Assembly: GCF_000787395.1 (NCBI RefSeq)
Contig: NZ_JRAA01000001.1
Span: 682,001-746,000 of the forward strand
Length of the DNA: 64,000 nt
Direction: 5' to 3'
DNA from: Solemya velum gill symbiont
Lineage (GTDB): Bacteria > Pseudomonadota > Gammaproteobacteria > Chromatiales > Chromatiaceae
In this document: piece after piece, positions 1-64,000 of the stretch
Position numbering within the stretch: the first letter of the stretch is position 1
Layout: each line of letters starts with the position of its first letter
Translations under genes and position numbers: made by a program
The notes under the pieces: generated by a model
Database searches by the model: none
Told to the model about the DNA's origin: nothing
Seen by the model: the letters and a program-made list of their open reading frames with translations, nothing else

Positions 1-343
1 AAGGGATATGCCAGTTTGGCCCCGGTTGGGTAACATCCCCGAAGGCACCAAAACGCAACACAACACCACGTTCTGCCGGCTGCACAATATAGAACCCGCT
101 CGCAGCCCAGACTGCCGCAGCAACCACCAACAGTGCAGCGACACCCTTGCCGCCAATACCGCTGGGAAAGCCACCGCCACCACCGGAGCTTTCACCGCCG
201 CCGTTGCCACGCGATTTGCCAAACAGCCCGCCAAGCTTCTTCTGCAGATTCTTGACTACTTCGTCTAGATCAGGCGGGCCGTCATTACGATTGCCTCCAC
301 CCCAGGGGTCGCGATCGCCGCCACCCGGTTGATTCCATGCCAT
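1..343 (-). CDS. hflK: HflK, FtsH-associated membrane protein (N-terminal part)
   Basis: The 5' end of a leftward gene that runs off the window; about 114 residues are visible. It opens MAWNQPGGGDRDPWGGG, then a Gly/Pro-rich cytoplasmic stretch, one membrane segment near residues 68-87 (AALLVVAAAVWAASGFY), then the start of the SPFH/band-7 domain (QPAERGVVLRFG). HflK pairs with HflC to form the complex that modulates the FtsH protease at the inner membrane. It lies 110 bases downstream of hflX on the same strand, the order expected for hfq-hflX-hflK-hflC; hflC should follow outside the window. Confidence 0.93.
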   Translation of the reverse strand, partial: MAWNQPGGGDRDPWGGGNRNDGPPDLDEVVKNLQKKLGGLFGKSRGNGGGESSGGGGGFPSGIGGKGVAALLVVAAAVWAASGFYIVQPAERGVVLRFGAFGDVTQPGPNWHIP

Positions 344-453
344 TCAAAACTCCGGAATAGTAATTTAATAATGGACAAATAATGCCAAAGCACGAATTCT
401 AGCCGGATTGGCGCACAATTCATACCATACACTTCAAGTGATTTTGGACTACT

Positions 454-1746
454 TCACTCTGCGGATGGTTCCTCGCCCAACAGAGGGAAGTTCTTTTTGA
501 GTTGATTGAAGCTGCGCAGGGGCATCCTGAAACTGACGATCGTATCGCCCTTTTCCGAGTATTTCTCCTCGAGGATGTCTGCTTCACGGTAGAGTGCAGC
601 TCGCAATGCGCCTTCTGACGGGGGCAATTCGACTGTTTTCGTCACCTGCTCACTCGCCGCGAGTTCTGCCAGCACCTCGATAAGCAGGTTAATTCCCTCA
701 CCACTGACGGCAGAGAGCCAGACCTTGATCGGACGCCCCTCATCATCTCTTTCGATACGCGGCTCGACCTCTTCCATTCGGTCGATCTTGTTCATTACGA
801 TCAGCTGAGGGATGGTTTCCGCGTTGATCTGTTGTAACACATCATCCACTTCGGCAACCTGTATTTGATATTGCGGATTGGAGGCATCAACAACATGCAA
901 CAGCAGGGAAGCATCAATGGTCTCCTGCAGGGTTGACTTGAATGCCGCGATCAACTCGTGCGGAAGACGCGAAATAAATCCGACCGTATCTGCCAGCACC
1001 AGCGAGGTATTATTCGGTAATTCAAGCCGCCTGAGTGTTGGATCAAGTGTCGCAAACAGTTGGTCCTGAGCGTAGACATCGGCCTCAACGAGACGATTGA
1101 AGAGAGTGGATTTGCCGGCATTGGTATAACCGACCAGGGAAACGGTAGGCGTATCTGCACGGCGACGTGCCTTGCGCCCCAGTTCGCGCTGGGCATCAAC
1201 TTTATCAAGACGCTTCTGGATACGGGTGATACGCGCCCCGATGAGCCGCCGGTCTGTCTCCAACTGGGTTTCACCCGGTCCACGCAGGCCGATACCACCC
1301 TTCTGACGTTCGAGGTGAGTCCAGCCTCTTACCAGACGCGTGGAGAGGTGCTTGAGCTGCGCCAGCTCAACCTGCAGCTTGCCCTCGAAGGAGCGTGCAC
1401 GCTGGGCGAAAATATCCAGCATCAGGCCGGATCGATCGAGTACCCGGCAGGAGAGTTCGGCTTCGAGGTTGCGTTCCTGGGCAGGTGATAGCTCATGATC
1501 AAATATCACCAGCTCGCCGTCGTGCATGGCAAGCAGTTCCTTGAGCTCTTCGAGCTTCCCCTTGCCGATAAATGTCCTGCTATCCGGTGATGTACGCACA
1601 CCTGTCAGCTGTGCAATCGCCTCTGCACCGGCAGAACCGGCGAGTTCAGCAAACTCCTGGAGCTCCTCCTCGTCTGGCTGCCCGGAAAAACCGACATGCA
1701 CAAGGACGGCACGCTCACCACTATCCGGGCGTTCGAAAAGCTCCAC
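454..1746 (-). CDS. hflX: HflX, ribosome-associated GTPase
   Basis: A 430-residue GTPase of the Obg-HflX group. It has the N-terminal HflX domain with the glycine-rich GGIGLRGPGETQLE segment (about 150-163), then a G domain with G1 GYTNAGKS at 206-213, the DTVGF G3 and NKID G4 motifs. The family splits stalled or hibernating 70S ribosomes after stress. It sits 29 bases downstream of hfq and upstream of hflK on the same strand, so co-transcription is likely. Length is normal for the family. Confidence 0.95.
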   Translation of the reverse strand: MELFERPDSGERAVLVHVGFSGQPDEEELQEFAELAGSAGAEAIAQLTGVRTSPDSRTFIGKGKLEELKELLAMHDGELVIFDHELSPAQERNLEAELSCRVLDRSGLMLDIFAQRARSFEGKLQVELAQLKHLSTRLVRGWTHLERQKGGIGLRGPGETQLETDRRLIGARITRIQKRLDKVDAQRELGRKARRRADTPTVSLVGYTNAGKSTLFNRLVEADVYAQDQLFATLDPTLRRLELPNNTSLVLADTVGFISRLPHELIAAFKSTLQETIDASLLLHVVDASNPQYQIQVAEVDDVLQQINAETIPQLIVMNKIDRMEEVEPRIERDDEGRPIKVWLSAVSGEGINLLIEVLAELAASEQVTKTVELPPSEGALRAALYREADILEEKYSEKGDTIVSFRMPLRSFNQLKKNFPLLGEEPSAE

Positions 1747-1775
1747 GAGTTAATCAGAACCTGAAAATAATGATA

Positions 1776-2030
1776 TCAGGCGTTACCCGGCTCAGGCTGG
1801 TCAGAATCTTCTTCAGTGGCGAGACGGACATTCCGTGCTGGCACAATGGTGGAGATGGCGTGCTTGTAGACCATCTGGCTGACAGCATTCTTGAGCAGAA
1901 CAACAAACTGATCGAAAGACTCGACCTGGCCCTGCAGCTTGATGCCGTTCACAAGGTAAATCGAAACAGGTACACGCTCCTTACGCAGCGCGTTGAGGAA
2001 AGGATCTTGTAAATTTTTCCCTTTTGACAT
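1776..2030 (-). CDS. hfq: Hfq RNA chaperone
   Basis: 84 residues with the full Sm fold: N-terminal [32 protein letters not shown] (Sm1; Q8 and the proximal-face residues are present) and [12 protein letters not shown] (Sm2, with the family's KH motif). Hfq hexamers bind small RNAs and A-rich mRNA and promote sRNA-mRNA pairing. The C-terminal tail is short and acidic ([14 protein letters not shown]). It lies between miaA and hflX, the usual gammaproteobacterial order. Confidence 0.97.
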
Positions 2031-2123
2031 GATGGTATATCCTTTTGTGGCTTGGTTATTGTAATTTTTTGGCGTAAAACACCGGCGCCAGTCTGCCTAT
2101 CATAGACATCTACAGCTTGAAAC

Positions 2124-3047
2124 TCAATGGACTCCGAAATGGTGTAAATGTTCCCCAAGCTCACTACGCTGTTTCAGCCAGATCGCATCCTCCTCCTTTC
2201 TGAGCCATGTCATCTGGCGCTTGGCGAGCTGCCGCGTGGCCGTGATCGCCGTCTCAACCATCTCATCATGACTGATTTCGCCGCGAATATACTGCAACAT
2301 CTGGCGGTAACCGACGCTGCGCATCGAGGGCAAATCGGGGGCGAGGTCATATTTCTCCAGCAGGGAGCGAACCTCATCCTCGAAGCCCTGTTCCAGCATC
2401 TGCCTGAAACGCACAGCGACCCTCTCACGCAACTCCTCTCGGCCAAAGGGCGCCCATACCAGCTTCAGAACCCGGTACGGAAGTAGCTCCTGTTTTTGCT
2501 GCTGCACCTCCGTCATTGGCTTGCCGGTAATACGATAGACTTCCAGTGCGCGTTGGATACGCTGCGGGTCGTTGGGATGAATTCGCTGTGCCGCTGCCGG
2601 ATCTACCTGTTGCAACTGCCGGTGCATCGCTTCCCAGCCGTCCTGCTGCGCCTCTTCGAGCAACTGCGTCCGAACCGACTCATCCGCCTCCGGTAGTGGC
2701 GACAGGCCGTGCTGCAGGGCGCGAAAATAGAGCATGGTGCCACCGACCAGCAAGGGAATACGCCCGGCCTCAGTGATCTGTTGCATCTCGCACAGTGCAT
2801 CCTCGCGAAAACGTGCTGCTGAATAGGCCTCGTCCGGGTCACAGATGTCGATCAGCCGGTGTGGCGCAAGGTGTAATTCATCTGGCGTCGGTTTCGCGGT
2901 GCCGATATTCATATCACGGTAGACCAGCGCAGAATCAACGCTGATGATGTCGCACGGCAGGCTCTCAACCAGCTCCATTGCCAGCGCTGTCTTGCCCGAC
3001 CCGGTAGGCCCCATAATAAAAATAGCAGGTGGCAGTTGCTGTTTCAT
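2124..3047 (-). CDS. miaA: MiaA, tRNA dimethylallyltransferase
   Basis: Adds a dimethylallyl group to A37 of tRNAs that read UNN codons. Visible are the P-loop [11 protein letters not shown], the [16 protein letters not shown] segment with the catalytic Asp, and the [12 protein letters not shown] region. The likely start is the ATG at 3047 ([10 protein letters not shown], 307 aa), which overlaps the mutL stop as ATGA and implies translational coupling; a longer in-frame start at 3065 lies inside mutL and is less likely. Hfq follows 93 bases downstream. Confidence 0.95.
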
Positions 3048-4879
3048 TGTCCGCGGCTGAACCACTTGTCGATCTCACCAAGCCCGAGTTGAACCCAGGT
3101 TGGACGGCCATGATTACACTGACCGCTGCGTTCAGTCTCTTCCATGTCGCGCAGCAATGCATTCATTTCAGGTAGCGTCAGGCGCCTGTTCGCTCTCACC
3201 GAGCCATGGCAGGCAATTGTGCCGAGCATCTCGTTGATATTCTCCGCGACACGCTGACTATTACCGTGGACCGCAAGGTCAGCAAGGATATCACGCAACA
3301 GCTGTTCGGCATTGGCACCCTGCAGATAGACCGGCATGGATCGAATCACAAGTTTTTCCTTGCCCAGTGCATCAATCTCCATACCCAGTTCCAGTAACTG
3401 ATCACGGCACTCTCGTGCCAGTTCCGCTTCACGACTGCTGACATCGACTGAGACTGGAACCAGTAACGGTTGTGAACGCATACCGCCCTCCTCCAGCGCC
3501 AGTTTCATGCGCTCGTAGGTGATACGCTCATGGGCTGCATGCATATCGACCACAACCATGCCCTCACTGTTCTCGGCAAGAATATAGATGCCATGCAACT
3601 GCGCCACCGCGTAACCCAGCGGCGGCACACTCTCATCACCAACGGGCACTTGCATCTCATCTGATTGCTGCTGAATGCCGACTGCCGGTTGCTGTCTGCC
3701 GGATGCAGGCATCTGCAGGCGATTAACCGCCTCATAAGTTGCCTGCTTGTCGCGCACAGAGAGACCGAGTGACTGCTGTGGAGGCACCGCCGCTTGTGTA
3801 TAGGCGGGCCTTCCCGGAGAAAAGGAAGATTGTGCAGTCGACGACACGCCCTCTTCGCTGCCAGCGGGTAGATCACCAGGACGACTCTCACCAATCACCT
3901 TGTGCAGGGTACGGAAGAGAAAATCGTGAACAAGGCGGCCTTCCCTGAAACGCACCTCGTGCTTAGTGGGATGCACGTTGACATCAACAAGCACCGGATC
4001 GAGCTCAAGGTAGAGAACATAGGCGGGATGCCTGCCGTGAAAAAGCACATCCTGAAACGCCTGGCGGATAGCGTGCGCAACCAGCTTGTCACGCACCATG
4101 CGGCCATTGACGAAAAAGTGCTGCATATCGGCCTGGCTACGCGAAAAAGTCGGCAAGCCAACCCAGCCCCACAAATGCAGACCTGCCGCCTCGTGATCAA
4201 GCTCGAGGCAATTCTCAACAAAGCCCTTGCCGAGGAGTTGTGCCAGGCGTTGCAGCTGCTGCTCTCGCTGCATGGCAGGCGCAAGGCGCAACACCTCACG
4301 ACCATTATGGGTTAACCGGAAACCGACATCGAAACGTGCCAGCGCAATGCGTCGTAGCAGCTGCTCAATGTGACCGAACTCGGTCTTCTCGGTTTTCAAA
4401 AACTTGCGGCGTGCCGGAGTATTGTAGAAAAGATCGACCACTTCCAGCGTCGTGCCAACAGGGTGTGCTGCCGCACTCACCTCGCCGGCAGAATCGACCA
4501 TGGTGGCATGCGCATCATCTGCAGTACGAGATGTCAGGGCAAGACGTGATACCGAGGCGATACTCGGCAGGGCTTCACCACGGAAACCCATACTGGCTAT
4601 GCGCTCGAGATCTTCCAGTGATGTAAGTTTACTGGTTGCATGGCGTGATAGTGCCAAGCCGATATCATCAGAAAGAATCCCGTGACCATCATCACGGATG
4701 CGGATGCGCTTGACGCCGGCCTGATCAACTGCAACATCAATATCTGTTGCGCCGGCATCCAGGCTGTTTTCGACCAACTCCTTGACCACGGAAGCCGGGC
4801 GCTCGACAACCTCGCCAGCGGCTATCTGGTTGATGAGGACTGAAGGAAGGGCGTGTACGCGCCGAAAAGTGTTACTCAC
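3044..4879 (-). CDS. mutL: MutL, mismatch repair ATPase (endonuclease-type motif)
   Basis: 611 residues. The N-terminal GHKL ATPase shows [31 protein letters not shown] and GFRGEAL. A Pro/Gln-rich linker (about 340-430) leads to the C-terminal dimerisation domain. That domain has [12 protein letters not shown], which fits DQHA(X)2E(X)4E with Met for Gln, plus ACHGSVRA and CNHGRP; these are metal-site motifs of MutL proteins that nick DNA themselves. Such MutLs occur in bacteria without MutH. The gene lies between the amidase and miaA and overlaps miaA. Confidence 0.95.
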
Positions 4880-4963
4880 GTTGAATCGGTTGGTAGAAGT
4901 GCGATTTTCAATAGGGTATCACTCTATCACAGAGTCACTACATGCTGGATGCTGACTGCTGTT

Positions 4964-5027
4964 TTGTAGGAGCCCCCCGGGCGATTGAAACTGCCACATA
5001 ATCACGGCGAGTACGCCGCTCTTACAA
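4964..5027. repeat. REP-like imperfect palindrome between mutL and the amidase gene
   Basis: The arms TTGTAGGAGC (4964-4973) and GCTCTTACAA (5018-5027) pair with one mismatch. A second hairpin, CGGCG-AGTA-CGCCG (5005-5018), lies at the inner right edge. The TGTAGGAGC end resembles gammaproteobacterial REP elements, and a second copy of this type lies at 53609-53647. Confidence 0.5.
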
Positions 5028-5031
5028 GCCG

Positions 5032-6450
5032 TTATCCCTCAGCAGGAATTTTCAGCACCTGTCCGATGCGGATGCGATCGCCATTGATATTGTTGACACT
5101 ACGCAGCGCAGAGGTACTGACGCTGTATTTGACCGCAATTTCCGACAGGGTATCGCCCGGGGCGATGACATACTTGTCACTTTTTACCGGGTCGTTACGA
5201 CGCGCCAGCCAGGTATCCGGCGGTGGCGATTTGTGAAAATAGGTACGGATACCACCAAGAATCGCTTCTGCAAGCTTCTTCTGGTAACTCGCCTTACGCA
5301 GTTTTTTCTCTTCTCCGGGGTTGGAGATAAAGGCTGTTTCAACAAGCATCGAGGGGATGTCAGGCGACTTGAGTACGACGAAACGCGCTTTCTGCACCTT
5401 GCGTGAGTGTGTCGGCCCCAGTTTGCGCAGGTTTCGGAGTGTCTTACCGGCCACATCGTGGCTGACCTGCATGGATGCAGACTGGGACAGATCCAGTAGT
5501 ACTGAGGCAAGGACATTATCCTTGTCATCGAGGCTCACGCCGCCAACCAGGTCGGAAGAGTTCTCCTTCACCGCAAGCCACTTTGCCGCCTCACTTGAAG
5601 CACCACTCTTGGACAAGACGTAGACCGATGCACCATGTGCACGAGAGTCCTTGAAAGCATCCGCATGGATGGAGACAAAGAAGTCAGCTTTTTGCTTGCG
5701 TGCAATCACCATACGTTTGCGCAACGGAATATAGTAATCGCCCTTGCGTACCAGCACGCCCTTCATGCCGGGCTCGGCATCGACCAGCGCCTTGAGTTTT
5801 TTCGATATAGAGAGCACTACATCTTTCTCACGCGTACCGCGTTTACCGCGTGCGCCCGGATCTTCACCACCGTGTCCGGCATCAATCGCAATGACCAGGT
5901 CCCTGGCTGGCTTGGGAGGCTCAGCCGGGGTTTTAGCAACTTTTGCAGTTGTAGCGGCTTTTTCTGTTTTTGCCGCTGCCGCTGCTTTTGTCGCCTTCTC
6001 GGCTTTTGCGAGACGTGCAAGAGCCTCGTCAACACCTGTTTCTGCGCTGACCTGTTTTTTCTCATAAAGATCAACAACCAGGCGGTGGCCGTAGGAACCG
6101 TTCGGCTTGAGCTGGAAACTTTTCGCCGTGGCGTTCTCCTTGAGATCGAGAACCAGTCGAATACCGCTTTTATCACGAACACCGCTGCGCATCGCCTTGA
6201 CGAAACGGTTGTCAATCAGTGTGGGAGAGTTGTCTGTGAGTCGACAGTTTTTGATATCGATAACAATCCGGCCGGGATTATCGAGACTGAATATCCTGTG
6301 TTCAACCTGCCCGGTGGTGTCAAAAACCAGGCGCGTGCGCTCAGGTGCACTCCAACTGCGCACACCCTTGATCTGCTCACCGGCCAACAGCGGGACAGAG
6401 ACAAAGCAGCTTGTGAGCAATGCCAAAGAAATCAGCAGACGCGCAAACAC
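5032..6450 (-). CDS. N-acetylmuramoyl-L-alanine amidase, AmiB/AmiC type, with LysM
   Basis: 472 residues. There is a Sec signal peptide (FARLLISLALLTSCFVSVPLLAG), an AMIN domain (about 27-130, septal targeting), an Ala/Lys-rich linker (about 145-180), an Amidase_3 domain (IDAGHGGEDPGARG, later SIHADAF and MLVETAFISN with the catalytic Glu) and a C-terminal LysM repeat (YVIAPGDTLSEIAVKYSV). It cleaves septal peptidoglycan for daughter-cell separation. The GTG start at 6450 is backed by a strong GAGGAGGG site 5 bases upstream. It belongs to the tsaE-ami-mutL block; the LysM is as in AmiB. Confidence 0.93.
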   Translation of the reverse strand: MFARLLISLALLTSCFVSVPLLAGEQIKGVRSWSAPERTRLVFDTTGQVEHRIFSLDNPGRIVIDIKNCRLTDNSPTLIDNRFVKAMRSGVRDKSGIRLVLDLKENATAKSFQLKPNGSYGHRLVVDLYEKKQVSAETGVDEALARLAKAEKATKAAAAAKTEKAATTAKVAKTPAEPPKPARDLVIAIDAGHGGEDPGARGKRGTREKDVVLSISKKLKALVDAEPGMKGVLVRKGDYYIPLRKRMVIARKQKADFFVSIHADAFKDSRAHGASVYVLSKSGASSEAAKWLAVKENSSDLVGGVSLDDKDNVLASVLLDLSQSASMQVSHDVAGKTLRNLRKLGPTHSRKVQKARFVVLKSPDIPSMLVETAFISNPGEEKKLRKASYQKKLAEAILGGIRTYFHKSPPPDTWLARRNDPVKSDKYVIAPGDTLSEIAVKYSVSTSALRSVNNINGDRIRIGQVLKIPAEG

Positions 6451-6565
6451 AAAAACCCTCCTCGACCCTTTAATAGTTAAAAAATAGCATAAAACAATGC
6501 TTTCTCCAATAATTTCCTAGAGATAGGCATCTTTTTTAATAAATAATTTATATAAAAGGAAGGTA

Positions 6566-7027
6566 TTACCCCGACACCTTCTGCAGCAGAGAGCGCCCTG
6601 AAGCACTGCAACTCGTCAGATTTAACTCACGCCCCTGTTGACGATGAGCTATTTCTATCAGCAAATCGGCAGGCGGCAGACCCGATACTCCCCTCTCCGG
6701 CCATTCGAATACCAGCACACCGTGACCAACCATGTCGCGTAGTCCTAGGTAATCGAGTTCTTCAGGGTCGGCGAGGCGATAGAGATCGAAATGGTAGAGA
6801 CTGATGACATCCAGTTCGTAGGGCTCCATGATCGTATAGGTCGGGCTTTTGACCGCCTTCTGCCAGCCAAGACCACGCAGCATACCTCGCACCAGGGTTG
6901 TTTTGCCCGCACCCAAATCCCCCTGCAGGTAGATGACAAACCCCCCTTTGGCAACGGCTGGCAACAGTGAACCGAGTTGCGCACCGAATTCCTGCTGTTG
7001 CTGTTCTGAGTCGAGCTGTATCTGCAT
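6566..7027 (-). CDS. tsaE: TsaE, ATPase for tRNA t6A37 synthesis
   Basis: 153 residues with the Walker A motif GDLGAGKTTLVRG (about 36-48), the SPTYTIMEPY segment and HFDLYRL typical of the YjeE family. It works with TsaB and TsaD in threonylcarbamoyl-adenosine formation. It follows the nnr gene by 3 bases and precedes the amidase gene, as in E. coli. Confidence 0.94.
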   Translation of the reverse strand: MQIQLDSEQQQQEFGAQLGSLLPAVAKGGFVIYLQGDLGAGKTTLVRGMLRGLGWQKAVKSPTYTIMEPYELDVISLYHFDLYRLADPEELDYLGLRDMVGHGVLVFEWPERGVSGLPPADLLIEIAHRQQGRELNLTSCSASGRSLLQKVSG

Positions 7028-7030
7028 CAG

Positions 7031-8533
7031 TTACCCCAACAATGAACGCAGTTTCGGCAAAAGATCAGATGCGATCATGCCACGCATACCATCACGTGCC
7101 ACCAGGTCACCGGCCGCCGCATGCAGGCAAACACCCATTTCAGCTGCAGATGCCATGTCATACCCCTGCACAAGCAGGGAGCCGATCACACCACTGAGCA
7201 GATCACCCATACCAGCAGTCGCCATGCCCGGATTGCCCTCGCTGCAGATTGCAGGACGGCGTCCTGATCCATAGCAGATCACACTGCCGGCTCCCTTGAG
7301 AACAATGACACCACCGTAGCGCTTCTGAATCTCTTCGGCTGCAGCAATCCTGTCGCTGGCTATTTCGGCTGTTGAGCAATCAAGCAGTCGTGCTGCCTCA
7401 CCCGGATGTGGTGTCAATATCCGTTTCTCATTCCTGTCCGGTTGTTTTGCCAGCAGGTTGAGTCCATCAGCATCGATCAGCACGGGCAGTTCAGTCTCAC
7501 AGAGAGAATCAAACAGTGATTGACCCCATTTCTGCTGACCGAGGCCCGGCCCCACCACGATCGCATCGGCACGCTTGAGCAAACCCCGCAATGCCTGCGG
7601 ATCCTCGATTGGTTGCGCCATGATCTCGGGGCGCCCTGCAATGATGCTCGCGCAACTGGCTTCCCGCGTCGCCACACTAACTAGACCGGCACCACTACGC
7701 AGCGCTGCCTCGGCAGCGAGGCGTGTTGCCCCGACAGTACCCTGATCGCCACCAACAATCAGCAAATGCCCCTGATTCCCCTTGTGGGCAGTCGGCATCA
7801 ATGGTCGCAGTAGTGTTTTCTCCCTCTTCCAATCGAGTCGACGGGCAGTGAGAATCTGGCTGGCGTAGAGTTTCGCCGGCACATCGAGAGAATCAAAATG
7901 AATTTCACCGCAGCAGCCAGGTCCGTCGCCGGTGAAGAGCCCCTGCTTCAAACCGATAAATGTGGCCGTGGCATCTGCACGCACAACGCAACCCATAGCT
8001 GCACCGCTGTCTGCATTGAGGCCCGAGGGGATATCAATTGCAAGCACCGGCGTTCGCATTGAATTCACCTGTGCAATGCATTCGGCCCAGCGCCCCTCAA
8101 CTTGCCGGTCGAGCCCGGTACCGAGCAAGGCATCAACAATCACGCCATGATCCGTGTCGATATCCAGTGATGATATGACGTTGATATCAAGCTTTTCACA
8201 CGCCTTCGCATTGGTCAGCGCATCGCCTTGCAAGCGCGCCTCATCAACCATCGGCAACAGTCGGACTGTGAAGCCAGCCTCGTGTGCCAGGCGTGCAACC
8301 ACGTAACCGTCTCCACCATTATTACCACCACCGCAAAGAACTGTGATGCTCTTTCTATGCGGCCATGTCCTGCGTAAAAGGTCAAATGCAAAACTCCCTG
8401 CACGCTCCATCAACTGCAGTGATGGAATCGAAAACTGTTCGATCGCGAGGCGATCCAGTTCACGCACCTGTGCAGCACGATAGAGTGCATAAGGCAGCTG
8501 ATCTTTGTGCGGCAGTTTTCTCACTTCTGTCAT
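7031..8533 (-). CDS. nnr: Bifunctional NAD(P)H-hydrate epimerase/dehydratase
   Basis: Repairs damaged NAD(P)H hydrates. The N-terminal YjeF_N epimerase part has CGGGNNGGDGYVVAR, DALLGTGLDR and AIDIPSGLNADSG. The C-terminal ADP-dependent dehydratase part, of ribokinase-like fold, has AHKGNQGHLLIVGG, VGPGLG, LTPHPGEAARLL and GMGDLLSGVIG. The start is probably the ATG at 8533 (MTEVRKLPHKDQ, 500 aa); 25 further residues are open upstream but look non-coding. It diverges from queG and is 3 bases from tsaE. Confidence 0.93.
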   Translation of the reverse strand: MTEVRKLPHKDQLPYALYRAAQVRELDRLAIEQFSIPSLQLMERAGSFAFDLLRRTWPHRKSITVLCGGGNNGGDGYVVARLAHEAGFTVRLLPMVDEARLQGDALTNAKACEKLDINVISSLDIDTDHGVIVDALLGTGLDRQVEGRWAECIAQVNSMRTPVLAIDIPSGLNADSGAAMGCVVRADATATFIGLKQGLFTGDGPGCCGEIHFDSLDVPAKLYASQILTARRLDWKREKTLLRPLMPTAHKGNQGHLLIVGGDQGTVGATRLAAEAALRSGAGLVSVATREASCASIIAGRPEIMAQPIEDPQALRGLLKRADAIVVGPGLGQQKWGQSLFDSLCETELPVLIDADGLNLLAKQPDRNEKRILTPHPGEAARLLDCSTAEIASDRIAAAEEIQKRYGGVIVLKGAGSVICYGSGRRPAICSEGNPGMATAGMGDLLSGVIGSLLVQGYDMASAAEMGVCLHAAAGDLVARDGMRGMIASDLLPKLRSLLG

Positions 8534-8611
8534 CTGATCTTTCAACTGGTGTATTGCATAGGTTAAACGGATAATGGATAACTTCAATAATAACCCAGCA
8601 GACGCCATTTG

Positions 8612-9676
8612 ATGACTGAATCATCAACAGCTCTTCAACAGGTCGCCAGCGACATCAAGTCGTGGGCCGGTGAACTCGGCTTTCAGCAGTGCGGTATCAC
8701 GGATACCGACCTGACACTTGCCGAGTCACGTCTGCACGCCTGGCTTGGCAATGGTTACCATGGTGACATGGAGTACATGTCGCGGCATGGTGTGAAACGC
8801 TCACGCCCGGGAGAGCTGGAACCTGGCACCTTGCGGGTGATTTCCGTGAGCATGAATTATCTGCCGGACAAGCAGGAAGACCTGCTCGCGCTGACGCAAG
8901 AACCGGCACAGGCATTTATCTCACGCTATGCCCTTGGACGTGACTATCACAAGCTGCTGCGCAAGCGCCTGCAACAACTGGCAGACCGGATCACATCAGC
9001 ACATGGCAAATTCGGTTATCGCGTATTTGTCGACTCGGCGCCGGTTCTTGAGAAACCGATTGCGGAAAAGGCGGGGCTTGGCTGGATCGGCAAGCATAGC
9101 AATCTCATCAGCAGGAATGCAGGGTCATGGTTTTTTCTCGGTGAACTCTACGTCGACTTGCCGTTACCAATTGATGATCCCGCTGAGGAGCATTGTGGCA
9201 GCTGCAGCGAATGCATTGACATCTGTCCCACGCAAGCAATTGTCGAACCCTTCGTGGTTGATGCGCGCCGCTGTATCTCTTATTTGACTATCGAACTGCA
9301 CGAAGCGATTCCGCTGGAACTGCGCAAGCAGATCGGCAATCGCATCTACGGCTGTGATGACTGCCAGGCCGTTTGTCCGTGGAATCGCTTTTCACAGAGC
9401 ACCGGAGAAGAAGACTTTCTGCCGCGTCACGAACTTGACAAGAAGACCCTGCTCGAACTGTTCAGCTGGAGTGAAGAGACATTCCTGAAGCGCACCGAAG
9501 GCTCGGCCATCCGACGTATCGGCTACCAGCGCTGGCAACGCAATCTTGCCGTGGCACTGGGAAATTCCAGCGGTGGAAGTGAAGTCATCAGCAGCCTGCA
9601 ACGGGCGCTTGCAGATGCGTCACTGCTGGTAAAAGAACATATTGAGTGGGCGCTTTCGAATCTCGGCAGCGACTAA
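8612..9676 (+). CDS. queG: QueG, epoxyqueuosine reductase
   Basis: 354 residues from the ATG at 8612 (a TTG lies one codon earlier). It catalyses the last step of queuosine synthesis in tRNA, a cobalamin-dependent reduction. Two 4Fe-4S motifs are clear: [12 protein letters not shown] and [11 protein letters not shown] with an upstream Cys. The family motif [10 protein letters not shown] and a C-terminal HEAT-like stretch are also present. It diverges from nnr and converges with orn, overlapping its stop by 4 bases. Confidence 0.95.
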
Positions 9677-10254
9677 TTATCAGCGTTGTCGTCAGCCACG
9701 TTCATTGGCTCAAGATTGAAGAAATGCTCGCGGTAGTGCTTGAGCTCTGCAATCGAGTCGCGAATATCATCCATCGCCAGGTGCTTGGCCTGCTTGCTTA
9801 ATCCCTTCAACGCATCGGGCTTCCAACGCCGGGCAAGCTCCTTGATTGTACTGACATCGAGATTGCGATAGTGAAACCAGGCTTCCAGCCTGGGCATTTC
9901 GCGGGCCATGAAACGTCTGTCCTGGCAGATGCTGTTGCCGCACATGGGCGATGCACCTTCGGCCACATACTGCTCAAGAAAAGCCAAGGTCTCGCGTTCA
10001 GCTGCGGCCGCATCATGCTTGCTTTCACGCACACGATCAACCAGGCCTGATTCACCATGGGTACGGGTATTCCAGTCGTCCATTCCATCCAATACCTTGT
10101 CCGGTTTGTGGATGGCAATTACAGGGCCCTCGGCAACGACCTCCAGGTGCTGATCGGTGACAATAGTTGCGATCTCAATAATCGTGTCATTGCGCGTATC
10201 CAGACCTGTCATTTCCAAGTCGATCCAGATCAGGCGAGTGTGCTCTTCAGCCAT
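9673..10254 (-). CDS. orn: Orn, oligoribonuclease
   Basis: A DEDD-family 3'-5' exonuclease that degrades 2-5-nt RNAs, including pGpG. Visible are [11 protein letters not shown] (first acidic pair), [11 protein letters not shown] and a C-terminal [19 protein letters not shown] with the last Asp. The start is placed at the ATG at 10254 ([10 protein letters not shown], 193 aa), 9 bases after a GGAA; the ATG at 10269 is possible but adds five residues not usual in the family. The orn/queG/rsgA neighbourhood matches E. coli. Confidence 0.94.
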
Positions 10255-10419
10255 GTATTTCAGTTCCATTAGAGGTATCGGTAAAGAGTGCCATTTTTGA
10301 CTTGTGAAATCAAAGAGTCAATGATGCACCTCTCTTCACCTATTTCCACATGGATGAAGGTGTCACCCGCAACCGCTTTCGACTAAACTGTGATTACATT
10401 CACAGATTGGATTCAGAAA

Positions 10420-10683
10420 ATGAAAAAACTGTTACTTGCAGGCATGGCGCTACTGACAGCAACTGCTGCACAAGCCCAGGATGCCGAACAGTTGTTACAA
10501 CGTGATTGCTCCAGGTGCCATGGGACAGAAATCTATACACGCACCGACCGCAGAGTTGGAAACATCAATGCACTTGAGGCGCAAGTCAGGCGTTGTGATG
10601 CCAATCTTGGAACACGCTGGTTCGACGAGGATATTCATGCTGTTGTCAAACATCTCAACAACAACCACTACAAATTCAAGTAA
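10420..10683 (+). CDS. Small periplasmic cytochrome c
   Basis: 87 residues: a signal peptide (KKLLLAGMALLTATAAQAQ), then a single haem c site CSRCH near residue 31, and no other recognised domain. It looks like a minimal class I cytochrome c, perhaps an electron carrier; the partner is unknown. A downstream Met that could serve as the axial ligand is not evident after the signal peptide. The start is the ATG at 10420; the upstream GTG at 10390 would spoil the signal peptide. rsgA follows 6 bases downstream, which suggests co-transcription without implying shared function. Confidence 0.8.
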   Translation: MKKLLLAGMALLTATAAQAQDAEQLLQRDCSRCHGTEIYTRTDRRVGNINALEAQVRRCDANLGTRWFDEDIHAVVKHLNNNHYKFK

Positions 10684-10689
10684 GCACGC

Positions 10690-11697
10690 ATGGCCCGGCG
10701 TCTGAGCAAGCAACAGGCTGCACGCATTGCAAAACGCCAGCAACAACAGAGAGACTCTGCCGGCAGCGAATCAACCACTGACAGTGATGAAACGCTTGGT
10801 GAGGCACAGCAAGGAACCGTTATCATTCGCCATGGCAAGCAGGTGGTCGTAGCAGATAACGAGCAACAGATGACACCCTGCCAGATTCGGCAGAATATAG
10901 GCCAGATCGTGTGTGGCGACCATGTTGTCTGGCATCGTATTGACGAACATCACGGTATTGTCTCGGCACTCGAGGAGCGTCATTCAGCACTGGTTCGCCC
11001 CGACTACAGCGGTCGCGACAAGCCGATTGCCGCCAACATCACCCAGCTAGTCGTCGTCATTGCACCACAGCCCGAACCAACCGGTTACCTGATTGACCAG
11101 TACCTGGTGACAGCCGAGTTAATCGGCGTTAAGGCAGTGATCCTGCTCAACAAGTGTGATTTACTCGACGACAGTGATACATCCCGCAAGTTGGAACAGC
11201 GTCTCGATGACTACCGGGAAATCGGTTATGAGACGATCGCAATCAGTGCCAAGCAGAAGATTGGGCTCGAACAGCTGGACCAGCTATTCGCCGGCGAGAC
11301 CAGCATCCTTGTGGGGCAATCAGGCGTAGGCAAATCATCCCTGATCAACCGCCTGATCCCGGACCAGGAGATTCAGACCGGCGCAATCTCTGAGGCCACC
11401 GGGCTGGGACGCCATACCACCTCAACAACCACTCTCTACAGGTTGCCAACGGGCGGACGCATCATCGACTCGCCCGGCGTGCGCAGTTTTCGCCTCACTA
11501 TCAATAGTCGTGAGCAACTGGAATCGGGGTTCAGGGAGTTTGCTTCCCAGCTGGGGCATTGCCGCTTCTCCAACTGCAGTCACTCACACGAACCCGACTG
11601 CGCACTGATTGAAGCACGCGATGCCGGCAAGATACCGGCTTGGCGCCTGGAGCATTTTCAACAGCTGGCGGATACCCTTAAAAATGGGCGATCTTAG
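10690..11697 (+). CDS. rsgA: RsgA, ribosome small-subunit GTPase
   Basis: 335 residues with circularly permuted GTPase motifs: G4 NKCDLL comes before G1 GQSGVGKSSLIN, followed by G3 DSPGV. An OB-fold lies at the N-terminus and a zinc knuckle (CRFSNCSHSHEPDC) at the C-terminus. It assists late maturation of the 30S subunit. The N-terminus begins MARRLSKQQAARIAKRQQQQ, a basic stretch common in the family. Confidence 0.96.
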   Translation: MARRLSKQQAARIAKRQQQQRDSAGSESTTDSDETLGEAQQGTVIIRHGKQVVVADNEQQMTPCQIRQNIGQIVCGDHVVWHRIDEHHGIVSALEERHSALVRPDYSGRDKPIAANITQLVVVIAPQPEPTGYLIDQYLVTAELIGVKAVILLNKCDLLDDSDTSRKLEQRLDDYREIGYETIAISAKQKIGLEQLDQLFAGETSILVGQSGVGKSSLINRLIPDQEIQTGAISEATGLGRHTTSTTTLYRLPTGGRIIDSPGVRSFRLTINSREQLESGFREFASQLGHCRFSNCSHSHEPDCALIEARDAGKIPAWRLEHFQQLADTLKNGRS

Positions 11698-11715
11698 GCA
11701 GCACCTGACAGAATT

Positions 11716-11928
11716 CTAATTATTATCAGATTCTGAAATCTCTTCTGCCTTGCCCAACTTGATTGCGTTCTGAAGAACTGACTTATTGAAAAACACGGTT
11801 TCACTGGTGGTGATGTTGCGAGTTTCCCAGAGATCACCTGCATCAGAAATCACTTCAATTGCCATACCTGAAATCATCAACTTCTTACCAATCATTTCGT
11901 CCACAATTGATCTTTCCAGGTCATTCAA
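11716..11928 (-). CDS. Small hypothetical protein
   Basis: 70 residues (MNDLERSIVDEMIGKKLMIS...), acidic at the C-terminus, with no signal peptide, membrane segment or known motif. It lies 44 bases downstream of the TPR-sulfotransferase gene on the same strand and ends 18 bases from the convergent rsgA. It may be co-transcribed with the sulfotransferase gene. Not recognised. Confidence 0.5.
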   Translation of the reverse strand: MNDLERSIVDEMIGKKLMISGMAIEVISDAGDLWETRNITTSETVFFNKSVLQNAIKLGKAEEISESDNN

Positions 11929-11972
11929 ACAGAGCTGAGTCCATGGGATGTTTCAGCCCTGGAAACCAAAAC

Positions 11973-13901
11973 TCACGCCCCGCCCTTGTAACCAAACTTT
12001 TCAGCCCATGGCTCAAGGGTTGGGATAATCTGTTCAATCCTGTCCTTGTAATTTACCCATCGACCACTGGCTTGCGTATACAGGCCCTGGGTTACCTGGT
12101 TATAGCTTGGCGTATTAATTCGCCCTCTCGACATAGCTGTTTTCTGATAATCAAACAGATTGTCATCCCACTCCAGATCGAGAAAATTCAGGATCGGCTC
12201 CACCGTACCCTGTAAATCCTGCACTAAGTCTTCGTATTTCAAGGACTCAACCTCAAGATCAAGTGCATTGTTGTAATGCTCCCAAAGCTTCATGACCGCA
12301 TCATACAACTTGGCCGACTGCTGTAAATCCAGAAAATTAGCCATCGCCTCGTTCACTTTAAAGTACTGCATGAAACAGCTCAGAACACAGTCACATGGAT
12401 GCCGTAATGCCAGGATGAATTTGGCATCCGGAAAGACCCGGTGGATTAAACCGACATTCATCAGGTTGAGGGGGAACTTGTCAATAATGAGCTTGTTCGC
12501 ACTATCGACCTCAGCACTTGAATGCAACTCATCAAAATAAATCTTTCTCAGTTCACCAACTTGCTCATCACTCAATTCTGTCAACAACTCAGGTGATGCT
12601 GTATCGGCCAGGTGATCCTTCATGGCTTTCACCATGGGCATTTCCTCAACAACAGAGACGTCCGGGTGCGAGCGAAGAATTGTGTCGAGAAGGGTAGTCC
12701 CGGAGCGTGGAAACCCGACAAGAAATGCAAGAGAAGGCTGGTTTTCCGAATTCGGAATTGAAGGCCAGTTGACTTTTCCAGCGCTCGACCATGCGTCAGA
12801 AAGTCGCACAACCGTATCCATGTAGTTCTGAGCACTGGCTTGAGGATTATTGAAAAACTCCGTGGTCAGCTGATTGCTGAGTTCAAATTGGTCGAAAGCC
12901 AGTGAAAACTGGCCAAGTTTGTCATATGTCTTTGCAAGAAGTTCTGCGCAGCTTATTTTCAATCTTGGTTGAGCAGACTCAAGATTGATACTTTCCAGAA
13001 TATCCCGGGTATCTTCCAGACGCTTTTCCCGACTGGCGAGTTGGGCTGTTCGGTACAGCAGCCATGGCTCATCGCTAGGAAGCACTCCGCGCGCCTGCTC
13101 AATGGCACTTTCCAACTCGGCAAGCATGTGTTGTTTTTCGTATATCTCACAAAGATTACTGAAAGCCTCAGCATAATCAGGCTTGAGCTGGATTGCTTTA
13201 TTGTAATTTTTTATAGCCTCGTTATGCTGCCCGTTATTCGATAACGCGTTACCGAGATTATAATAAGCTTCAACATATTCAGGCTTGATACTGATCGTCG
13301 CATTAAAACTATCGATCGCCTCTTCAAACTGGCCACTGGCAGCATACGCATTGGCAAGATTAAAATGAGCCTCTGAATAACGCGGATCAATATCAATCGC
13401 TTTCAGGTATGCCTCTTTCGCCTCGTTAAATTTTTCCGTTTGAAAGAGATCGTTGCCCAGATTATTTAACGCCAACGGATTGCCCGGATTGACTTTCAAG
13501 GAGTCCTTGTACGCCTCGATTGCCTCAGGAATCCTTCCAACACTGCTGAGAGCAGTACCCAAATCATTATAGACATCAGCATCCTTGCCATCGATGCTGA
13601 TTGCCTTCTTGAAATGCGTTATTGCATCCTTTGCTTTTCCAAGATCCATTAGTATCAAACCAAGGTTGCGATAATACATCGCTATTTTTGGAGCAAATTT
13701 AATCGCCTTCTTTATCAGTCTAACTGACTCTTTCTTGTCCCCTTTTTGACTGGCAACAATACCGAGAAGGTGCAGGGCGTCCGGATGCCGGGGGTTAATC
13801 TGCAGGATTTTCTTGAAATTATCCTCCGCAACAGCCAGGTTGCCACGCTCAAAGTTATTGATGCCGGTTCTGAGAAACGAAATAATATTGCTCTGTGTCA
13901 T
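11973..13901 (-). CDS. TPR repeat protein fused to a sulfotransferase domain
   Basis: 642 residues. About residues 5-300 are a run of TPR repeats (for example GNPLALNNLGNDLFQTEKFNEAKEAYLKAIDIDP). From about residue 390 there is a PAPS-dependent sulfotransferase domain: the 5'-phosphosulfate loop FLVGFPRSGTTLLDTIL and the 3'-phosphate motif FILALRHPCDCVLS. No signal peptide or membrane segment is seen. Such fusions are common in marine and sulfur bacteria; the substrate is unknown. PAPS could come from APS through CysC at 26303-26899. Confidence 0.85.
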   Translation of the reverse strand: MTQSNIISFLRTGINNFERGNLAVAEDNFKKILQINPRHPDALHLLGIVASQKGDKKESVRLIKKAIKFAPKIAMYYRNLGLILMDLGKAKDAITHFKKAISIDGKDADVYNDLGTALSSVGRIPEAIEAYKDSLKVNPGNPLALNNLGNDLFQTEKFNEAKEAYLKAIDIDPRYSEAHFNLANAYAASGQFEEAIDSFNATISIKPEYVEAYYNLGNALSNNGQHNEAIKNYNKAIQLKPDYAEAFSNLCEIYEKQHMLAELESAIEQARGVLPSDEPWLLYRTAQLASREKRLEDTRDILESINLESAQPRLKISCAELLAKTYDKLGQFSLAFDQFELSNQLTTEFFNNPQASAQNYMDTVVRLSDAWSSAGKVNWPSIPNSENQPSLAFLVGFPRSGTTLLDTILRSHPDVSVVEEMPMVKAMKDHLADTASPELLTELSDEQVGELRKIYFDELHSSAEVDSANKLIIDKFPLNLMNVGLIHRVFPDAKFILALRHPCDCVLSCFMQYFKVNEAMANFLDLQQSAKLYDAVMKLWEHYNNALDLEVESLKYEDLVQDLQGTVEPILNFLDLEWDDNLFDYQKTAMSRGRINTPSYNQVTQGLYTQASGRWVNYKDRIEQIIPTLEPWAEKFGYKGGA

Positions 13902-14086
13902 ATCTTTTGGAAAAGGTCGTTATTGGGACTGGATGAGAAAAGCCTTGAAAGCGCCAGAAATAAACCTGCCACGCCATCAAATGAAGAAACAACAGGATGA
14001 ACTTTATTGTGCAATAGCGCACAATTGAATGCAATCAACTGAAATTTATAAATGCCCTGATACAACGCATTGACGGACTTATTGAA

Positions 14087-14569
14087 ATGAAGAAAAAAGA
14101 GAAGCCAAACTACTGGCTGATGAAATCAGAACCTGATGTCTTCGGCATTGATCACCTCATCGCCATGCCGAAGAAGACCGAACACTGGGACGGCGTGAGA
14201 AACTACCAGGCACGCAATATGATGCGTGATGAGATGAAAAAGGGCGATCTCGTCTTCTTTTACCACTCCAACTGTAAGCAGCCGGGTATTGTCGGCATCA
14301 TGACGGTTGTTAAAGAGGGCTATCCCGACCACACTGCGTTCGACTCGAATGAGAAATATTACGACCCCAAGAGCGACCCGGACAATCCACGCTGGTACAT
14401 GGTGGATATCAGGCACAAACGCAGACTCAAGCGCAACATTACGCTTGAGGAGCTGAAAGAGTTTGCTGACACGGAACTCAAGGACTGTCCACTGGTTCGC
14501 CGTGGCAACCGCTTGTCGATCATGCCCCTGAGTGAAGCACAGTGGGATTTTATTCTGTCACTCGAATGA
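14087..14569 (+). CDS. EVE domain protein
   Basis: 160 residues covering one EVE (PUA-like) domain: NYWLMKSEPDVFGIDHL, HWDGVRNYQARNMMRDEMKKGD, FYHSNCKQPGIVG and VRRGNRLSIMPLSEAQWDFIL. EVE domains bind modified bases in DNA or RNA; stand-alone bacterial copies are widespread and their cellular target is not settled. Length is normal. It is convergent with the small gene at 14593-14874. Confidence 0.88.
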   Translation: MKKKEKPNYWLMKSEPDVFGIDHLIAMPKKTEHWDGVRNYQARNMMRDEMKKGDLVFFYHSNCKQPGIVGIMTVVKEGYPDHTAFDSNEKYYDPKSDPDNPRWYMVDIRHKRRLKRNITLEELKEFADTELKDCPLVRRGNRLSIMPLSEAQWDFILSLE

Positions 14570-14592
14570 CGGAGATATAACCTGGGTTAACT

Positions 14593-14874
14593 CTACTTTT
14601 TCGTACCCGGCTTGATCGAGTCGATTGAAACCACATCGGCAGTGCGCTTCTCATCGGTAAAATAGGGTTTTTCGACGGCTGCACCTGCCTTGTCGGCAAG
14701 CTCACGTTCGCGCGCCGAAATCATCCCCAGGCAGTTGCGTACCTGGTCAATTGTCACATCTGACAGAGGATGCTTCATATCCTTATGTTCAGGCGTGGTG
14801 TCCTTGATAATATTTGCCAGCACCTTGCGCATGGTCATGAGGATTTGACGCTCTTTACTCGAAATGTCGTTCAT
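14593..14874 (-). CDS. Small conserved-looking protein of unknown function
   Basis: 93 residues, mostly helical by composition (ERQILMTMRKVLANIIKDTTP), with a central CLGMISARERELADK segment and a polar C-terminus. No membrane segment or catalytic motif is seen. I have seen similar short proteins in gammaproteobacteria but cannot assign a function. A perfect 10-bp inverted repeat lies 17-38 bases upstream of its ATG. Confidence 0.6.
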   Translation of the reverse strand: MNDISSKERQILMTMRKVLANIIKDTTPEHKDMKHPLSDVTIDQVRNCLGMISARERELADKAGAAVEKPYFTDEKRTADVVSIDSIKPGTKK

Positions 14875-14890
14875 TTTTCAGTTGAAACCC

Positions 14891-14912
14891 GTTCATATTC
14901 TTGAATATGAAC
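14891..14912. promoter_or_regulatory. Perfect inverted repeat, candidate operator or leader hairpin
   Basis: GTTCATATTC-TT-GAATATGAAC, two perfect 10-base arms around 2 bases. It lies just upstream of the small gene ending at 14593 and about 150 bases before lemA. AT-rich symmetry with a 2-base spacer is more like a dimeric repressor site than a terminator, and no T-run follows. Confidence 0.45.
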
Positions 14913-15059
14913 AGAATACCCCTGTAGAGGAGTGAAAAAAAGCCTGGTCGCCTGCGGTTTTCTTCACATGCGGCAGTTCACGGCTGCAGACTATACCCGT
15001 ACTCAGCAATATCCTGCATAATCAGCAAAAGACAATCAATCGAAACGGAGAGCTTGCGC

Positions 15060-15638
15060 ATGGATCCATCACTCATTATCACGGCGGCTATCATACTTAT
15101 CCCTTTAATCGTGGGATACACAATTTACGCCAGCCTGATTCGTAAAAAGAACATGGTTCTCGAGGCACTCTCGGGAATCGATGTGCAGTTTCAAAAACGT
15201 ACTGACCTGGTCCCCAACATGCTCAAGGCTGCAAAGAAATACATGGAGCATGAGAAAGAGTTGTTAAGCGAGATTGTTGAACTGAGAAGTTCAGCCAACG
15301 TCAGCTATGACAAGTCTGATCCGCAACAGGTCGGTAAACATATTGATGCTGAAAATATGCTCAAGTCGAAGCTCGATGCGCTGAAAATCACGGTGGAGAA
15401 CTACCCTGATCTTAAATCGGATGCCACCATGCTTGATGCAATGGACTCCATGGAAAACGTCGAGAACAACCTCAGTGCAGCAAGGCGCTTCTACAACTCT
15501 GCTGTTGGCGATCTGAATAACGCGGTCGAAATCTTTCCCAGTAGTTTCTTTGCCAACTGGTTAAACATTCGCCAGATGCCCTTCTTCGAGGCAGAGGAGT
15601 CCGCCCGCAAGTCTGTCGATGCATCCGACTACCTCTGA
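15060..15638 (+). CDS. LemA family protein
   Basis: 192 residues from the ATG at 15060, with a GGAGAG site 7 bases upstream. An N-terminal membrane segment (LIITAAIILIPLIVGYTIYASLI) is followed by the LemA core (QKRTDLVPNMLKAAKKYMEHEKELL; then ARRFYNSAVGDLNNAVEIFPSSFFANW). LemA proteins have their helical bundle on the far side of one anchor; the role is unknown. The DUF3137 gene follows 15 bases downstream, a common pairing. Confidence 0.9.
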   Translation: MDPSLIITAAIILIPLIVGYTIYASLIRKKNMVLEALSGIDVQFQKRTDLVPNMLKAAKKYMEHEKELLSEIVELRSSANVSYDKSDPQQVGKHIDAENMLKSKLDALKITVENYPDLKSDATMLDAMDSMENVENNLSAARRFYNSAVGDLNNAVEIFPSSFFANWLNIRQMPFFEAEESARKSVDASDYL

Positions 15639-15653
15639 GTGTGACTGATTGCC

Positions 15654-16652
15654 GTGGCTGATGAACACGTAGAATCAAATCGCATCCAACTCGACCCGGA
15701 AATTTTCAAAGACGCGAGCGTATTTGAATCAGAATCGATCGAGCTACTGGCTAACTACAGAAAGAAAAGCATTGCCATTCGCACCACTGGCATTTTGATG
15801 ATTGTCATCATTGCCGTACTGGCATTGCGGGGAAAAGGATTCCCCATGGCTGATCCCGGTGATCATTCGTTACCCTTCTTCCTGGGGGCGGGCATTATTG
15901 CCCTAATGGGAATCCTCAGTAAACACGCCTACAGACCGGTCCGCAGATTCAAGCAGAAAATAAAATTCGATTTCGGCAATCGTGTCCTCTGGCACTACGG
16001 TGATGGCATCGAACTCCGCAGAGAAGGCGCTAGTGAGAGCGAGTTCAGATACGCATTGAAAGATATTGCACCCCAATACGACAGATACAGTTCAGAGGAT
16101 CTGGTTAAGGGGGAGATAAAGGGAACCGACTTTCAGTTCTACGAGGTCGAGCTTCAAAAGAAGCAGGAGACAGATACAAAGGGTCATCGAAGAACTTCTT
16201 ATAAGACCGTATTCAGGGGGCATGTTCTATCGATACATCTTAACAGGCAGTACCAGGGCTATATACGCATCAAGGCAGACTCGCTTGGCAACAGGCTGTT
16301 TCCCGACAAAGACCTTATCCGACTTGAAAGCCCGGAATTTGAAAAACTCTTTGACGTTTATGCCGATGATCAGATCAGTTCGCGCACCATACTCACTCCA
16401 TCATTTATGGAACGACTGACCGAACTGGCACAAAGCCCGACGCTAACTTCGGGCAGAAAATTAAATCGCCCGGCGTTCAGAGCAACCATCAAGAACGATT
16501 ACATTAATCTGATGATAAAGACCAGGGGTAACAGGTTCGATATCAAAGATGATGGAAAGCAGGTTCATCTGAAAACTTATGCCATGGCCATCCAGGAGGA
16601 GATGAAAGCGATCATCCACTGCATTGAAGGCCTCAAGTTGGAGCAGACCTGA
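15654..16652 (+). CDS. DUF3137 membrane protein
   Basis: 332 residues, GTG start, no clear ribosome site. Two hydrophobic segments (about 46-62 and 75-90: TGILMIVIIAVLAL, FFLGAGIIALMGIL) are followed by a soluble domain containing VFRGHVLSIHLNRQYQGYIRI and SPEFEKLFDVYADDQISSRTILTPSFMERL. This is the DUF3137 pattern (YADD...LTPSFMERL). The function is unknown; its neighbour is usually LemA, as here. Confidence 0.85.
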   Translation: MADEHVESNRIQLDPEIFKDASVFESESIELLANYRKKSIAIRTTGILMIVIIAVLALRGKGFPMADPGDHSLPFFLGAGIIALMGILSKHAYRPVRRFKQKIKFDFGNRVLWHYGDGIELRREGASESEFRYALKDIAPQYDRYSSEDLVKGEIKGTDFQFYEVELQKKQETDTKGHRRTSYKTVFRGHVLSIHLNRQYQGYIRIKADSLGNRLFPDKDLIRLESPEFEKLFDVYADDQISSRTILTPSFMERLTELAQSPTLTSGRKLNRPAFRATIKNDYINLMIKTRGNRFDIKDDGKQVHLKTYAMAIQEEMKAIIHCIEGLKLEQT

Positions 16653-16710
16653 TCACACTGTCACGCTACGACTGATCTCAATAAGAGAGTCCTGCCCAGT
16701 CAGTAGCAGC

Positions 16711-17412
16711 CTATTGACTCTCTGCAATTGCGAACTCAACAGCTTTTGCTGCATGTATAGCAGTTGTATCCAGCAACCTGACTTCCGTATCAGCCTGGTT
16801 GACCAGCATTCAGATTTCAGTGCACCCGAGAATAACCGCCTCTGCCCCCTGATCTGACAAGGCATTGATGATACGCAGATACGCAGCCCTGGAGCCGGAC
16901 TCGATCTTCCCCAGGCAAAGCTCCTGGTAAATGACTCTATGGATGATTTCCCTGTCGGTTTTATTTGGCACCAAAACCTCAAGACCGTAGTTCTTCTTAA
17001 GCCTTTCTTTATAGAATCCCTGTTCCATTGTGAAGGCTGTACCCAGCAGACCAACTGTTTTTACGCCTTCGTCAATCAGCACTTCTGCAGTTGCATCAGC
17101 AATGTGAAGTATCGGAATCTGAACCGCAGCCGCAATCTCCGGGGCAATCTTGTGCATGGTGTTTGTGCAAATAAGCAGGCAGTCGGCTCCTGCTGACTGC
17201 ACATTTTTAGCCGCCTCAATCAGGGTATCTGCTGTTCCCTCCCAGTCTCCTGCCGCCTGCAGTGTCGCAATCTGTTCGAAATCGACGCTATACATAGCAA
17301 TCCTTGCTGAATGCAAGCCACCGAGCGCATGACTGACACCCTCGTTAATTTCCCTGTAATAGCCGAGTGTACTTTCCCAGCTCATACCGCCAAGTAAACC
17401 GATTGTTTTCAT
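16711..17412 (-). pseudogene. Aspartate/glutamate racemase family gene with an in-frame TGA
   Basis: The reading frame from 17412 encodes KTIGLLGGMSWESTLGYY, the first catalytic Cys in ICTNTMHK and the second in GCTEI, then hits TGA at 16810-16812. The same frame then continues with typical family C-terminus (MLVNQADTEVRLLDTTAIHAA, ending EFAIAES) to TAG at 16711. Without the TGA it would be a normal protein of about 233 residues. The stop removes the last 32 residues, immediately after the second catalytic motif. A nonsense mutation (for example GGA to TGA) or a base error is most likely; partial function cannot be excluded. Confidence 0.8.
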
Positions 17413-17417
17413 AGTTA

Positions 17418-17762
17418 TTACTCTGACCCCAAACTATTATCATCACCTCCAAACCAACGCTTGAGTGTTTCCCTGGCCTTCGCTGCATGCTCTTCTTTGA
17501 TATGCGCAGAGACTGTAGCTGCCGCTGCAGCTAATGCGCCAAGGTCATCAACATATCCGCCAGGCAAAAGATCTGGAACTGCATCAACAGGAAGGATGAA
17601 ATAGGCAAGAGCACCCGTGATCACTGTCTTCGCCCAGGCCGGAGTATCGGAATCCAGCGTTGCGTAATAAAGCTTTAAAGCCAACTCAATCACTTCACGA
17701 CCAGCCATGATCGCGTATTTCTTGATCTTTGACCAAAACGACTCTTCGGTGAATCCTTCCAT
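17418..17762 (-). CDS. YkvA-like DUF1232 membrane protein
   Basis: 114 residues from the ATG at 17762 (MEGFTEESFW). The DUF1232 core is clear: AWAKTVITGALAYFILPVDAVPDLLPGGYVDDLGALAAA, with one or two hydrophobic stretches. Members are small inner-membrane proteins of unknown role. Upstream in-frame ATGs at 17813 and 17807 would add residues unlike the family. It lies 5 bases upstream of the broken racemase gene. Confidence 0.83.
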   Translation of the reverse strand: MEGFTEESFWSKIKKYAIMAGREVIELALKLYYATLDSDTPAWAKTVITGALAYFILPVDAVPDLLPGGYVDDLGALAAAAATVSAHIKEEHAAKARETLKRWFGGDDNSLGSE

Positions 17763-17858
17763 GCACGCTGCTCGGTAATTTATTCTCTGACTATAAATAT
17801 ACCCCATATGCACTCATAAATAATGAACAACCAGTATCCTGCATCATCGGCAAAGCCA

Positions 17859-17888
17859 CAAAAAAGCCCGGTATGTAACCGGGCTTTC
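17859..17888 (-). terminator. Intrinsic terminator after sqr
   Basis: AAAGCCCGG at 17863-17871 pairs with CCGGGCTTT at 17879-17887 around a 7-base loop. Read leftward it ends in a T-run, and it lies 19 bases past the sqr stop. Confidence 0.85.
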
Positions 17889-17905
17889 TGTTCAGGTCAG
17901 CTGGA

Positions 17906-19201
<1,296 letters not shown>

Positions 19202-19413
19202 CTATTTTTATGGTTAGTGCCCGACTTATCTATATCAGACAAACTGAATATTATTCTGTACTAATTCCGCATTTTGGCAGCGGCCTTCTATTTCAACAGA
19301 AGCAACCGCATTGAGCAAGAGAATACTCCCATGCAGTCAATCAGTGTTTAAACGAGGCTTCCAGCCTTTTTGTGACCATCCTGATTCAGCTATCGGAATA
19401 GAGAGACAGGCTT

Positions 19414-22400
19414 TCAATCAACCCAGGCACGTCCGTTTTCAAACAGGCGCAGCCAGGGTGATGCCTCACCCCACTCTTCGGGGGCCCATGACATCTGCAC
19501 GCTACGAAATACGCGCTCAGGATGCGGCATCATAATGGTGACACGACCATCCGTTGTGGTTAAAGACGTAATGCCCTGCGGTGAGCCATTTGGATTCGCC
19601 GGATAGGTCTCGGCAACAGCTCCACTGTTCTCGATATAGCGCATCGCAACCTGGGACTTCACCTGCTCCAGTTGCTGAGCAGACTCGAACTCGGCCTGCC
19701 CTTCACCGTGCGCCACTGCAATCGGAAGACGAGAGCCATGCATGCCTGCGAGCAGAATTGAATCGGATTCGACAATCTCAACCAGCGACGTACGTGCTTC
19801 GAACTGCTCCGAACGGTTACGCACAAAGCGTGGCCATAATTCCGCACCCGGTATCAGCTGCTTGAGATTGGATAGCATCTGGCAGCCATTACAGACACCC
19901 AGAGAGAAAGTATCCTCACGCTGGAAGAATGCCTCGAAAGCATCACGCGCACGCGGATTGAAAAGTATCGATTTTGCCCAGCCTCCACCGGCACCGAGCA
20001 CATCACCGTAGGAGAAACCGCCACAGGCAACCAGTCCCTTGAATTCATCCAAAGCCACTCGACCGGAAAGAATATCCGACATGTGCACATCAACAGAGGT
20101 AAAGCCGGCACGATCAAAAGCTGCCGCCATCTCGATCTGGCCATTCACTCCCTGCTCTCGCAGAACCGCCATTTTCGGACGCACACCGGTAGAGATCATT
20201 GGCGCTGAAACACGCTCTTCCTGATCAAAAGAAACACTCGGAGAGAGGCCCGCGTCGTCTGCGCTAATACGTGCATACGCTTCATCGGCACAGTCCGGAT
20301 TATCGCGCAGTTTTTGCATTGCATGGCTGGTGGCAGACCAGGCAGACTGCAGATCACTACGTCGTGCAGAGTAAACCGCTTCACCGTCACGCTGTATATT
20401 GATGGAATCTCCGCTCACAGGTTGGCCAATCGGTTGAGTCACTGCTGTAAGCCCATGTGACTCAAGCACGGCAAGTACAGACTCATGGTCAGATTGACGA
20501 ACCTGGATGACAGCACCAGGCTCCTCGTTGAACAGCAGCGCCAGGTCATCATTGCCAAGCGCATCAAGTTCAATCGCCAAGCCGCAATGGCCTGCAAAGG
20601 CCATTTCACACAGGGTTGCAAGCAGACCACCATCGGAACGATCATGGTAGGCGAGCAACTTGCCATCTGCATTGAGTGCCTGGATGGCATTGAAAAAGCC
20701 CTTGAGCTGCGCCGGATTATCGAGATCGGCACACTCGTCTCCAAGCTGGCGGAACACTTGTGCCAGGGCACTGCCACCAAGGCGCTGTTTACCAGCGCCA
20801 AGGTCGATCAGCAGAAGTTGCGTCTCCCCCTGATCCAGCCTCAATTGTGGTGTCAGTACCGAACGTGCATCGGTGACAGGTGCAAATGCTGACACGATCA
20901 GTGACAGTGGCGCTGTCATGGCACGCTGCTCATCATCCTGTTGCCACACGGTTTTCATCGACATGGAGTCTTTGCCGACCGGAATTGCGATGCCGAGCTC
21001 AGGGCACAGCTCCATGCCCACAGTCTTGACCGTTTCGTAAAGACGCGCATCCTCACCCGGGTGACCTGCTGCAGCCATCCAGTTGGCAGAAAGTTTGATA
21101 TCACTGATTCTTTTGATTGGTGCAGCGGCGATATTGGTAATCGCCTCTGCCACGGCAAGACGTCCTGATGCTGGCGCATTGATCAATGCAGTCGGGGTGC
21201 GTTCACCCATCGACATCGCTTCGCCGGTGTAACCGGAATAGTCGCTGAGGGTCACGGCACAGTCTGCTACAGGCACTTGCCATGGGCCAACCATCTGCTC
21301 ACGCGCCACCTGGCCGGTAATGCTTCTGTCACCAATGGTGATAAGGAAACTCTTGTCCGCCACGGTCGGCAGCCTGAGAACGCGGTCGATGGCATCGCCA
21401 AGACTGATTGCGCTGGTATCCAGCGTCTTCAATGCAGGTTTTACGGATGTCACATCACGCTGCATCTTGGGTGCCTTGCCAAACAGCAGCGACATTGGCA
21501 TGTCAATTGGCTGGTTGCCGAAATGTTCATCGGAGAGCGTCAGGTGCTCCTCGTCAGTCGCATTGCCAACAATTGCATAGGGACAACGCTCACGCTCACA
21601 AATAGCAACAAATTCGTCAAGACGCTCCTGGTCGACCGCCATGACATAACGTTCCTGTGATTCGTTGCACCAGATTTCCATAGGAGACATGCCCGGATCA
21701 TCATTCGGCACTTTGCGTAATTCAAAGTTGGCACCACGCTCACCGTCGTGCACCAGTTCCGGCAACGCGTTGGAGATACCACCGGCACCGACATCATGAA
21801 TAAACAGAATCGGGTTGTCATCACCGCACTGCCAGCAACGGTCTATAACCTCCTGGCAACGACGCTCCATTTCCGGATTACTTCTCTGCACGGAGGCAAA
21901 GTCGAGATCTTCAGCCGAGGTACCGGATGTCATCGAGGATGCCGCACCACCACCAAGACCGATCAACATCGCCGGACCACCCAGTACGACCAGGGGTGAA
22001 CCTTGCGGAAACATGCTCTTCTCGACATGGTCTTCACGAATATTGCCAAGACCACCAGCCAGCATGATCGGCTTGTGATAGCCGCGTAGTTCAGAATCTG
22101 CTGCTGTTCCCGGAACCCGCTCCTCGTAGCTGCGGAAATAACCACACAGGTTGGGTCGACCAAACTCATTGTTGAAAGAGGCCGCACCGATTGGCCCCTC
22201 GAGCATAATATCGAGTGCTGAAACGATACGTGATGGCTTGCCGAAATCCTCTTCCCATGGCTGTTCAGCACCTGGCAGGCGCAGGTTTGAGACCGAGAAA
22301 CCGGTCAGACCGGCCTTGGGTTTGCCACCACGACCTGTCGCGCCTTCGTCGCGAATCTCACCACCCGATCCTGTTGCTGCTCCCGGATCAGGAGAGATAG

Positions 22401-23301
22401 CAGTTGGATGGTTGTGTGTTTCGACCTTCATCAGGATGTGCACCGGTTCATCCGAAGCACTGTATTCAGCACTGCCGGGCTGCGGCATGAAACGCTTTGC
22501 CTGGTGACCACTGATTACAGCGGCGTTATCACTATAGGCTGACAGGACATCAGCCGGAGAGCTATTGGTCGTGTGGCGGATCATCGAAAAGAGGGACTGC
22601 TCACGCGCCTCATTGTCAATCAGCCAGTCAGCGTTGAAAATCTTGTGGCGGCAGTGTTCGGAGTTAGCCTGTGCAAACATCATCAACTCAACATCCGTTG
22701 GATTTCGTCCTAACTCAACGAAACTCTCAACCAGGTAGTCAATTTCGTCTTCGGAAAGCGCAAGTCCCCACTCTGAATTGGCTGTGACCAGTGCATCACG
22801 GCCACCATCGATAACATCGACCGTACGCATGGGCGCAGGCTTGGCATGCACAAACAGCGCAGAAGCCTCCTCAAGATCAAACAGCACTGTTTCTGTCATA
22901 CGGTCATGCAACAACTCACCAGTACGCATCAACAGCTCTGGACTGAGCTCTTCGCCAGCATCTACAAAATAGGCTGTTCCGCGTTCAATTCGCTGAATCG
23001 ATGCGATTCCGCTGTTATGTGCAATATCGGTCGCCTTTGTTGACCAGGGCGTGATGGTCCCGGCTCGTGGTACGACCAGCAGCATCTGTCCACGTTCGGC
23101 AACAGGCTCACTTGCAGGGCCATAGCTCAGCAACTGCTCCAGAATAGCCTGGCTATCCTGATCCAGTTCAGTCTCTGTTTCGACAAAATGGAGATACTCG
23201 GCATCAACAAGGCAGTCACGGCCCAGTTGCTGCGACAGAGTCGCTTGAAGTTTTTGACGACGAAAATCGGAGATTGCAGCTGAGCCGCGAAGAATCTGCA
23301 T
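19414..23301 (-). CDS. purL: PurL, FGAM synthase (single-chain)
   Basis: 1295 residues from the ATG at 23301 ([11 protein letters not shown]); a TTG three codons earlier is unlikely. This is the large proteobacterial form: N-terminal PurS-like part, two AIR-synthase-like halves ([31 protein letters not shown]) and a C-terminal glutaminase ([18 protein letters not shown], the nucleophile in GVCNGCQ, and HGEGQAEF). It converts FGAR to FGAM in purine synthesis. It lies 74 bases downstream of the metallo-hydrolase gene. Confidence 0.97.
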
Positions 23302-23375
23302 GGTTCTCAAATCCAGGCTATTTACAAGAAAGGCTGAAAGGGGGATTTTACCCCAAGAGGCGCAAGAATCGCAGG

Positions 23376-24152
23376 TTAATTAATATCGAACCAGTCGCTC
23401 ACTGAATCTTGCTGTAACAGGGCCAGGCGTTCATTCAGATCCGGTATTGCCTTGCGCAATTCACCCTCGACAAGATCGGGGTGATTATTCTTCTCACTGA
23501 TATGACCTGCAACAAGGCACTGCAGCTCTTCAACGTGAATCGATTCGAGCAGCTTGGCAGCCTGGCGATTGTTTAGATGCCCGTGATCACCCGCAACCCG
23601 CGCCTGCAGTGAAGGCGGATAGGGGCCGTTATGGAGCATGCCAAGGTCATGATTGCACTCCAGAAAGAGTGCATCGAGCGAACTCAGGATCGAGACGATA
23701 TGCGGCGTGATGGAACCCGCATCCGTGAGCATGGCAAAACGTTTGTGCGATGCTTCGAACAGGAACTGGCATGGCTCTGCCGAATCGTGGGGTACCGTGT
23801 AGGGTGTTACCTGGATTTCACCAATTTTAATATCGCTGACACTGCTGCTGATCGGCTGTAAATCAACATCCGCATGCCAGGCTCTCCTGCCGGCCTGCTT
23901 GCGCAGGGTGCCCTGCGTAGCCCACAGGGGCACCCCATAGCGTCGTGCGAAAGCGTTGGCACCGCGGATATGGTCGTCGTGCTCATGCGTTATCAACAGT
24001 GCATCGATACGGGATGGATCAATACCGACAAGCTGCAGACGCCGCTCCAGCTCTTTGACAGAGTAGCCACAATCGACCAGCAGGCGGGTATTACCCGCCT
24101 CGATCAGTGTCGCGTTGCCTCGACTCCCACTCCCGAGTGAGCAGAAGCGCAT
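23376..24152 (-). CDS. MBL-fold metallo-hydrolase, YycJ/WalJ-like
   Basis: 258 residues. [17 protein letters not shown] at the start and the HxHxDH motif THEHDDH (about 56-62) mark a metallo-beta-lactamase fold of the YycJ type; [16 protein letters not shown] and [10 protein letters not shown] add further metal and fold residues. Relatives act as nucleases or phosphodiesterases; the substrate here is not known. It lies 8 bases downstream of bamC. Confidence 0.85.
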
Positions 24153-24160
24153 GCCCCGCC

Positions 24161-25327
24161 TTACCGTAGCTGGGCGTGCAGCAGTGAGAGAATACGTGTA
24201 GCCGTATTGGACGAGACCGACGCACCCGAATCATCACGTACAGTAACGCGGGACAACTCATCGCTCTCTTCAGCAAGGTGAATAATGTAGGTCACCCCAC
24301 CATCCGGGCGATCTGAACTTCCATCGCTCCAGAATGCCAGCTTTGACAACAAGCCTGATTTGTTACTGGTGTAACGCTCGTCATCCGGATCGTTGTAACG
24401 AACATAATAGTCACCAGCAGAGCGGTTACGATCCTCGACGGTAAAACCGACGCGGTTCATTGCAATACCCACGAGGCGCCATGCGCGAGCATAATCGGTC
24501 CGAACATCAAGCGATGGGACTGCAGCACCTGTATTCAGAGACGAGAGACGCTCTCCACTTGCTGTCGTAGCAGCTGCCTTGCGAGCTGTCTGTTTATCAG
24601 ATGCACCCATGAAGGCCATCAGGCGCTGCAGCATAACTGCCTCGACTTCAGGATCACTGTCTGCAGGCACCCAGATGCTCTGGTCGGTATCCTTGCTGCC
24701 TGCACCACTGACCAGTTTTTCAACCATGGCAGAATGCGTCAGGTAAACCTCGGTTTTACCCTCTGAACCACGCTCAAGACGCGTGCGGAACTGGTCGCGC
24801 GTTCCGCTGGAGTAGATACTGTCGAGGCTCTTGCGCAGAAAATTGGTAATGAAGTCTGACTTGATATTTGCACGGTTCTCGACCCAGTCGGTCTTCATGA
24901 CGCCTGCAATCGGGTCCTGCTCAACCAGGATGATGCCAGCATCAAACCAGAAATCGAGCACCTTGTCCCAGACTGCATCAGGAGAACCTGTAACCAGCAG
25001 CCAGCGCTTGTTGCCATCGCGGCGCACTTCGACTTCCGGATTTTCGGGAAGTACGCTACGACCATACCCACCAGCAGCACCAGCCTGCTTGCCTGACTGA
25101 TATTCAGAATAGGTTGTAACAACACCACTGCTGCCAAAGGTAACACCACCCTCTGCCAGTCCGTCCCTTGTGAGATCTGGTGGAACTTCAAGCGAAGTAT
25201 CTGCCTGCTTCGCGCGTTTGTACTCGACTTTTTTGTCCGGCAAGACACTGCTCGTACTGCAGGCACCCAGGGCCAGTGATACAAGCATTCCCGCCGACAC
25301 ACTCAAAACACGCTTCATTGTCATCAT
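24161..25327 (-). CDS. bamC: BamC, outer-membrane assembly lipoprotein
   Basis: 388 residues if started at the ATG at 25327 (ATGs at 25324 and 25318 are alternatives). The lipobox is LALGAC, then the unstructured STSSVLPDKKVEYKRAKQADTSLEVPPDLT segment that binds BamD, then two BamC grasp domains (RWLLVTGSPDAVWDKVLDFW; ARAWRLVGIAMNRVGFTVEDRNRSAGDYYVRY). It is part of the beta-barrel assembly machine. It follows dapA by 18 bases, the usual pairing. Confidence 0.93.
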   Translation of the reverse strand: MMTMKRVLSVSAGMLVSLALGACSTSSVLPDKKVEYKRAKQADTSLEVPPDLTRDGLAEGGVTFGSSGVVTTYSEYQSGKQAGAAGGYGRSVLPENPEVEVRRDGNKRWLLVTGSPDAVWDKVLDFWFDAGIILVEQDPIAGVMKTDWVENRANIKSDFITNFLRKSLDSIYSSGTRDQFRTRLERGSEGKTEVYLTHSAMVEKLVSGAGSKDTDQSIWVPADSDPEVEAVMLQRLMAFMGASDKQTARKAAATTASGERLSSLNTGAAVPSLDVRTDYARAWRLVGIAMNRVGFTVEDRNRSAGDYYVRYNDPDDERYTSNKSGLLSKLAFWSDGSSDRPDGGVTYIIHLAEESDELSRVTVRDDSGASVSSNTATRILSLLHAQLR

Positions 25328-25345
25328 TTTCACCAATTCTCTCTC

Positions 25346-26224
25346 TTAATTCAGTACGCCAGATTCGCGCAGTGCAGATTCAACTTCTGCATGACAGCCT
25401 TCGTCCAGCACAGTCAGCGGCAAGCGAATACCCAATCCGATCCGTCCCATACGAGCCAAAGCCCATTTTGCCGGGATCGGATTGCTTTCAACAAACAGCT
25501 TGTCATGCAACGGTGCCAGTTGAGCATCAAGTTCACCTGATTCAGGTGAGCCGGTCAATGCCGCAGTAATCATACGATGCATGATACCGGGAGCAATATT
25601 TGCTGTCACAGAAATCACACCATTACCGCCATTGAGAACAAACTCCCTGCCGGTGTCATCATTTCCGCTGTAGAGAGCAAAATCGCTCCCGCACAGCTCA
25701 CGCAGTGTTGCAACCCGTGACGGCCCGTCTGCGGCTGCCTCCTTGAGGCCGGTAATATTACTTACCGCTGACAGGCGTCCGACTGTCTCCACATCCATAT
25801 CGACAGCTGTTCTGCCCGGTACATTGTAGAGTATCTGCGGTATATCGACAGCTTCCGCCACCGCCTTGTAGTGCAAGTACAAACCCTGCTGCGTCGGCTT
25901 ATTATAATAGGGAGTCACCAGCAGGCAGGCATCAGCACCAGCTGATTTTGCACAAGTCGTCAAGGTGATTGCCTCGCTTGTCGAGTTGGCACCTGTGCCT
26001 GCAATAACCGGAATTCGCTTATTGACGGTCTCTACCGTGGCGCGAATGACGTCACAATGCTCTTTCTCATCGAGCGTCGCAGATTCGCCGGTTGTCCCGA
26101 CCGCAACAATCCCGTCTGTTCCCTCGGCTATATGCCACTCGACAAGCTTCTCGAGCGCATCGTAATCGACATCGCCGTTATCAAGCATCGGAGTGACAAG
26201 CGCTACAAGACTGCCGGTAATCAT
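25346..26224 (-). CDS. dapA: DapA, 4-hydroxy-tetrahydrodipicolinate synthase
   Basis: 292 residues from the ATG at 26224 (MITGSLVALVTPM), 8 bases after AGGA. Lysine/diaminopimelate pathway; condenses pyruvate with aspartate semialdehyde. Key residues are visible: GTTGES, the Tyr in LYNVPGRTAVDM and the Schiff-base Lys in ITGLKEAA. Reading upstream to 26290 adds unrelated residues. It precedes bamC. Confidence 0.96.
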   Translation of the reverse strand: MITGSLVALVTPMLDNGDVDYDALEKLVEWHIAEGTDGIVAVGTTGESATLDEKEHCDVIRATVETVNKRIPVIAGTGANSTSEAITLTTCAKSAGADACLLVTPYYNKPTQQGLYLHYKAVAEAVDIPQILYNVPGRTAVDMDVETVGRLSAVSNITGLKEAAADGPSRVATLRELCGSDFALYSGNDDTGREFVLNGGNGVISVTANIAPGIMHRMITAALTGSPESGELDAQLAPLHDKLFVESNPIPAKWALARMGRIGLGIRLPLTVLDEGCHAEVESALRESGVLN

Positions 26225-26302
26225 GGAAATATCCTGAAATTCAAGTGCACGAATTCTACCCTGCCGCCCGTACCGGGGACAAGTCCGCATTATTCATACG
26301 AT

Positions 26303-26899
26303 TCAGGAAATCAGCGAACGGTGTCTCAGCTCATCGAGGAGAGTGTCCACATTCTCCTCAAGCGGATTGCCGGCTGTATCTATGATGATCTCAGCTCGCA
26401 ATGGCTCCTCGTAGGGTGCTGATACGCCTGTAAAATTATCAATTTCGCCCGCCAATGCCCGCTTGTACAGTCCCTTCGGATCTCGCTCCGCACAGGTTTC
26501 GACTGAGCACTGACAGTAAATCTCAAGAAAATCACCATGCGGCACCTTGCTACGGGCAAGCTCACGATCAGAACGGTATGGCGAGATAAAAGCCGCCAGC
26601 ACAATGGCTCCTGTCTCGCTGAAAAGCTTGGCCATCTCACCAATGCGGCGCAGGTTTTCGTGACGATCTTCAGCGCTGAAAGAGAGGTCGGCACACAGGC
26701 CGTGCCTGACATTGTCTCCATCGAGAACGACAACATTGCAGCCTTTTTCAAACAAGGCTGCCTCAAGTGCATGCGCCGTGGTCGATTTGCCAGACGCTGA
26801 CAGACCGGTAAACCACATCACACAACCCTTGTGTCCGTTACGTTCTTCACGATCATTACGGCTGATCACACTCTCATGCCAGTAGACATCCTGACTCAC
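26303..26899 (-). CDS. cysC: CysC, adenylylsulfate kinase
   Basis: 198 residues. Walker A GLSASGKSTTAHALE, then LDGDNVRHGLCADLSFSAEDRHENLRRIGE, FISPYRSDRE and the lid GLYKRALAGEIDNFTGVSAPYE. It makes PAPS from APS. It sits 37 bases downstream of dsrS on the same strand. PAPS could feed the sulfotransferase domain at 11973-13901. No cysN or cysD lies in the window. Confidence 0.95.
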   Translation of the reverse strand: MSQDVYWHESVISRNDREERNGHKGCVMWFTGLSASGKSTTAHALEAALFEKGCNVVVLDGDNVRHGLCADLSFSAEDRHENLRRIGEMAKLFSETGAIVLAAFISPYRSDRELARSKVPHGDFLEIYCQCSVETCAERDPKGLYKRALAGEIDNFTGVSAPYEEPLRAEIIIDTAGNPLEENVDTLLDELRHRSLIS

Positions 26900-26936
26900 T
26901 CACACTCTCCTGGCCGTCATACGGTCCATTAGATTA

Positions 26937-28046
26937 CTAATCTTCAACTCTCAACTGCTTGAGATGTTCTTTGACCGGGTTTAAGACCGGTTCGACTTTC
27001 CTGCGCATCAGGCTGCCTATCGCAGTTGAATCGCGCAGCATTGGGCGTAATACACCATAGCCCAGGCCGGATAACAGCCGCATCGATGTCAACCATCCTG
27101 CAGTCCTGTCATCAAATTCCGTCAGTTTCGCAAACAGAGACTGCTGCTCGTCCGGATAACTCTCTAGCTCACCGGTGAGCTGCTCCAGCGTCAGATCTTC
27201 GACACCTTCGGGGCGTAATGGTGCGAAATAACGTGCAATGATGTCAATACTCCTGGTGACAATCTCCTGGGTTGACGGTTTTGCAAGTACTGCTTCAGCA
27301 GTGTGAAGGAACGCCTGCCCCTGTGGTGAAAGGAGCTTTTTCAGCTGAACAACCACCGCATTGTCATCATTATCAAAGTGTTCGACAAAGCGACGGTAAA
27401 GGTCACTTGCATCACCCTGCCCCGGTAAATCATTCGGACAGCTCTCAAGAAAACCGACAAGATAGCTATTCTTCCTGCGCGACTTTTTCCACAAATCCTG
27501 CTTTGCCTCATCAGAGATTAAACCGGGCTGCAGCACGAAAGCAACTGTCGTCATCTGAACGTCCGGTTCGCTCTCAAAAGGCAAATGCTCGACCAGATAG
27601 TCAGCAAGAACGGGGCCCATGTCGCCACTACGCACAGCCTCGTTGGCGAGCATACGCCGGGCATTGTCTGCATCATCCATCGCCCACCAGGCACGTCGTG
27701 CCAACTCATCGGTGAGACCGGCAGCACAACTGACCGCCACAACTGCCTCGGGTTCGCCCAGCAACAGCAGTTGATCGAGATTGTCCTCGCGCATCTGACC
27801 CATGCGTGTCCAGCGCTGCAGGTAGACCGGGTAGCCACCGGGCGAACCCAGGACGTGGCCGGAGAGCATCTCCCTGACACGCTTGAGATACCTGTCATCA
27901 TTACAATCCGGGGTGAGTTGAACCTGCATCTCGCCCTTGTCAGTGAGGGCATACAAGGTCATCGTGGATTCGTGAATACGGATCGCGTCCGGCTTGTTAG
28001 CCAGCAGAACATTAAGACGCAGAGCATCTTCCGAGGAGAGTTCCAT
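26937..28046 (-). CDS. dsrS: DsrS, last protein of the dsr operon
   Basis: 369 residues, soluble, no cofactor motif. The sequence (ELSSEDALRLNVLLANKPDAIRIHESTMTLYAL...) and its position right after dsrR match DsrS of purple sulfur bacteria, a cytoplasmic protein of unsettled role thought to affect dsr expression. It starts 16 bases after dsrR. The identification rests more on context and overall look than on a catalytic motif. Confidence 0.8.
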   Translation of the reverse strand: MELSSEDALRLNVLLANKPDAIRIHESTMTLYALTDKGEMQVQLTPDCNDDRYLKRVREMLSGHVLGSPGGYPVYLQRWTRMGQMREDNLDQLLLLGEPEAVVAVSCAAGLTDELARRAWWAMDDADNARRMLANEAVRSGDMGPVLADYLVEHLPFESEPDVQMTTVAFVLQPGLISDEAKQDLWKKSRRKNSYLVGFLESCPNDLPGQGDASDLYRRFVEHFDNDDNAVVVQLKKLLSPQGQAFLHTAEAVLAKPSTQEIVTRSIDIIARYFAPLRPEGVEDLTLEQLTGELESYPDEQQSLFAKLTEFDDRTAGWLTSMRLLSGLGYGVLRPMLRDSTAIGSLMRRKVEPVLNPVKEHLKQLRVED

Positions 28047-28062
28047 GCAGAAAAACTGTTAC

Positions 28063-28374
28063 TTATTCAGCGGGTGGGACGTATGTTGGATCTTTCGGAT
28101 TCAGAAAAATAAACTGCATGTTGTCCTTTTCAAGAGCGACATAATCGAGAGTCGTCTCATCCAGCATAGGGACATATTCGGGCGCCATGACAACATCAAT
28201 ACCTTCACACTTGAAGCTGATATCTTCATCGTTGGAATCATCAAATCCCATCAGGTAGTCAAATGAGCCATCCTCTTTGCGCGTTGCTGCAAGGCGCAGA
28301 GCCATGCCATCTGTACCACCCTGGGTTGCAGCTAAACGAATCTGCTCGGCAGCAGCTTCCGTCACTTTAAACAT
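28063..28374 (-). CDS. dsrR: DsrR, A-type scaffold-like protein
   Basis: 103 residues with the IscA/HesB fold pattern (FKVTEAAAEQIRLAA, GMALRLAATRKEDGSFDYLMGFDD) but without the three cysteines that bind iron-sulfur in true A-type carriers; the only Cys is in KCEGID. This is the known feature of DsrR, which supports expression of dsr genes. It overlaps the dsrN end by 13 bases. Confidence 0.88.
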   Translation of the reverse strand: MFKVTEAAAEQIRLAATQGGTDGMALRLAATRKEDGSFDYLMGFDDSNDEDISFKCEGIDVVMAPEYVPMLDETTLDYVALEKDNMQFIFLNPKDPTYVPPAE

Positions 28375-29759
28375 TCTTGACCTCTCTCTTTACATCGACG
28401 CACATAACTGACAAAGCGCCTGACCCAGTGGCTTCCCGCCACGTCGCGCAGGTGAGTATAACTGGCGAGCAGGTTCTTGTGTATCAAACCATCACTCTTT
28501 CCATTAATCCCGTAGCCGCGCCTGACTTCATACGCAAACAGGTAATCCTGGCGCAGAATCTCGAGACGTGAGTAGTGAAACTCGTGCGCTGCTACTGTTG
28601 CCGCCTGTTCATCTTTGGCCCAGGGGTGTTGCGCGGTCTCTTCAACTGAGACGTAACCCCTGCCCTGTGGACGTTCATGCATCACTACGTCCGCATCTAT
28701 CACACCAACCATTCTACATTGTTTGTCCTGCCACTTCAGTGATCTGCACAGATACATCAGGCCACCACACTCGGCATAGGCAGGTTTGCCACTCTCGATG
28801 AAGTCGCTAATCGCTGCACGCATCGATTCATTAGCCTCGAGCTCCTGCATTGCAGACTCGGGAAAACCACCACCGATGAAAAGCGCATCCACATCAGGCA
28901 GGGACTTATCGTTAATGGTATCAAAATACTCGATATTGGCACCTGCGGTATGAAATGCCTGCAGGTCCTCTGCGTAGTAAAAACCGAATGCCGCATCTTT
29001 GGCAACACCAATTGTCACATCAATGCTCCCTGCTTCGACAACCGCCTCTGCAGGCTGCTCTTGCGGAGCCGGAGCTGCAGTCGAAGAGGCAATTTCGATA
29101 ATTTTGTCGAGATCTGCATGCGATTCAATCACTTCGCGAATCGACTCAATCTTCTGCTGTGCTGCCTGGTGCTCATTACTCGGCATCAGGCCCAGGTGAC
29201 GCTCATCAATAGAGAGACGCTGATCTCGCGGTATGGCACCAATGACAGGGATATTCGTGTAGGTTTCGACTGCAGCTCTCAGTTTGCCCTCGTGACGTGC
29301 TCCGCCAACCTGGTTGAGTATGACGCCGGCAATCGTTAGCTCTTGATCAAAACCGACATAGCCCTGCAGCAAGGGTGCAATACCGCGCGTCATACCACGT
29401 GTATCAATAACCAGGATGACCGGTGCATCCACCAGTTTTGCAACGGCAGCATTGCTGTCACTACCGTCCAGTGAGAGCCCGTCAAACAGGCCCTTGTTGC
29501 CCTCGATTACGCCAATATCAGCGCCATGTATACGCTGCTGGAAACGCTTATAGACTGCATCACGAGGTTCAACGTGCAGATCAAGACTACTGCAGGGTGA
29601 GCCGGCTGCGGCACTCAGCCATAATGGATCGATATAGTCGGGGCCCTTCTTGAAGGGCTGGACGTTCAGACCGCGCGCAGCAAGTGCAGCACAGAGACCA
29701 ATACTGAGTGTGGTTTTGCCAGAGGATTTGTGCGCCGCAGAGAGATAAAAGTGCGCCAT
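28362..29759 (-). CDS. dsrN: DsrN, siroheme amidase
   Basis: 465 residues related to cobyrinate a,c-diamide synthase (CobB). N-terminal P-loop AAHKSSGKTTLSIGL, VIEGNKGLFDGL, and a C-terminal class I glutaminase with the Cys in YAECGGLMYLC. In dsr operons this enzyme amidates siroheme for DsrAB. It follows dsrP after a 67-base gap that carries a strong hairpin. Confidence 0.92.
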   Translation of the reverse strand: MAHFYLSAAHKSSGKTTLSIGLCAALAARGLNVQPFKKGPDYIDPLWLSAAAGSPCSSLDLHVEPRDAVYKRFQQRIHGADIGVIEGNKGLFDGLSLDGSDSNAAVAKLVDAPVILVIDTRGMTRGIAPLLQGYVGFDQELTIAGVILNQVGGARHEGKLRAAVETYTNIPVIGAIPRDQRLSIDERHLGLMPSNEHQAAQQKIESIREVIESHADLDKIIEIASSTAAPAPQEQPAEAVVEAGSIDVTIGVAKDAAFGFYYAEDLQAFHTAGANIEYFDTINDKSLPDVDALFIGGGFPESAMQELEANESMRAAISDFIESGKPAYAECGGLMYLCRSLKWQDKQCRMVGVIDADVVMHERPQGRGYVSVEETAQHPWAKDEQAATVAAHEFHYSRLEILRQDYLFAYEVRRGYGINGKSDGLIHKNLLASYTHLRDVAGSHWVRRFVSYVRRCKERGQECLK

Positions 29760-29783
29760 GGTGGCCTTGATATGTTGTGACTA

Positions 29784-29811
29784 CCCGGGATGATATCTAT
29801 TTCATCCCGGG
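29784..29811. promoter_or_regulatory. Strong hairpin between dsrP and dsrN
   Basis: CCCGGGATGA (29784-29793) pairs perfectly with TCATCCCGGG (29802-29811) around an 8-base loop. Read with the operon (leftward) no T-run follows, so it is not a standard terminator; it may stabilise, attenuate or mark a cleavage site in the dsr transcript. Confidence 0.6.
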
Positions 29812-29826
29812 CTTGCAACCGTACCG

Positions 29827-31047
29827 TCAAGAGGCAGAGTGTGGATCCGCAACCTCATCTGCCAATGACATTGGCAGAATTTTCAGCATACGTACGCCGA
29901 TCGCGGTGATCAGCAGGGCAACAGCAATGCCGCCAATGCCGAGCAGCGCTTCCGCAAGTGAGGGTGAATAAGTACTGGCGAGACCGTTGATGCCGTCATA
30001 GAAGCCAGATGCAATCACTGTCTTACCCGGGAACATTGTCATCGGGAATGCCTGTCCACCGATAATAATGACATAGATAGTTGCAAGACCACCGATGATA
30101 ACCATGATGGCTGCTGCATAAATCCATGCGCGGGACTTTCCAAGCGAAGGATGAAACACGATCGCAAGCGGAAGGAGTCCACCGATAAGAATCTGGCCGA
30201 TCCAGAAGGCTGCCGTGTAGACACCGCCGTCACGCAGAATGAATGCCTCGTATGCGTGATTTTCGGTACCGTAGAGGTTTGTCAGGTGGTACATCAGCGC
30301 AAAAAGCAGGCTTGCAGCAACGAAAACACCCAGCAGGTTCTTGAGACGGAACATCACAGAATCGCCGAGCGGGCGGCCGCTGAGACGGAAGAAATCAGAC
30401 AGTACCAGCATGTAGATTGCGAGACCGAAACCGAATGACATGATGATGAACCATGGCGCCATGATCGCGGCATCGTAACCCTGGCGCGCGACCAGGAAGC
30501 CAAAGATAGAGCCTGTACCAGTGGTGAGTATCAGTCGCCAGAGGAATGCTGCAACTCCGGCAGCCTTGTAAAAGCGATTCATCTTACGGTCAAGAATTGT
30601 CCACAGGTAGAAAGCGACGATTGCAATAAAGCCATTATAGAGAATGATGTTCCACGCAAAAATCGACTTGAAATTATAGGTGGTCATGGCGACGATCAGG
30701 CGTTCCGGGCGGCCAAGATCGAGAACCAGGATCAACAATCCGCCAATCAGCAACGCTACCGCAAGCAGCGCAGAAAGCGGTGCGAGTGGTTTATAGGCCT
30801 TCTTGTTGAACACCGATGCGATCGATGCAACGTTGAGTGCGCCTGAAGCGGCCACGATCAGGAATACCGCAAATACGTGCGGAGTTCCCCATACGATCTG
30901 GTTACTCATGCCTGTAACCCAGTGGCCGTTGTGCTCCATGTGCAGCACGGCGAAGCCGGCAATCGCAGAGATGACTGCAAGTACTGCCAGAATCATCCAG
31001 TAAGTCTGGCTGGCAATATCCCACTCTTTGTAGAAAATCTTTTTCAT
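29827..31047 (-). CDS. dsrP: DsrP, NrfD-like membrane subunit
   Basis: 406 residues with about ten hydrophobic segments (for example WMILAVLAVISAIAGFAVL, VFAVFLIVAASGALNVASIASVF), NrfD/PsrC type. It exchanges electrons with the quinone pool as part of DsrMKJOP. It follows dsrO by 3 bases. Confidence 0.95.
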   Translation of the reverse strand: MKKIFYKEWDIASQTYWMILAVLAVISAIAGFAVLHMEHNGHWVTGMSNQIVWGTPHVFAVFLIVAASGALNVASIASVFNKKAYKPLAPLSALLAVALLIGGLLILVLDLGRPERLIVAMTTYNFKSIFAWNIILYNGFIAIVAFYLWTILDRKMNRFYKAAGVAAFLWRLILTTGTGSIFGFLVARQGYDAAIMAPWFIIMSFGFGLAIYMLVLSDFFRLSGRPLGDSVMFRLKNLLGVFVAASLLFALMYHLTNLYGTENHAYEAFILRDGGVYTAAFWIGQILIGGLLPLAIVFHPSLGKSRAWIYAAAIMVIIGGLATIYVIIIGGQAFPMTMFPGKTVIASGFYDGINGLASTYSPSLAEALLGIGGIAVALLITAIGVRMLKILPMSLADEVADPHSAS

Positions 31048-31050
31048 GGC

Positions 31051-31812
31051 TTAAATTCCGCTGTAGCGTACGCCGGTATTGAGTCTCAGGTCCGCACGGA
31101 TCTGAACACTTGGATACTCAGCCAGTGCCTTGGAAACTTCACTGTTCGGATCATTCAGATCGCCGAAGATAATCGCATTCTCCGGGCAGGCATCCTGACA
31201 TGCTGTAGTGGTCTGACCGTCATCGAGACGATGAACACAGAAATTACATGACTCGACACAACCCTTGCCACGTGGAGCAAGCTCAGGCTTGATATCAACA
31301 TTCTCATGAATGAATGAACGCGCCTTGTAGGGACAAGCCATCATGCAGTAACGGCAGCCTATACAGATGTGGCGATCAACCATGACAACACCGTCAGCAC
31401 GACGGAAGGATGCACCCGTCGGGCAAACATCTGCACATGGCGGATTCTCACAATGCTGACACATGAGAGGAAGGTTACTGATACGCCCGCTGAGATTATC
31501 CTTGAGGGTCACACTGCGTATCCACTTTGGACGCTGTTGGTCCCATTTTTCCGGATCGGCACCTTCAGGCATGCTGTATGCTTCAAGACCGTTCTCATCG
31601 TTACATGCCTGCACGCAAGAATCACATCCGCTTGCACACTTGCTGCTATCAATCAGCATGCCCCAACGAACACTGCTGTCTACAGCCTTGTCACGTGGTG
31701 CGGCTTCTGCCGTATGCATGACAATGCCGGGAGCAAGCGTTACGGCTGATGCTGCGACACCGGTTTTAAGAAAGTCTCGACGCTTGTGGTCGGTCTGATC
31801 AGTGGTTTTCAC
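31051..31812 (-). CDS. dsrO: DsrO, periplasmic iron-sulfur protein
   Basis: A twin-arginine signal (KRRDFLKTGVAASAVTLAPG) precedes a ferredoxin-like protein with four cysteine clusters, including CASGCDSCVQAC, CQHCENPPCADVC, CIGCRYCMMACP and CNFCVHRL. It is the periplasmic electron-transfer subunit of DsrMKJOP. The GTG at 31812 has a good GGGAAG site and is preferred; the GTG at 31830 would add six residues. It lies 20 bases after dsrJ. Confidence 0.93.
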   Translation of the reverse strand: MKTTDQTDHKRRDFLKTGVAASAVTLAPGIVMHTAEAAPRDKAVDSSVRWGMLIDSSKCASGCDSCVQACNDENGLEAYSMPEGADPEKWDQQRPKWIRSVTLKDNLSGRISNLPLMCQHCENPPCADVCPTGASFRRADGVVMVDRHICIGCRYCMMACPYKARSFIHENVDIKPELAPRGKGCVESCNFCVHRLDDGQTTTACQDACPENAIIFGDLNDPNSEVSKALAEYPSVQIRADLRLNTGVRYSGI

Positions 31813-31832
31813 TTTGTCTTCCCTCTCCACGC

Positions 31833-32255
31833 TTATTCAGTTGGAACAGTTGAGTGACACTGGAAACAATCCAGAGAGACGCTGGTATAGACATGGCAGC
31901 TCGCACAGAACTGGCTTCCACCAGGGCCGCTCATGGCCGTCACAGGTACATATTCACCGGATTCCTGCTTGTTGGCATGACAGTTAACGCAACCCTTGAG
32001 GCTGCCATCAAGGGCACGAATCCCCTGGTGGACTGTTACGTCTCTGTCGTGCTGAATCAAGTCCATGTGATTGCGTCGCATATCTGCAGTATCCCGGACA
32101 CACATTCCGCCGGTTTGCGCCATCTCTGATGCCTTAGAATTACCCTCGGCACGCCAGTTCTTGCCCGCATGCGCCGTGCTGATCATCAACAAAGAGACCA
32201 GCAGAGCGAATAACACTGCAAACTTTACACTTTTCTGTTCGATGCTTTTTGACAT
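31833..32255 (-). CDS. dsrJ: DsrJ, triheme cytochrome c
   Basis: 140 residues with an N-terminal signal anchor (KFAVLFALLVSLLMISTAHAG) and three haem sites: CVNCH, CASCH and CFQCH. This is the periplasmic cytochrome of DsrMKJOP. The ATG at 32255, 6 bases after GGAG, is preferred over the ATG at 32258; an upstream TTG at 32282 is unlikely. Confidence 0.92.
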   Translation of the reverse strand: MSKSIEQKSVKFAVLFALLVSLLMISTAHAGKNWRAEGNSKASEMAQTGGMCVRDTADMRRNHMDLIQHDRDVTVHQGIRALDGSLKGCVNCHANKQESGEYVPVTAMSGPGGSQFCASCHVYTSVSLDCFQCHSTVPTE

Positions 32256-32282
32256 CATATGCTCCGGTGTTGTCACCGACAA

Positions 32283-34238
32283 TTATTCGCCCATACCCAT
32301 TTTGATGTAGCCGGTTGGGCAAACATCTGCACAGATATGACAGCCGATGCAACGAGAGTAATCAGTTGCGACGTAACGACCTGTTGTTGCCTCTGTCTTC
32401 TTGACACGATAGACCGCATCCTGAGGGCAGTAGATAACACAGTTGTCACACTCGAAACACATACCACAACTCATACAACGCTTGGCTTCGTCCTGCGCAC
32501 GCTCTTCTTCGAGACAAATCAGACGCTCGTGGAAGTGACCCAGTACCTCGTCAGAAGATGGAACCTCTTCCTTACGGTGATTACGCTCGTGAAATTCAAA
32601 GTGCCCAAGGAAAAGCTCGTCATTCTTGATAATCTCTGCGTATGAACGGTCTTCATAGTTATGAATCGCCCAGTTACCGAGGAAGGTTCCACGCATGTCG
32701 CCTTCGCCAGTCGTATTGGGATCGAAATCATCCGGGCTCAGACCTGCTTCCTCGAGCTTGTCTTCAAGGTCGAAGTGGTGCACGTCAACCTTTGGACGAC
32801 GTGTATTCACTGTGCCGTCATCGAGATAGTCGTCAATTGAGTCAGCTGCAATAGATGCCTGGCCAATCGCCGTGGTCAGCAGATGCGGACGAACGATATC
32901 GCCGGCAACGAAATGACCTGCTTTGTTTGGGACCTGGTAGTGCTTGTCAGCATCGATAAGGTTGTGATCGTTGGCGTAATCCTCAAGGCCCGCCATGTCA
33001 CCGCCCTGGCCGATTGCAGAGACGATAATGTCTGCTTCAATCACCTGCTCGGTACCATCAACAGGAGATGGACGACCATCTTCCATCGTACACTTGGCAA
33101 TTTTCAGACCTGTTGCACGACCGGCAGCATCTCTGACAATCTCAACCGGCATCACTTCGTCAAGGATGGTGACACCTTCGTGCAGTGCATCTTTAACCTC
33201 GTGCTCTGCAGCAGTCATGTTATCGATCGGGAAAAGTGAAGTAAGGGTAACGTCAGACGGAACTGTTGTAATCGAACCATGCTCAGCTGCGTCATCAAGG
33301 ACAATCGCTTCAGGCAGCTCGTCAGTACCTTCGACGTGGCCAAGACGGCGTGCAACCGAGACGACGTCGATAGAGGTATCACCACCACCGACACAGACAA
33401 CCTTCGTGCCTGTCGCCTTCATGCGTCCTTCGTTGAACGCCTTGAGGTAGTCAACACCTGTCACACAGTTAGGAGTCTCGTCCCAGTTGTCGACAAAAAG
33501 ACCACGACCGGTCCAGCAGCCAATCGCCCACAGAATCGCGTCATGCCCCTTCTCAATCTCTTCAACAGAGATATCTTTTCCAACACGGGTGTTGAGCTTT
33601 ACTTCAACGTCACCCATATCAAGGATTCGCTGCACTTCACTACCCAGCTTGTCACGTGGAATACGATAGTTCGGAATACCGAAACGCATCATGCCACCGA
33701 GATCGGAGAGTGATTCAAAAATGGTAACCGCGTGGCCTTTACGACGCAGCTGGTAAGCTGCTGCCATACCTGCAGGACCGCCACCTATGATTGCGACTTT
33801 TTTGCCGGTAGAGGCGCCTGCCTCGAATTTATAACCGTTTGCCAGTGCTGTATCACCGATATACATCTCTACCGAGTTGATACCAACGAAATCTTCAACC
33901 TCGTTACGGTTACAACCATCCTGGCAAGGCGCAGGACAAACGCGACCCATCATGGATGGGAAAGGATTCGCATCAGTTGAACGGCGGAATGCATACTCCT
34001 GCCACTCTACACCTTCAGAAGGCTTCTCCTGCTCGCGAACGATTGCAAGCCAGCCACGGATGTCTTCACCCGACGGGCAGCTGCCCTGGCAAGGTGGCGT
34101 CTTGTTGACATAAGTCGGGCACTTGTGAGAGTTATCTTCATTGAAGATTTTATCTGTCCAGCTACCCCACTGGTCATCGCCTTCTTCAAAACGACGATAG
34201 GATAGTTTTGTGTTCATTTCATCACTGGAAGTCGCCAT
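32283..34238 (-). CDS. dsrL: DsrL, iron-sulfur flavoprotein
   Basis: 651 residues. An N-terminal 4Fe-4S segment of the GltD type (CPTYVNKTPPCQGSCPSG), FAD site (VAIIGGGPAGMAAAYQL), NAD(P)H site (VVCVGGGDTSIDVVSVARRLG) and a C-terminal ferredoxin pair (CMSCGMCFECDNCVIYCP; CIGCHICADVCP). It transfers electrons between DsrAB and pyridine nucleotide and is essential for stored-sulfur oxidation in purple sulfur bacteria. Start ATG with GGAGAAAAATCC upstream. Presence of dsrL in this place marks the oxidative type of dsr operon. Confidence 0.95.
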   Translation of the reverse strand: MATSSDEMNTKLSYRRFEEGDDQWGSWTDKIFNEDNSHKCPTYVNKTPPCQGSCPSGEDIRGWLAIVREQEKPSEGVEWQEYAFRRSTDANPFPSMMGRVCPAPCQDGCNRNEVEDFVGINSVEMYIGDTALANGYKFEAGASTGKKVAIIGGGPAGMAAAYQLRRKGHAVTIFESLSDLGGMMRFGIPNYRIPRDKLGSEVQRILDMGDVEVKLNTRVGKDISVEEIEKGHDAILWAIGCWTGRGLFVDNWDETPNCVTGVDYLKAFNEGRMKATGTKVVCVGGGDTSIDVVSVARRLGHVEGTDELPEAIVLDDAAEHGSITTVPSDVTLTSLFPIDNMTAAEHEVKDALHEGVTILDEVMPVEIVRDAAGRATGLKIAKCTMEDGRPSPVDGTEQVIEADIIVSAIGQGGDMAGLEDYANDHNLIDADKHYQVPNKAGHFVAGDIVRPHLLTTAIGQASIAADSIDDYLDDGTVNTRRPKVDVHHFDLEDKLEEAGLSPDDFDPNTTGEGDMRGTFLGNWAIHNYEDRSYAEIIKNDELFLGHFEFHERNHRKEEVPSSDEVLGHFHERLICLEEERAQDEAKRCMSCGMCFECDNCVIYCPQDAVYRVKKTEATTGRYVATDYSRCIGCHICADVCPTGYIKMGMGE

Positions 34239-34305
34239 GGATTTTTCTCCTTCCCACTAATTCGAAAATTAATATCTATTAACTGGTCTCTGAAGCTGGC
34301 CCGGC

Positions 34306-35853
34306 TCAGGCCGCTTCTTCATCTGTATCTTCATCGTCTTCGTCAACCTGACCGGTGAGGATCAGTGCATTCGAGACGAGTTGATGGACACTGACAATCT
34401 GGTCCATCTCCATACCGTAGTACGGTAATATCTTTGTAAACTGGCTTTTGCAAATCGCGCAAATTGCGGCCATGTGAGTCACACCGGACTCTTCGATGAC
34501 ATTGTTCAACGCTGTCATACGCGGCATGCCGCCCTTGATGCGAATCTCCATCAGGTCATCTGTCAGCAGACCACCGCCACCACCGCAGCAGAAGGTCTTC
34601 TCATAGATAGTGTCCGGATCCATATCAACATAGTTGTTACAAACCGACTTGATCACATTACGAGGAATGGTGAACTGACCACCTGGCTCATCACCCATGC
34701 GGGTCGCGCGTGCGACGTTACATGAGTCATGGAAAGTCAACGTCATGTCATCGTTACGTGACGGATCCAGGTTCAGGGTTCCTTTCTGGATTTCGTTCCA
34801 GGTGAACTCAAGAATGTGTTGTGGCACCGGGTATTCCGGATCAAGAAAATCGAACGGACCTGCAAGTGTATTCAGGAATGAGTAAGCAACACGCCATGCG
34901 TGTCCGCACTCTCCAAATACAATGCGTTTAACACCCAGTTCAAGAGCAGCCTCGCGAATACGCAGCGAAATCTTGCGCATATTCTCGTAGGAACCGATAA
35001 ACATACCGAAGTTGGCTGCCTCGGAAGCAGTTGTACTCAGGGTCCAGCTAACGCCAGCCTCGTGAAATACCTTGCCGTAACCAATCAGGCCATCAACGTG
35101 CGGTTCTGCAAAAAAGTCTGCTGACGGTGTCACCAGCAAAATATCCGCACCCTTCTTGTCCAGCGGATAAAGAACCTTTACGCCGGTTTCGTCTTCGACA
35201 TCCTCTTCCAGCCCCTCGAGAGTATCCTCAAGTGCTGGTCCGGGAAGGCCAAGGTTGTTACCAATCTTGTAAACCTTGCCGATAATTTCGTTTGAGTATT
35301 TCTGACCGATGCCAACGCGTGCCAGAATTTCTCTTGCCGCCATTGTGATCTCGGCAGTATCTATACCGTATGGGCAGAAAACAGAACAGCGGCGACACTG
35401 TGAACACTGGTGATAGTAGCTGAACCACTCGTCCAGGTCTTCACGCTCGAGTTCTTTCGCACCGACGAATTCGGGCATGCCGAGCTTGCCGAAAAATTTA
35501 CCCGCGAAAGTAAAGTAGCGGCGGTAGACGCGACGCATCAGGTCCTGACGCGCAACCGGCATGTTCAGCGGGTCCTTTGTACCCAGGTAGTAATGACACT
35601 TGTCAGTACATGATCCACATTTAACACAAGAATCCATAAATACCTGCAGACCGCGGTATTTGCCCAGCATGTCACCCATTGCGTCAAGGGTTTTCTCTTT
35701 CCAGTCGTCCTGCACTTCACCGACGTAGCCTAGTGGTTCCTGGAACTCGGGCTTGGCGACATACGGCGCACTGTGCGCCATGGTGCCAGACTCTAATTCT
35801 GGAACCTCGACATACTCTTGTAACTCTGGAATTTCGTAATCTACTTTTGCCAT
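34306..35853 (-). CDS. dsrK: DsrK, HdrD-like catalytic subunit
   Basis: 515 residues. Two 4Fe-4S clusters (CVKCGSCTDKCHY; CSQCRRCSVFCPYG), then two CCG-type segments with FGECGHAWR, FHDSCNVAR, FCCGGGGGLL and CAICKSQF, the site thought to act on the DsrC trisulfide/disulfide. It is the cytoplasmic part of DsrMKJOP. An acidic tail (DEDDEDTDEEAA) ends the protein. It follows dsrM by 35 bases with a GAGGAA site. Confidence 0.95.
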   Translation of the reverse strand: MAKVDYEIPELQEYVEVPELESGTMAHSAPYVAKPEFQEPLGYVGEVQDDWKEKTLDAMGDMLGKYRGLQVFMDSCVKCGSCTDKCHYYLGTKDPLNMPVARQDLMRRVYRRYFTFAGKFFGKLGMPEFVGAKELEREDLDEWFSYYHQCSQCRRCSVFCPYGIDTAEITMAAREILARVGIGQKYSNEIIGKVYKIGNNLGLPGPALEDTLEGLEEDVEDETGVKVLYPLDKKGADILLVTPSADFFAEPHVDGLIGYGKVFHEAGVSWTLSTTASEAANFGMFIGSYENMRKISLRIREAALELGVKRIVFGECGHAWRVAYSFLNTLAGPFDFLDPEYPVPQHILEFTWNEIQKGTLNLDPSRNDDMTLTFHDSCNVARATRMGDEPGGQFTIPRNVIKSVCNNYVDMDPDTIYEKTFCCGGGGGLLTDDLMEIRIKGGMPRMTALNNVIEESGVTHMAAICAICKSQFTKILPYYGMEMDQIVSVHQLVSNALILTGQVDEDDEDTDEEAA

Positions 35854-35888
35854 GAGTGTTCCTCAGTCGGCTCTTCTCTTCTGCAAAA

Positions 35889-36608
35889 TCAATTCTGTTC
35901 GAGCTTCTTCGCCCAATCAGAGATGTGGCGCTGTTCACGTGGGTTATCCACCTGGTTGCGTGACGGGCTGAAAAATACGCCCGGCGCATGGAGCAGCTTG
36001 CTCACTGGGAAAATAATCATCAGCGATGCAACCAACAGCAGGTGAACCCAAACCAGGATATCTCCCGGTAGCTGACCAATACCGTCAAACGGCCACATCA
36101 AAGTGTGAAAAAAGTGTGTCACCATGGTGATATCGGTATGCGATACAAAGGTCATCATGGCACCGCTGACTCCGATCAGAATCAGAAGAAACAGCATGGC
36201 GAAATCTGATGGAGACGAAATATAGCGTACGCGGTCCACAGCAAAGCGACGGATCAGCAAGCCAACCAGGCCGATAATCATCGCAAAGGCTGCATATTTG
36301 AGCGGGCCAACAATTTCGGCAGGCATCAATGAATTAAAGTAGCGGCTGTGGCGTGCGAGCACGGCAAACAGCCCGATGTGGAACATCCAGCCAAAAATCC
36401 AGGTCCACTTGGTCGATTTGAAAAGACTTTCAAAAAAGACCACTTCGCGGAACAGTCGCATGACAACACCTGTCTGCGTTGTCGGTGCCGGAGTTGTTGG
36501 AATCTTGAGCGGTGCAGGTGCTTTCGCATACATGATCACGCGACGCGCAACACCAATCACCAGAATCGCAAGTGCTATGTAGAACAAAATGGCGTAGGCC
36601 ACAGACAT
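35889..36608 (-). CDS. dsrM: DsrM, membrane cytochrome b
   Basis: 239 residues with about five hydrophobic segments and histidines suited to haem b (GWMFHIGLFAVLARH, MVTHFFHTLMWPF, WVHLLLVASLMIIFPVSKLLH), as in NarI-like DsrM. It pairs with DsrK. An intergenic stretch of 155 bases with a hairpin separates it from dsrC. Confidence 0.94.
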   Translation of the reverse strand: MSVAYAILFYIALAILVIGVARRVIMYAKAPAPLKIPTTPAPTTQTGVVMRLFREVVFFESLFKSTKWTWIFGWMFHIGLFAVLARHSRYFNSLMPAEIVGPLKYAAFAMIIGLVGLLIRRFAVDRVRYISSPSDFAMLFLLILIGVSGAMMTFVSHTDITMVTHFFHTLMWPFDGIGQLPGDILVWVHLLLVASLMIIFPVSKLLHAPGVFFSPSRNQVDNPREQRHISDWAKKLEQN

Positions 36609-36718
36609 GTTCCCAATCCTCTAAATGTTAACAACAGCTTGAAAATGTGCAGGTCGAGCCACACGCAGTCCATCTTCCGGGTGAAGATCGACCTGCAAAT
36701 TTTCCCTGCCGGGATGGA

Positions 36719-36740
36719 TGCCCCTCCAAATGGAAGGGCA
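36719..36740. promoter_or_regulatory. Hairpin between dsrC and dsrM
   Basis: TGCCCCTCC (36719-36727) pairs with GGAAGGGCA (36732-36740) with one mismatch and a 4-base loop; GGATG (36712-36716) and CATCC (36751-36755) can extend the fold. It lies 9 bases past the dsrC stop, without a clear T-run, so it may protect the 3' end of a dsrC-rich processed RNA or reduce read-through. Confidence 0.55.
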
Positions 36741-36763
36741 CCCCCGAAATCATCCGAAATTAA

Positions 36764-37096
36764 TCAGACACAACCGGTTGGCTTAGGAAGGCCGGCATAA
36801 CGACATGCCTGCTTACCAGGACCGTATGGGAACAGGCCGTACAGGTACTTGCTGTTACCCTTCTCCTTACCCAGCTTCTTGGAAACCGCTTTGGTCAGAA
36901 CGCGTACTGCTGGTGCGATCTGGTACTCTTCGTAGTACTCGCGCAGGAAGTTGATGATGTCCCAGTGCTCGTCGGTCAGCTCAAGTTCGTCTTCCTTGGC
37001 CATAACTTCAGCAACACCTGGCTCCCACTCGTTAATGTTAGCGAGGTAGCCCTCTTCGTCAGTTTCGAATGTCTTACCGTTCACTTCGATAGGCAT
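36764..37096 (-). CDS. dsrC: DsrC, sulfur carrier
   Basis: 110 residues from the ATG at 37096 (MPIEVNGKTFETDEEGYL), which has AGGAGAT upstream. The C-terminal arm is intact: Cys98 (QACRYAG) and penultimate Cys109 (PTGCV), ten residues apart, the pair that carries sulfur as a trisulfide to DsrAB. Substrate of DsrEFH transfer and of DsrK. Compare the cysteine-free paralogue at 43719-44042. Confidence 0.97.
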   Translation of the reverse strand: MPIEVNGKTFETDEEGYLANINEWEPGVAEVMAKEDELELTDEHWDIINFLREYYEEYQIAPAVRVLTKAVSKKLGKEKGNSKYLYGLFPYGPGKQACRYAGLPKPTGCV

Positions 37097-37130
37097 TTGT
37101 GTATCTCCTAAATAAGAAATAAATTGCAGG

Positions 37131-37427
37131 TTACAGCCAGGACTGAACCTTGTCGTTTGATTCAACCAGATCGACAAAGCCCGCATAATCGACGACAGTA
37201 ACGCCATCAACCAGCTTCTCTTCCGAGATGCCGCGTGCAGCCAGGTCCGGACCCAGTACGGAAACTTTCATTCCGCTGATTTTTGATGCAGCTTTACCAC
37301 CACTCATGGCAGCGTAGACCCCATCTTCGATTAACAGCATGGCATCGCCATCGACCATGTAGTCGGCAGCAGTATCCAGGCTATCGCGCTCGTAAGGGGA
37401 TTTGTTCACCAGATGTAAAATTGACAT
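37131..37427 (-). CDS. dsrH: DsrH, sulfur-relay subunit
   Basis: 98 residues, TusB/DsrH family (SILHLVNKSPYERDSL...), part of the DsrE2F2H2 hexamer. This copy has no cysteine at all, whereas A. vinosum DsrH has one near residue 20; the transfer reaction must then rely on DsrE. Spacing to dsrF is 11 bases. Confidence 0.92.
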   Translation of the reverse strand: MSILHLVNKSPYERDSLDTAADYMVDGDAMLLIEDGVYAAMSGGKAASKISGMKVSVLGPDLAARGISEEKLVDGVTVVDYAGFVDLVESNDKVQSWL

Positions 37428-37438
37428 TTGCTTCTCCC

Positions 37439-37846
37439 CTAGAAGTTAAACATGACGTCTTGCCCGGAAAATACCTCGGCAAGTTCTGCACGACTAACCA
37501 GACGAATGGAATCCTTTTCGGCCCAGTCATCATCCTCATCTTCCCAGACAAGGTGCTGAAGGTCGTCGAGTGTCAGGCCACGCTCTTCCAGTGACTCTTT
37601 TTCAACGTAGATCTTGGTAACTTCATAGTCGCCAAGCGCTGCATAAGTCGGTGAGAAGTTCTTCATACCAACACCGGCAGTATCCTGGCCCTTGACCAGC
37701 TGATAGACGCCGTCGTCGATAAACGCAAGACTGACATCCTGTTCAAATGCCGCACCAATCAGAACAACTTCAAGCGACTCCCATGCATAGATGGTGCCGT
37801 AAGGCGCTCTGCGGTTGACGTACATGAATTTTTTCGTTTCAGACAT
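37439..37846 (-). CDS. dsrF: DsrF, sulfur-relay subunit
   Basis: 135 residues, TusC/DsrF family (YVNRRAPYGTIYAWESLEVVLIGAAFEQDVSLAFIDDGVYQL). It has no cysteine, as expected for a structural subunit of DsrEFH. It lies between dsrE and dsrH, gaps 15 and 11 bases. Confidence 0.93.
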   Translation of the reverse strand: MSETKKFMYVNRRAPYGTIYAWESLEVVLIGAAFEQDVSLAFIDDGVYQLVKGQDTAGVGMKNFSPTYAALGDYEVTKIYVEKESLEERGLTLDDLQHLVWEDEDDDWAEKDSIRLVSRAELAEVFSGQDVMFNF

Positions 37847-37861
37847 ATCCGATTCTCCGCA

Positions 37862-38254
37862 TCAGTCGCCGAACACGACCAGACGGTCGCTCTGAATCCC
37901 ACCTTCGACCAACTGGCCGAGGCCAGAGATACGAAAGCCAGGTGCGATGTTGGTCGCGTCCTTTTTATTACGCTCTGCTTCACCGTCATCAACGATTCCA
38001 CGACGCTGGGCAGCGGCGACACAGATAACAAGATCGAGATCATGCTCTGCTGCCAGCTCGCTCCAGCGACTGACGACGTTGCGGTCGTCCTGCGGAGGCG
38101 TCGTCAGACGCGTGCCGTTGTTGACTCCATCGTGATAGAAGAAGACACGAAAAATCTCGTGCCCCTTCTCAAGAGCCGCCTTGGTGAAGAAGTATGCAGA
38201 ATCAGACGCCTGGTGCTGATAAGGCCCTTCATTGACCTGAATGGTTAACTTCAT
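37862..38254 (-). CDS. dsrE: DsrE, sulfur-transfer subunit
   Basis: 130 residues, TusD/DsrE family. The sulfur-binding Cys lies in DLVICVAAAQRRG (about residue 79), matching the active Cys of DsrE. Other markers are IQVNEGPYQHQASDSAYFF and FFYHDGVNNG. It delivers persulfide sulfur to DsrC. It starts 14 bases after dsrB. Confidence 0.94.
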   Translation of the reverse strand: MKLTIQVNEGPYQHQASDSAYFFTKAALEKGHEIFRVFFYHDGVNNGTRLTTPPQDDRNVVSRWSELAAEHDLDLVICVAAAQRRGIVDDGEAERNKKDATNIAPGFRISGLGQLVEGGIQSDRLVVFGD

Positions 38255-38268
38255 CTCGTCACTCCGAA

Positions 38269-39339
38269 TCAGAAGCGGATATGCGCTGAAGCGTTCAGGC
38301 TCTTACGAGCTCCACGCCAGTTATCGATGTGGTACTTGGTAAAGGGCAGCTCAACGAGTTCAAAGAAACGCGGCCATCCGATACGTTCGATCCACTCACC
38401 AACACGCTCCCAATCACGCGCGCCTGCTTTATATTCAGCAAGGATGCGCTTGACGATAGCAGTTGCTTCAGGCCAGCGCGGCGGGTTGTTAGGAATACCA
38501 GCTGCAACAAGCTTCTGGAAAGTCGGCTTACCACGTGCGTTTGAGTGGTTACCACCGACCCAGATTGCCAGCTTGGTGTGCTCAGCATCGTTGATCTGCA
38601 TTGGAGGACAAGGAGGGAAACATGCACCACAACAGATACATTTCTTCTCGTCAACTTCCAGTGAAGGCTTGCCGTTAACCATTGCCGGGCGAATCGCAGC
38701 AACCGGGCAACGTGCAACAACAGTTGGACGCTCGCAGACGTTAGCAACCAGATCATGATTGATCTTTGGTGGCTTGGTGTGCTGTACGTTGATCGCGATA
38801 TCACCCTGGCCACCACAGTTGATCTGGCAGCAAGAAGTCGTGATATGAACACGGTTAGGCATTTCTGAAACTTTAAACTCATCAATGAGTTCGTCCATCA
38901 TGGACTTGACCACGCCTGATGCATCGGTACCGGGAATGTCACAGTGCAGCCAGCCCTGTGTATGCGACAGGGTTGTTACAGAGTTTTTGGTACCACCAAC
39001 GATGAAGCCAGCCTCTTCCAGTTTCTCAATCAGCGGCTCAACACGAGACTCTTCAGTTACGAAGAACTCAGGATTTGAACGGATTGTGAAACGGATAAAA
39101 CCGTCAGAATAGTCATCCGCAATCTGGCACAGGGTGCGCAGAGTGAAGAGATCCAGAATACGCTGGGTACCGGCCTTGATGGTCCACAGCTTGTCACCGT
39201 TTTTAGCAACGTGCAGAAGCACACCCGGACGTGGGTCTTCATGATAAGCCCACAGGCCAAAGTTACGGCGCATCATAGGATGCATGTACTGGAATGGATC
39301 AGGGCACCCGGTTTCGATCGGGTCACGCATGTCTGCCAT
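38269..39339 (-). CDS. dsrB: DsrB, dissimilatory sulfite reductase beta
   Basis: 356 residues from the ATG at 39339 (MADMRDPIETGCPDPFQYMHP). The sirohaem/4Fe-4S segments are visible as TTSCCQINCGGQGD and CERPTVVARCP, with a ferredoxin insert CICCGACFPPCPP. Works with DsrA in the oxidative direction, releasing sulfite from DsrC-bound sulfur. The longer frame to 39387 is not needed. Confidence 0.96.
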   Translation of the reverse strand: MADMRDPIETGCPDPFQYMHPMMRRNFGLWAYHEDPRPGVLLHVAKNGDKLWTIKAGTQRILDLFTLRTLCQIADDYSDGFIRFTIRSNPEFFVTEESRVEPLIEKLEEAGFIVGGTKNSVTTLSHTQGWLHCDIPGTDASGVVKSMMDELIDEFKVSEMPNRVHITTSCCQINCGGQGDIAINVQHTKPPKINHDLVANVCERPTVVARCPVAAIRPAMVNGKPSLEVDEKKCICCGACFPPCPPMQINDAEHTKLAIWVGGNHSNARGKPTFQKLVAAGIPNNPPRWPEATAIVKRILAEYKAGARDWERVGEWIERIGWPRFFELVELPFTKYHIDNWRGARKSLNASAHIRF

Positions 39340-39432
39340 TTCTACCTCCAGAAATTTCGAAAAATTCAGTATTGCACCCGGCTGCAATCAGCCGGGAACA
39401 GAGTATCAATATGTCGAGCGAATCTTCTTTTA

Positions 39433-40683
39433 TTAAGAAGCTTCAGCCTGACGATCAAACCACTTGACGGCTTCCTCATCCCAGCCATCCATACGGATGT
39501 AGGAAGATTCGCGCGGGTTGTTGACCATGTTCGGATCAACTTCAACACCGACGCCTTCAAGGAAGTTCACCAGGCCGATACGTTCGATCATCTCACCGCA
39601 ACGCTCGTGCTCAAGTGCGTTCTCAGCCCAGAAATCAATGATCTCTTCAGCCAGTTCAACAATCTCTTCCCAATCTTCTTCGGTATCGAGCTTCTTGAAA
39701 GGAACAACAACGGTACCCATGAGGTCACCGATCTTGAGGGTACGCTTACCACCGATGAGGATGGTGACACCGCGGTCATCGCCGGGGTGCAGTGCTTTAG
39801 GCACAACGTTCAGGCAGTGCATACAACGGACACAGTCCTTGTTGTTCACTTCCAGGCTGTCATCGTCGTTCAGTGACAGTGCGTTGGTTGGGCAGCGAGT
39901 GATAATGTTATCGATCACGTGCTGGCGACCCTTGCGTCCAACGTAGGCCTTGAACTCGTCCTGGTTGACGTTCATGTCATCGCGCCAGGTACCGATAACT
40001 GCGAAGTCGGCACGCTCAACTGCGTTCTGACAATCGTTTCCGCAACCGGAGACCTTGAACTTGAACTTGTATGGAAGAGCAGGACGGTGGACATCGTCGG
40101 TGAAGTTATTCACCAGAAGGCGATGTGCTTTCTGCTCGTTGGTGCAGGACATCTCGCAACGCGCTGCGCCAACACATGACATTGCAGTACGTACACAAGG
40201 ACCGGCGCCACCAAGATCCCAACCATAGTCGTTGATCTCGTCAAAGAAGTGCTGGGTCTGTTCAGTATCAGTACCGATGAACATGATGTTACCGGTCTGT
40301 CCGTGGAAGGTGACCAGGCCTGAACCATACTTCTCCCAGCTGTCTGCCATCTGGCGCAGCATGTCAGTGCTGTAGTGGTTACCTGCAGGTGGCTGAACAC
40401 GCAGTGTATGGAATTCTTTTGATTCCGGGAATGCATGACCAACTTCTGAGAAACGTGGGATGATTCCGCCACCGTACTGGAATACAGAAACAGTTCCGCC
40501 CTTCCAGTAGCCTTTACGGGTTTCATATGAGTGCTCAAGCTGACCGAGAAGATCATTGGTCATCTTGTTGATACGCTCTTCCGGATGCTCGTCACGCAGA
40601 CGCTTGATACCGGAAATAAAGCTTGGCCAAGGACCGCTTTCCAGCTGGTCCAGCATCGGAGTATGGTGCTTATTAATTGCCAT
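39433..40683 (-). CDS. dsrA: DsrA, dissimilatory sulfite reductase alpha
   Basis: 416 residues. The sirohaem-4Fe-4S motifs are CVGAARC (CX5C) and CGNDC (CX3C); a ferredoxin module shows CPTNALSL and CVRCMHC. First gene of the dsr operon, with an AGGAGAACAAGCG leader before its ATG. The linked dsrEFH and dsrL show that this is the oxidative (reverse) type. Confidence 0.97.
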   Translation of the reverse strand: MAINKHHTPMLDQLESGPWPSFISGIKRLRDEHPEERINKMTNDLLGQLEHSYETRKGYWKGGTVSVFQYGGGIIPRFSEVGHAFPESKEFHTLRVQPPAGNHYSTDMLRQMADSWEKYGSGLVTFHGQTGNIMFIGTDTEQTQHFFDEINDYGWDLGGAGPCVRTAMSCVGAARCEMSCTNEQKAHRLLVNNFTDDVHRPALPYKFKFKVSGCGNDCQNAVERADFAVIGTWRDDMNVNQDEFKAYVGRKGRQHVIDNIITRCPTNALSLNDDDSLEVNNKDCVRCMHCLNVVPKALHPGDDRGVTILIGGKRTLKIGDLMGTVVVPFKKLDTEEDWEEIVELAEEIIDFWAENALEHERCGEMIERIGLVNFLEGVGVEVDPNMVNNPRESSYIRMDGWDEEAVKWFDRQAEAS

Positions 40684-40865
40684 TTCGCTTGTTCTCCTGA
40701 CTGAGACGCTTTAGTTCTAAATGCATAAAAAATTCTGTCGACCCACTTCGTGGAAGAGGATCAATAAATTCTGGTTCTTAACGAGAAGGGAGAAAAGTAC
40801 ATCACCTTCCCGTCCCATTAACAGCCGCTAATATAGTCCAGTGCAACACATCAGTGGTATTCCAC

Positions 40866-40929
40866 CAAAGTGGGGGAGAGGCAATTTATTGCTATCCCCT
40901 TGGGGATATGCCTACTTTGAACCGATGTA
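40866..40929. promoter_or_regulatory. Nested inverted repeats in the dsr control region
   Basis: The inner site is TATCCCC-TT-GGGGATA (40893-40908), 7-base arms. Outer CAAAGT...AGGCA can pair with TGCCTACTTTG at the right edge if 7 bases are looped out. Arms and spacing look like a protein-binding site shared by the two divergent transcription units. Confidence 0.45.
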
Positions 40930-41029
40930 CAGAAAACCACTGAATATCAGGTAAAATGCTGCTCCTCCACACTTTTTCTCTATAAATCCAATGAGTTAAG
41001 AAAAAAATAACCCTGTACAGAGAATGTGT

Positions 41030-41058
41030 TTGGCAGGTATCCTAGCCGCTACTCTATA
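41030..41058 (+). promoter_or_regulatory. Candidate sigma-70 promoter for the cassette
   Basis: TTGGCA at 41030-41035, 17 bases, TCTATA at 41053-41058 (or CTATAA one base on), about 27 bases before the ATG at 41086. Fair match, untested. Confidence 0.4.
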
Positions 41059-41085
41059 AGCAGTCAATAAAATTGTAATAAACCC

Positions 41086-42000
41086 ATGAATGTAGCAACG
41101 CAACATGATTCGCCCTTTCTGACGGCCAATAAAGAGGCCTATGAAAACTGGAAAAAATGGAAGCTCGAACAGCAACCGGCAGCAGAAATGCTTGCCGATC
41201 CAGTTGTCGTGCATAATCCTGCCGCGCTGACACAGTCGGAGCTTGACGCCATACGTGAACGCGTCAGGGCAACCAACTGGGTGCTGTTTCGTATGGAAGA
41301 GCGTGACACTCTTGACCAGAACACGATCAAACAGTTTGCATCTCAGCTGGGATTGACGAGCCTCGATGCCAACCTCAAGTCCGAAGAGAGCGGTGTCAGC
41401 GCAATTTGTGTGAAAAAACAGGAAAGCACCCCATATATCCCCTATACCAGCAGACAAATCAGCTGGCATACGGATGGTTATTACAATGACAGCGATGAAC
41501 AGATATACGGTATGTTGCTGTATTGCGTGCGACAGGCGGCTGAGGGTGGCAGCAACGACCTGATGGATCATGAACTGCTCTACATGATGCTGCGAGACGA
41601 GGACCCTGCAATGATCGACGCCCTCATGCACCCGGAGGCAATGACGATTCCGGCCAACATCGAAAATGGCGTCGAGATTCGTCCCGATCATACCGGGCCT
41701 GTTTTTTCGATTCGTGCCGACGGCAACCTGCACATGCGCTACTCTGCCCGAACACGCAATATTATCTGGCGGGATGACGCCGATACACAACGTGCAGCAG
41801 CACGCATTGTCGAATTGATGAGTGGAGATGAATACCCGGTGATCCATCACCACATGCAGCCCGGGGAAGGTGTCATCTGTAACAATGTCCTGCATCGCCG
41901 CGATGCTTTTAAAGATGGCGATGCACCGGAACAGCAGCGGCTATATTACCGCGCAAGATTCAGTGACCGTATCGCAGGAACCGGTTACCAAAACGGATAA
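41086..42000 (+). CDS. TauD/TfdA-like Fe(II)/2-oxoglutarate dioxygenase
   Basis: 304 residues. The iron-binding triad is visible: His128 and Asp130 in SWHTDGYYND, and distal His270 in NNVLHRRDAF; Arg289/Arg291 in YYRARF would hold 2-oxoglutarate. No signal peptide. The family oxidises taurine, other sulfonates and many other substrates; nothing here fixes the substrate. It is the first gene of a tight rightward cassette and is divergent from dsrA. No strong Shine-Dalgarno is seen before the ATG. Confidence 0.85.
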   Translation: MNVATQHDSPFLTANKEAYENWKKWKLEQQPAAEMLADPVVVHNPAALTQSELDAIRERVRATNWVLFRMEERDTLDQNTIKQFASQLGLTSLDANLKSEESGVSAICVKKQESTPYIPYTSRQISWHTDGYYNDSDEQIYGMLLYCVRQAAEGGSNDLMDHELLYMMLRDEDPAMIDALMHPEAMTIPANIENGVEIRPDHTGPVFSIRADGNLHMRYSARTRNIIWRDDADTQRAAARIVELMSGDEYPVIHHHMQPGEGVICNNVLHRRDAFKDGDAPEQQRLYYRARFSDRIAGTGYQNG

Positions 42001-42005
42001 AGATT

Positions 42006-42197
42006 ATGCTATTACTCAGTGAAATTATGATTGCCAACCAGCAGTTCAAGACCTTTGAGGAGCTTGAGGCTGCCGTGAGTGAAATTGCCAATAGCGGTGA
42101 ACGCTTTTTCCGTATCGACGTCAAACCCCAGTACTTCGATACACCGAATGACTGGGAAGAGCGTCTCGAAGCAGCTTTCAGCACACTTGGCAGGTAA
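42006..42197 (+). CDS. 63-residue protein in the dsr-linked cassette
   Basis: MLLLSEIMIANQQFKTFEEL... with a C-terminal RIDVKPQYFDTPNDWEERLEAAF. No membrane segment or cysteine. It starts 5 bases after the dioxygenase stop and ends 6 bases before the next ATG, so it is very likely translated with them; an internal ATG at 42027 is a second possible start. I have the impression that similar short proteins occur beside DsrC-like genes in sulfur oxidisers, but cannot confirm it. Function unknown. Confidence 0.7.
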   Translation: MLLLSEIMIANQQFKTFEELEAAVSEIANSGERFFRIDVKPQYFDTPNDWEERLEAAFSTLGR

Positions 42198-42203
42198 ATT
42201 GAC

Positions 42204-42917
42204 ATGACGGACATATTTGACCCGAACAAACTACAGGATACGGCTGCTGACTCATTGCGCAAGACGCTGGGACAGGACGCCCAGCTGGAAGGCGAACTGC
42301 ACGAACTTAAACAGCAGCTGGCAAAATTACCCGAAAGTGCAAACCCGCTCGAGCGCGCAAAACTTTTACTGGAGATGGCACGTGCCCACCAGATACTCGA
42401 GCGTGGCGCCGAGGCCTGGCCGCTGGGGCGTACTGCATTCGACATTTATGCAGAAGCCGAGGCCTGGGAAGAGGCAGCAGATGCCTGCGACATTCTCTAC
42501 CAGTGTGACCAGCCCGATTCACTTGTTGCTCTCGGTAATGGCGCCTGGCTAGGTGTGACATTCCCGATAGATCCGGAAATCAGCGTTCATCTGCTGAGCC
42601 ATATCGTTGACGACACCCCGGATGATGCCGACGGTGCTGCAGTTGCTGCCGCGACAGCCCTGTTCCTCGCAGATGTACGTGCCGAGGAAGGCACAGAGAA
42701 AGAGCGCCTCACCTTCTTCTCCAACCAGATGCTTGGACAGGTCGCACGGCGCCACTCACAGGTAGACAACGAGGAGCAGTTTTCCTTCTGGATCGAGAAA
42801 CTCGAACTCAACGATCCTGACAAATTCCTGGTACGTCTGCGCAACGTCATCGATGTGCTGGCACAGGATGACTGGTGGATCGACCGCGACGCAATCCAGG
42901 CATCACTACCCCACTAG
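42204..42917 (+). CDS. Unrecognised 237-residue protein of the cassette
   Basis: Acidic and helical, with a TPR-like middle (LERAKLLLEMARAHQILERGAEAWPLGRTAFDIYAEAEAWEEAADACDILYQC), and a C-terminal half with FWIEKLELNDPDKFLVRLRNVIDVLAQDDWW. No catalytic motif, signal or membrane segment. Gaps of 6 and 9 bases to its neighbours place it firmly in the operon. It may be a scaffold or adaptor for the Cas6-like protein that follows; this is inference from position only. Confidence 0.7.
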   Translation: MTDIFDPNKLQDTAADSLRKTLGQDAQLEGELHELKQQLAKLPESANPLERAKLLLEMARAHQILERGAEAWPLGRTAFDIYAEAEAWEEAADACDILYQCDQPDSLVALGNGAWLGVTFPIDPEISVHLLSHIVDDTPDDADGAAVAAATALFLADVRAEEGTEKERLTFFSNQMLGQVARRHSQVDNEEQFSFWIEKLELNDPDKFLVRLRNVIDVLAQDDWWIDRDAIQASLPH

Positions 42918-42926
42918 GTAACAGGC

Positions 42927-43622
42927 ATGTTCTGGGAAGAAGACGAAAAAATAAACGAAAAGGTACCGGATAGCATCCTAGATCTTCTGTTCGAGATTCG
43001 CGGACGTGAAATACCGGTCGACCACGCATACGCACTCTCGACTGCGATCACCTCGATTGCGCCCGAGATACTTGAGGATGGACGCTTCGGGGTACACACG
43101 ATTCATGTAGCCGGCTCGCAGAACGGCTGGGAAAGACCCGACTTCAACACCGAGAATCGTCTCATCATCTCGCGCAGAACCAAGTTCACCCTGCGCGTCC
43201 CACGTGAGCATGCCAGTGCGGCTGAAGAGAAACTCAGCGGCGCACAGCTCGACCTGGGCGGCTGCCAAATCACACTCGGCAAGGCAAAAGAACGTCCGCT
43301 GAGCAAGCAGGGAACAATCTTCTCACGCTACGTGCAGAGCGACCCGGATGAGAGCGAAATGAATTTCCTGCAGCGTATCGCCAATGAATTGAAACAGCAC
43401 GACATCCGCATCAAGAAGGCGATGTGCGGCAAAAACGTCAGTGTCTATACGCCGGACGGTCCGATCGAGAGCCGCAGCCTGATGCTGGCAGACCTGTTAA
43501 CCGAGGAGACTCTCAAGCTGCAGGAAGTTGGGCTAGGCCCCGGCAGGCACATGGGATTTGGCATCTTCATCCCGCACAAGGGCATAGAAGCGGTCAACAA
43601 AGGCGAAGAGGAAGAGAAGTGA
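42927..43622 (+). CDS. Cas6/Cmx6-like RAMP protein, orphan
   Basis: 231 residues that look like the Cas6 variant of MYXAN-type CRISPR systems (Cmx6). The N-terminal IPVDHAYALSTAITSIAPEI holds a possible catalytic His33. The middle has FTLRVPREHASAAEEKLSGAQLDLGG, KERPLSKQGTIFSRYV and FLQRIANEL. The C-terminus has RSLMLADLLTEETLKLQEVGLGPGRHMGFGIFIP with the glycine-rich loop G-x-G-P-G-R-x-x-G-F-G of Cas6. Cas6 cuts CRISPR RNA at a hairpin. No repeat array or other cas gene is in the window, and it sits in an operon with a DsrC paralogue. An AGGTAACAGGC site precedes the ATG. Confidence 0.75.
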   Translation: MFWEEDEKINEKVPDSILDLLFEIRGREIPVDHAYALSTAITSIAPEILEDGRFGVHTIHVAGSQNGWERPDFNTENRLIISRRTKFTLRVPREHASAAEEKLSGAQLDLGGCQITLGKAKERPLSKQGTIFSRYVQSDPDESEMNFLQRIANELKQHDIRIKKAMCGKNVSVYTPDGPIESRSLMLADLLTEETLKLQEVGLGPGRHMGFGIFIPHKGIEAVNKGEEEEK

Positions 43623-43718
43623 GTCTATCCCAAAGAGGCTAGTTGTCAGCACACACTCTCTTTTCATAAAATCTGCACACAATATTTATGACAATTTGAC
43701 AAGAACAGGAGTAGAAAC

Positions 43719-44042
43719 ATGGCACTTGATACTGACGCAAACGGCAATCTGACAGATCCAAACGCATGGAGCGAAGATGTTGCACGTGAACTTGCAGCAG
43801 CTGATGACACCATGAGCGAGCTGTCCCAGGAACATATGGATGTACTCAACTACCTGCGTGACGAGTACTTCAACAACAACCAGAACCAGCCGATGGAGCG
43901 TATGATCGTCAAGGGCATGAGCAAAGTCTGGGGCAAGAAAATCGGTAGCAAGGACCTCTACGTCCTTTTCCCGGGCGCACCCAGCAAGCAGGGCAACCGC
44001 ATTGCGGGACTGCCTTACATCGCACGTAAAGGCGGATATTGA
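43719..44042 (+). CDS. DsrC/TusE paralogue without redox cysteines (RspA type)
   Basis: 107 residues, clearly DsrC fold (ELSQEHMDVLNYLRDEYF; KVWGKKIGSKDLYVLFPGAPSKQGNRIAGLPY). The C-terminal arm ends IARKGGY: the position of DsrC Cys98 is Asn93 and that of Cys109 is Lys104; there is no cysteine in the protein. DsrC relatives lacking both cysteines have been called RspA and proposed to be regulators. AGGAG upstream; it lies 96 bases after the Cas6-like gene and is followed by a strong terminator. Confidence 0.88.
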   Translation: MALDTDANGNLTDPNAWSEDVARELAAADDTMSELSQEHMDVLNYLRDEYFNNNQNQPMERMIVKGMSKVWGKKIGSKDLYVLFPGAPSKQGNRIAGLPYIARKGGY

Positions 44043-44068
44043 TCTGTTAGAAGGTTCAATACCTGTTG

Positions 44069-44093
44069 AAAAGGCGGCTTCGGCCGCCTTTTT
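44069..44093 (+). terminator. Intrinsic terminator of the cassette
   Basis: AAAAGGCGGC pairs with GCCGCCTTTT around a 4-base TTCG loop, followed by T's, 27 bases after the rspA-type stop. Symmetric, so it could also act on leftward RNA. Confidence 0.92.
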
Positions 44094-44098
44094 CAGTT

Positions 44099-44186
44099 GG
44101 CAAGGCACAAAGTGAAAGGTGAAAGGCCTACTCTGCCCTGACAGCTTCACAACAAATTCTTGTACCTTGTGCCTTGTGCCTTGTGC
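44099..44186. repeat. Short tandem repeat with a partly complementary upstream arm
   Basis: Four 7-base units CTTGTRC (44159-44186; the first has A, three have G), preceded at 44099-44112 by GGCAAGGCACAAAG, which can pair with the repeats. It lies between the terminator and lgt. Possibly a slippage-prone spacer. Confidence 0.5.
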
Positions 44187-44262
44187 CTTTTACCAATTGA
44201 ACAACCACATGCGAATCCGGCAATGCTAAACTAGCCGCAGTTTGGCAAACCCACAGACCAAA

Positions 44263-45117
44263 ATGCTCACATACCCAGATCTCGACCCGGTCCTGCTCTC
44301 CATCGGATCACTGAAAATTCACTGGTACGGTATCATGTACCTGGTCGGTTTCGTCGCAGCCTGGTGGCTGGCACGCTATCGCGCCCGTACACAGCCAGCC
44401 CGCGGCTGGAAAGTAGCAGAGATAGAAGACCTGATTTTCTACGCCGCACTCGGCGTGATTCTTGGTGGCAGGCTTGGCTATATCCTGTTCTATTCATTTG
44501 ATGAAACGCTCGCCGATCCGATACGCATCCTGCGCATCTGGGAAGGCGGCATGGCATTCCATGGTGGCCTGCTGGGCGTCATGCTTGCGATGTGGCTGTA
44601 TGCAAGAAAAACCTCGCGCCGCTTTTTTGCAGTAACCGACTTTATCGCCCCGCTTGTACCAATCGGCCTGCTGACCGGTCGCATTGCCAATTTTATCAAT
44701 GCTGAACTCTGGGGTGGCCCGACATCACTTGCAGTCGGCATGAAAGTTCCCTGCGAAAGATCTTATGAGCTATGCCAGCGCGTTGGTGTATCAGATGTAG
44801 GCATGTCTGCACCAGTACATGCCTCTCAACTTTACGAGGCAGGACTGGAGGGTGCCCTTCTGTTCCTGATCCTGTGGTTCTACTCAGCCAAACAGAGAGC
44901 AGTGATGGCCGTCTCGGCGCTGTTCCTGATTTTCTATGGCCTGTTTCGCTTCTCGATAGAGTTTGTGCGCATGCCTGATGCGCATATCGGCTACCTGTTT
45001 GGCGGCTGGTTTACCATGGGTATGCTACTCTCTCTACCGATGATTATCGGTGGCGTCCTGTTATTGCTGGTCGCTTATAAAAAAAATATGGAGACCCCCA
45101 GTGCAACAGTATCTTGA
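44263..45117 (+). CDS. lgt: Lgt, prolipoprotein diacylglyceryl transferase
   Basis: 284 residues from the ATG at 44263 ([23 protein letters not shown]). Inner-membrane enzyme with about seven segments; the Lgt signature [13 protein letters not shown] is present, and the HG loop in AFHGGLLGV. It adds diacylglycerol to the lipobox Cys of proteins such as BamC and BamD in this window. It overlaps thyA by 17 bases. Confidence 0.96.
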
Positions 45118-45895
45118 CCTGATGCGCCTCGTGCGCGATGAAGGCACCCGCAAAGAAGACCGTACCGGTACAGGTACCCTGTCGCGTTTTGGCCACCAGA
45201 TGCGCTTCAACCTTGCCGATGGCTTCCCCATGGTAACCACCAAGAAACTGCATCTGCGCTCTATCATTCATGAACTGCTGTGGTTTCTGCAAGGCGATAC
45301 CAACACTCGTTACCTGAAAGAGAATGGTGTCTCCATCTGGGATGAATGGGCGGATGAAAATGGTGATCTTGGCCCTGTCTATGGCTACCAGTGGCGCTCA
45401 TGGCCGACACCGGACGGCAGACATATCGACCAGATCACACAGGTTATCGAGCAGATCAAAACCAATCCTGATTCTCGCCGCATTATCGTTTCAGCATGGA
45501 ATGTCGGTGAACTCGACAAGATGGCACTGGCACCCTGCCACGCCTTTTTCCAGTTTTACGTTGCTGACGGCAAACTCTCCTGTCAGCTCTACCAGCGCAG
45601 TGCCGATATCTTTCTGGGGGTACCCTTCAATATTGCTTCCTATGCACTACTGACCATGATGATGGCGCAGGTGTGTGGGCTGGAGCCTGGTGATTTCGTG
45701 CACACATTCGGTGATGCGCATCTCTATCTGAATCATCTTGAGCAGACTGACGAGCAACTTTCACGCACGCCTTTCGCGCTGCCGAGCATGCGTATAAATC
45801 CTGATATAAAAGACCTGTTTGAATTCAGCTTCGATGATTTCGAAGTGGTTGACTACCAGTGCCATCCTCATATCAAGGCACCGGTAGCCATTTAG
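45101..45895 (+). CDS. thyA: ThyA, thymidylate synthase
   Basis: 264 residues, GTG start at 45101 ([14 protein letters not shown]), 6 bases after GGAG inside lgt. Catalytic Cys in [13 protein letters not shown], with [11 protein letters not shown] and DLFLGVPFN-like (DIFLGVPFN) motifs. It makes dTMP from dUMP. The lgt-thyA pairing is common in gammaproteobacteria. It converges with arsM, 11 bases apart. Confidence 0.96.
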
Positions 45896-45906
45896 ACAAA
45901 CAATAG

Positions 45907-46773
45907 TCAGGCAGGCTTGACCGCCTCGATGGTTGCAGAGGCAACATAGTCGGTGACACTCGTGCCCGGCGCCCAGTCCTTGATGAACTCTTTTGATTCA
46001 TCCTTCGGCTGAATCCGTACCTGCTCGAAACCGGCCGCGAGCATCATCTCTTCGAGATCGGCAACCAGGGATGCGTTGCCCATGCAACCGGCGACCAGGC
46101 CGATATCCTCTTTTATCTCCTGCGGCATTTCGGCAGTTGCAACAACGTCTGAAATCGCCACACGACCACCCGGCTTGAGCACACGGTAGGCCTCGCGGAA
46201 AACCTGCGGCTTGTCGGACGAAAGGTTAACAACGCAGTTGGAAATAATCACGTTAGCAGTGTCATCGGCAACCGGCAGGTACTCGATCTCGCCAAGTCGA
46301 AACTCGACGTTGGCAAACTTGCCTTTGACCGAATTGGCACGTGCCTTCGACAACATGTCCGGTGTCATGTCGATGCCGATCACGTGTCCGTCAGCACCCA
46401 CTTCTGCTGCTGCCAGGAAACAGTCAAAACCACCGCCGGCCCCCAGGTCAACGACAACCTCGCCCGGCTGCAGCGCTGCAATTGCCTTGGGATTACCGCA
46501 ACCGAGCCCCATGTCGGCACCTTCCGGCACCATATCAAGTTCCGCCTTGCTGTATCCGAGCCGGGTCGAAATCAGGGAACTGATCGCGATATCGTCGCTG
46601 ACGCCACAGCAGCTGCTCTCAACTCCGCAGCTGGCGCCTTCGTTATCTGCCTGCGCAACCTTCGCATAGGCCTCACGAATACTTTGCCGGTGAGCATCGT
46701 CACTGCTCGCGGCATCATTCTGCATATCATCAGAACAACATGAATCACTTTTGCTCACTATTTCGATCTCCAT
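45907..46773 (-). CDS. arsM: ArsM, arsenite S-adenosylmethionine methyltransferase
   Basis: 288 residues from the ATG at 46773. SAM site VVDLGAGGGFDCFLAAAEVG; the arsenic-binding cysteines fit GLGCGNP, SNCVVNLS and GCMGNAS. The N-terminus is Cys-rich (SCCSDD, SSCCGVSD). It methylates As(III). No arsR or arsenite pump is adjacent; the leader 46774-46914 separates it from the divergent tatD gene. Confidence 0.9.
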   Translation of the reverse strand: MEIEIVSKSDSCCSDDMQNDAASSDDAHRQSIREAYAKVAQADNEGASCGVESSCCGVSDDIAISSLISTRLGYSKAELDMVPEGADMGLGCGNPKAIAALQPGEVVVDLGAGGGFDCFLAAAEVGADGHVIGIDMTPDMLSKARANSVKGKFANVEFRLGEIEYLPVADDTANVIISNCVVNLSSDKPQVFREAYRVLKPGGRVAISDVVATAEMPQEIKEDIGLVAGCMGNASLVADLEEMMLAAGFEQVRIQPKDESKEFIKDWAPGTSVTDYVASATIEAVKPA

Positions 46774-46914
46774 AATTTTAGCTCTACCGTCCTTGTGAAA
46801 CGGTCGAATTGGCCTCTTCAACAATGGTATCGATGATAGCCGATTTCAACCCTCTGGTGGAGACAGCACAAGGAAGGGCTTTCCATTCACGCCACGGAAA
46901 GCCACAATACAGAA

Positions 46915-47697
46915 ATGATCGATAGCCATTGTCATCTTGATTTTGAAGAGTTTGACCGCGACCGTGATGCTGTACTGACGGAATCTGCCAACGCCGGTGT
47001 AACAGACCTGGTTATTCCGGGAACAACAGCAGATAGCTGGCTCCGCACACTACACCTGTGCCGCGAACACCCTTTTCTGCATGCAGCTCTAGGCCTGCAC
47101 CCCTACTTTATGGATCAGCACCAGGCACCGGATATTGACAGGCTCAGGGAACTGCTTGTTGAACACGGGGAAGTTGTCGCCGTAGGAGAAATCGGTCTCG
47201 ATTTTGCCCTCTCGGATCCGGACAGAAATCACCAGAAAAAGCTCGTGCAACAGCAGCTGGAAATTGCTGCAGAAATCGACCTTCCCGTGATTCTGCATGT
47301 CAGAAAAGCACATGACGAGATGATTCAGCTGCTAAAGCAGACACCTGTACGCGGCGGTACCGTGCACGCTTTCAATGGTTCACTACAGCAGGCAGGTCAT
47401 TACCAGGCTCTCGGATTCTGCCTCGGCTTCGGCGGCATGCTGACCTATCCGCATTCACGCAGACTGCACACACTCGCCAGCCAGGTTTCCCGCGAGACCA
47501 TCGTGCTGGAAACAGATGCTCCGGACATGACCGGATTCAATCATCATGGTGAACGCAACTCTCCTGCGTACCTGCCTGAGGTCCGTGATGAGATTGCTAA
47601 GTTGCGTAACGAATCACCTGATGAAGTTGAGCGCTATACAACAGAAAACGCCCGGCGGGTTTTCAACCTGCCGGGCGATTCCCAAGCTCATGTTTAA
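46915..47697 (+). CDS. TatD-family metal-dependent DNase
   Basis: 260 residues with the TatD pattern: [51 protein letters not shown] and ETDAPDM. Metal-dependent hydrolase/3'-exonuclease. The last codons encode a hairpin that acts as the terminator of the convergent clpB; the two genes overlap by 4 bases. YjjV/TatD/YcfH assignment within the family is not attempted. Confidence 0.92.
47645..47677 (-). terminator. clpB terminator embedded in the tatD 3' end
   Basis: CGCCCGGCGGGTT (47649-47661) pairs with AACCTGCCGGGCG (47665-47677), 13-base arms with one mismatch and a 3-base loop. Read leftward it is followed by TTTT (47645-47648), 16 bases past the clpB stop, within the tatD coding sequence. 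Confidence 0.8.
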
Positions 47698-50270
47698 TTA
47701 AAAACAACGTCGCCGTCAGAGAGCTCGGCGTGGATTGTTGAATCGGGACCGAATCGTCCTGACAGTATCTCCTGTGCCAACCTGTTCTCAAGCTGCTGCC
47801 TGATAGCGCGCTTGAGTGGACGCGCTCCGTAGACAGGATCGAATCCCGCCTCACCAAGATGATCAAGCACTGCATCTGAAACATTCAGGGTGATGTCACG
47901 ATCAGCAAGACGCTCCCTGAGGTAGCTGATCTGGATATCCGTAATCGCCCGAATCTGCTCGCGACCGAGTGGATGGAAGACCACGATCTCGTCGAGACGG
48001 TTGATGGACTCGGGACGGAAATGACCACCGACAACTTCCATCACGGAATTTTTCATCGACTCGTAGTTCTCTTCTCCGGCCATCTGCTGAATCAGGTCAG
48101 AACCCAGGTTGGAGGTCATGACGATCACGGTATTGCGGAAATCGACCGTACGACCCTGGCCATCCGTCAGGCGACCATCATCAAGCACCTGTAACAGAAC
48201 ATTAAAGACATCCGGGTGTGCTTTCTCGACCTCGTCGAGCAGAATCACGGAATAGGGTCTGCGACGCACTGCCTCGGTCAGATATCCACCCTCCTCGTAA
48301 CCGACATATCCAGGAGGCGCACCGATCAAACGCGCAACCGAATGCTTCTCCATGAACTCCGACATGTCGATACGCACCATCGCCTCTTCAGTATCGAATA
48401 GGAACTCGGCAAGCGATTTACACAGCTCGGTCTTTCCGACACCGGTCGGACCGAGAAACAGGAACGAACCATTCGGCTGATTCGGATCTGAAAGTCCTGC
48501 ACGCGAACGGCGAATCGCATCTGACACTGCAGAAACCGCCTCGCTCTGCCCGATGACACGTTTGCCAAGCTGCTGTTCCATCTGCAGTAGTTTGTCACGC
48601 TCACCCTCAAGCATCTTGCTGACAGGAATTCCGGTCCAGCGTGACACCACCTCGGCAATCTCCTCCTCGGTGACATTGCTGCGTAACAGCTGTGTCTCCT
48701 GCTGCCCGGCCTCTGCTTCTGCTGCATGGGAGAGCTGATTCTCGAGTTCGGGAATGCGTCCATACTGGAGTTCCGACATACGCTGCAGGTCACCTGCGCG
48801 ATTGGCGGTTTCATATTCGATACGTGCCTGCTCAAGCGCCTCCTTGATATGTGCAGTACCCTGCACGGCTGCCTTTTCCGACTTCCAGATTTCATCAAGG
48901 TCGGAGAACTCGCTCTCCAGCTCGGCAATCTGCTCTTCAAGCACCCTGAGACGTTTTTTCGATGCATCGTCCGACTCTTTCTTGAGCGCCTCGCGCTCGA
49001 TCTTGAGCTGGATCAGACGGCGTTCGAGACGATCCATAGACTCTGGCTTGGAATCGATCTCCATGCGAATTCTTGATGCCGCCTCATCAATCAGGTCGAT
49101 CGCCTTGTCAGGCTGCTGGCGGTCAGTGATGTAACGAGTTGACAGGGTTGCCGCGGCAACAATCGCCGGATCGGTAATCTCGACACGGTGATGCACTTCG
49201 TAGCGCTCCTTGAGGCCACGCAGAATAGCGATGGTATCCTCGACACTCGGTTCATCAACCAGGACTTTCTGGAAACGACGCTCGAGCGCAGCGTCCTTCT
49301 CGACATACTTGCGATATTCATCCAGCGTGGTCGCGCCGATACAGTGTAGTTCACCGCGTGCCAGTGCAGGCTTGAGCATATTGCCGGCATCCATCGCACC
49401 TTCCGCCTTACCCGCACCAACCATGGTGTGGATCTCATCGATGAAGAGAATAATATTCCCCTCGGACTTGGCAATATCATTGAGCAGCGCCTTGAGACGC
49501 TCCTCAAAATCACCTCGGAATTTGGCACCTGCAAGCAGTGCGCCGAGGTCAAGCGACAATAGACGCTTGCCCTTGATACCCTCGGGCACCTCGCCGTTGA
49601 CGATACGCTGCGCGAGACCTTCGACAATTGCGGTTTTACCGACACCCGGTTCACCGATCAGCACCGGGTTGTTCTTGGTACGACGCTGCAGCACCTGGAT
49701 TGAGCGACGAATCTCCTCGTCCCGCCCGATAACAGGATCAAGCTTGCCTTGTTCGGCACGCTCGGTCATATCGATCGTATATTTCTCCAGTGCCTGCCTC
49801 TGGTCCTCGGCATTGGGGTCATTCACAGCTTCTCCACCACGAACGGAGTCAATTGACTGCTCTATACTGCCTTTGGCGGCGCCTGCATCGCGCAGTACCT
49901 TGCCTACTTCGCCCTTGTCCTCAATCGCGGCAAGCAGAAAGAGTTCGCTGGAGATGTACTGATCTTTGCGCTTTTGTGCCAACTTGTCGGTCTGGTTGAG
50001 CAGGCGCCCGAGGTCATTTGAAACAGTGACATCACCGGCACTCCCCTCAACAGTCGGCAGACGCTCAAGCATCTCGCCAAGACGGGAACGTAGCTGGTTA
50101 ACGTTGACATCAGCACTCGACAGCAGGTGGCGTGCGCTACCGCCCTCCTGGTCGAGTAACGCGATCAGAAGATGAACAGGTTCAATAAACTGGTGATCCC
50201 GTCCGACAGCCAGGCTCTGGGCATCGGCCAGCGCCAGTTGAAACTTGTTGGTCAATTTGTCCATTCGCAT
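47694..50270 (-). CDS. clpB: ClpB disaggregase
   Basis: 858 residues. Clp_N repeats ([28 protein letters not shown]), first AAA with GEPGVGKT, a coiled-coil M domain (about 400-525), second AAA with GPTGVGKTE and the [29 protein letters not shown] stretch. With DnaK it dissolves protein aggregates after heat shock. The start [10 protein letters not shown] matches E. coli MRLDRLTNKF. No obvious sigma-32 promoter was picked out upstream. Confidence 0.97.
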
Positions 50271-50340
50271 GGGTACAACTCACTTATAAATAATAATCTG
50301 TTGCTTTCTATATAGGGACAATCGACGCAGAATCAACGCC

Positions 50341-51003
50341 TCATGTGTAGATCTTCTCGAGTTCCTCATGAAGCGCATGCGCACCATCTTCCGGGTAGAG
50401 TACATCTACCTCTTTTACCGTGGCGCGCGAAGGGACAAAAACCGAGGCGACCACCACGCCCTTCAGGCGTATACCTTCGATCATGAGTGCGTGAACCGGG
50501 CATTTGGATATTGCTGACAGTCTCGCTGCGCCGCCTTTCAGTTTCCGCGGGGGATCACTTGGAAGATGAATTTTTCCATGCGGAAATATTGCGATGACCT
50601 CTCCCGCTTTCAATGCGTTGAGGGCCTCGCGCATCGCCTTTTCAGGTCTGCCACTGCGATCGACCGGGATCGCACCAAGTGCATGGAAGAGCCACTGCAT
50701 GCCAAAACGTTCGTATTGCTCACGTGCAATCATGAAACGCAAGGGCCTCGGTGAGGCTGCGAGAAGCAGTAGAGAATCAAGCCCCGAGACATGGTTGGAA
50801 GCGACGATTGCAGGCCCGGTTTCAGGCAAGTCGAAATTGTCTTCCGGAAGCCGATGAACAAAGCGGCAGAAGAGACGGTTGAGACCATCGAGGCGGTTGA
50901 GAAAGGGTGTTCCCCATTCTGCACCGTTATAAGCAGGCATTACAAAGTGAAACAGCACAACGATTGTTGAGACCACAAGCAACAGCCAGGTCAATGTACT
51001 CAT
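50341..51003 (-). CDS. PlsC-like 1-acylglycerol-3-phosphate acyltransferase
   Basis: 220 residues, one N-terminal membrane segment (WLLLVVSTIVVLFHFVM), the HX4D motif as NHVSGLDSL, and the IFPHGKIHLPS motif in the place of FPEGT. An acyltransferase of phospholipid synthesis or remodelling. It overlaps the pgeF stop by 4 bases, so it is translated with it. Confidence 0.85.
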   Translation of the reverse strand: MSTLTWLLLVVSTIVVLFHFVMPAYNGAEWGTPFLNRLDGLNRLFCRFVHRLPEDNFDLPETGPAIVASNHVSGLDSLLLLAASPRPLRFMIAREQYERFGMQWLFHALGAIPVDRSGRPEKAMREALNALKAGEVIAIFPHGKIHLPSDPPRKLKGGAARLSAISKCPVHALMIEGIRLKGVVVASVFVPSRATVKEVDVLYPEDGAHALHEELEKIYT

Positions 51004-51767
51004 GATTCAATCCAGATCATGCTCGCCATGCGCCCGGTGATACCGTCACGCCGATATGAAAAGAAGTCACTCTCTTCAGTGAAAGTGCAGTAGTTACCTC
51101 CATATATATCGGCAACTCCAGCACTTTCCAAGCGTTGACGTGCCAGCTGGTAGATATCCGCCATCCAGCGCCCCTGTTGGTTTTGTATAAATGCCTCTTG
51201 CGCACTGCTGTCCCTGGCAATAAAGGCATCACGCACCTCCTCACCAACCTCGAATGCCTGCTGGCTGATGGCTGGGCCAAGCCATGCCATGAGGTTTTCG
51301 GCTGGCGAGTCCAGTTTCGCGATTGCCGCTTCCAGCACACCATCACAGAGACCTCGCCAGCCCGCGTGTGCAGCTGCAACCATGGTGCCACTTCGGTCAC
51401 AGATCAGTACAGGCAGGCAGTCAGCCGTCATCACCACGCACACCTCATTGCTTTGAAATGAACAGGCTGCATCCGCGTCACATCCACCCTGAACCTGCTG
51501 CGTCTCGACCACATCGCAGCCATGCACCTGCCTGAGCCAGTGCGGCTCAGCAGGAATTTCAGCTGCGCGAATCAATTCGGCCCGGTTATGTGCAACATGC
51601 TGTGAATCATCCCCGACATGATCACCCAGGTTAAGGCTCGCCCATGGTGCAGCACTGACACCTCCATGACGCATGGTGGAGATGGCCCTGATGCTCGCCG
51701 GAACAGGCCAGTCGGGTTCAATCCAGTCAATTTCGTCATGCCTGACGATACGATCAGGCATTGGCAT
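51000..51767 (-). CDS. pgeF: PgeF/YfiH, peptidoglycan editing factor (laccase-domain)
   Basis: 255 residues, Cu-oxidase_4/laccase domain: ISTMRHGGVSAAPWASLNLGDHVGDD, WLRQVHGCDVV, MTADCLPVLICD, AAAHAGWRGLCDGV, and GNYCTFTEESDFFSYRRDG. The HGC, ADC and HAGWRG residues bind metal. It overlaps the rluD stop by 14 bases (8 if the ATG at 51761 is used). rluD-yfiH order is conserved in gammaproteobacteria. Confidence 0.92.
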   Translation of the reverse strand: MPMPDRIVRHDEIDWIEPDWPVPASIRAISTMRHGGVSAAPWASLNLGDHVGDDSQHVAHNRAELIRAAEIPAEPHWLRQVHGCDVVETQQVQGGCDADAACSFQSNEVCVVMTADCLPVLICDRSGTMVAAAHAGWRGLCDGVLEAAIAKLDSPAENLMAWLGPAISQQAFEVGEEVRDAFIARDSSAQEAFIQNQQGRWMADIYQLARQRLESAGVADIYGGNYCTFTEESDFFSYRRDGITGRMASMIWIES

Positions 51768-52755
51768 CTTCTCGCAGTGTCTCGAGGAGGTTCAGCATGT
51801 CATCAGGCATCTCGGCCTGCCATTCGACATATTCACCAGTGTCTGGATGATCAAAACCCAGTTTGAAGGCGTGCAGTGCCTGGCGCTTGAAACTCCTCAA
51901 AGCCTCCTTGAGTGGCTCTGAAGCGCCTGCAGGAAGGCGCAAACGCCCACCGTAAACCGGATCACCGACCACCGGGTGACGAATATGTGCCATGTGGACG
52001 CGAATCTGGTGCGTTCTACCAGAATGCAATTTAACCTGCAGCAGTGTGTGTGCAGGGAATTTCTCCAACACACGGTAATCGGTTTGTGCCTCTTTGCCGG
52101 ATGGCACGACCGCCATCTTGACGCGCTGAGTCGGATGACGCCCGATCGGTGCATCGATATGACCGCCGGTGATCAACACACCATTGACGACCGTGCGATA
52201 TTCACGGTGAATATCACGCGCCTGCAGCAATTCAACCAGGCGTTTGTGTGCCTTCAGGCTGCGCGCCACCACCAGCAGACCGGAGGTTTCCTTGTCGAGT
52301 CGATGGACAATACCCGCCCTCGGGAGCTTCTCCAGTTCCGGCGCATGATAGAGTAGGCCGTTTTGCAGGGTTCCGGCCGGATTGCCGGCAGCCGGATGCA
52401 CAACAAGCCCCGCAGGCTTGTTGACCACGATCAGGTGCTCATCCTCAAACACGATATCGAGTGCGATCTCTTCGGCAACCACATAAGTCACTTTCTCCTC
52501 TTCAGCATCGAGAAGAATCACATCGCCGCTTTTGACCTTATCCTTGTTTCGGGCAGTCTCACCGTTCACGCGAACGCGCCCGGATTTCACCCAGGATTGC
52601 AGTCTGCTGCGCGAATAATCGGGAAAAAAAGCCACCAAAGCCTGGTCGAGACGGCTGCCCGAGAGCTCCAAATCGACCACGGCCTGCAGATAATCCGGTT
52701 CAGATTGATCAGATTCTGTCGCTTCCAACGTCAAATCCGTTATACTTTCGTCCAT
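51754..52755 (-). CDS. rluD: RluD, 23S rRNA pseudouridine synthase
   Basis: 333 residues from the ATG at 52755 (MDESITDLTLEAT). N-terminal S4 domain (SGSRLDQALVAFFPDYSRSRLQSWVKSGRVRVNG), then the catalytic HRLDKETSGLLVV with the Asp, and LHSGRTHQIRVH. It modifies helix 69 of 23S rRNA. Upstream in-frame sequence to 52995 runs into bamD on the other strand and is not used. It diverges from bamD by 29 bases. Confidence 0.94.
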   Translation of the reverse strand: MDESITDLTLEATESDQSEPDYLQAVVDLELSGSRLDQALVAFFPDYSRSRLQSWVKSGRVRVNGETARNKDKVKSGDVILLDAEEEKVTYVVAEEIALDIVFEDEHLIVVNKPAGLVVHPAAGNPAGTLQNGLLYHAPELEKLPRAGIVHRLDKETSGLLVVARSLKAHKRLVELLQARDIHREYRTVVNGVLITGGHIDAPIGRHPTQRVKMAVVPSGKEAQTDYRVLEKFPAHTLLQVKLHSGRTHQIRVHMAHIRHPVVGDPVYGGRLRLPAGASEPLKEALRSFKRQALHAFKLGFDHPDTGEYVEWQAEMPDDMLNLLETLREDANA

Positions 52756-52784
52756 TCGGCGAATATTACAGGAATTAATCTCAG

Positions 52785-53600
52785 ATGGGGCGGCACTTCC
52801 TATACATCTTGATCGTTGCAATCCTGCTAACGGGTTGTGCATCAAACAAGAAAAATGATGATAAAACCAGGAACTGGTCAGCAGATCGATTCTACACAGA
52901 AGCATCGTCAGCCTTGGCTGAGGGTGACTATGAAGGCGCGATCGAGTATTACGAAAAACTCGAGGCTCGTTACCCTTACGGTCACCAGGCTGCACAGGGG
53001 CAGTTGGACGTTGCGTTTGCCTACTACAAGTATGACGAAGCCGACTCAGCCATTGATGCGCTCGACCGCTTCATTCGTCTGCACCCGGAACATCCGCAGG
53101 TTGCTTACGCTTACTACATGAAGGGAGTGGTTAACCTGAACCGCAACCTTGGCCTGCTGGACCGTTTTATACCAACCGATTCATCACAGCGTGATCCGGA
53201 AACTTTCAAGGATGCCTATGATGCATTTCGCGAAGTTGTAGAACGCTTCCCGACAAGCCGTTATGCCAAGGATGCGAAGCAGCGTGCGATATTCCTGCAC
53301 AACACAATTGCCCGTCACGAAGTCCATGTTGCTCAATACTACCTGGATCGTGGCGCCTACCTTGCAGCCGCCAACCGCGGAATCTATGTCGTTCAGAATT
53401 ATCAGCGCACACCTTCTGTCAAGGACGTCCTTGAAATCATGGCGCAGGCCTATGACAAGATGGAGCTGCCGAAACTTGCTGATGACACACGTCGAGTTCT
53501 GGAGCTTAACAAGGTCAACTTCGCCTCTGACGAGTACAAGGAAGGTGAAAAGAGCCTGCTGCGCAGTATCTGGGACACATTGGGTCTCGACAAAAACTGA
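52785..53600 (+). CDS. bamD: BamD, outer-membrane assembly lipoprotein
   Basis: 271 residues. Lipobox LLTGC after a short signal, then five TPR-like repeats (AEGDYEGAIEYYEKLEARYPYG, DEADSAIDALDRFIRLHPEHPQ). Essential BAM subunit; its partner BamC is at 24161-25327. Divergent from rluD as in E. coli; a REP-like palindrome follows. Confidence 0.95.
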   Translation: MGRHFLYILIVAILLTGCASNKKNDDKTRNWSADRFYTEASSALAEGDYEGAIEYYEKLEARYPYGHQAAQGQLDVAFAYYKYDEADSAIDALDRFIRLHPEHPQVAYAYYMKGVVNLNRNLGLLDRFIPTDSSQRDPETFKDAYDAFREVVERFPTSRYAKDAKQRAIFLHNTIARHEVHVAQYYLDRGAYLAAANRGIYVVQNYQRTPSVKDVLEIMAQAYDKMELPKLADDTRRVLELNKVNFASDEYKEGEKSLLRSIWDTLGLDKN

Positions 53601-53608
53601 TCAAACAA

Positions 53609-53647
53609 CCTGCAGGAACGCCGCCACCCTGGTGGCGCTCCTACAGG
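53609..53647. repeat. REP-like palindrome between convergent bamD and midA
   Basis: CCTGCAGGAAC at the left and GCTCCTACAGG at the right pair with small mismatches, with GCCACC-CT-GGTGGC in the middle. It covers the midA stop. The TGTAGGAGC end is shared with 4964-5027. It may act as a two-way terminator. Confidence 0.55.
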
Positions 53648-54810
53648 CTGCCGGTTAAATCCCTGAAACCAAACCCCAGCAAGGGCTGCTCGATCCCCCG
53701 GCTCAGAGCCATCACCTTGAATACCTCACCCATCTCGGTTGGTAACATCAGGCGCTTGACCGCCTCTGCCTGGCTATACGAGTCGGTCATACTAAGCCCC
53801 TGCGCAGACCCGGCGATCAACTCATCAATACCACAACCAATCAAAAAATTGCTCTGGCTGGTGTAGCCGCGGACATCGAGACTCACTGCAGAGGCCGCTT
53901 CAGCAACTGCGGTGAAATCAACATGTGAAGTGATATCCTGCAACCCGGGCCACAATAGAGCATCATCATGCGCTATGTGCCGGTAGTGACACATCAGGGT
54001 GCCCGTATAGCGGTCGGGATGATAGTACTCACGCCGCGCGTAACCATAATCGATCAACAGGATTGCACCACGATCGAGAATATCTGAGAGGGCATGAATC
54101 CAGGGGCTCAAGCGCAGGTTGATCTCGGATTCATAGCCCTCGTCAAAATCGACAGAGAGAGCTGCAATTGCTTCAGTAAGAACCACCGAGCACCTCCCCC
54201 AACTGGAAACGGGACGCCCTTCACGGCAACCGACCAGTCGCTCTTCGAATCTGCCGGCAATATGGCGAAAACGATGCACCGGCATCGCATCAAGCACCTC
54301 GTTGGCAATAATGACTGCCTCAACACGACTCTCCGGCAAGTGATCCAGCCAGTGAAACAGTGACTCGTGCTGCGGGATCGACTCACGAATTGTCTGCTGC
54401 TGCCTGTGCCTGAGTTCGGCACTCAGCTCAATGATCGTATAGCTTTGCGGTAGAGAGTCATCCACTTCCAATTGTGTTACCAGGTCAACTGCCAATTTTC
54501 CCGAGCCGGCACCGAACTCAATCACGCAGCCATTCTCGAGTTGCTGCAACAGTTCGGCAACCTGGCGTGCCAGTGCTTGTCCATAGAGTGGCGACACCTC
54601 TGGCGCAGTAACAAAATCCCCATGTGCACCAAACTTCTGCTGCCCACCAGCGTAATAACCGAGCCCCGGGTAATAGAGAGCCATCTCCATGTAACGATCA
54701 AAGCCGACATTGCCACCAGCCACTTCAATTTCGTCGCAAATGGCAGCCTGCAAGCGTTTGCTGAGTGCCAGCTCTTCATCTCCGGGCCGTGGCAGTGACT
54801 TTATGTGCAT
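53641..54810 (-). CDS. MidA/NDUFAF7-like SAM-dependent methyltransferase
   Basis: 389 residues. The family motifs are GNVGFDRYMEMALYYPGLGYY, KFGAHGDFVTAPEVSPLYGQALARQ, the SAM loop CVIEFGAGSGKLAVDL and LLIDYGYARREYYHPDR (DYG). Mitochondrial members methylate a complex I arginine; the bacterial target is not fixed. Divergent from folM by 94 bases. Confidence 0.88.
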   Translation of the reverse strand: MHIKSLPRPGDEELALSKRLQAAICDEIEVAGGNVGFDRYMEMALYYPGLGYYAGGQQKFGAHGDFVTAPEVSPLYGQALARQVAELLQQLENGCVIEFGAGSGKLAVDLVTQLEVDDSLPQSYTIIELSAELRHRQQQTIRESIPQHESLFHWLDHLPESRVEAVIIANEVLDAMPVHRFRHIAGRFEERLVGCREGRPVSSWGRCSVVLTEAIAALSVDFDEGYESEINLRLSPWIHALSDILDRGAILLIDYGYARREYYHPDRYTGTLMCHYRHIAHDDALLWPGLQDITSHVDFTAVAEAASAVSLDVRGYTSQSNFLIGCGIDELIAGSAQGLSMTDSYSQAEAVKRLMLPTEMGEVFKVMALSRGIEQPLLGFGFRDLTGSL

Positions 54811-54904
54811 AGCGAGTAATAATGAAATGCGTTATTCGATAAAACGAGTGTAGCAAATCAGGCAGCAACAATTTCTGCCAATAGACTCAAAAGAGGCAAC
54901 TGCA

Positions 54905-55645
54905 GTGGAACAGACAAGAAAAACAGCCCTGATTACAGGTGGTGCTACCAGGCTTGGTGCCGCCACAGCACGCCTGCTGCATGCTGCCGGTTATGACATA
55001 GTGATTCATTATCGCAATTCGACTGACAACGCGGAAATACTGGCAGCTGCGCTCAATTCACTGCGTGAGCGCTCAGCGACTATTCTTCAAGGCGATTTAC
55101 TCGAGGATGGAATCATTCCTGGGCTCGTTGAGCAGGCCGCTGCCTTCAACCAACGTCTCGATGTTTTGATTAATAACGCTTCAAGTTTCTATGCAACAAA
55201 AATGGGGCACGTGGAGACGGAACAGTGGGAAGATCTTGTCGGTACAAATATGAAAGCACCCTTTTTTCTTGCCCAGGCCGCTGCCCCATGGCTGACGGAG
55301 ACGAATGGCTCAATTGTCAACATGGTCGATGTTCACGGCTTCCGTCCGAAAAAAGATTTCGCGGTTTATTCAATGGCAAAAGCGGCCAACGCGATGATGG
55401 TCAAAGTACTTGCACGGGAACTTGGACCCTATGTGCGTGTCAACGGCGTCGCACCAGGAATTATCCTGTGGCCCGAACACGGCCTCGCTGATGAAGAGAA
55501 GAACCGCATGCTGTCACGCACAGCACTGCAACGCCCCGGAAGCCCGGATGACATCGCCAGTACGATCCGCTTCCTGGTGACGGAAGCCGATTATATTACC
55601 GGACAGATAATTGCTGTTGATGGCGGGCGCATGACGCAACAGTGA
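54905..55645 (+). CDS. FolM-like pteridine reductase (SDR)
   Basis: 246 residues, GTG start with GAGG 8 bases upstream. Short-chain dehydrogenase: TGGATRLGAA nucleotide loop, NNASSFY, catalytic Tyr/Lys in YSMAKAANA, and C-terminal ITGQIIAVDGGR. The TGGATRLG form and the dinucleotide-side HYRNS segment fit dihydromonapterin/pteridine reductases rather than FabG. The precise substrate is inferred. Confidence 0.85.
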   Translation: MEQTRKTALITGGATRLGAATARLLHAAGYDIVIHYRNSTDNAEILAAALNSLRERSATILQGDLLEDGIIPGLVEQAAAFNQRLDVLINNASSFYATKMGHVETEQWEDLVGTNMKAPFFLAQAAAPWLTETNGSIVNMVDVHGFRPKKDFAVYSMAKAANAMMVKVLARELGPYVRVNGVAPGIILWPEHGLADEEKNRMLSRTALQRPGSPDDIASTIRFLVTEADYITGQIIAVDGGRMTQQ

Positions 55646-55667
55646 GCCGGCAAAGCGCCTGACATCT

Positions 55668-55822
55668 GCTACACCCTATGCTCTGGTTCTCCGTTGGCGG
55701 AGCCAGTTCAAACCACGGGGCAAGCGAAAGGTTGTCTGAACAAACACAGTGAACGAGTTCCTTTCGCGCCGTGGTTTAAGCGATCAGGCGCAGACAAGGA
55801 GAGACGGGGCATAGGGTGTAGC
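55668..55822. repeat. 155-base imperfect palindromic element
   Basis: Outer ends GCTACACCCTATGC and GCATAGGGTGTAGC are perfect 14-base complements. Inner arms with AAACCACGG/CCGTGGTTT and GAAAGG/CCTTTC also pair, leaving a loop of about 27 bases. It lies between the convergent folM and glnK genes and has no coding frame of note. Candidates: a MITE-like or REP-family element that also terminates transcription. Confidence 0.6.
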
Positions 55823-55880
55823 GCCATTCCTGCCCCGGTCAAGCAATCGCTCCTGGACAGGGCACCTACAGTGAATAGAC

Positions 55881-57865
<1,985 letters not shown>

Positions 57866-57988
57866 AATTACCTCGCGACTATTCTTTTATCCTGATACCT
57901 GCTGCCGATGAGCCAAACCAAAAAACTGGCATGACCAACAGCTCTTAATGCTGATCATACCAGTCTTTGAAAGCGAGATGCTGCGGGA

Positions 57989-58858
57989 TCAGGCCAGCAA
58001 TGATGCCATTTTCTCGCCAATTTCGGCAGGTGAAGGAACTGTTGCCACACCGGCAGCCTCGAGAGCTGCGAACTTGCCTTCCGCTGTACCTGCACCACCA
58101 CTGATGATAGCGCCGGCATGACCCATACGCTTACCCGCAGGCGCGGTGACTCCGGCAATATAGGCAACAACCGGCTTGGTGACATTGGCCTGGATATAGG
58201 CCGCGGCCTCTTCCTCTGCAGAACCACCAATTTCACCAACCATGACAATTCCTTCTGTCTGCGGGTCCTGCTGGAAAAGCTCCAGGCAGTCGATAAAATT
58301 CATGCCGTGAATCGGATCACCGCCGATACCGACACAAGTGCTTTGTCCCAGTCCCGCATTGGTTGTCTGATGTACCGCCTCGTAGGTCAGGGTGCCGGAA
58401 CGTGAAACGATTCCGATCTTGCCCTGCTGGTGGATGTTACCAGGCATGATGCCGATCTTGCAGGCACCCGGGGTGATAATTCCCGGACAGTTGGGGCCGA
58501 TCAGGTATGCATCTGTTGATGCCAGTGCAGCCTTGACCTTGAGCATATCCAGAACCGGTATGCCTTCCGTAATACATGCGATCACCTTGATACCTGCATC
58601 TGCAGCTTCAAGAATCGCATCAGCAGCGAAAGGAGGTGGCACGTAGATCATGGTGGCGTCTGCACCGGTCGCCTCGACCGCGTCATGCACCGTGTTGAAA
58701 ACCGGCAGCCCCAGATGCTCCAGGCCGCCTTTGCCAGGCGTTACACCACCGACCATGTTGGCGCCGTAGGCTATTGCCTGCTCTGAATGAAATGTGCCCT
58801 GCTTTCCGGTGAAGCCCTGGCAGATAACTTTTGTCTCTTTGTTAATCAGAATACTCAT
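57989..58858 (-). CDS. sucD: SucD, succinyl-CoA synthetase alpha
   Basis: 289 residues. CoA site [17 protein letters not shown], and the phosphorylated His in [10 protein letters not shown]. Also [10 protein letters not shown] and [17 protein letters not shown]-cycle enzyme; it follows sucC by 17 bases. Confidence 0.97.
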
Positions 58859-58875
58859 TGATACTCTCCAGGTGT

Positions 58876-60039
58876 TCAGGCCGAGGCCAGTTCAATCACT
58901 TTCTTGGCTGCCTCGGTCAGGCCGCCCGCTGTTGCAAGGTTGAGTCCGCTCTTGTCGAGCATCTCTAGTCCTTGCGGTGCATTGGTCCCTTCAAGGCGAA
59001 CCACGACAGGAACTTCGACCCCTACCTCATTGACCGCCTTGATAATGCCTTCGGCAATCAGGTCACAACGTACGATGCCACCAAAAATATTCACCAGCAC
59101 GGCTTTAACCTGGTCATCGGAAAGAATCAATTTGAATGCTTCTGCAACACGTTCTGCTGTTGCACCACCGCCAACATCAAGAAAGTTGGCGGGCTCACCA
59201 CCATGCAACTTGACAAGGTCCATGGTTGCCATTGCCAGGCCAGCGCCATTCACCATACAACCGATACTGCCATCGAGGCTGATGTAATTGAGCTCATGCT
59301 CAGCAGCAGCTGCCTCACGCTCGTCTTCCTGGCTCATGTCGCGCATCGCGACCAGGTTTGGATGACGGTAGAGAGCATTGCTGTCGAGGTTAATCTTGGC
59401 ATCAAGTGCAACAAGATTACCTTCACCGGTAGTGACCAGCGGATTAATCTCGACCAGGCTGGCATCATTATTCAGAACCAGGTTGTAGAGATTCACCATG
59501 ATCGCCTGCAGTTCACGAATCTGTGTACCTTCAAGTTCAAGTGCAAAGGCAACACGACGGCACTGGTAAGGCTGCAAACCTGCTACAGGGTCAACCTGGA
59601 TAGTAATTATCTTTTCGGGTGTCTCGTCAGCAACCTCTTCAATATTCATACCGCCGGCACTTGATGCCATGAAAGCAACACGGCGACTGCCGCGGTCGAT
59701 AAGAACAGAGAGATAGAGCTCACGTGCAATTGCAGTTGGCTCTTCGATCAGCAACTCGTTTACCGGCAGGCCGTCAGCACCTGTCTGGTGTGTAACCAGG
59801 GTCATGCCAAGCATGCGTTGCGCTTCGCTCTCAACCTGCTCAAGGCTGTCGACGATGGCAACGCCACCAGCCTTGCCGCGTCCGCCCGTATGGGCCTGCG
59901 CCTTGACAACCCAGCGCTCACCGCCAAGTGCCTCAGCCTTTTCCCTCGCTTCCCCCGCACTGGCAATCACCTCTCCTTGTGGGACAGGAATACCGGCATC
60001 ACGGAACAGCGCCTTTGATTGATACTCGTGAAGATTCAT
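58876..60039 (-). CDS. sucC: SucC, succinyl-CoA synthetase beta
   Basis: 387 residues. ATP-grasp domain at the N-terminus ([36 protein letters not shown]) and the CoA-ligase domain at the C-terminus ([30 protein letters not shown]). It forms the sucCD unit with 57989-58858; no sucAB is adjacent. Confidence 0.97.
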
Positions 60040-60372
60040 AGCTTATCCAGATAGTGGTTAAATTCAGTTATTATGCAGATAGTAACGGGCAAGTCGCTGA
60101 TGTACAGCGCTGGCAGCCCGTGTCTACCTGTTGCACAGCACGGGTAATGCGGTGCAGCATGAGTATAGCCAGAAAACTGCTACTAACGAGAAAAAAATAC
60201 AAGAAAATGATAGATATGTATTTTAAAACAGTAAGTCAAAGCATGTAACTAATTGAATAGACAAAATTAATAATATTTTTTAATTGTTATAGGACAATCA
60301 TACTATTATTCGTTTTTTCACTGTGAAATGTTGGATAAATTGAATTACCCCTGCTCAGATGGAGAGTAAAAC
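60040..60372. other. Intergenic region upstream of sucC
   Basis: 333 bases between divergent sucC and the PP0621-type gene. The right half is very AT-rich and should hold the promoters. A weak CCCGTG/CACGGG hairpin lies around 60117-60147. No gene or confident promoter was found. Confidence 0.6.
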
Positions 60373-60588
60373 ATGAAAATCCTGATTCTGGCCGCTGTTT
60401 TTGGCCTTGCCGTACTTTTCATTCGATCATGGCTGAGGCTATTGCAATTCAAGCCACCCGAGCAGTCAGGCAAAGAGAAAAAAGCACAAATGGTCGCATG
60501 TGAAAAATGCGGCCTGCATGTACCACTCGAGATGTCATTCGAGGTTGATGGAAAATACTACTGCTGCCGTGATCATGCAAAGGGATGA
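60373..60588 (+). CDS. PP0621-like small zinc-ribbon protein
   Basis: 71 residues: N-terminal membrane segment (ILILAAVFGLAVLFI), then four cysteines as CEKCG and YYCCRDH, a treble-clef/ribbon pattern (VACEKCGLHVPLEMSFEVDGKYYCC). Proteins of this look are named PP0621 family; their role is unknown. Membrane-anchored with the ribbon probably in the cytoplasm. Confidence 0.78.
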   Translation: MKILILAAVFGLAVLFIRSWLRLLQFKPPEQSGKEKKAQMVACEKCGLHVPLEMSFEVDGKYYCCRDHAKG

Positions 60589-60749
60589 TTTCTTCTGAAC
60601 AATAGGTGCATTGTCACCAGGTTGGCTACAGTCACCGGGCCGACACCCGCTAGCAATCAATTGAAAAAAATCTGATCCGTTCTCACTGAAGGCAACATTT
60701 GCGAGGCACTGCTTGCTGATTTAGTGCGTACGTTTTTTGGAAAGAAACA

Positions 60750-61202
60750 TCAGCGACAAGACGCCGGCAGGTACCGTCCAACCACTCCACCCACTGCAGG
60801 TGCGGTGCATTCCCAGTCGGTTGTCCCTGAGCTACTCTGCGGTACGATTGCTATCTGGTTGTCTGCACCAACCAGGGCTGTATCAATATAGATCGTAATC
60901 GTACCTGTCACTGAAGTACTGATTTGATCGACATACAGGCTACGCGGCGACCCTGCACTACCACCCTCACCACATCCCCACGAGTCTGGCGTTGCCTGCG
61001 TGGTAGTCCCTTCCTGAAACTTCTCTGAAATAACCTGTTTACAAGATCCTGAAAGCATCAGACCTTCTGACACTTTTGCTCGAACTGCGAAATCGTTGTA
61101 TGCAGGTAAGGCAATTGATGCAAGGATGGCGATAATGGCAATCACCATCATTAATTCTATCAAAGTGAATCCAGCAGTCCTCTTGGTCCAGCTCTTTAAC
61201 AT
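60750..61202 (-). CDS. Type IV pilin, first copy
   Basis: 150 residues. Prepilin-peptidase site [14 protein letters not shown] with Glu5 of the mature chain, hydrophobic N-helix, and four later cysteines ([25 protein letters not shown]) for disulfides near the D-region. Close in plan to the pilin at 61590-62042 (shared CGEGGS and YVDQ), so the two arose by duplication. A TTGACA promoter candidate lies about 95 bases upstream. Confidence 0.92.
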
Positions 61203-61296
61203 GCCCGATCCCTAATATGATCTCTTCTCTATTCAAGAAGTATTTTTTATATATGCAGGATAGCGTAATACAATTCACCAGCAACGATTACTGATA

Positions 61297-61325
61297 AATT
61301 TAACCTGCAATATAATCACTGTCAA
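61297..61325 (-). promoter_or_regulatory. Candidate sigma-70 promoter of the first pilin gene
   Basis: On the minus strand, TTGACA (61325-61320), 17 bases, TAAATT (61302-61297). The -35 is perfect; it lies about 95 bases before the ATG. Confidence 0.5.
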
Positions 61326-61538
61326 ACCAATTATGTATACAATTATGTTACGCGTTATTTCAGCATAGCACCAGTTAACTACAAGCAGTATATATGTATA
61401 TATACATTAGTCGCGACACCCCGGTTGATCACCTTAGCTACGGATTGAATGCCGCATACCAGCGACCTCACTGCGTACTGGATTCAGACCACCTCAATAC
61501 AACAGGATACCGTCAAACACATCGCCGCCTGATTCCAT

Positions 61539-61573
61539 GCGCAAAAAAGGCAGCCAGGCTGCCTTTTTTGCGC
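61539..61573 (-). terminator. Intrinsic terminator of the second pilin gene
   Basis: Perfect 17-base arms GCGCAAAAAAGGCAGCC and GGCTGCCTTTTTTGCGC around one base. It lies 17 bases past the pilin stop and is symmetric, so it works in both directions. Confidence 0.93.
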
Positions 61574-61589
61574 ATTGATTAAATTAATT

Positions 61590-62042
61590 TTAATCGCTGC
61601 AAGTAGATGGCAAGTATTTTGTGTCAACACCACCAGATGCAGCCGGACCACAAGACCAGGTTCCACCAACAGTTGCCGGTACGCCGAGTACGATTTCATT
61701 ATCATCGCCTGTCAGGTCTGTATCAAAATGAATAGTAATATTACCACTCGTATCGGTTGCCAACTGATCAACATAGTCAGTTATTGGAGATGTAGAAGAA
61801 CCACCCTCGCCACAGTTCCAGTCATCTGCATCATTAGACACACCACTCTGCCTGGCCTCTTCTACTGACGCTTTACACTTACTGGCCAGCATAATACCTT
61901 CTGAAACCTTGGCGCGAACCGTGTAGTCCTGATATGCGGGCAATGCCAGTGCAGCAAGAATACCAATAATGGCAACCACAATCATCAGCTCGATCAGTGT
62001 GAAACCCTGCTCTTTTCTGACCTGTTTGTTTACGTCTTTCAT
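61590..62042 (-). CDS. pilA: Type IV pilin, second copy
   Basis: 150 residues from the ATG at 62042 ([20 protein letters not shown]). Leader peptide [37 protein letters not shown], the standard type IVa pilin start. Cysteines in ASKCKA, WNCGEGG, WSCGPA and STCSD. The gene nearest to pilB and therefore more likely the major pilin; which copy forms the pilus cannot be read from sequence alone. Confidence 0.93.
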
Positions 62043-62398
62043 TTGAATAAACCCCTTGTTTAAGTATTTCAATATCTTAGTTTCAGCATGATGAGTCTCA
62101 AGCATCACCACTGCCTATATTGTTGATTATGGACATCCAACACCACTGGAGTCAACAAAAGTTCTCATCCGGAGCGCCTTCGACCAAAAAACCAGTCAAA
62201 TCAATGCTCCCATAAACTTTAGTCTAGCATAATATATAATGTTCAATGCAATAAGAAAGATTCTGTTTTAATTTTTTAATCCGACATTCCTAACAGTGGA
62301 AATATGCAGGTTAATGCATTAACCTGAACACTAGGCATGTAAAGAGATTCCGGCATCTCAACAATCTCCGGTAACACCGTTTAAGTACAGGAAAAACC
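62043..62398. other. Intergenic region between pilin and pilB
   Basis: 356 bases between divergent pilA and pilB, AT-rich at 62220-62280. It holds the sigma-54-like site at 62101-62116. Nothing else is supported. Confidence 0.6.
62101..62116 (-). promoter_or_regulatory. Possible sigma-54 promoter of the second pilin gene
   Basis: Minus strand AGGCAGTGGTGATGCT has the required GG-N10-GC spacing but only a partial match elsewhere. It would start RNA about 48 bases before the ATG. Pilin genes in Pseudomonas use such promoters. Confidence 0.3.
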
Positions 62399-64000
62399 AT
62401 GGCACTGACTGGACTGGTAAAACATCTGCATAAACGCGGACTCATAAACAAAGAGGACGCAGAAAAACTAATCGAAGAATCACGCCAGACAGACACATCC
62501 CAGGTTTCACTGCTACTCAAGTCCGATGACTTTACCCCTCGAAAAATCAGTCTTCTGATCTCGGATGCCTACAGCCTGCCTTTTCTCGATCTGGACTCCA
62601 TCATTGTTCAGGATATGCCTCTCAACCTTCTGCCCGAGGAGTTCATCCGTTCACGGCGCGTGATGCCGCTGCACCAGCACGGAAGAACCCTCTTTATAGG
62701 TATTACAGATCCTGTCTCACTTGAGGCGATTGAGCAGATCTCCTTCAAGACCGCACTCTCGACCAGGCCGGTAGTCATTGACGATGATGCGATGAAAGCG
62801 CTTCTCGACTCTGACATGTTCAAGGGTGATGAAGCAGCGTTCGACGCGCTCGATGCAGCCCATCTTGATAACATCGAATTCGACGCAGGTGAATCAGAGG
62901 ACGATGAAGAAGAGCAGGTCTCTTACAGTGATGATACGCCTATCGTACGCTTCATTAACAAAATCCTCGTCGATGCAATCAACAGTGAAACCTCGGATAT
63001 TCACTTTGAACCATACGAAAAGTTTTACCGTATCCGCTACCGTCAGGATGGCGTTTTGCGTGAAGTCGGCAGACCCCCTATCACAACTGGCGCACGGCTT
63101 TCATCACGCCTGAAAATCATGGCAAGGCTCAACATCACGGAAAAACGCATCCCGCAGGATGGTCGTATCCGTTTGCACCTGTCGAAACACAGGTCGATCG
63201 ATTTTCGTGTCAATACCCTGCCTACTCTATATGGTGAGAAGGTCGTGCTGCGTATACTCGATCCAAGTACCGCCAAACTCGATATTGATATTCTCGGCAT
63301 GACAGATGAGCAAAACAAGCTCTACAGGGAAGCCATCGGGCGTCCATACGGCATGATCCTGGTCACGGGTCCTACCGGTAGTGGTAAAACCGTAACTCTC
63401 TACTCGGCGATGAACAAAATTAACAAACCCGGAACCAATATCTCTGCCGCAGAGGATCCGGTAGAAATCCCCCTGGCGGGGATTAACCAGGTCAATGTCA
63501 ACCCCAAGGTTGGCTTGACCTTTGCCAGTGCTCTGCGAGCATTCCTGCGTCAGGATCCGGATATCATCATGGTGGGTGAGATTCGTGATATTGAAACCGC
63601 CGAGATTGCCGTCAAGGCAGCACAAACAGGCCACCTGGTTTTTTCAACCCTGCATACTAATGACGCACCCCAGACCCTGACACGTCTAGCCAACATGGGA
63701 CTGCCGCCCTATAACATTGCCGCCTCGGTTCTGCTGATAATGGCACAGCGTCTCGTGCGCGTCCTCTGCCCACACTGCAAGGAACCCGAGAGCCTGCCTG
63801 ATGAAGTTCTTCTCGAAGAAGGTTTCTCACTCGAGGACATCAAAAAGGGCATCAATCTTTTCAAAGCGGTCGGCTGTGACAAGTGTACCGAAGGCTATAA
63901 CAGTCGTACCGGTATCTTCCAGCTTCTGCCTGTCAACGAGGCGATGCAGAAGATGATTCTTGAAGGCGGTACAACATTGGAGCTGGATGAACTGGCTGAA
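62399..64000 (+). CDS. pilB: PilB, type IV pilus extension ATPase (3' end missing)
   Basis: 534 codons are present from the ATG at 62399 (MALTGLVKHLHKRGLINKEDAEKL); the family runs to about 570, so some 35 residues lie beyond the window. N-terminal MshEN/T2SSE_N domain, then the ATPase with Walker A GPTGSGKT (about 324-331), EDPVE, FLRQDPDIIMVGEIRD and a zinc site CPHC...CDKC. It powers pilus extension. pilC and pilD would be expected next. Confidence 0.95.
   Translation, partial: MALTGLVKHLHKRGLINKEDAEKLIEESRQTDTSQVSLLLKSDDFTPRKISLLISDAYSLPFLDLDSIIVQDMPLNLLPEEFIRSRRVMPLHQHGRTLFIGITDPVSLEAIEQISFKTALSTRPVVIDDDAMKALLDSDMFKGDEAAFDALDAAHLDNIEFDAGESEDDEEEQVSYSDDTPIVRFINKILVDAINSETSDIHFEPYEKFYRIRYRQDGVLREVGRPPITTGARLSSRLKIMARLNITEKRIPQDGRIRLHLSKHRSIDFRVNTLPTLYGEKVVLRILDPSTAKLDIDILGMTDEQNKLYREAIGRPYGMILVTGPTGSGKTVTLYSAMNKINKPGTNISAAEDPVEIPLAGINQVNVNPKVGLTFASALRAFLRQDPDIIMVGEIRDIETAEIAVKAAQTGHLVFSTLHTNDAPQTLTRLANMGLPPYNIAASVLLIMAQRLVRVLCPHCKEPESLPDEVLLEEGFSLEDIKKGINLFKAVGCDKCTEGYNSRTGIFQLLPVNEAMQKMILEGGTTLELDELAE

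Follow-up and report, generated by a model that had tools for sequence, protein, structure and literature searches.

The five-gene block facing dsrABEFHC

The window, a 64-kb stretch of the genome of the Solemya velum gill symbiont, carries dsrABEFHC (its dsrA matching TIGR02064 at E=5e-195) and, about 400 nt away and divergent from it, a block of five genes (Table 1). The block runs from a TauD-like gene through the genes of a 63-aa protein and a TPR-like protein to a Cas6-family gene in fourth place, and closes with a DsrC paralogue devoid of the C-terminal cysteines. Spacing among the upstream genes is 5 to 9 nt, with 9 nt between the 237-aa gene and the Cas6-family gene, and 96 nt containing a promoter-like match separate the latter from the DsrC paralogue. 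The initial annotation had placed the Cas6-like gene beside the dsr operon, as the divergent arrangement bears out, and in an operon with the DsrC paralogue. The two genes are indeed adjacent; their co-transcription is likely, the promoter-like match in the gap being what qualifies it. The probable terminator hairpin after the DsrC paralogue was read from the sequence and is not listed by the pattern scan.

Foldseek returned only weak TPR-type matches for the 237-aa protein (best E 0.026). We also considered a Cse2 identity for it, on weak Pfam matches in 2/50 members (best E 0.012), and attribute these to chance, given many equal matches and a TPR-like fold. Every complete DsrC paralogue found beside Cas6 has the ending RKGGY and neither of the C-terminal cysteines.

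Table 1 Features of the Cas6-like locus, in positions of the window
Feature	Positions	Strand	Basis
dsrABEFHC, divergent from the Cas6 block	36764..40683	-	ORFs and conserved synteny
Palindrome TATCCC-N4-GGGATA, probable shared DNA operator	40893..40908	.	Divergent intergenic region
TauD/TfdA-type Fe(II)/2-oxoglutarate dioxygenase-like protein	41086..42000	+	PF02668 E=2.9e-20; conserved WHTDGYYN, NN.LH.R
Small conserved protein, 63 aa, no known family	42006..42197	+	66/70 Cas6 loci; conserved DvKP...DTP..WEd.lEaaF
All-helical TPR-like protein, 237 aa, no known family	42204..42917	+	AF2 pLDDT 92
Orphan Cas6-family protein, 231 aa	42927..43622	+	PF09559, TIGR02807, AF2 model nearest 8fcj_B
D32-H33, position of the N-terminal catalytic-type histidine	43020..43025	+	Alignment of orthologues and CRISPR Cas6
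Conserved insert loop HTIHVAGSQNGWERPD	43095..43142	+	Low pLDDT; not in CRISPR I-MYXAN Cas6
C-terminal glycine-rich loop GLGPGRHMGFGIF	43530..43568	+	No variation at G204 and G210 across 69 orthologues
Cysteine-less DsrC/TusE-family paralogue ending RKGGY	43719..44042	+	PF04358 E=3.3e-26
Hairpin GGCGGCTTCGGCCGCC and T-run, probable terminator	44068..44093	+	Read from the sequence

Membership in the Cas6 family

By profile and by fold, the 231-aa protein is a true member of the Cas6 family. It matches the Pfam profile PF09559 at 193.8 bits (cut-off 26.7; E=3.9e-57) and the NCBIfam model TIGR02807, cas6_cmx6, with 99.8 bits, barely over the cut-off of 98.85; the latter model is matched by 69/69 orthologues at E<=0.001. 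Sequence search with the single protein reached PDB chain 8fcj_B (E=1.2e-9), and the profile built from the 69 orthologues reached 8fcj, the Cas6 of a type I-B CAST, at E=4.6e-25. The AlphaFold2 model (pLDDT 87.8) has 8fcj_B as its top Foldseek match in the PDB (E 1.6e-14, TM 0.75/0.80). Further Cas6 and Cse3 structures come next, and almost every match at E<=0.001 is of these two kinds. Matches of the Cas6 profile to caspase-1 (E 0.06) were of fragment length only and were dismissed as chance. The open reading frame is thus present, and profile and structure agree with the Cas6/Cmx6-like protein that had been proposed for it.

Two motifs had been read in this protein, an N-terminal DHxYxL segment and a C-terminal glycine-rich loop. 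Both D32-H33...L37 and the loop GLGPGRHMGFGIF are found, while the Tyr of DHxYxL proved variable in orthologues. His33 is present in all 69 close orthologues and in 6/6 CRISPR I-MYXAN Cas6; Tyr takes its place in the betaproteobacterial-type orthologue of locus L114 (7936-8514, reverse strand), a gene still divergent from dsrA. Counterparts of the glycine-rich loop in the six aligned CRISPR proteins are GLGGKRRLGCGVF and similar. The insert NGW.RPD is a feature of the gamma-type orphans; it is missing from the CRISPR members and from four beta-type loci, and altered in some divergent gamma members.

The orphans are remodelled relative to CRISPR Cas6

Our comparison set comprised six I-MYXAN Cas6 from cyanobacterial plasmids, each encoded beside cas3. 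These have a pI of 9.3-9.6 and a net charge of +6 to +10, whereas the orphans have a median pI of 5.8 and a net charge of -6; the window protein itself has a pI of 5.5, a value that describes whole-chain charge and not the surface. Ten basic columns of the CRISPR proteins are lost in the orphans and R90 and R134 are kept, and seven new basic positions are conserved (R70, R83, R123, K163, K164, R183 and K218). In a tree of 81 dsr-type and 6 CRISPR proteins the two groups are split by a branch with support 100/99, and the beta-type proteins fall outside the gamma ones; with few CRISPR members and long branches, this split does not settle the origin.

Co-occurrence and linkage with dsrA

Among 369 Gammaproteobacteria (GTDB class), dsrA was found by profile in 119 genomes and PF09559 in 118, as a single copy in each, one split fragment aside. 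Both are present in 111 genomes, Cas6 only in 7, dsrA only in 8 and neither in 243 (Fisher p=7e-75, which overstates independence since the genomes are related). Where the two share a contig (84 genomes), they lie within 6 kb of each other in 82, divergent in 82/82. The seven Cas6-only genomes are largely accounted for by assembly gaps, the Cas6 contig ending near the expected dsrA, with G339 as the one not so explained; one of the seven has a dsrA fragment at a contig start and another a dsrB fragment elsewhere. A contig end likewise lies close to dsrA in 7 of the 8 genomes that have dsrA only, including one (G163) whose contig stops inside the 237-aa gene, adjoining the expected position of Cas6, and a single genome (G251) has a long region upstream of dsrA and no Cas6. 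Sibling genomes in families f2, f33 and f135 that lack both Cas6 and dsrA hint at joint loss. Two genomes (loci L139 and L140) carry a second dsrAB copy and one Cas6, with none seen beside the second copy.

The survey of gene neighbourhoods that the initial annotation had called for reveals a conserved block divergent from dsrA. Block order is kept in nearly all of 40 relatives from the genome collection. A further 30 loci from other families span at most 3.6 kb, so that neighbour counts are minima: the DsrC paralogue accompanies Cas6 in at least 26, the 63-aa gene in at least 27, TauD in at least 24 and the 237-aa gene in at least 15. Near dsrA, four betaproteobacterial-type loci (L111-L114) retain Cas6 together with the DsrC paralogue and TauD, interspersed with further genes, one of which was recognised by eye in L112 as rhodanese-like. 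In two genomes of 1.4-1.5 Mb (loci L122 and L123), Cas6 lies far from dsrA and near lgt-thyA, genes located downstream of the DsrC paralogue in the window as well. Distances of Cas6 and the TPR-like protein are correlated (r=0.85); a mirror-tree comparison with DsrB yielded low correlations throughout (r=0.16 for Cas6 and 0.35 for DsrA) and was given little weight.

In a phylum-wide sample the gene is present in 5/5 dsrA-positive genomes of Gammaproteobacteria and in 0/48 of those of other Pseudomonadota classes. The gene is therefore a companion of reverse dissimilatory sulfite reductase (rDsr) in a single lineage, apparently an innovation there, and DsrAB chemistry in itself does not depend on it. 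These analyses show that this Cas6-family protein, with its near-perfect co-occurrence with dsrA and divergent linkage, is dedicated to the rDsr pathway and independent of CRISPR.

Search for CRISPR components

The genome (2.70 Mb in 10 contigs, 99.7% complete) has no match to Cas1 or Cas6_C and none to Cas3 over the cut-off, with only weak Cas3 matches below it. Within the window there is neither a CRISPR-like periodic repeat nor an Rfam match. This confirms the earlier reading of a locus free of arrays and other cas genes and extends it, for Cas1 and Cas3, to the rest of the genome, where a full cas locus would have spoken for a CRISPR role. The paper describing this genome makes no mention of CRISPR (PMC4287430). 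Among genomes bearing an orthologue, Cas1 is absent from 20/40, and Cas6 shows no association with Cas1 over the 369 gammaproteobacterial genomes (p=0.13). We also looked for viral or phage carriage of the Cas6-like gene and found none.

The intergenic region and possible RNA targets

The palindrome TATCCC-N4-GGGATA is present in 30/36 intergenic regions, at 163-278 nt upstream of dsrA; its arms are conserved and its loop varies. No compensatory changes were found in its arms across the 36 regions; we therefore rejected an RNA hairpin at this position and read the palindrome as a DNA operator for both operons. The whole genome holds three exact copies, that of the window included, and one of the two others precedes a LysR-type regulator gene by ~100 bp (near 3452 of locus L149). 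A degenerate copy with 2 mismatches (43625-43641) directly follows the Cas6 stop, ahead of the promoter-like match before the DsrC paralogue. A hairpin target in the gap between Cas6 and the DsrC paralogue was likewise discarded, as single-sequence folds show no structure in common, and no covarying RNA target was found in this gap or in the regions upstream of dsrA. The suggestion that the protein processes or binds dsr transcripts is not established by these results: no covarying hairpin was found, the palindrome resembles an operator acting as DNA, and the protein, unlike CRISPR Cas6, is acidic.

Proposed role

On balance, we consider it probable that the protein is a domesticated Cas6-fold accessory of rDsr that still binds specific RNA, with the TPR-like protein and the DsrC paralogue as partners. 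A Cas6-family RAMP protein would have left the CRISPR setting, probably once, in the gamma/betaproteobacterial lineage, and would then have been fixed as a single-copy accessory of the rDsr pathway, made from a block that shares a single regulatory region with the dsr operon opposite. Most likely it would still bind one specific structured RNA, using the NGW.RPD loop and its remodelled basic residues; together with the TPR-like protein and the redox-dead DsrC paralogue it could tune how the Dsr machinery is expressed or assembled. A specific RNA ligand is favoured by the kept histidine, glycine-rich loop and R90/R134 and by the basic residues newly conserved in the orphans. RNA binding seems rather probable to us; for cleavage we would put the case lower, as a possibility short of the expected outcome, and a dsr transcript as the target is more doubtful still. 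Whether the block proteins would form a physical complex is evenly balanced. Against the preferred reading stand the acidity of the protein with its ten lost basic columns, the lack of a covarying RNA target and the 48 dsrA-positive genomes without the gene. The initial interpretation is well supported as to a Cas6 fold that serves in a non-CRISPR setting with a link to sulfur oxidation; action on dsr RNA remains a guess.

Several other roles have to be weighed against RNA binding. The main one, which we hold to be not very likely, is that the protein no longer binds RNA and uses its Cas6 fold to bring other proteins together, as an adaptor or assembly factor that might, for instance, hold the TPR protein and the Cys-less DsrC paralogue to DsrAB or DsrEFH. 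Such a role would suit an acidic protein that has lost ten basic columns and is strongly conserved in a loop missing from CRISPR Cas6, and would fit its TPR-like and DsrC-like neighbours and its distance correlation with the former; acidity and the loss of the histidine in L114 favour it, or a binding-only role. It accounts poorly, however, for a His33 present in every close orthologue, for the kept glycine-rich loop and arginines and for seven new conserved basic residues. A further reading is a domesticated Cas6 endoribonuclease dedicated to regulating lithotrophic sulfur oxidation post-transcriptionally: it would recognise a non-CRISPR RNA element and couple sulfur flux to Dsr production, helped by the TPR protein and by a redox-dead DsrC that senses the sulfur state. 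We regard this as unlikely. The strongest conservation lies partly in the NGW.RPD loop, which CRISPR Cas6 does not have, and this, together with the histidine loss in L114, argues against conserved nuclease chemistry.

A link to tRNA was also considered, in which the Cas6-fold protein binds tRNA and its TusE/DsrC-like partner joins DsrEFH sulfur to tRNA thiolation. TusE and DsrC form a single family, and in E. coli TusE acts with TusBCD, which are related to DsrEFH, and with MnmA. The DsrC paralogue of the block, however, has no C-terminal cysteine and therefore should not carry sulfur, and the block tracks dsrA whereas tRNA thiolation is much wider in distribution, so that we find this role improbable. 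Least credible of all is a CRISPR role, whether in crRNA processing for a system encoded elsewhere in the cell or as the remnant of a decayed CRISPR locus, although the protein matches a CRISPR-associated model, TIGR02807, and Cas1 is present in some orthologue-bearing genomes. We rejected it on the absence from this genome of Cas1 and of any Cas3 over the cut-off, the independence from Cas1 over 369 genomes and the 20/40 Cas1-free genomes; the gene is, moreover, single-copy and syntenic, with intact frames across many families.

Cas6 is the CRISPR RNA processor, and to our knowledge the family has so far been known only for handling CRISPR RNA. Our search of the open-licence literature returned no comparable orphan cas6 and no such link of cas6 to dsrC or tusE; as far as found, the setting among dsr genes, independent of CRISPR, is new for this known family and has no earlier description. 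A Cas6-family protein that tracks a central energy pathway without CRISPR would be a clear recruitment from defence to metabolism, and the well-studied rDsr pathway would have a five-gene accessory block that is apparently undescribed. Misannotation is widespread, as the current NCBI model labels these proteins type I-MYXAN CRISPR-associated.

Comparison with known systems

Type I-MYXAN Cas6/Cmx6 proteins (TIGR02807) share with the orphans the profile family, the DH...L segment and the glycine-rich loop, at 24-28% identity over most of the length. They are basic, lie beside cas3 and have no NGW.RPD loop, whereas the window protein is acidic and lies beside dsr genes; neither cas genes or an array alongside nor a basic chain, as expected of CRISPR I-MYXAN, is found for it. 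The best structure match, the Cas6 of a type I-B CAST (PDB 8fcj), is part of a transposon-encoded Cascade, shares 22% identity and has Asn aligned to His33. The partner at the end of the block belongs to the family of DsrC/TusE sulfur carriers, but DsrC carriers have two conserved C-terminal cysteines and the partner and its orthologues have neither, ending in RKGGY. Homologues of dsrC outside the operon and without the two cysteines were noted in the genome paper of the symbiont (PMC4287430). As far as found, the described dsr genes include none of the five in the block, and the block stands divergent from the rDsr operon dsrABEFHCMKLJOPNRS and tracks its distribution.
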